Origin: a virus
Length of the DNA: 23,152 bases
Reading direction: 5' to 3' (one strand)
IMG/VR virus record: IMGVR_UViG_3300046694_000526
Location: 1 to 23,152 of that record
The position numbers and the translations under genes are program-made. Numbering within the stretch: position 1 is the stretch's first letter; each line of letters starts with the position of its first letter. Below, piece by piece: positions 1 to 23,152 of the stretch. The notes beneath the pieces were generated by a model. It was given only the letters and a program-made list of their open reading frames with translations. It did not search any database and was not told the DNA's origin.

Positions 1-50
1 GAGATCATCCCGCCCCCGGCCGAGGGTTTGAAATAGCTGCCGACGCTCAT
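1..50 (-). CDS. 5' end of an unidentified late gene (partial, runs off left edge)
   Basis: An ATG at 48-50 on the minus strand overlaps the stop codon of the upstream head-tail joining gene as ATGA, the same junction used elsewhere in this operon. A GAGG stretch lies about 9 nt upstream. Only the first 16 codons (MSVGSYFKPSAGGGMI) are in the window, too few to identify a family. By lambda order the next gene should be a head-tail or minor tail protein; that is inference only. Confidence 0.5.
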   Translation of the reverse strand, partial: MSVGSYFKPSAGGGMI

Positions 51-367
51 GGCCGCAACCTCAGAATCAGGGCGACCAGCCCGTCACCGCTCGGTTCGAG
101 CTGGATCAGGTCGTAGTCACCGCCGCCGTCCAAGACCGGCAAGTCAACGCTGACCAGCATGCCCTGCTGCAGACCTTGCGAATCGCTGACGCGGATCTCG
201 AAGCGAGGCTCGCGCAACCCGGTGTTGAGCTTGCCGAACTTGGGTTGCAGCCAGGGCGCGGCAAACATGCCGAACACTGGCCCTTCGCGACCTTCGATCC
301 GCGCGCTGTCACCCAGTGTCTCGAAAACGATGTCGTCAACATCAGTCATCAGCTCGCGAATGCCCAT
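47..367 (-). CDS. Head-tail joining protein (lambda FII-like)
   Basis: A 106-aa protein, close to the 117 aa of lambda gpFII, directly downstream of the major capsid gene, where the head-tail joining gene sits in lambda-type phages. The sequence is predominantly beta-type (FETLGDSARIEG, FEIRVSD, LVSVDLPVLDGGGDYDLIQLEPSGDGLVALIL), which fits the small beta-rich joining proteins that bind the connector after DNA packaging. An upstream in-frame ATG at 409 would add 14 residues, but the ATG at 367 has a GGAG 8 nt upstream and starts 3 nt after the capsid stop, so 367 is preferred. The assignment rests on size, fold impression and gene order rather than a diagnostic motif. Confidence 0.6.
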   Translation of the reverse strand: MGIRELMTDVDDIVFETLGDSARIEGREGPVFGMFAAPWLQPKFGKLNTGLREPRFEIRVSDSQGLQQGMLVSVDLPVLDGGGDYDLIQLEPSGDGLVALILRLRP

Positions 368-369
368 GA

Positions 370-1365
370 CTACATCTCCAGCAGGATCTGCGCCAGTGGC
401 CGGGTGCACATGTGCAGCGGGTTGGACTGCGCTTCGCCGGCCATACCCTTGTTGAACGGCAACGGTTCGATCTTGCTGTAGTACGGCACGCCTTCGGTGT
501 TGACCGTTTCCATGTAGTCGGCGGGGGCGAACACCGAGATGTACAGGTCCGGAACGCCTTCGGGAATCAGCAGTGCTTTGTCGTCGTGCACAAAAGTGAT
601 GCCGGCGATCTTGCCGCGGTAACGCTCCCAGGTGATGCCCCCGTAATCGAAGCTTTCACGTGCGTCACCGCGCAGCGATGCCGCCTGCTGGGTGTTCAGG
701 TAAGTCGCCTTCACTTCTTTAAGCTTCAACATTGCGTTCCAGAAGTTCTTGCCACAGAACGCTCGCGAACCACTGCGGGTAACGCTTCCCAGAGCGTCTT
801 CCTGCAAATCCAGGGCATCACCACACTTGATACGGAAGTCCTCGTCCGAGCCTCCAAAGCCCATCGACAAGGTCTTCCGTTTCACGCCAAAACGCTCATA
901 AAGATCAAGCAACACGGTCTTGCCGTCAGCGTCATAGATCTTGCCGTTCAACGCACCAAGGCGCTGAAACTCGTGAGTGACGTCCAACTGACGGCGTGCC
1001 TTGGCCAGGCGCTTGTTTACCACGTCCTGCACCGACTGAAGCTCGGAGCGCGTACCGAAAGCCCGAATGCCCTGAATCTCGTCAGCCCTGATGGTGAAGC
1101 GTTCCGGCAGGTGCACGGTGTTGAACGGGATCAGGTTGCGCTTGCTGCCCGACACAACGAGGCCGGACGTTCCACGCTCGCCGGCCGGTACTAGGGCAAG
1201 GGTATCGCCGTCTTTTTCGATCTGCACCGTCAGGGTGGTGATGCCCTCTTCCTGAAACAGTCCGAGGCTACCGATGCGCCCAGGTACGTATTCCTGTTCG
1301 TTGATGGCGGCGGTCAACGAGGACACCGAAAACGCCTCGTCGTTGAAGATTTGAATGTCAGCCAT
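370..1365 (-). CDS. Major capsid protein, lambda gpE family
   Basis: A 331-aa protein that forms the icosahedral shell. The N-terminus (MADIQIFNDEAFSVSSLTAAIN) and the run ERFTIRADEIQGIRAFGT are typical of the phage major capsid protein E family, and the length is close to the family norm (341 aa in lambda). The ATG at 1365 is chosen over one seven codons upstream because GGAG lies 8 nt before it. It follows the decoration-protein gene after a gap of about 60 bp that contains a hairpin-plus-U-tract terminator, the only sizeable gap inside this head-gene cluster. It ends 2 nt before the head-tail joining gene start. Confidence 0.92.
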   Translation of the reverse strand: MADIQIFNDEAFSVSSLTAAINEQEYVPGRIGSLGLFQEEGITTLTVQIEKDGDTLALVPAGERGTSGLVVSGSKRNLIPFNTVHLPERFTIRADEIQGIRAFGTRSELQSVQDVVNKRLAKARRQLDVTHEFQRLGALNGKIYDADGKTVLLDLYERFGVKRKTLSMGFGGSDEDFRIKCGDALDLQEDALGSVTRSGSRAFCGKNFWNAMLKLKEVKATYLNTQQAASLRGDARESFDYGGITWERYRGKIAGITFVHDDKALLIPEGVPDLYISVFAPADYMETVNTEGVPYYSKIEPLPFNKGMAGEAQSNPLHMCTRPLAQILLEM

Positions 1366-1384
1366 GAAGCAGTCTCCAGAAAAC

Positions 1385-1405
1385 AAAAAACCCGCACAGG
1401 GCGGG
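1385..1405 (-). terminator. Intrinsic terminator/attenuator between decoration and major capsid genes
   Basis: On the minus strand CCCGC, a 5-nt loop and GCGGG form a short GC stem (1391-1405) followed at once by six T residues (1390-1385) and, after one G, three more. It lies in the direction of late transcription between the decoration gene stop (1429) and the capsid start (1365), so it would act inside the operon. The stem is short, so partial termination is more plausible than a full block. Confidence 0.6.
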
Positions 1406-1428
1406 CTGAAAATACTAAGGTGACCGCC

Positions 1429-1773
1429 TTAGCGAACGATCACGTTATGCGCGGCCAGCGCTTTCTCGGCGGCCAGATCCAGACCGGTCAAATGCGCTTC
1501 GCTGACCTCGGCCAGACGAACCACGGCGCGACCGCGACGGACAATGTCAGACGTGCTCAGCGGGCCGAAGAGAATCGCTTGCGCGTTCTCGCTGCCGTCT
1601 TCGGCGGTCGGGTTGTACGGAGCGAATTCGCCGGTGCTAGTGACCAGGCCGAGGATCTGGCCAGGTTCCAGCGCGGGGCCGGCGGCGACGTTGATCGCTT
1701 CGCGGGAAATGGTGCCGGCACCCTCGGACAGGAGGAATTCGCCGGCGTGCATCGGTTCACGTTGAATGTTCAT
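1429..1773 (-). CDS. Head decoration (capsid-stabilising) protein, lambda gpD family
   Basis: A 114-aa protein, about the size of lambda gpD (110 aa). Such proteins bind as trimers on the expanded capsid and stabilise it. The N-terminal stretch (REPMHAGEFLLSEG), the GPALEPGQILG segment and the C-terminal AAHNVIVR resemble the head decoration family. Its start overlaps the protease stop as ATGA (1770-1773), and GGAG lies 7 nt upstream of the start. A 6-bp inverted repeat (CTAAGG/CCTTAG, 1415-1432) spans its stop codon, followed by the terminator at 1385-1405. Confidence 0.88.
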   Translation of the reverse strand: MNIQREPMHAGEFLLSEGAGTISREAINVAAGPALEPGQILGLVTSTGEFAPYNPTAEDGSENAQAILFGPLSTSDIVRRGRAVVRLAEVSEAHLTGLDLAAEKALAAHNVIVR

Positions 1774-2945
1774 GCATTAGCTCCAGTAAGAGTGGATCGT
1801 TTGCCCGTTTGCGCCGCTTGGCGTGCGGACCAGATAGAGGGTTGGTCGATTTGCTTGGCCTGCACCTTCGGCGGCGGGTCATCGGCCAGCGGCAAACTGT
1901 TGTCGATTTCAAAACCCTTGCCGCTACCGACCAGCTTGTCAAAGAGCCGGGCACGAACTGCCGGTGCATCCAAGCCTGCCGATACGTACTCGGCACTGAA
2001 CTCCGGTAAACGCGCAGCGACACACAAGTCGTTGATGGCTTTGGCCTGGGTCAGCGCCGCCTGCACCACCGCTTCGCTTTCCAGCCTGGTGACAGCGAGC
2101 AGCGGCTCAATCAGGTTGCTGATGCCCGCCGCCGTGCAACGCTGGCTGATCAGCACCGCCAGTTGCGCGGCATTGGACGCCGGCGCCGGTGGATCATCCG
2201 CAATCGGCGGTACCGGTTCCGGTGTTGGCTCAGGTTCCGGCTCCGGTTCTGTGGGCTCATCGAGTTGGGCCAGCAGCTCAGCTGGGGCATGCTGAAAACG
2301 CTGCAACACGGCGCCCTGTCCCAGGCACGCTTTGACCTTGACGCCATCGCCGACCTCGTCAGCCAGTCCCAGCGCCACCGCCTCATTCGCCGTCAGCCAG
2401 GTCTCGGCGGCAACCAAGCGCCGCAGTTCGGTTTCGTCGATGTCCGGCGCCTTGGCCTTGTACGCCGCGATGATGGCTTCCATGGTCTGGTCCAACACAT
2501 CGGCGACCTTGCGAAAGCTCTCGGCGTCGCCGGCGGCGTAGGTCCACGGATTGTGAATCATGAGCATGGCGTTGGACGCGATGACCACCCTGTGCGCACC
2601 ACATACGGCAACGCTGGCCGCGCTGGCGGCCAACGCATCGACCCGACCAGTGCAGCGCTCGCCCAGTCGCGACAGCGCGTTGTGCATCGCCAGACCGTCG
2701 AACAGATCTCCGCCCACACTGTTGAAGGCGGCGACCACCGGCGACACACCGTCGTCCATCGCCCGTAGATCCTGAACAAACTGATTGGCGGTGATGCCCC
2801 AGGTACCGATCTCGCCGTAGACGAACACTTCAATGGTGCGTTGTTCGGATTCGCCATTGGCCTGCATGGCGTACCAGCTCTTGTCCGAGACTTGCACGCG
2901 CTCGCCGGCCTTGTTGTAAATGCGCGGACGCGCCTGTTTGCTCAT
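1770..2945 (-). CDS. ClpP/S49-type prohead protease with C-terminal scaffold region
   Basis: A 391-aa protein equivalent to lambda gpC (protease) with an internal scaffold-like C-terminus. The N-terminal 200 residues carry a ClpP-type crotonase fold: AAFNSVGGDLFDGLAMHNAL, then the nucleophile region ALAASAASVAVCGA with a likely catalytic Ser, then MLMIHNPW with the catalytic His. A Pro/Glu-rich linker (alternating PE, about residues 231-246) separates this from an alpha-helical C-terminal part that may act as scaffold, as Nu3 does from within lambda gene C. The ATG overlaps the portal stop as ATGA (2942-2945), and AAGGAG lies 5 nt upstream. Confidence 0.9.
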   Translation of the reverse strand: MSKQARPRIYNKAGERVQVSDKSWYAMQANGESEQRTIEVFVYGEIGTWGITANQFVQDLRAMDDGVSPVVAAFNSVGGDLFDGLAMHNALSRLGERCTGRVDALAASAASVAVCGAHRVVIASNAMLMIHNPWTYAAGDAESFRKVADVLDQTMEAIIAAYKAKAPDIDETELRRLVAAETWLTANEAVALGLADEVGDGVKVKACLGQGAVLQRFQHAPAELLAQLDEPTEPEPEPEPTPEPVPPIADDPPAPASNAAQLAVLISQRCTAAGISNLIEPLLAVTRLESEAVVQAALTQAKAINDLCVAARLPEFSAEYVSAGLDAPAVRARLFDKLVGSGKGFEIDNSLPLADDPPPKVQAKQIDQPSIWSARQAAQTGKRSTLTGANA

Positions 2946-4420
2946 GGTTGCTCCTTGTCTTCGAGCGGTTCGATGACATCAAGGGTGTTGTAGTTAAGAC
3001 CCAGGCCAACGGCTCGGGCGAGGTCGGCGGCGTTTTCTGCATCGACTGTTTCGGCGTCGTAACCGGTACGTAGCACCATCTCGCTGCGCGAGGCGAACCC
3101 GGCTTTGACTTCCATCGTCCGCGCCTGCACGTCCTGTACTGGCTGGATGTAGGCCCATCCCTGCGGTACCCAGCGGGTGCGCAGATATTCGCGTCGACGC
3201 TGGGCGTAATCCTCCAGCACCAACGCACCAGACAGCACCGCCATGTCCATCCACGCTGCACGCACAGGACGACACAGCTGATGCACGTAAACGCTGAACT
3301 GCAGTTGCTCCAGACGCCGGCGAAACTCGTTGAGCACCACGCGCAATGCGCGGTCGTTGATCTCACGCATATCGCCGGTGAGGATCTCGTACGGCGTACC
3401 GGTACCGGCCGCAGCGGCCATCAATTGCTGTCGCATGAAGTCCGGGTAGTTGTTGCCGGCGTCGGGCGGTTTGGAGAATTCCACTTCCTCGCCTGGTCCA
3501 AGTTCCTGCATGGTGCCGGGTTCAAGCGCGACCATCGGCGTGAAGCCATCCCGATCCGTGACCAGGGGAGCACCCGTAACCGGGTCGCGCGGCATGGGAC
3601 CCGATTCCGGTGGGGGTCGAGTGATGAAGCCGGCGAAGAGGTTGGCCACTTCCTGGCGAAACAGCACCGCGTCGTCATAGTTGTCCAGGCTGCGCAAGCG
3701 CTTGAGCACCGGCGACAAGCGCGGCACGCCACGCAACTGGCCGGGTTCCAGCGGTTCGAAGATATGCAGCACCTGCGTGGCAGGCACGCGCACCAGTTGG
3801 TTGTAACCGGCGTTTAGCGATAAAGGATCACCCGGGTGCGAGCGATACATCCAATAAGCCACGCGCTTGCCGATCGGGTTGAACTCGATGCCGGCGCGGA
3901 TCACGTTTCCGTCGCGGGTGGTCTCAAACTTGTCGTGCGGCACGAACTCGGGTGCGAGCAACTGCAGTTGCAGCGGCACCGCATGACCATCATCCAAGCT
4001 GCGAGGTCGCAAACGAATGAAGCATTCGCCGGAGGTTTCCACCGTACGTGCAGCGAGCGCTTGCTGGCCGTAAAAATCGGTCAAGTCATCGGCGTCCGAT
4101 TCATCGACCCAGTCCTCCCACAGTTCCTGCAGTTGTTTGCGCAGGGCATCGTCGTCCGTCTTCGGCCGTGGATTGATGCCGGTGCCGATCAGGTTGCTGA
4201 CACGCTTGTCGATGACGTTGAAGGCATACGGGTCGTTGCGCACTGCGGCTCGAGAACGAGAACGCAGATTGCGTAGCGCCGGAGTGTTGATGGTGTTCAG
4301 GCCACTGTCGGGTGCATCCCAGCCGGCGGATCGTCGGCCTTCCCCGGCGCCTTCGTAACTGGCCTTGATGTTCGACGGTAGCAAGAATCCGTTGCGGGTC
4401 AGCGTCGGATAACGGGCCAT
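2942..4420 (-). CDS. Phage portal protein, lambda gpB family
   Basis: A 492-aa protein forming the dodecameric portal through which DNA is packaged. Sequence hallmarks include the N-terminal RSRAAVRNDPYAFNVIDKRVSNLIGTG, the downstream HIFEPLEPGQLRGVPRLSPVL and GTPYEILTGDMREINDRALR segments, all typical of lambda-family portals. Length is close to lambda gpB (533 aa). The start overlaps the gpW stop as TAATG, with AAGGGA 5 nt upstream. The gene lies between the connector and the protease, as in lambda. Confidence 0.93.
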   Translation of the reverse strand: MARYPTLTRNGFLLPSNIKASYEGAGEGRRSAGWDAPDSGLNTINTPALRNLRSRSRAAVRNDPYAFNVIDKRVSNLIGTGINPRPKTDDDALRKQLQELWEDWVDESDADDLTDFYGQQALAARTVETSGECFIRLRPRSLDDGHAVPLQLQLLAPEFVPHDKFETTRDGNVIRAGIEFNPIGKRVAYWMYRSHPGDPLSLNAGYNQLVRVPATQVLHIFEPLEPGQLRGVPRLSPVLKRLRSLDNYDDAVLFRQEVANLFAGFITRPPPESGPMPRDPVTGAPLVTDRDGFTPMVALEPGTMQELGPGEEVEFSKPPDAGNNYPDFMRQQLMAAAAGTGTPYEILTGDMREINDRALRVVLNEFRRRLEQLQFSVYVHQLCRPVRAAWMDMAVLSGALVLEDYAQRRREYLRTRWVPQGWAYIQPVQDVQARTMEVKAGFASRSEMVLRTGYDAETVDAENAADLARAVGLGLNYNTLDVIEPLEDKEQP

Positions 4421-4626
4421 TACAGTCCCTTGCCTCCGTGATAAAGCCGGACTACACGTGACCGTGGGCCGGCGGCATTGAGCAGCGAGGTGCGAATTTC
4501 TTCACGGGCCTGCAGCAGCTCGTTGATGGTGCGGTACTCGACGGTCCGATCGCCGAAGCGCACGGTTTTTTCACCGCGCGCGATGGCCTTCTCGATCACG
4601 TCGAGGTGCTGTTGAGTAAAGGACAT
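4420..4626 (-). CDS. Head-tail connector gpW
   Basis: A 68-aa protein, the same length as lambda gpW, starting 1 nt after the terminase stop codon and ending in a TAATG overlap with portal. The sequence MSFTQQHLDVIEKAIARGEK followed by a beta-hairpin-like segment (TVRFGDRTVEYRTINELLQ) matches the alpha/beta organisation of gpW, which seals the head after packaging and provides the platform for gpFII and the tail. Confidence 0.9.
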   Translation of the reverse strand: MSFTQQHLDVIEKAIARGEKTVRFGDRTVEYRTINELLQAREEIRTSLLNAAGPRSRVVRLYHGGKGL

Positions 4627-4627
4627 A

Positions 4628-6673
4628 TCAGCGTCTCTTCAGATAACCGCTTGTAGAGCTGCGGCGTTGAGATGGTGAAGCTGCAGGTCGCGCGGGTGCG
4701 ACAGGAGCAGCTGGTATAGGTGAGGCCATTGGCGCTTGTCTCACGGCCGCCGGAGGTGGCGATGACTCGGCGGCTGGTGCTTGATCAACACGCTCGGCCT
4801 GCAGAGGCTTGGCCGGTGCATCGTCAAACAACCCGGATTGCGCCAGAGCCTGCCGCACCCGATCCCAGTCATGTTCCTGGTACCGGTTGATGCCCAAGTA
4901 GTGCGCCATGGCCAGGCAATACACCATCAGGTCAAGAGCCTCGTTGCGCTCGGCTTTGCCCTTCACCCACTCGATGCGTTTGTGGCCGCGGATGTAGCGA
5001 GCGACCTTGCGCTCGGCAACGCACTGGGCGAAGAACTCGTCCGGCAAGTCGTTGGCAAAATGCACAGAACCCGGTCCGTCCGGGAACGGGTAACGGTTGT
5101 AGATCCAGTCCTTGGCCGTGTCGGTGCCCACGAACCACAGCTCGGCGCCGTGGCGTTCGGTCTGGCCTTTCCAGGTCACGTCAACCATCGACGGGCGCTG
5201 CGCAATCACCGGGCGGCCAGGCTTGCTCGCACCCTTGATGGCGAATATGTTGCGCCAGCGACGCACGCGGCAGAACTGGTAAACCTCATCGGTGTGGTGC
5301 CCGCCGGAGTCGACACCAGTGGCCAGGATCGCCAGACCGACGCCACAAGGATGCCGGTAACGCGCCTTGAGTTTCTCGTCGAGCACCGCCCAGGTACGCT
5401 CATCTGCAGGGTCGCCCCAAATGATCTGGTGATCGACTACCCAACGCTCCATGCCGATACCGAAGCCCATCACCATCAGTTCTAGGCGGTTGGCCTGAAC
5501 GTCGACGGCACCGGTCAACATCATCACGCCGGCCGGCATTGCGCCAAGGCTGTAAGTTTCCAGTCGCGCCCGAGCGATCAAAACTTCGGCTTTGGTCTGT
5601 TCGAGTGCACTGTCCCAAACCTTGGCCAGACGGGTGTTATAGAACACCTGCATGAGGCTGGTATCGCCTTGGGCCTGGGCCTTTTTCGCGTCTTCAAATT
5701 CTATGGCGAGCGATGTCCAGTCCATCCAGCCCATCGGCGAGTACAGGGCGCTGAGATGAAAGCCCACAGTCTTGCCGTCGCCGGTACCGTGCGCGCGCCA
5801 CTCACCGCGGGCGAGCATATCGCCCTTATGGTGTTCTTCGATTAGCACATCACAGTCCAGGCCGGACGCCGCACATTTGTAATGCACAACGCTAAAATCG
5901 GCCGAATACAGCAGGTTTTCCCACTCAAGCACCTGCATGTGCCCACAATGAGGGCATGGCACGTAGTAGTGGCGCTGATCGCTGGACTCGAACAGATCGG
6001 CGATCCGCGAGGCGCCCTTGATCGTCGGCGAGCTGGAAAAATAGATCTTGGCGTTACGACCGAAGTTGGTTGCACGCGTCTCGGCCAATCGGATGGGATC
6101 ACCTTCCTGACCAACATCGTTTTCCCAGCGGTCCACCTCGTCGCCGTAGATGTAACGCGCCGACAACTCGGAAAGGTTAGCCGCAGAACCCGCGGTGGTG
6201 ACATACAGCGAGCCACCCTCGAATTCCTTGGTGTCCATCGTGTTGCGGGCGTCGCGCGAACGAGTGGCCGCAACGCGCTCGCGCAAAACAGGGGTGGCCT
6301 TGATGGTCTTGCTGATCCGCCCCGACACCCGCTTGGACAGGCCGAGGCTGGGCAATAACGCCAAAATGTTAGATGGCGCCATGTGAATCAGTCCGCCCAT
6401 CCAGTTGAGCGCGATCTGGGTTTTCATCAACTGCGAAGCCACCATCGTGACTACACGTCTGCATGGGTGAGCCGGCGACAGACATCGCATTGGCTCACGG
6501 GCATAAGGTGTTCGTGAGGTACGGTATTGGCCGGGCTCAGGTGCGCCGGTGTCCCGCGGAATCCGCATGTACTCATCGGCCCACTCATCAATCCAAAGAT
6601 CGGGATCGGGACGCAGCCCACGGAAGTAGTTCTCACGGTACACCTGTGCACCGTCAGAAAATTCCGTGTGCAT
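4628..6673 (-). CDS. Terminase large subunit, lambda gpA family
   Basis: A 681-aa packaging ATPase/nuclease (lambda gpA is 641 aa). The N-terminal ATPase part has the deviant Walker A region typical of gpA proteins (MVASQLMKTQIALNWMG) and a Walker B-like YIYGDEVDRWE. A CPHCGH pair of cysteines (YYVPCPHCGHMQVLEW) belongs to a putative zinc-binding insert. The nuclease part includes LTGAVDVQANRLELMVMGFG with the metal-binding Asp and a late RNEALDLMVYCLAMAHYLG segment. The C-terminus is a Pro/Ala-rich tail of about 60 residues ending in a basic stretch. It begins 4 nt after the small-subunit stop, without a strong Shine-Dalgarno, suggesting translational coupling. Confidence 0.95.
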   Translation of the reverse strand: MHTEFSDGAQVYRENYFRGLRPDPDLWIDEWADEYMRIPRDTGAPEPGQYRTSRTPYAREPMRCLSPAHPCRRVVTMVASQLMKTQIALNWMGGLIHMAPSNILALLPSLGLSKRVSGRISKTIKATPVLRERVAATRSRDARNTMDTKEFEGGSLYVTTAGSAANLSELSARYIYGDEVDRWENDVGQEGDPIRLAETRATNFGRNAKIYFSSSPTIKGASRIADLFESSDQRHYYVPCPHCGHMQVLEWENLLYSADFSVVHYKCAASGLDCDVLIEEHHKGDMLARGEWRAHGTGDGKTVGFHLSALYSPMGWMDWTSLAIEFEDAKKAQAQGDTSLMQVFYNTRLAKVWDSALEQTKAEVLIARARLETYSLGAMPAGVMMLTGAVDVQANRLELMVMGFGIGMERWVVDHQIIWGDPADERTWAVLDEKLKARYRHPCGVGLAILATGVDSGGHHTDEVYQFCRVRRWRNIFAIKGASKPGRPVIAQRPSMVDVTWKGQTERHGAELWFVGTDTAKDWIYNRYPFPDGPGSVHFANDLPDEFFAQCVAERKVARYIRGHKRIEWVKGKAERNEALDLMVYCLAMAHYLGINRYQEHDWDRVRQALAQSGLFDDAPAKPLQAERVDQAPAAESSPPPAAVRQAPMASPIPAAPVAPARPAASPSQRRSSTSGYLKRR

Positions 6674-6677
6674 AGGT

Positions 6678-7268
6678 TCAGTTCACTGTTAAGGCGTGAT
6701 CAAGGTCGGCTGAAGAGAGGCGCTCGGCTTCCTCCAGCGTTCGTCGGATTGTCGCGGTGAGGTGTTTTTCGATTTGCCAAGGATCGGTCATGGCCGCCAA
6801 GTCGTAGGACAGCTGAGGCAGCGGACCAAACAACTGATCCCGTAGCAATCGACCGGCGTCGTAGGCACCGGTCTCGACTGCCTCCCTCGACACCAACGAA
6901 CCTTGAGCCTTACCCAGTTCGATCTCGGCCAGTTTGGCCATGTTGTGCTCGCGCAGTGCGCGGGACTTCTGATAGTCAGGATGCTTGCCGTCGACCGGGA
7001 TCAGCTGCGGCAGCGCAGCCGTGGAAGTCGGTTCGGTCAGCGGGGACAGTTGGCTGTAAACGTCACGCTGAATCCGGTCTTGTTGGTGACGGTCAGCGAC
7101 AGCGGCCTTACTAGGGTCGCTGGATTTATCGAGTAGCGCCTCAGTGGCCTCCAGGTCGATCTTGCCATTTGCGGTGAGCACCAGCCGATCCTGGTTGGCC
7201 AATTTTGAAACATAGGATTTGGCCCAACCGCGCCGGGCCGCAAACTCCGTTTTGCTGATGATTGTCAT
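6678..7268 (-). CDS. Terminase small subunit (Nu1-like)
   Basis: A 196-aa protein, near the 181 aa of lambda gpNu1. The N-terminal MTIISKTEFAARRGWAKSYVSKLANQDRL looks like the winged-helix DNA-binding domain that recognises cos. The middle contains the KHPDYQKSRALREHNMAKLAEIELGKAQG helix often found in this family, and the C-terminal half is helical and should contact the large subunit. It lies immediately upstream of the large subunit, and GGAG is 8 nt before the ATG. Just upstream are repeated GGTGAAC motifs and a hyphenated dyad that may form the cos region it acts on. Confidence 0.88.
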   Translation of the reverse strand: MTIISKTEFAARRGWAKSYVSKLANQDRLVLTANGKIDLEATEALLDKSSDPSKAAVADRHQQDRIQRDVYSQLSPLTEPTSTAALPQLIPVDGKHPDYQKSRALREHNMAKLAEIELGKAQGSLVSREAVETGAYDAGRLLRDQLFGPLPQLSYDLAAMTDPWQIEKHLTATIRRTLEEAERLSSADLDHALTVN

Positions 7269-7281
7269 GGTTAATTCTCCA

Positions 7282-7331
7282 GTTCACCCCACGAGTTCAC
7301 CTGTTCACCTCAGTTCACTAAGCTGGTGAAC
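7282..7331 (-). repeat. Cluster of GGTGAAC repeats upstream of terS (candidate cosB or iterons)
   Basis: Read on the plus strand, GTTCACC occurs at 7282-7288, 7295-7301 and 7303-7309, GTTCAC at 7313-7318, and the inverse GGTGAAC at 7325-7331. This is five copies in 50 bp within a non-coding gap. Position between the putative cosN and terS is that of the lambda cosB R-sites bound by Nu1. GGTGAACAG also resembles, from memory, the origin iterons bound by the P4 alpha primase, so an origin role is the alternative. Confidence 0.55.
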
Positions 7332-7404
7332 CGTCCGCTAACACAGTCCCGCGGGTTTCCGACCCCGTGTCCTTCAGATACCCCTAGGGTCCCCGGTGGT
7401 TTTC

Positions 7405-7430
7405 GGGGTGCCGGGGCGGTGCATCACCCC
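7405..7430. other. Candidate cosN (cohesive-end nicking site)
   Basis: A 26-bp hyphenated dyad: GGGGTG (7405-7410), a 14-bp core containing GGGGCGGTGCAT, and CACCCC (7425-7430), overlapping the holin stop codon. Lambda cosN has a partial dyad with a GGGGCGGCGACC core, so the core resembles it on the plus strand, although transcription here is on the minus strand. The site is about 140 bp upstream of the terS start, comparable to the lambda distance between cosN and Nu1. Inference from resemblance and position. Confidence 0.35.
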
Positions 7431-7768
7431 TGCCCGCCGCTGGTTGGCGGGGCTTCGCTGAGGCCCAATCGCTTGGCAGCCCATCGTTCGTACAATCCGA
7501 TGGCAACGTCCGCGCCGGCCATCGCCGTCAGGCAACCCAACGCGCCCGCCGTCCACAGCGACATCCCGGCGGCGATCATCAACATCATCGCCGTCACCCC
7601 GCAGACAATGCAGGCACCAGACCGAAGTGCCAGCCGGCGCAACAATGCCCAGCCTCGCGCCCCATCCTTGTCTGCCCGCCACATCTCCCCCGATACGCCA
7701 CCGACCAGAGCCAGAACGATCACTAACCAAATCGGCATTTCTGCCAGTGCTTGTTGCTCATTCGTCAT
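7424..7768 (-). CDS. Phage holin (small multi-span membrane protein)
   Basis: A 114-aa protein. Two or three membrane segments can be seen: PIWLVIVLALVGGVSG near residues 11-26, SGACIVCGVTAMMLMIAAGM near 50-69, and a weaker ALGCLTAMAGADVAIGLY near 75-92. The polar charged loop between the first two and a basic C-terminus (YERWAAKRLG) fit a holin that forms inner-membrane holes to release endolysin. The ATG at 7768 has GGGGAG 4 nt upstream and is preferred over the ATG 13 codons earlier. It is the first visible late gene, ahead of cos and terminase. I see no endolysin or spanin gene; these would be beyond the left edge. Confidence 0.78.
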   Translation of the reverse strand: MTNEQQALAEMPIWLVIVLALVGGVSGEMWRADKDGARGWALLRRLALRSGACIVCGVTAMMLMIAAGMSLWTAGALGCLTAMAGADVAIGLYERWAAKRLGLSEAPPTSGGQG

Positions 7769-7876
7769 GTCTGCTCCCCATGGTTTATAGATTCGGAACA
7801 CGTCCAAGTTACTTGGCTGTCACACCAGAATGTAAGAAGCTCTATCCGACGTAATCCAACGGATCGGAGCAGAGCA

Positions 7877-8224
7877 ATGAGTGTATTGATCGATGTCGTA
7901 ACCACAGTGGGTGTGGTTGGCTCGCTAATGATTGGATGGGTTCAACTAACAGATCAGAAGCGATTGGAGCTGCGCACATGGGCGATCAAGCTCGCAACGA
8001 TTGCCAGTGTTCTGTTGGTGGTGGGCAGCGGGATATGGGAAACGATCAAGTTCGGTAGGAGTGATGCGCCTTTGACGCGCATGGATATCTTGTGGCTCCT
8101 GGCTAACCTTTGGAACACAATATTTTATCTAGCGATTGGCGTTGCTCTTGCCGCGTACTGGTCTAGCCCCAAGGGAACGAAGGAAAAGCTGGCAGCCTTT
8201 CGAATTCCCACCAGCGACAAATAA
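7877..8224 (+). CDS. Small membrane protein, likely moron gene
   Basis: A 115-aa protein of unknown function on the strand opposite to its neighbours. It has an N-terminal hydrophobic stretch (VVTTVGVVGSLMIGW), a second (LATIASVLLVVGSGIW) and a third (ILWLLANLWNTIFYLAIGVALAAYW), so about three membrane spans with a short basic C-terminal tail. GGAG lies 7 nt before the ATG. The gene is flanked by a divergent holin gene and its own strong terminator, the arrangement of a moron expressed independently of the phage programme. A role in lysogenic conversion or exclusion is possible but nothing in the sequence names it. Confidence 0.65.
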   Translation: MSVLIDVVTTVGVVGSLMIGWVQLTDQKRLELRTWAIKLATIASVLLVVGSGIWETIKFGRSDAPLTRMDILWLLANLWNTIFYLAIGVALAAYWSSPKGTKEKLAAFRIPTSDK

Positions 8225-8251
8225 AAAAACCGGCCGTTTGGCCGGTTTTTT
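8223..8251. terminator. Strong bidirectional intrinsic terminator
   Basis: Stem ACCGGCC/GGCCGGT (8229-8235 and 8240-8246) with a GTTT loop, preceded by seven A and followed by six T residues, so it works on both strands. It ends the moron transcript and would also stop leftward transcription from the early region before the holin, as the lambda tR' terminator does ahead of the late genes. Confidence 0.85.
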
Positions 8252-8722
8252 GTGCCGCTCTCTGCGGTCGCACCTATCGAAGATGACTACTTTTTACAGG
8301 TCGATTCCGGTGGCAGCAACCCTGTTTTAATGCCACCCGGTGAATAAGTGGGTAACGCAGGGTGAACGCCTAGCGAATGTCGGCGAATACACCTCCCCGG
8401 CATTCTGTTATTGCGGCGTTGTCCCATACGTCCCACTTTTCATAATTGAAGTGGGACACCTGAGAGCGCCTGAATTCGGGGCTTCGCCCCACTATCCTAC
8501 TTATCTTTCTCTTTTCTCGTGTAAAGGAAGAAATTTAAAGAACACGCGTTCGCGCGTAAGCGCGTACTGCTTGCCCGCTACGCTCACACGGGCGGGAGGC
8601 ACTACTAGGCGGGACGGTGGGACAACCCAGCAACGACAAGGCCCGCACCTGTCCCACTGCATCAAAACGCAGCGGGACAAGACGGGCCAGTGGGACAACC
8701 ACAACCGGACGAATACCTTGGG
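8252..8722. repeat. Non-coding region with GTGGGACA repeats and hairpins
   Basis: No convincing gene in 470 bp. G(T/C)GGGAC(A) or its complement occurs at 8421, 8430, 8451, 8609, 8617, 8650, 8672 and 8690. Pairs of copies form inverted repeats: GTCCCACTT/AAGTGGGAC (8430-8438, 8449-8457) and GTCCCACTGC/GCAGCGGGAC (8651-8660, 8669-8678, one wobble on the minus strand). Other hairpins are GGTGGCA/TGCCACC (8309-8315, 8331-8337) and GGGGC/GCCCC (8478-8490). It lies downstream of the primase and Q-like genes and upstream of the terminator at 8223-8251, so it may hold a replication origin or the late promoter leader. I found no convincing sigma70 promoter. Confidence 0.6.
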
Positions 8723-9082
8723 TCACGCAGCCTGCCCCATCATCACGCCGAAGATCTGCAGATGCGCATCATGCAACCGCTGATAGTACGTATCGCGCCC
8801 ACAACCGCAGTGGGCATACCGCAGGCGCATATCCACATCGAGCGTGCAGTAATGCTCACGCACCACCGTCACCAGCTCCGGCGCGAGGTGCTTGGTCACG
8901 ATCAGCTCGATGTCCAGCGAACTCTCCATTGGTGCACGGAAGGCACGCCGCCCCCTGATCAGTTGCCCGTTGCTCTCCATCATCATGGCAACCATATTTC
9001 CCCCGGCCAGCCCCCCTTTCGAATGTTCTGAATGCAGCTCCTGCGCCCACAACCTCAGCAGCGAATCGATCTCCTTAATCAA
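8723..9082 (-). CDS. Candidate late-gene antiterminator (Q-like)
   Basis: A 119-aa protein read from a TTG start at 9080-9082, embedded in the 3' end of the primase gene: TTGATTAA contains both the start and the primase stop. GAGGAG lies 7 nt upstream. The body (IKEIDSLLRLWAQELHSEHSKGG, then ELVTVVREHYC, then YAHCGCGRDTYYQRLHDAHLQIFG) has the length and helical C-terminal helix-turn-helix appearance of phage Q/antitermQ proteins, which let RNA polymerase read through the late terminator. Last gene of the leftward early operon, immediately before the late leader and terminator, as Q is in lambda. The family call is by pattern and position; a generic HTH regulator is the alternative. Confidence 0.5.
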   Translation of the reverse strand: MIKEIDSLLRLWAQELHSEHSKGGLAGGNMVAMMMESNGQLIRGRRAFRAPMESSLDIELIVTKHLAPELVTVVREHYCTLDVDMRLRYAHCGCGRDTYYQRLHDAHLQIFGVMMGQAA

Positions 9083-11291
9083 AGCAAGGCTCCTCAAACT
9101 GAACCCGCTGCAACGCCGAGGCACCGCCCCACCCTGCCGGCTTCTTGTATGCCCAAGGCCGCTGCCCGCTCTTAGCCAATGCCGGCAACCGAACACGCCG
9201 CCAGCCCAACCGGTGCATGATCGCGCCGACGCGCATCTGCTCCGGCTTGCCCCAGTGTCCGAAGTCCAACTTCAACGCACTGGTGAGCACGTCACTGCCG
9301 GTGGTGGTCTCGCCGATCTGCGACTCCTCGAGCCAGGTCAGAATCGGCCCTTCCCATTCATCCACAACGAAGCGCTCGTCCTGCTCCTCGCCGAACATCG
9401 CCGCCTCATCCAGCGTCACCCACCAGAGGTCGCCCGCGTCGTAGCAGAACACCGCCTCGGCCCACAGCTGATCGCGCATCGAGCGCAACAACTCCAGATC
9501 CACCTTGGTACACGCCACCGGCCAGTAACGCCGGTTGCCGGTGGCGTCCTTCAGATACTCGTCTTGGTTGGTCGTACCCACGAAAACACACTGGCGTGGC
9601 ACGTCCATCGTTCTGCGGCCGTAGCTCTCGCGGTAAGTGTCCGTGGACGCCGAAAAGAACTGCTTGGCCTTCGTACTCTCAGCCTTGTTGAAGCTGTCCA
9701 GCTCGCCCAGCTCAACGATCCACTTTCCCCGGATCGCCTGAAAGCCGTCCTTGTCGCCCAGCGCAAACGGCGTGTCCATAAACCACTCGCCACCGAGGAT
9801 GCTCATCGCCGTTGACTTACCGGCGCCCTGCGCACCTTCAAGGATCATCACCGAGTCAGCCTTGCAGCCGGGCTTCATCACCCGAGCAACGGCCGACAAC
9901 ATCCAGCGCTTACCGACCTTCGACGAGTAGTCGGTGGCCTTAACGCCCATGACATCGGTAAGCCAGCTTTCAAGCCGGGGCACTTGATCCCACTGCAGCT
10001 TGCGCAAGTACTGCCGCACAGGATGAAACGCATGGTCATGCGCAACCACACTCACCGCCTCGATCACATGCGAAGCTTTAACCCGCAAGTTGTACTGCTG
10101 CGCGAGCCACTTCATCACCCGCACATCATCAATGTCCGCCCAATCGCCCGTGCCGCCGCCATAAGGCGCCGCACGCAGCTTCACGATCTTCGAACTGAAT
10201 GCGCTGTAGCTGATCACGCCGGCCCAACGCTCATCGTTGGCCAGGATCAACTCGACGTTCTGCATATGCGCGATCAACGCACCGCTTTCGCTACGGGCGA
10301 GCATGTCCTTCCAGCCACCAGCGGCCGGGGGTTTGACCACCGCCAACACCTGACGGCGCACCGCCTCCAAGCCTTCCGCGACATGCAGATCATTGAAGTC
10401 GGTCCACTTAGCTTCCCGCTCGCTGGAAAAGATCGGCGCAACCACCTGGCCACCGACAATTAGCGCCGCGTTGTTTGCTTTCTCTTCACCGGGATTCCAC
10501 GTGTCACCATTCGGCTTCGTGGTCTTCCAGTCATCGTCCCGGCAGATGATCAGCGGACAACCGGCGAAACGCTCGCGCATGGCCTTGCAAACCACCAGCA
10601 AATTGCCCGCATCAAACGCAACGGCCACGGTCAATGACGTGGCCATATGCAGACTTGCGCCGGTCGCGTAGCCCTCACACACCAGCACCGGCTCGCCCGG
10701 ATCCGGGTGCGGCCCGATCAGATGGAAAGCACCTTCCTTCGACATGCCGTAAGGCCAATAGGACTTGTCCCGCCCGGTGTCCTCTTGCTTGGTCGGGAAC
10801 ACCACCTGCAGTCCCACAATCTCGTCACGCACGTTGTTCATTGGTACCAAAAACGCCCCGGTACGCGGCGCATACCGAACGCCGAAGCCGACAATCTGCT
10901 TGCGATCCAGATAGTCGCTACGGCCCTTCTCCGGCATGCGCTTAAACATACCCGCCGCACGCTTCGCCGCACGACGTGCCGCGTTGGCCGAGATCTCAGC
11001 CGCGCGCCGTTTGGCCTCTTCCTGTCGAGCGCGCATAACTTCGCGTTCTTCAGGCGACATGCGCCCGGCCTTGACCTTGATCTTCTGCGACTCGCCAGAA
11101 CGCCAGTCACCGAACGCACCGAAGATCAGCGTCTCGCCCTTCTCGGTGCGCTGCTCATGAACGACATACCAACCGTTCTTTTCCTTGCCCTTGTCTTGCG
11201 TCGTCTTGCAGCGGGTCAGCTTGCCGAACACCAAAGGCTGCGCAGGCTCAAGGCCGTAATCAGCGAATTGCCCCAACACTTCATCGAGCAT
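9075..11291 (-). CDS. Primase-helicase: TOPRIM domain plus VirE/VapE-type ATPase
   Basis: A 738-aa replication protein. The N-terminal part is lysine/arginine-rich with a helical stretch at about 78-118. A TOPRIM-like domain follows: VLVCEGYATGASL with Glu206, AFDAGNLL, and CPLIICRDDDW with Asp252-254. The C-terminal half is a virulence-associated-E (VapE) type ATPase: LEGAQGAGKSTAM is the Walker A near residue 487, WIVELGELDSF a likely Walker B, and CVFVGTTNQDEYLKDATGNRRYWPV a sensor-like segment typical of this family. It would prime and unwind DNA at the phage origin. GGAGG lies 6 nt before the ATG, and it overlaps the stop of the upstream zinc-finger gene by 11 nt. Confidence 0.9.
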   Translation of the reverse strand: MLDEVLGQFADYGLEPAQPLVFGKLTRCKTTQDKGKEKNGWYVVHEQRTEKGETLIFGAFGDWRSGESQKIKVKAGRMSPEEREVMRARQEEAKRRAAEISANAARRAAKRAAGMFKRMPEKGRSDYLDRKQIVGFGVRYAPRTGAFLVPMNNVRDEIVGLQVVFPTKQEDTGRDKSYWPYGMSKEGAFHLIGPHPDPGEPVLVCEGYATGASLHMATSLTVAVAFDAGNLLVVCKAMRERFAGCPLIICRDDDWKTTKPNGDTWNPGEEKANNAALIVGGQVVAPIFSSEREAKWTDFNDLHVAEGLEAVRRQVLAVVKPPAAGGWKDMLARSESGALIAHMQNVELILANDERWAGVISYSAFSSKIVKLRAAPYGGGTGDWADIDDVRVMKWLAQQYNLRVKASHVIEAVSVVAHDHAFHPVRQYLRKLQWDQVPRLESWLTDVMGVKATDYSSKVGKRWMLSAVARVMKPGCKADSVMILEGAQGAGKSTAMSILGGEWFMDTPFALGDKDGFQAIRGKWIVELGELDSFNKAESTKAKQFFSASTDTYRESYGRRTMDVPRQCVFVGTTNQDEYLKDATGNRRYWPVACTKVDLELLRSMRDQLWAEAVFCYDAGDLWWVTLDEAAMFGEEQDERFVVDEWEGPILTWLEESQIGETTTGSDVLTSALKLDFGHWGKPEQMRVGAIMHRLGWRRVRLPALAKSGQRPWAYKKPAGWGGASALQRVQFEEPCFD

Positions 11292-11508
11292 GGATGGCCT
11301 CCATGATCTCCTCGACCTCCTGGCAGCTCACGCATTGCGTGCAGCCAGGAACAGCTAAACGCCGGCCCTCGGGAATTGGGCTGTCGCAGTTTTCACAGAA
11401 TAGAAACGAATGCGCCGCCAAAGCAGGTTTAGCGGCGTTGCGTGCAGCGAGCGCCTGATCGATACGCTCTTGCACCAGGTCATTTGCAAAGTCAGCGATG
11501 TCAGCCAC
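11281..11508 (-). CDS. DksA/TraR-type C4 zinc-finger protein
   Basis: A 75-aa protein starting at a GTG (11506-11508) that overlaps the upstream gene's stop by 8 nt; GGGGTG lies 6 nt before it. The N-terminal helix (MADIADFANDLVQERIDQALAAR) is followed by FCENCDSPIPEGRRLAVPG and CTQCVSC, giving the CxxC-x17-CxxC zinc finger of the TraR/DksA family, including the conserved CxxC-xxPIPxxR pattern. Small phage and plasmid TraR-like proteins bind the RNA polymerase secondary channel and alter promoter use without ppGpp. A longer ATG-started reading frame exists upstream but would run through most of the cII-like gene and is rejected. Confidence 0.82.
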   Translation of the reverse strand: MADIADFANDLVQERIDQALAARNAAKPALAAHSFLFCENCDSPIPEGRRLAVPGCTQCVSCQEVEEIMEAIHAR

Positions 11509-12019
11509 GATCAACACCCCGCGTCGTCTGGTTGACATATGTGGCGCGGTTGAACAACCCCAGCAACCCCTGAATCCCACGAAACACCTGCAGGCGAATC
11601 GCGGCGAGTTCCTCATCGGAAACAACCCCGTCGCCAATGCTCTTGGCCCAGGTATCCGCCAGATCCGCCACCTGCCGGAAGTATTCGGCAATACCGGTGG
11701 TCAACGTCTCGGGCATGTCGTTGGTGTATGCCTCAGCCAGCTCCTGCCAAGTCGTGTCACCGACCAAGGCATGCACTGCATCCAGAATGCGGCGATCCTT
11801 GGTCAGCTCCAGAATCTCGCCGAACTCTTGAATATTCACCGTGTGGCTTGGGTGGGTTGGGGACAGCTTGTGCTGCAGCGTGGTCGCATTTCGGCCGGTG
11901 GTGGCGGCAATGGCTGCGGCGCCGCCGGGGTAGTCCCGAGCGGCATGGTAAAGCGCGAGATCGAGCGGCAAAACTTCCCGCTGCGCCCGCTCAACAGAAT
12001 TCAGAGCGATACGGCTCAT
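11501..12019 (-). CDS. Phage CII-like regulatory protein
   Basis: A 172-aa protein. The N-terminal part (PLDLALYHAARDYPGGAAAIAATTGRNATTLQHKLSPTHPSHTVNIQEFGEILELTKDRRILDAVHALVG) is characteristic of the phage regulatory CII family found in P2-like and Pseudomonas phages: an HTH domain that counts in regulating early or replication genes. The remaining C-terminal part is helical. The ATG at 12019 (MSRIALNSVERAQREV) has AAGGA about 8 nt upstream; the further upstream ATG is rejected because it would run through the structured non-coding segment. Second gene of the leftward operon after the cro-like gene. Confidence 0.8.
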   Translation of the reverse strand: MSRIALNSVERAQREVLPLDLALYHAARDYPGGAAAIAATTGRNATTLQHKLSPTHPSHTVNIQEFGEILELTKDRRILDAVHALVGDTTWQELAEAYTNDMPETLTTGIAEYFRQVADLADTWAKSIGDGVVSDEELAAIRLQVFRGIQGLLGLFNRATYVNQTTRGVDRG

Positions 12020-12125
12020 GGCATTAATCCTTGTAAGTTGCCAGTGCCGCGCGACATGCAGTGGTGATACATTTGCCGCGTGGCTTGAAAGGGCCCAAAC
12101 GCCGGCTAGATCTTCGGGATCGATA

Positions 12126-12346
12126 CCGGCACCGTGCCGGGGCGAGCAATCCATTGCTCACCCCTGGCGCAACAGCTGCCAAATCTGTGGTGGAAGAGGC
12201 AGCAACACCAAGGCTTCCGAGCCTTGGAAAAGCGCGATAAAGAGAGGTGGTTGCATGTGGTGTGCCCGCCTATCTTTATCGCGACCCGACAGCGCTGTGG
12301 TGGTGCGTGCCGGGAGGAACTGGGCGACCTTTGGGTCGCCTTTTTT
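12126..12346 (+). ncRNA. Candidate structured RNA between cro and cII, with intrinsic terminator
   Basis: Five dyads in 220 bp: CCGGCAC/GTGCCGG (12126-12140), GAGCAAT/ATTGCTC (12144-12159), CCAAGGCT-TCCG-AGCCTTGG (12208-12227), a perfect 10-bp stem CGCGATAAAG/CTTTATCGCG (12233-12242 and 12274-12283) enclosing an AGGTGG/CCGCCT inner stem, and GGCGACC-TTTG-GGTCGCC with six T residues (12323-12346). The U-tract is on the plus strand only, so the transcript should run rightward, antisense to the cII leader and convergent with cro. A weak promoter candidate is TTGAAA-N16-TAGATC (12085-12112). Reminiscent of phage antisense regulators such as oop or C4; family not established. The open frames here look non-coding. 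Confidence 0.5.
12322..12346 (+). terminator. Intrinsic terminator, plus strand, between cro 3' end and cII leader
   Basis: Stem GGCGACC/GGTCGCC (12323-12329, 12334-12340) with a TTTG loop followed by TTTTTT at 12341-12346. No U-tract exists on the minus strand, so it does not terminate the cro-cII transcript. It therefore implies a rightward transcript, the structured RNA above. Confidence 0.75.
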
Positions 12347-12350
12347 CTGA

Positions 12351-12611
12351 CTAAGCTGCAGCTTTTTGCGGAGCTGAAGCGTTCAACAGCCAAGCGGCCT
12401 GGAACGCATTACCTTTTTGCTTCGCAGCAGTCGCCAACAGTTCAGCGTATTTAGTTTCACCTGTGTAATCCGTTCGCGGCAGGCATGCTGCGCGACGCCA
12501 TTTGTTAAGTGCCTGACAGCTTCTATTGCATACCTTTGCTGCGGCTCCGATGCCACCGACGGCTTCAAAAGCAAATGCGATAGCGCTGGGAAAATCTGCG
12601 TGGTCCAACAT
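12351..12611 (-). CDS. Cro/YdaS-like DNA-binding regulator
   Basis: An 86-aa protein divergent from cI. FPSAIAFAFEAVGGIGAAAKVCNRSCQALNKWRRAACLPRTDYTGETKYAELLATAA is the YdaS/Cro-type HTH pattern (AxxxGGxxAxAxxxxxSxQAxxKWRRxxxLPxTxYTGE). The ATG at 12611 (MLDHADF) leaves the usual number of residues before the HTH and has GGTG 5 nt upstream; an ATG at 12623 would add four residues. A promoter with -10 TATAAC (12649-12644) sits between two operator-like dyads. It should compete with CI and start the lytic programme. Confidence 0.8.
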   Translation of the reverse strand: MLDHADFPSAIAFAFEAVGGIGAAAKVCNRSCQALNKWRRAACLPRTDYTGETKYAELLATAAKQKGNAFQAAWLLNASAPQKAAA

Positions 12612-12626
12612 GACAACACCCATTTT

Positions 12627-12700
12627 ATCAACTCGTGGTTGATGTTATAGATCAACTGACTGTTGCGCAACCTTTGTGAGACGCTCAACCTATGGTTGAT
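12627..12700. promoter_or_regulatory. OR-like operator region: three 17-bp dyads and the cro promoter
   Basis: Three sites fit (A/C)TCAAC-N5-GTTGAT: ATCAAC-N5-GTTGAT at 12627-12643 (perfect), ATCAAC-N5-GTTGCG at 12651-12667, and CTCAAC-N5-GTTGAT at 12684-12700. A leftward -10 TATAAC (12649-12644) lies between the first two; GGTTGC sits 17 bp upstream of it as a possible -35. Binding at the first two sites would block cro. The third covers the cI start codon (12692-12694) and could provide autoregulation. Confidence 0.72.
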
Positions 12701-13423
12701 AAAAACTCTCTACGCGCAGCTTTTAGCGAGCGCTTACACGAAGCCCTTAACGATGCTGGCGTCCGCGCTAGAGGTCGAGGGGTAGACATCCATCGCCAAC
12801 TCAAGTCCTTTGGAGTCGAAAAAACGACTCAAGCGATCAGCAAATGGCTAAATGGTGAATCCATAGCGGAGGCCGATAGCATGGCAGCGCTATGCCATTG
12901 GCTCAAAGTACGCCGCGAGTGGCTGGAATATGGAGTGCTACCCAAGGAACAATCTATCGAAACTGCTATTCACAACAAAGCGGGTGGAATCGATCACAAC
13001 GTGAGTAGCATTTACAACCGTTTTGGAAAAGTGCCTTTAATTTCCTGGGTTCAGGCTGGGGCTTGGTGCGAGGCAGTTTTCAATACAGATTCACATGACG
13101 CAGAAATGTGGCTTTCATGTCCTGTTAGCATAAGCAAAAACGGATATGCCCTAAAAGTGGTTGGTGACTCAATGACGAATCCATCTTCTGGAAGAAGTTA
13201 CCCAGCTGGTTGCATTATCTTTGTAGATCCCGAAGCAGAGTGCCGTACGGGCGACAGAGTAATTGCAAGACTGTCCCGCACTAATGAAGTAACGTTTAAG
13301 GTGCTAGTAGAAGATGCAGGGCGCCAATATCTACGCCCCATCAACCCACAGTACCCTGTTATTGCTATTACCGAAGAAACACACATTTGTGGAAAAGTAG
13401 TTGGATCATTTACATTTGAATAA
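12692..13423 (+). CDS. CI-type repressor with S24/LexA-like self-cleavage domain
   Basis: A 243-aa repressor. The N-terminal HTH lies around residues 32-58 (VDIHRQLKSFGVEKTTQAISKWLNGE). The C-terminal LexA/S24 domain has an Ala122-Gly123 cleavage site (WVQAGAW), the nucleophile Ser160 (VVGDSMTNPS) and the Lys203 general base (VTFKVLV), all present, so RecA-stimulated autocleavage and SOS induction are expected. The ribosome-binding site is weak. It would hold the prophage silent by binding the dyads on its left and, by the same half-sites, the palindrome at 17105-17149. Two further genes follow in the same direction with 13-nt gaps, so cI probably heads a three-gene lysogenic operon. Confidence 0.93.
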   Translation: MVDKNSLRAAFSERLHEALNDAGVRARGRGVDIHRQLKSFGVEKTTQAISKWLNGESIAEADSMAALCHWLKVRREWLEYGVLPKEQSIETAIHNKAGGIDHNVSSIYNRFGKVPLISWVQAGAWCEAVFNTDSHDAEMWLSCPVSISKNGYALKVVGDSMTNPSSGRSYPAGCIIFVDPEAECRTGDRVIARLSRTNEVTFKVLVEDAGRQYLRPINPQYPVIAITEETHICGKVVGSFTFE

Positions 13424-13436
13424 AAAGGAATAAAAC

Positions 13437-13754
13437 ATGGACGCACTAGCTTTATCTATTTTAACATCCGCCACTTACGACCTGTTGAAAACAGCAACAA
13501 AATTCACGGCAAAAACAATTAAATCCGAATTAAAGAAATGGATTTTGGATGATGATACCGCTGAAAAGATTGTCAGTGAGCTAGATTCACTGCAACTGAC
13601 TGATCAGATGAGCGAAAAAGCGATCAAGGAACGAATTGAAAATACAAACATACCTAAATTGCTGGAAAATCTTCAACCATCACTTCAGACCACGAACATC
13701 ACCCAAACGCATTATGGCTCCGGTGACAATGTAGGTGGCAACAAGAACTGTTAA
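13437..13754 (+). CDS. Small helical protein, first accessory gene of the cI operon
   Basis: A 105-aa protein with no recognised enzyme motif. Residues 1-85 are predicted helical by inspection, with a hydrophobic start (MDALALSILTSATYDLLK) then charged amphipathic helices (IKSELKKWILDDDTAEKIVSEL). The tail carries ITQTHYGSGDNVGGNKN, nearly the same as a segment at the N-terminus of the next protein (IIQNHYGAGDNVGTK). AAGGAA lies about 7 nt before the ATG, 13 nt after the cI stop. The shared tail motif suggests the two products contact the same partner or each other, with this one as adaptor or regulator. It sits at the start of a strongly AT-rich segment unlike the surrounding phage DNA. Confidence 0.78.
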   Translation: MDALALSILTSATYDLLKTATKFTAKTIKSELKKWILDDDTAEKIVSELDSLQLTDQMSEKAIKERIENTNIPKLLENLQPSLQTTNITQTHYGSGDNVGGNKNC

Positions 13755-13767
13755 GGGAATTCAGTAC

Positions 13768-16700
13768 ATGGATAGTTCTAATACGGTCGACATCATACAA
13801 AACCACTACGGTGCTGGCGACAACGTCGGGACCAAGTATTATCAAGCATTTCAAACATTAACACCCCAACACCTTGTAAAACCAGTCGGTATGGTTTTCT
13901 CGAGCATCAGAGACAAAGACAATGCCAAGGCTCTGATACAGTTGGAAATCATACAAAGTACAGAAAATCTTGATGACCGTGCTAGATCTATTCTGAGAAT
14001 TCTTTCCATACATTTGGGTCTAGCCGACTCAGCTTCAGCCGACAATTATCCAGCTTTAATCAATTTTTTGTCGTCTGCAAGCTCCGATTTAGAATTCGAT
14101 ATTTGTTTAGCTGCGTTACTTCGTTTAGATCTAAAAAATGGAAAAACCGCAGATGCTGCCGAAAGGTATAAGCTGGCAGAAAAAATTGGCGAATACTCGA
14201 AAGAGATATTCTACGAACTAATAGCTGATTCCGACACCCTTGAGACTGAATTTAATCAAAAAAAACTGTTGATGAAAGAGGGCGAATTCAGCGGAATTAT
14301 ATTAGGCGCCATTCGGGTAGAAAATCATCAGTTACTCAGCTTGGCAACAACTCGACTAAGCGAAACATTCCCATCTTACAACAGCCATGCCTACTCTTTA
14401 ATTTGTGAAACCCTCAAAATAAATCCTGAGCTTTCCGAAAACCAAAGCTACTTCATATCAAGAACCACAAAAGAAAAAATTGATAAAATATTATTACAAA
14501 CAGAGAAACTCATATCTGAATCAAGGGGAAAAGACCCTCGATTATTTGATATAGCAGTGTCCCTTTTACAATATACGGGATGGAGCTACCCATCGGTTAC
14601 TGATACCTGTTGGGCTTATGTAAGTGAATTTGAAAAAAAATATCCCGAATACGCAACACGACTCCATATTGCCTACAACGAAGACTTCAGCAACGCACCT
14701 GACGTTCTAAAAAAAATTGGCCAAGCCAAATCAAATAGTTATAATCGCCAAGAAATCGCAAAGACAATAATAAACAGTCAAAATATTGATTCAGATACTT
14801 TCCCGCTTCTATTTGAAACTTTAACACCAGCGGAAATGCGCCAATGGTTAAGAGCGGGCGGTAAATTCTCGATTAACGATAATTTCGAACGCAGTTTCAT
14901 TGAGTTATTACTGTATTCCTCTGCGATAACGAGCAAAGAAGAGAAACTCGCGATTGAAGAGCTACGAGTACGATGCAAGGAATTTGTTGATCTACATATA
15001 GATCTTATAAAAAAAATAAATCAGCATCTTTTGCTTCGACTCTGCACCAACCTCGACAAACTTAAATTACCATCAATATGCTGCGCAATACTTAAACCTT
15101 TACTACCCGCACAGGATTTATGGGTTTCTCCCGTACTGACAATTTATCTTAAATCACTTTTAGATACTCATCAGCTAATCACTCTTGAGTCTATATTATC
15201 AAATCTGCACCCAGATGAGTGGAATGCCACGGTTTGGCAAATTAAGGCGATGGCTCATGAGCAAGCCGGCGATTTGCACGGATCATTGAAAGCGGCAGAA
15301 CAAATGTCTGCGTTGGCTCACGGCGATTTGGCCGCAACAAGTTACTATGCTCACTTGGTAAAAAAAAGCGGCGCGACTGACTTGGAAGTCAGTGAAATAT
15401 TCAAATCTATCCCAGACAGCTCTCTTGCTTATTTTTCTAACGAGGCAGTTCGCGCCGTTCTACTTATTGCTAACTTCCAAAGTTTTCAGCGTGCAGAGAA
15501 AATCCTGCTTAATTGGTTCACGCACAACCCTAGCAGCTGCGCAACGGCTATAACACACTTTCACTTCAACCTTATTGAACGTGAAAACTTGATTACCTCC
15601 CCTAAACTTGAGCAGTATATTGGCGGCTTCAAATACTCAAAAGAAGGCGAAGAATTTACCAAGCTCGCAGTAAAAAACAAACCTAACGACAACGACTTTG
15701 TATTAGATTCCGACTCTCCTTTAGCCAAACTTCTAGCCACGATGAACATTGGCGAGACTACAACTCATAACATGCAGGACGTTACACTATTAGAAAAATT
15801 AGATCCATATACTACAATATTTAGATTAGCATTGAAAATTCGCGATTTAAATAATGATGGTTCGGACGTGTTTTCCGTTTTACATGTGCCAGAGGACCCT
15901 GAGGACTTAGTAGAGGTTCTTAAACGAAAACTGGGAGAGAACAGAGTTCAACAAGAGGAACGCCATAACATCGTAGCAGATGCAACACTCCCTATTTTTT
16001 TTAAGGGCCACAACTTAAATGGGGGAAACTCAATAAAAGCAGCACTTGAACAACTCACAAACAGATCATCATCGAAGCTGAATCTTCCGAACTTTGGAAT
16101 TCAAAACCCTGGCACCGCATTAATTGATCCATATACTGCATGCTATCTTGGCTTAACAGGTTTGGCGTACAGCATCGCAAATCACCCTACAAAATTCCAA
16201 ATAACTGCGGAAACTCGGGCAGCAATTCATAACTGGCTATCCGAGGTACGAAGTCCTTCTTACATGACAATAGGCACCAATGAGCACGGCCAGCTCATTA
16301 GAACCACCGGCGAGGACATAGCAAAACAATTTAAACAGTTGATGGACGGATTACAGATCATATTAGATTCTACTGACACAGTGTATCCTCGGCTCTACAA
16401 TCTTCCCGAGCAATTAATTCAGTTCGAGCATTTTTTTGACATTGCTACATTTTCCACTATCAAGTCATCCTTAGCCAATAACACTCCATGGCTTTGCATT
16501 GATGAAACTTTCGCGTACCTGCTTAACTCTTTGAACTACCCATTGATGCCCGCCTACAGTTCTTTTACAGAAATGGGCTCAGAACTTGACTACACTCAGA
16601 AATCTCCTGGATTATTATTACATGCAATTAATTCTACCCCCTACGCACTGACCTTCAGGGATTTATTACTACTTACGACTGAAGAAAATGCCAATGCAGA

Positions 16701-17091
16701 CTATGCTCTAGCAGAAATATTAAAATCTAACAAACCTTTTCTGGCTGAAAATACAAACTCAACCGAAACCATTACTAGATATTTAAGCATCCTTATTTTC
16801 AAAGGATACAAACAAAAACATCTTGACGATATAAATTGGGATCATGATCCAAGTAAATCTAGATATTTTGAAAAGGCATTTAACGCTTGCTTAGAAATAA
16901 TTATTAGTTCCTCACCTGAGCTTAAGGCCGAACATAAAATTGCTTATTTTTTTTACAACTTCACGAAAACATACGTAATGCTAAAAGCCACTCATGAGTT
17001 TGTTGCCAACCAAATTTCTAAATTTTGTAATGGGCACTTTTTGTCCATTGAATCTATAAATCTTCATCTTGAAACGTTAAGAGGTAGTTAA
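13768..17091 (+). CDS. TPR-like / GreAB-C / PIN-domain protein, predicted anti-phage effector
   Basis: A 1107-aa protein. The ATG at 13768 has AGGGA 9 nt upstream; a GTG at 13735 is rejected. Order: the HYGAGDNVG motif within the first 25 residues; a long run of helical, TPR-like repeats to about residue 600; a segment around 620-725 with SDSPLAKLLATMNIGET (Ser-Pro near 650-651), matching the SPLGxALLGxxxGD signature of the GreA/GreB C-terminal domain; and a PIN-like nuclease region near 783-950 with Asp787 (TALIDPYTA), Glu815 (TAETRAAI) and Asp912-Glu913 (WLCIDETFAYLL). This is the architecture of the computationally predicted TPR-GreAB-C-PIN conflict systems (from memory). An RNase that senses stalled or foreign transcription is plausible. 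Strongly AT-rich, so recently acquired cargo. Confidence 0.75.
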   Translation: MDSSNTVDIIQNHYGAGDNVGTKYYQAFQTLTPQHLVKPVGMVFSSIRDKDNAKALIQLEIIQSTENLDDRARSILRILSIHLGLADSASADNYPALINFLSSASSDLEFDICLAALLRLDLKNGKTADAAERYKLAEKIGEYSKEIFYELIADSDTLETEFNQKKLLMKEGEFSGIILGAIRVENHQLLSLATTRLSETFPSYNSHAYSLICETLKINPELSENQSYFISRTTKEKIDKILLQTEKLISESRGKDPRLFDIAVSLLQYTGWSYPSVTDTCWAYVSEFEKKYPEYATRLHIAYNEDFSNAPDVLKKIGQAKSNSYNRQEIAKTIINSQNIDSDTFPLLFETLTPAEMRQWLRAGGKFSINDNFERSFIELLLYSSAITSKEEKLAIEELRVRCKEFVDLHIDLIKKINQHLLLRLCTNLDKLKLPSICCAILKPLLPAQDLWVSPVLTIYLKSLLDTHQLITLESILSNLHPDEWNATVWQIKAMAHEQAGDLHGSLKAAEQMSALAHGDLAATSYYAHLVKKSGATDLEVSEIFKSIPDSSLAYFSNEAVRAVLLIANFQSFQRAEKILLNWFTHNPSSCATAITHFHFNLIERENLITSPKLEQYIGGFKYSKEGEEFTKLAVKNKPNDNDFVLDSDSPLAKLLATMNIGETTTHNMQDVTLLEKLDPYTTIFRLALKIRDLNNDGSDVFSVLHVPEDPEDLVEVLKRKLGENRVQQEERHNIVADATLPIFFKGHNLNGGNSIKAALEQLTNRSSSKLNLPNFGIQNPGTALIDPYTACYLGLTGLAYSIANHPTKFQITAETRAAIHNWLSEVRSPSYMTIGTNEHGQLIRTTGEDIAKQFKQLMDGLQIILDSTDTVYPRLYNLPEQLIQFEHFFDIATFSTIKSSLANNTPWLCIDETFAYLLNSLNYPLMPAYSSFTEMGSELDYTQKSPGLLLHAINSTPYALTFRDLLLLTTEENANADYALAEILKSNKPFLAENTNSTETITRYLSILIFKGYKQKHLDDINWDHDPSKSRYFEKAFNACLEIIISSSPELKAEHKIAYFFYNFTKTYVMLKATHEFVANQISKFCNGHFLSIESINLHLETLRGS

Positions 17092-17104
17092 CTCATGACC
17101 CTCA

Positions 17105-17149
17105 CAACCAAAAATCAACCATCAGTTGACATTGGTTGATTTTTGGTTG
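17105..17149. promoter_or_regulatory. OL-like operator/promoter in a 45-bp palindrome
   Basis: A perfect 16-bp inverted repeat (CAACCAAAAATCAACC at 17105-17120, its complement at 17134-17149) flanks a 13-bp centre. Inside is ATCAAC-N5-GTTGAC (17114-17130), matching the operators beside cI with the same 5-bp spacing. TTGACA (17126-17131) is a perfect -35 box; TGAAAT at 17148-17153 is a possible -10 with 16-bp spacing. It points to the plus-strand early operon starting at 17190. The dyad could also act as an RNA hairpin ending the cI operon, but no U-tract follows. Confidence 0.68.
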
Positions 17150-17189
17150 AAATTGCCCTCACTCTTCCACCACAGAGCGAGGCAAAACC

Positions 17190-17366
17190 ATGCACACCAC
17201 AGCAACCTTGCACGTCCACCCGGCCGCTTCAAACCCCTTCCGAATTTTTGAAATCCGTCGCTTAGCCCGCGAGTGCGGCTGCGCATTTGTCACCACCAAA
17301 CCGAAGCTGAAAGCACGCACTACTTCCTCTCCATTAGATCCGAACGGCGGAGGGCAAGCAGCATGA
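17190..17366 (+). CDS. 58-aa hypothetical protein, first gene of the rightward early operon
   Basis: A short frame below the usual length cut-off: MHTTATLHVHPAASNPFR, then IFEIRRLARECGC, ending LDPNGGGQAA. GAGG lies about 8 nt before the ATG, and its TGA overlaps the ATG of the next gene as ATGA (17363-17366), which supports it as a real coupled gene. The RRLARECGCAFV segment could be a short helix with two cysteines. No family recognised. It would be the leader gene transcribed from the operator/promoter at 17105-17153. Confidence 0.6.
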   Translation: MHTTATLHVHPAASNPFRIFEIRRLARECGCAFVTTKPKLKARTTSSPLDPNGGGQAA

Positions 17367-17953
17367 TCAAGTACAAAGTCGACAACCGTACCCTGCAGTT
17401 GCTCAATGCACAGGTCAACCTGACCGAGACCTTCAACCACGTCCTGCGAACTGCGCCTAGGCGAGAGTGCCTGGCGTTTCGCCTCGAGGTTGAACGTGGC
17501 ATCTCAGAAAGCACCTTCGTTGTGGAGCTGGGCAGCGAACGCCACACGCTGACCCTGGCGAACGAAAAGAAGATGCATCTCAAGCTGGCCGACTTTATCG
17601 AAGAGATCGCCAACGGCCCGTTCGACGCCAGCAATACCAGCGACCTGCTGCACCGCCCCCACGCCAGCCGCGAATACGGCCGCTTCGAAGTATCGGATAA
17701 GCAGCGGGTGTTCGAGCTGGTGCGCACCGGCGGCGTGCTGAACCTCGATATGGGTTTCGACTACCCGCTCATCGTCGCGCTCCATCGCACTCACACTCGA
17801 TCAGGTGTCACCACCATCCTGAGCATCGGTAACAAAAGCCCGCACACCCGTTGCTTCACCGTGTACGGCAGCGATGTCGAGATCTACGGCAAGGTCAGCG
17901 AATCCATTAACCACCTTGCTGCAGCGGCAACTCCAGCTGCGCACGCGGCATGA
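17363..17953 (+). CDS. Hypothetical phage early protein, 196 aa
   Basis: Starts at the ATG at 17363 (MIKYKVDNRTLQLLNAQ), with GGAGGG about 9 nt upstream and an ATGA overlap with the preceding gene; a longer start 30 codons upstream would overlap that gene fully and is rejected. Alternating short strands and helices (CLAFRLEVERG, STFVVELGSERHTLTLANEKKMHLKLADFIEEIANG) suggest an alpha/beta protein; the Ala-rich tail is probably disordered. No catalytic motif or family recognised. High GC and codon use like the rest of the early operon. Confidence 0.68.
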   Translation: MIKYKVDNRTLQLLNAQVNLTETFNHVLRTAPRRECLAFRLEVERGISESTFVVELGSERHTLTLANEKKMHLKLADFIEEIANGPFDASNTSDLLHRPHASREYGRFEVSDKQRVFELVRTGGVLNLDMGFDYPLIVALHRTHTRSGVTTILSIGNKSPHTRCFTVYGSDVEIYGKVSESINHLAAAATPAAHAA

Positions 17954-17963
17954 GGTGCACACC

Positions 17964-18248
17964 ATGGAACGCACCCTCGCCCAAGCCGCAACCCACCTCG
18001 GCCTGACCCGGCCCAAGCTGATCGCACGCATGCGGGAAAAAGGCCTGCTCAACGAGCGAAACCTGCCGGCCTACCCCAACCGTGACCGCGATTATCTGCG
18101 GATCAAGGACGGCCAGTGGTACCACGACCAGCTCGGCATGCAGTACAGCCAATCGACCCGGATCAAACAACCCGGCATCCGCTGGCTAGCCGAACAACTG
18201 GGCATTGATCTGCCTGCCATCCCGGCAGACAACCGTGACGTGGCCTAG
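17964..18248 (+). CDS. KilAC-type (antirepressor C-terminal domain) protein
   Basis: A 94-aa protein starting at ATG 17964 with GAGGTG just upstream. The sequence ERTLAQAATHLGLTRPKLIARMREKGLLNERNLPAYPNRDRDYLRIKDGQWYH, then QPGIRWLAEQLG, is the KilAC DNA-binding domain usually found at the C-terminus of phage antirepressors. Here it stands alone without a Bro/AntA N-terminal domain, so it is either a minimal regulator or the remnant of a longer antirepressor. It lies 10 nt after the previous gene. Confidence 0.82.
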   Translation: MERTLAQAATHLGLTRPKLIARMREKGLLNERNLPAYPNRDRDYLRIKDGQWYHDQLGMQYSQSTRIKQPGIRWLAEQLGIDLPAIPADNRDVA

Positions 18249-18414
18249 GGAATACGCCCGCCAGATCATCGCCATGCGGACACGAGAGGAGCGCAACGCC
18301 GCGCTCCTCGAAGTGCCCGAACATCTGCGCGAGCTGACCAGAACGCACTGCTTGAACGCCTGGAACCACCCGGTCAGAAAACAACGCAAGGAGGCCCAAC
18401 AAAGCCATGAGTAA
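18235..18414 (+). CDS. Small hypothetical protein, 59 aa
   Basis: Starts at GTG 18235 (MTWPREYARQIIAM), overlapping the KilAC gene end by 14 nt. The sequence TREERNAALLEVPEHLRELTRTHCLNAW is a clean amphipathic helical protein, of a kind common in Pseudomonas phage early operons. The start is uncertain because no strong ribosome site precedes the GTG; an ATG at 18274 is the alternative. Its stop overlaps the next gene start by 8 nt. Function unknown. Confidence 0.62.
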   Translation: MTWPREYARQIIAMRTREERNAALLEVPEHLRELTRTHCLNAWNHPVRKQRKEAQQSHE

Positions 18415-18724
18415 CACAGCACAAAACCCGCTCCGCCTGCACCCGGCACCGGAGTCAGCCACCGTCGAACTGCTTTACCGCATCTTCGGCGACGTCCTGA
18501 TCCCGCTCGACAAAGTGCGCGAGCAGTACTTCCGCAACCTCAACGAGCAATCGTTCGTGGCCGAGATCAGCAGCGGCCGCATCCAGCTCCCCATCACCAC
18601 GCTGGACACCAGCCGCAAGGCACCGAAGTACGCCCACATCCGCCACGTCGCCTCACTGATCGACATCCGCGCCTACAAGGCCGACGAAGACATGCAGCGA
18701 CAGCAGGACGAAACAACCGAGTAA
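18407..18724 (+). CDS. PrtN-like (pyocin activator family) protein, copy 1
   Basis: A 105-aa protein. ELLYRIFGDVLIPLDKVREQYFRNLNEQSFVAEISSGRIQLPITTLDTSRKAPKYAHIRHVASLIDIRA follows the pyocin-activator PrtN family pattern (LL...IPL..V...YF...F...I.SG.I.LP.......KA...H...LA..ID). AGGAGG lies about 13 nt before the ATG. PrtN activates pyocin genes after SOS in Pseudomonas; prophage relatives are small DNA-binding regulators, possibly acting on phage promoters or excision. A second, diverged copy lies at 20323-20592. Confidence 0.8.
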   Translation: MSNTAQNPLRLHPAPESATVELLYRIFGDVLIPLDKVREQYFRNLNEQSFVAEISSGRIQLPITTLDTSRKAPKYAHIRHVASLIDIRAYKADEDMQRQQDETTE

Positions 18725-18782
18725 CAACCACAAACCGAACGGCTGCCACCACCAGCCAGAGACTTCACCAGGAGCACACCAC

Positions 18783-19202
18783 ATGACTGCAATTCAGATC
18801 TGCGCGCTCATCGTTCTGATCGTTTTCGCCGGACTACTCGTCTGGGCAGGCTACTTCATGGGCCATAGCGACGGCATGTCCGCTGGCATGAAGGAAGGCG
18901 ACGAGATCCAGCGTGCAGAAAGCGCCAAGACGGTTCGCGAATTAAGGGCATCTCTCGACTTCATCAGGGCCGATCACTCCCGCTTGTCGCAACACTGCAA
19001 ACGGCTGCAGATAGCGATGGCATTCGGAGGCCCCGAGCGCTTAGCGCTGCTGGAAATCGCCGAGAAACTTCGCATTGCCGCCGAGACATTCAGTGCATTC
19101 CGCACAGGCAAAAAACTGGAACGCGACACTCGCGCACTGCGCGACCGAGCTCTCGACATGGCTGAGCAACTGGCTCCCTTTAATGTGGGAGACGCCGCAT
19201 GA
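18783..19202 (+). CDS. Single-span membrane protein with coiled coil, 139 aa
   Basis: The N-terminus has one membrane span (IQICALIVLIVFAGLLVWAGYFMG, residues 4-27) followed by a long charged helical region (VRELRASLDFIRADHSRLSQHCKRLQ; LLEIAEKLRIAAETFSAF) likely to form a coiled coil. AGGAG lies 10 nt before the ATG. It ends in an ATGA overlap with the next gene (19199-19202). Function unknown; such proteins are frequent hypotheticals in Pseudomonas prophage early operons. Confidence 0.72.
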   Translation: MTAIQICALIVLIVFAGLLVWAGYFMGHSDGMSAGMKEGDEIQRAESAKTVRELRASLDFIRADHSRLSQHCKRLQIAMAFGGPERLALLEIAEKLRIAAETFSAFRTGKKLERDTRALRDRALDMAEQLAPFNVGDAA

Positions 19203-19558
19203 GCGAGATCCTTACCCACTTCAACACCCACCGCGACACGGCATACGCCTCACCAGCGGCGGACGAACCAACGCGCAATCGAAACTCGGAGGAAAGCGGC
19301 ATGCAAATGGACCAGCACAACACCCAATGCACGACCGCTTTGCTCTGCGAAGCAGTGAGCGTCGACACGCTAGAAACAAACAGCCTCTGCTGCGCAGCAG
19401 CAGGCATTATTGCTCCTTCGAGCAGCACCACCGAGGCGTTTATACCCCACGAAAAGCTGCGCGAGGCAGCCACACCCTATGCAACGCTAACCGCTCAGGA
19501 TCGCCCGCCCGCGCAGCTTATTCAGGGGTATAAGCGTCCTTCATTGGAGGCCGCGTGA
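19199..19558 (+). CDS. Hypothetical protein, 119 aa
   Basis: Low-complexity, Ala/Ser/Thr-rich sequence with several cysteines (TALLCEAVSV, NSLCCAAAG) and no recognised domain; probably partly disordered. It is coupled to its neighbours: ATGA overlap at the start, and at the end its TGA lies inside GTGAATG, which also contains the GTG start of the methyltransferase frame and precedes the ATG of the second frame. The coding status rests on these junctions and the open frame; the C-terminal GGAGG serves as ribosome site for what follows. Confidence 0.6.
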   Translation: MSEILTHFNTHRDTAYASPAADEPTRNRNSEESGMQMDQHNTQCTTALLCEAVSVDTLETNSLCCAAAGIIAPSSSTTEAFIPHEKLREAATPYATLTAQDRPPAQLIQGYKRPSLEAA

Positions 19559-20313
19559 ATGAGCTGGCTCTTTTCGCAGGCGCTGGTGGCGGAATACTCG
19601 GCGGCCACCTCCTCGAGTGGCGCACCGTTTGCGCCGTTGAGCGTGATGCCTACGCTGCACAGATTCTGGCGCAACGACAAACCGATGGACTGCTCCCGCT
19701 TTTCCCGATTTGGTCTGACGTGTGCAGTTTTGACGGACGACCATGGCAAGGCCTTGTTGACGTGGTTTCGGGAGGATTTCCTTGTCAGGACATCTCGGTT
19801 GCAGGCAATGGCCTGGGTATCGCCGGCGCCCGCTCCGGACTGTGGCGGCAGATGGCACGAATTACCGATGAGGTACGACCGCGCTACGTCGAACTGGAGA
19901 ACTCACCATTGCTTGTGGGAAGAGGACTTGCCGTGGTGCTCGGTGACCTTGCCGAAATGGGGTATGACGCGCGATGGGGTGTTATCGGAGCGGCTGACCT
20001 CGGTGCCCCTCATCAGCGGGATCGGATCTGGCTCATCGCAGAAGACACGCGTCAGGCGGTGGCCAACACCGGTGGCGAGCATGGCAAAGGGATCCTCACC
20101 CGCCGCACTGACTCGCCGCTCCGGTGCCGACCGCTCGAACGATCGCCTGGATCACGCCGTGATGGCACTGGATGGTGGTCATCTGAACCCGGAATGGATC
20201 GAGTGGCTGATGGGGTGGCCCATCGGATGGACCGACTTAAAGCCATTGGGAACGGACAGGTTCCAGTCGTGGCAGCAGCAGCATTCGACTTATTTTCAGG
20301 AACAGCGTCATAA
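19555..20313 (+). CDS. DNA cytosine-C5 methyltransferase (frame A)
   Basis: A 252-aa protein from GTG 19555. C5-methyltransferase motifs in order: I (LALFAGAGGGILGG, residues 4-17), IV with the catalytic Cys77 (SGGFPCQDIS), VI (ELENSP, Glu115-Asn116; ENV in most enzymes), VIII (QRDRIW, 154-159) and X (KAIGNGQVPVVAAAAF, about 229-244). All core motifs are present, but the target-recognition region is very short, so the enzyme is smaller than typical (320-400 aa). It should transfer a methyl group from SAM to cytosine and may protect phage DNA from restriction. GGAGG lies only 4 nt upstream of the GTG. The whole gene is overlapped in the +1 frame by another open, protein-like frame. Confidence 0.82.
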   Translation: MNELALFAGAGGGILGGHLLEWRTVCAVERDAYAAQILAQRQTDGLLPLFPIWSDVCSFDGRPWQGLVDVVSGGFPCQDISVAGNGLGIAGARSGLWRQMARITDEVRPRYVELENSPLLVGRGLAVVLGDLAEMGYDARWGVIGAADLGAPHQRDRIWLIAEDTRQAVANTGGEHGKGILTRRTDSPLRCRPLERSPGSRRDGTGWWSSEPGMDRVADGVAHRMDRLKAIGNGQVPVVAAAAFDLFSGTAS

Positions 20314-20326
20314 GGAGGCCGCATGA
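19559..20326 (+). CDS. Protein overprinted on the methyltransferase gene (frame B), 255 aa
   Basis: An ATG-started frame covering almost exactly the methyltransferase gene, shifted by +1. It begins MSWLFSQALVAEYSAATSS and ends with NPEWIEWLMGWPIGWTDL (residues 210-227), segments I recognise from proteins annotated as hypothetical in many phages (memory, unverified). GGAGG is 8 nt before the ATG, better spaced than for the methyltransferase GTG. Its TGA overlaps the next gene's ATG as ATGA. Open for 255 codons without a stop. Trp-rich, no catalytic motif seen. Either a true second product of overlapping genes or a long open frame forced by the methyltransferase codons; the junctions favour the former. 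Confidence 0.55.
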   Translation: MSWLFSQALVAEYSAATSSSGAPFAPLSVMPTLHRFWRNDKPMDCSRFSRFGLTCAVLTDDHGKALLTWFREDFLVRTSRLQAMAWVSPAPAPDCGGRWHELPMRYDRATSNWRTHHCLWEEDLPWCSVTLPKWGMTRDGVLSERLTSVPLISGIGSGSSQKTRVRRWPTPVASMAKGSSPAALTRRSGADRSNDRLDHAVMALDGGHLNPEWIEWLMGWPIGWTDLKPLGTDRFQSWQQQHSTYFQEQRHKEAA

Positions 20327-20592
20327 ACACTTTGTTTCTTCTAATGGCACAATATGATGGCCAAGCAGTTATTCCTCTTATTTCCATATGCGAGGATTAT
20401 ATGGGATTAACGGTCGAAAAATTCAAACACAAATGCTTATCCGGCGAGATTGATATCCCTATCATCCGCTTAGGAGCTAATAGCCAAAAAGCCGCACTTG
20501 GCGTTCATATAAAAGACCTCGCTGAGTATATTGATCGCCAGAGGGAGAAAGCACGCCAAGAGCATCTAAAACTTATGGGAAGAGCGGCCTGA
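20323..20592 (+). CDS. PrtN-like (pyocin activator family) protein, copy 2
   Basis: An 89-aa protein. FLLMAQYDGQAVIPLISICEDYMGLTVEKFKHKCLSGEIDIPIIRLGANSQKAALGVHIKDLAEYIDRQREKAR is a near-textbook PrtN-family sequence, closer to the family pattern than copy 1. AGGAGG lies 4-5 nt before the ATG, and the ATG overlaps the end of frame B as ATGA. It is clearly more AT-rich than the genes before it, so it may have a different origin from copy 1. Last gene of the rightward operon; a hairpin follows. Confidence 0.88.
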   Translation: MNTLFLLMAQYDGQAVIPLISICEDYMGLTVEKFKHKCLSGEIDIPIIRLGANSQKAALGVHIKDLAEYIDRQREKARQEHLKLMGRAA

Positions 20593-20599
20593 ATTCTGC

Positions 20600-20617
20600 C
20601 GGGAGGGAAACCTCCCG
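20600..20617. terminator. Hairpin between convergent genes (possible terminator)
   Basis: CGGGAGG-GAAA-CCTCCCG forms a perfect 7-bp stem with a GNRA loop on the plus strand, placed between the end of the PrtN-like copy 2 and the end of the convergent gene at 20641. There is no T-tract on either side, so termination is plausible by position but not certain. Confidence 0.45.
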
Positions 20618-20640
20618 ACATTGGCAACTCGAGAGACACG

Positions 20641-21204
20641 TCAAAACAAATACTCAATACCCTTCTTCAGGATTGCGCTGAAGGCTCCGGCAGTAACGAA
20701 CTTACCTCCCACTTTCAACCATTTTATCGCGGTATAGCGGGCCCCACCACCGCCGTTGTTGGATGACAAGTATTCCTCTACAACTCCAGCAAGCTCTCTA
20801 AACCCGTGGACAAGGTCAGCACTATCGAGCTGAGCTACCTTAACCTCTGCAACATTACCAGCGTCCACCTTGAAGAATACAACGCAAGGGAGATCTGCTT
20901 TACCTTCAACACCCAGCACACTAAGAAAGTTCTGATTGAAACTCTCCACCGCACCACGGTCACCACCATGAAGGTAAAAAAGGCTCAACTGCCTTCCTGA
21001 AATTCTATCTAACTCAGCAAAAACCCCTTGATCTCGGAGTATTTTCCTCAATGCCTTGTTATTAAAATCATAAAAAACAAAGGCAAAAGAACGCGCCCTC
21101 TTTTTTTCCAGATGCTCAGCGCAGATTTCGTCGAAACGCTTTATGAATTGCTCACGCCCATGGCCTATTCCCTGACCACTTCCCTGTTCATAGATTGGAA
21201 TCAT
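20641..21204 (-). CDS. Unknown AT-rich accessory protein, 187 aa
   Basis: AAGGA lies 5 nt before the ATG at 21204. The order of segments (RSFAFVFYDF, a helix NNKALRKILRDQGVFAEL, LSLFYLHG, then LPCVVFFKVDAGNVAEVKVAQL and a helix HGFRELAGVVEEYL) looks like an alpha/beta fold, faintly thioredoxin-like, with a Gly-rich linker (SSNNGGGGA) and a hydrophobic C-terminal helix (FVTAGAFSAILKKGIEYLF). No family recognised. Forms a pair with the small upstream gene on the same strand, 40 nt apart, between int and the early operon, a common site for lysogenic-conversion cargo. A defence or exclusion role is possible but not shown. Confidence 0.68.
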   Translation of the reverse strand: MIPIYEQGSGQGIGHGREQFIKRFDEICAEHLEKKRARSFAFVFYDFNNKALRKILRDQGVFAELDRISGRQLSLFYLHGGDRGAVESFNQNFLSVLGVEGKADLPCVVFFKVDAGNVAEVKVAQLDSADLVHGFRELAGVVEEYLSSNNGGGGARYTAIKWLKVGGKFVTAGAFSAILKKGIEYLF

Positions 21205-21244
21205 ATAAGTCCTTTACATCATAAATTATTAATATTTTTTAATA

Positions 21245-21487
21245 CTAAACTAGTTCCCATGGGAGATCTGTCCTTCCATGCACAGCCTTTAAAATTCCAG
21301 CCTTTCTCATGGCAGTGGCAGCCCATCGTGCATCGTACTGCCAAGTGTAAAGCAGAGCGCCTGATCGCCTTATCTCAACTTCGTAGTTATCCCAAATATA
21401 CCTTGCCACATCCTTAGGCCAAGCTTTTCCACCTAAGGATTTCAGGGCCGCGACAACCCATTTTTTCATGTCCTCTCTGGTTGCCAT
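21245..21487 (-). CDS. Winged-helix protein resembling the Mrr N-terminal domain, 80 aa
   Basis: Starts at ATG 21487 (MATREDMKKWVV), with GGAG 6 nt upstream. MKKWVVAALKSLGGKAWPKDVARYIWDNYEVEIRRS, then WQYDARWAATAMRKAGILKAVHGRTDLPWEL, has the helix-helix-wing arrangement of the Mrr_N-type winged helix found in front of restriction endonuclease domains. No nuclease domain is attached. It may be a stand-alone DNA-binding regulator for the downstream gene, or a remnant. AT-rich like its partner. Confidence 0.68.
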   Translation of the reverse strand: MATREDMKKWVVAALKSLGGKAWPKDVARYIWDNYEVEIRRSGALLYTWQYDARWAATAMRKAGILKAVHGRTDLPWELV

Positions 21488-21521
21488 CACCATCTCCACA
21501 ATTAGAATTTGACCCTCAACG

Positions 21522-22625
21522 CTACATAGTAGTGGAATCTAGAACCGACTGAAGCCAGCGCCATCCTTTATAAGAATCGCCTCTGCCTCTCAGATGAGTG
21601 TAACGACGCAAGGAGTTCCAATCGCGGTGGCCCGAAACACTCGACACTCTCGGAATGTCCCAATCCATCTCAAACAGCCGGCTCACCCCTTCATGCCGCA
21701 AATCATGAAAATGCAGATCCTCAATGTCGAGCATAGGACAAGCCCGCGTGAATGAGGCCGATACTGACTTAGCGTTGTAAGGGAATATCTCCCGCTCAAC
21801 CTTGGGCATGCTTTGCAGAATTGCCCAAGCTTCATCGGGTAGATGACACCACACGTCATTGCCAATTTTCTGCCCGGGGTTCTTCATGTCCCGAACCAGC
21901 ACCGCTTGCCGAGGGCAGTCGAGATCATCCCAACGAATTCGCGTGATCTCCTCCTGTCGGCGCGTTGAGAAAAGCGCAAAAGCGATCACCTTCGACATGT
22001 CGATCTGAGCTTTGCGGCGCTCCTGCATTTCAAAGAAGTGCGCCATAAGCTTGTCCAACTCCTCAAGCGTCGGCCGGCGGTTACGCTCCTTGCTCTTACT
22101 CACCATGCCGAGTTTGCGTAGCACCTTGCGCGCGTCCGGCATCGCCAACGCATCCACCTCATAACCCCACGCGGGCCGTGCAACGGACAGCACCGCGCCC
22201 AAGTGCGACAGATCGTTGCCGACCGTCTGCGCCTGAACGCCGCCGCCCTCTTTGCTCATCCGCCATTGCGCGAACTCCACCAGCTTCTGACTGGTCAGCG
22301 CCGAGTCGTCGAGATCACCTAACCAGGTATCCTTGATCGCGTTGAGAGTTGCGTTCTTTGTCTTACCCAACGGCCGGATCTTTTCGTACTCGTCCAAGTA
22401 CTGCTCGATCATCTTTCTGATCGTCACACCCTTGCGGTTCGCTCGCTCGATTGCACCAGGCTCGGCCAGCTCCGTCTCACGCCGCTTGATCCATGCCTGG
22501 GCTACCTGCTTGCGGTCGAAGGTTTGGCTTTCCTGATAAACTGTGCGCCCATCCCGATTGATCCGTATCTGCGCCGTATAGGCCGTCGAGTTGTCCTTGC
22601 GCTTGCGTGATGTGATCGTGCCCAT
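21522..22625 (-). CDS. Tyrosine-family integrase for dusA insertion
   Basis: A 367-aa site-specific recombinase. The N-terminus (MGTITSRKRKDNSTAYTAQIRINRDGR) is an arm-binding-type domain and 60-160 a SAM-like core-binding domain. The catalytic set is intact: Arg222 (STRRQEEITRI), Lys248 (MKNPGQK), His307-x-x-Arg310 (HDLRHEG), His333 (SGHRDW) and Tyr342 (RRYTHL). It lies about 100 bp from dusA, facing away from it, as in the described family of integrases that insert in the 5' part of dusA. The ATG at 22625 lacks a well-spaced ribosome site (GGA only 3 nt upstream), so expression may be low. Confidence 0.93.
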   Translation of the reverse strand: MGTITSRKRKDNSTAYTAQIRINRDGRTVYQESQTFDRKQVAQAWIKRRETELAEPGAIERANRKGVTIRKMIEQYLDEYEKIRPLGKTKNATLNAIKDTWLGDLDDSALTSQKLVEFAQWRMSKEGGGVQAQTVGNDLSHLGAVLSVARPAWGYEVDALAMPDARKVLRKLGMVSKSKERNRRPTLEELDKLMAHFFEMQERRKAQIDMSKVIAFALFSTRRQEEITRIRWDDLDCPRQAVLVRDMKNPGQKIGNDVWCHLPDEAWAILQSMPKVEREIFPYNAKSVSASFTRACPMLDIEDLHFHDLRHEGVSRLFEMDWDIPRVSSVSGHRDWNSLRRYTHLRGRGDSYKGWRWLQSVLDSTTM

Positions 22626-22631
22626 TTCCAG

Positions 22632-22673
22632 TTGCTACATTGCCGAATTCGCTTGCTACATTGTAGCAAGCGA
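22632..22673. repeat. Palindrome and direct repeat upstream of int
   Basis: A perfect 25-bp palindrome at 22649-22673 (12-nt arms TCGCTTGCTACA and complement, single T centre). Its core TTGCTACATTG (22653-22663) also occurs at 22632-22642, exactly 21 bp away, two helical turns. Placed between int and the attachment region, it may be an integrase arm-type/excisionase site or an operator for int. Confidence 0.65.
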
Positions 22674-22709
22674 CTTCGAAAAACAAGGAAAAATGGGTAA
22701 AAACCGCTG

Positions 22710-22715
22710 TATAAA
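22710..22715 (+). promoter_or_regulatory. Possible -10 box for dusA
   Basis: TATAAA lies 12 nt before the dusA start codon; no good -35 hexamer is visible at the right distance. If the prophage boundary is inside dusA, this element is phage-borne and would replace the host promoter. Weak evidence. Confidence 0.3.
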
Positions 22716-22727
22716 AGATCAGTACGA

Positions 22728-23152
22728 ATGAATTCCGAAAAACCTGAAGCGCCCGTAAATACAAGCCCGCCCCGCTCCGAGCCGTCTCGACGCTTCAGTG
22801 TGGCTCCGATGATGGATTGGACTGACCGCCATTGCCGTTTCTTCCTACGCCTCCTGTCGAAGAACGCCCTCCTCTACACCGAAATGGTCACCACCGGCGC
22901 GCTACTCAACGGCGATCACGAGCGCTTCCTCCGTCACAACGAAGCCGAGCACCCTCTCGCGCTGCAGTTGGGCGGTAGCGTTCCATTGGACCTGGCCGCC
23001 TGCGCACGCATGGCTCAGGAACACGGCTACGACGAGGTCAACCTGAACGTCGGCTGCCCAAGCGATCGTGTGCAGAACAACATGATCGGCGCGTGCCTGA
23101 TGGGTCACCCGCAACTGGTGGCGGATTGCGTGAAGGCGATGCAAGACGCGGT
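22728..23152 (+). CDS. dusA: tRNA-dihydrouridine synthase A (5' part, runs off right edge)
   Basis: 141 codons of an open frame without stop before the window end. After a variable N-terminus ([19 protein letters not shown]) comes [24 protein letters not shown], then [22 protein letters not shown] and [25 protein letters not shown], the FMN-binding TIM-barrel start of DusA with the catalytic-Cys region NVGCPS. DusA reduces U20 and U20a in tRNA using FMN and NADPH. The divergent integrase 100 bp upstream indicates prophage insertion at its 5' end; the first codons may come from the phage. No clear Shine-Dalgarno precedes the ATG. Confidence 0.95.
22803..22837 (+). other. Probable prophage attachment site (attR side) within dusA
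   Basis: Known dusA-integrating elements recombine in the conserved 5' coding stretch encoding [11 protein letters not shown], here GCTCCGATGATGG onward. Placement is from this knowledge and integrase proximity; the matching left site lies outside the window, so the exact core cannot be fixed. Confidence 0.4.

Follow-up and report, generated by a model that had tools for sequence, protein, structure and literature searches.

We analysed a window of 23,152 nucleotides (IMG/VR record IMGVR_UViG_3300046694_000526, positions 1 to 23,152, taken here at its whole length), which is a 23-kb virus record with tailed-phage head genes, primase/helicase, repressor and integrase. Within it, two open reading frames of 252 and 255 codons lie almost exactly on top of each other on the same strand. 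Frame A encodes the catalytic part of a DNA cytosine-5 (C5) methyltransferase and frame B is shifted by +1. The heptamer GTGAATG holds the stop of the upstream gene together with the starts of A and B, and the stop of B (TGA, 20324-20326) overlaps the ATG (20323) of the next gene. A sequence-only reading of this DNA had already placed both frames, the GGAGG, the upstream stop and the ATGA overlap, and all of these positions were confirmed. The features are as follows.

19199..19558, plus strand: upstream open reading frame, 119 aa, no family match; its stop TGA (19556-19558) lies inside GTGAATG
19546..19550, plus strand: Shine-Dalgarno sequence GGAGG, 4 nt from the start of A and 8 nt from the start of B
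19555..20313, plus strand: frame A, C5-cytosine methyltransferase catalytic subunit, GTG start, 252 aa; PF00145, phrog_363
19559..20326, plus strand: frame B, +1 gene, proposed recognition/motif-IX subunit, ATG start, 255 aa; phrog_1008
20059..20196, plus strand: approximately A codons 169-214, where A is predicted to be disordered and is relaxed or neutral while B is strongly constrained
20060..20074, plus strand: WPTPV module of B, single copy, approximate position
20174..20242, plus strand: motif-IX-like segment of B, GGHLNPEWIEWLMGWPIGWTDLK (B residues 206-228), coded over EPGMDRVADGVAHRMDRLK of A
20242..20265, plus strand: motif X of A (AIGNGQVP), in a different frame from the IX-like segment of B
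20323..20592, plus strand: next gene, PrtN/excisionase-like (PF11112), ATGA overlap with the stop of B

The spacing of GGAGG to the two starts, 4-5 nt for A and 8-9 nt for B, is kept in most relatives. PrtN/excisionase-like genes (PF11112) stand on both sides of the methyltransferase region (18407-18724 and 20323-20592). Positions 13735-17091, between the phage repressor and this region, encode a protein of 1118 aa that contains a PIN-TPR-GreABC domain and may serve in defence or be cargo.

Openness and selection in the two frames

A long open frame inside another gene is by itself modest evidence. Shuffling codons with protein A and its codon usage kept left B open in about 3 % of trials for a single gene, so that one genome proves little, and we rejected single-gene openness as sufficient proof of B. 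Relatives are more informative. The sequence-only reading had set frequent stops in frame B of homologues against its own proposal; instead B is open, to within 50 codons of the end of A, in 76 of the 77 loci retrieved with A alone. The +2 frame of these genes carries at least 9 stops in each (mean 16.4) and the antisense frames of the loci carry 4.6-6.9 on average. Among 80 loci retrieved with the B alignment no A or B is interrupted except by end-trimming, and each B found sits on an A. In a few other loci A is interrupted with B still open (L093/L008, L116/L016, L117 and L150), which could be sequencing error or decay of A first.

Selection was measured by classing substitutions according to their effect in each frame, with Jukes-Cantor correction and no transition bias. 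Counting from pairs and not on a tree, with an SS class that has few sites and is noisy, 49 independent pairs give NN/SN of 0.24 (0.22-0.26) for A and NN/NS of 0.33 (0.30-0.37; a range of 0.28-0.33 is also given) for B. Flanking genes in their own frame served as controls, and for their +1 frame NN/NS comes to about 0.7-1.6; some automatically chosen ORFs proved to be antisense or overlapping frames, with an own-frame ratio near 1, and were left out. A sliding view finds constraint in both proteins over codons 1-75 and again over 101-150, separated by a stretch in which A alone is constrained (codons 76-100; A 0.09, B 1.08). Further on, B alone is constrained over codons 176-200 (A 0.94, B 0.15) and mainly B over codons 201-225 (A 0.66, B 0.18), before constraint returns mainly to A at motif X (codons 226-250; A 0.32, B 0.59). 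Constraint is thus complementary, B being tightest where A is neutral and predicted to be disordered (codons 176-215).

Two further observations bear on B directly. The mycobacteriophages of the SG4 group provide an internal control, having frame B closed over A codons 1-22/25 and a first start codon near codon 43-47; in these few sequences A-silent, B-changing substitutions occur at a rate of 0.277 over codons 1-45, outside B, versus 0.058 beyond. The start of B is fixed through the codon choice of A. Codon 2 of A, where it encodes Asn, is always AAT (62 of 62), against a background of 42 % (AAC being used in 58 % elsewhere in these genes), and codon 3 is GAG in 65 of 66 against 39 %. Even the four exceptions at these codons give ATG, GTG or TTG for B, and the fixed AAT and GAG are accounted for by preservation of the B start. 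The dual coding proposed from the sequence alone is therefore supported: purifying selection is found in both frames and not in A only, and on this comparative evidence both frames are real, conserved and selected.

A catalytic part and its +1 partner

In C5 methyltransferases the target-recognition domain (TRD) and motif IX usually sit between motifs VIII and X of one chain, although this is not universal and split enzymes exist. Protein A matches PF00145 (E 5e-29) as well as phrog_363, and has motifs I-VIII and X, including PCQ and ENV/ENS, on a Rossmann-like fold. Its profile aligns to M.HhaI only up to motif VIII. No TRD and motif IX were found between motifs VIII and X, nor does A of the relatives show a motif IX pattern; a mixed alignment of distant A proteins held no conserved stretch usable as a search query. 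AlphaFold2, run on A with 66 sequences, gave high confidence for residues 1-168 and 235-248 and predicted disorder at 169-234. The model superposes on M.HhaI with a Z of 20.7 over 187 of 327 M.HhaI residues; the matched part comprises the catalytic domain plus the motif X helix and omits the small domain. As modelled, A leaves no space in which a TRD or motif IX could fit.

Protein B belongs to a phage family, with E 5e-22 to phrog_1008 and E 4e-54 and 8e-74 for distant +1 frames. The segments of B that the sequence-only reading linked to phage hypothetical proteins are real and match phrog_1008, 26627, 35493 and 27243. Its motif-IX-like pattern is LNPxWVEWLMGWPxGWT, here LNPEWIEWLMGWPIGW; LNPEWIEWLMGWPIGWT lies near the C-terminus in the manner of motif IX, with WPTP modules before it. 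This B has one module, 66 representatives have up to four, and mean B length rises with their number (253 aa for one, 268 for two, 296 for three and 320 for four). The longest series, about eight tandem W.TP...D modules, occurs in L289 (1501-1977 and downstream), where a B of 434 codons overlies an A of 518 aa and may comprise several recognition modules. The motif-IX region of a canonical methyltransferase matches phrog_1008 weakly (E 0.005), and the B profile has no match among PDB sequences. AlphaFold2 modelled B alone poorly (pLDDT 55, pTM 0.26), so that no fold search was made with the model and the fold of B and its identity as a TRD are unproven; such a model may fit a subunit that folds on its partner, and proves nothing. 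Homology of B to a true TRD is proposed here from the short IX-like segment and the architecture.

Other arrangements of the same parts exist. Five Vibrio/Alteromonas plasmid enzymes (e.g. WP_240306742) join an A-like part (motifs I-VIII and X) in frame to a further domain that closes with GGLHPEFCExFMGYP; hhalign aligns this domain with the B family, at the IX-like segment, with E 2.3e-6 over only 26 columns. Their +1 frame is closed and full of stops, the N-terminal 75 codons of B have no counterpart in them, and relatives of the fusion were sought among viral and genome contigs and not found. In canonical C5 enzymes with an in-frame motif IX (L260, L263) the +1 frame is likewise closed. In the methyltransferase relatives L290-L295 (including L291 and L294) the ORF with motifs I-VIII stops early, and motif IX (LNTKFVAWLMGLPEGW), the WxTP modules and motif X are spread over different frames, an arrangement that looks like a reshuffling of pieces from frame to frame. 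A second dual-coded region, at L270 2937-3200 and in L297-L376, carries the YLSPKACQGILRRAEKRGK peptide family. In 74 of 80 loci these peptides are encoded +1 to a long ORF for a C5 methyltransferase of canonical type, and the substitution rates of the region (NN 0.106, NS 0.319, SN 0.160, SS 0.611) suggest that the +1 peptide is under selection.

The overlap system is widespread, occurring in phages of Proteobacteria, Actinobacteria, Bacteroides, cyanobacteria and Paenibacillus and on a Leptospira plasmid. Phages infecting Pseudomonas, Salmonella, Acinetobacter, Vibrio and Microcystis show full-length overlap, as does the Leptospira plasmid; in those of Mycobacterium, Microbacterium, Synechococcus, Bacteroides, Stenotrophomonas and Paenibacillus B is shorter and lies within approximately the final three quarters of A. 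PHROG keeps the products apart, as phrog_363 for A and phrog_1008 for B, and the annotated product differs by record: A in Acinetobacter ABMM1, B in Pseudomonas phPA-G and both in Paenibacillus Shelly. In NC_041909 gp55/gp56 (L267) and other P. larvae phage records both ORFs are labelled DNA methyltransferase, one as an "internal gene". No paper among those searched describes the phage overlap, and the relevant passages of the P. larvae phage papers do not take up the internal gene.

A two-subunit reading, its alternatives and known split enzymes

The reading we favour, at a probability of roughly 0.8, is that the two overlapping frames encode the subunits of one DNA cytosine-5 methyltransferase, which would act in the manner of M.EcoHK31I, a natural precedent made of two polypeptides. 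Protein A would fold as the catalytic domain, with AdoMet binding, the PCQ nucleophile loop, ENS, motif VIII and the C-terminal motif X helix, and would have a disordered, unselected link where other enzymes have the TRD and motif IX. Protein B, starting 4 nt downstream of the A start, would be translated from the same ribosome-binding site, read the target and supply the missing recognition part and motif IX, and its binding to A would give the active enzyme. The phage would mark its own DNA with this enzyme, most likely against host restriction, as phage methyltransferases generally suggest. We read the two proteins as one enzyme because A lacks the recognition domain and motif IX and B has a motif-IX-like segment. 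The sequence-only reading spoke of two protein families in overlapping frames; both are real, but they are probably two parts of one enzyme and not unrelated.

A broader proposal remains tentative, at somewhat less than even odds: that full-length same-strand dual coding is old and widespread in phage C5 methyltransferases, that B serves as a full, interchangeable specificity subunit, its count of WxTP modules (one to about eight) varying along with the overlapping disordered stretch of A, and that a second type independently gained a +1 partner (the YLSPKACQGILRRA family).

Unlikely, though the best placed of the alternatives, is that B, though genuinely encoded in the overlap, has a separate function, for instance anti-restriction or control of A, and is not a subunit. 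Its want of a recognised fold or PDB relative agrees with this, as does the constraint on the N-terminal 75 codons that the fusions do not share; the complementary gap in A and IX-like segment in B, the joining of A to a B-like domain in the plasmid fusions, and the finding of each B on an A all point the other way. We consider it very improbable that ribosomes shift from A to B near codons 150-175 and make one A-B hybrid (I-VIII, then the recognition part and IX): A, but not B, is indeed neutral just past these codons, yet such a hybrid needs neither the B start codon and N-terminal half, which are conserved and selected, nor motif X of A, which is still constrained past the gap. That B is a by-product of codon constraints in A and not a gene is scarcely credible, since the chance openness of a single gene of such composition and the part of B likeness between distant relatives that is forced by A are outweighed by selection in B with flanking-gene controls, loss of A-silent changes only inside B, the fixed B start codon and constraint on B where A is neutral.

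Lengthy overlaps between genes on the same strand are rare, and most of those claimed rest on a single genome. The two-subunit locus offers hundreds of relatives from several bacterial phyla and a clear two-frame selection record, with each frame free in turn. The fused, nested and full-length forms all exist, so the origin of overlapping genes becomes directly testable. Our results also suggest that annotation of phage genomes often captures only one half of an enzyme, or places its halves in separate records, and that an annotated methyltransferase expressed alone may give inactive protein.

Among known enzymes the closest comparison is M.EcoHK31I, which targets YGGCCR and for which Lee, Kam and Shaw in 1995 are said to have described ORFs of 309 and 176 aa that overlap in different frames, both needed in vitro. 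The two systems share motifs I-VIII and X in one subunit (here A) and, as reported for M.EcoHK31I, overlapping frames. Unlike M.EcoHK31I, A and B are about 250 aa each, start 4 nt apart and overlap nearly completely; they are phage-borne, and no restriction enzyme was recognised adjoining them. In M.EcoHK31I motifs I-VIII and X lie in the large polypeptide, only IX in the small one, and the TRD is reported in the large subunit (PMC3404938). Protein A has no ordered TRD, and we therefore describe the locus as working like M.EcoHK31I and not as a member of its type. In M.AquI, too, two polypeptides complete one C5 enzyme (PMC3404938), but there the cut is positional (I-VIII / IX-X) and leaves motif X in the small subunit, whereas here X is in A. 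Paenibacillus phage Shelly gp55/gp56 has the same A and B families and frame relation (gp55 phrog_363; gp56 phrog_1008, E 8e-74); gp56, the "g55 internal gene", starts within A, unlike the full-length B here, and the record gives it no role. The Vibrio/Alteromonas fusions likewise combine a catalytic part with I-VIII and X and a B-like segment, in one polypeptide without overlap, where the phage locus uses two overlapping frames.
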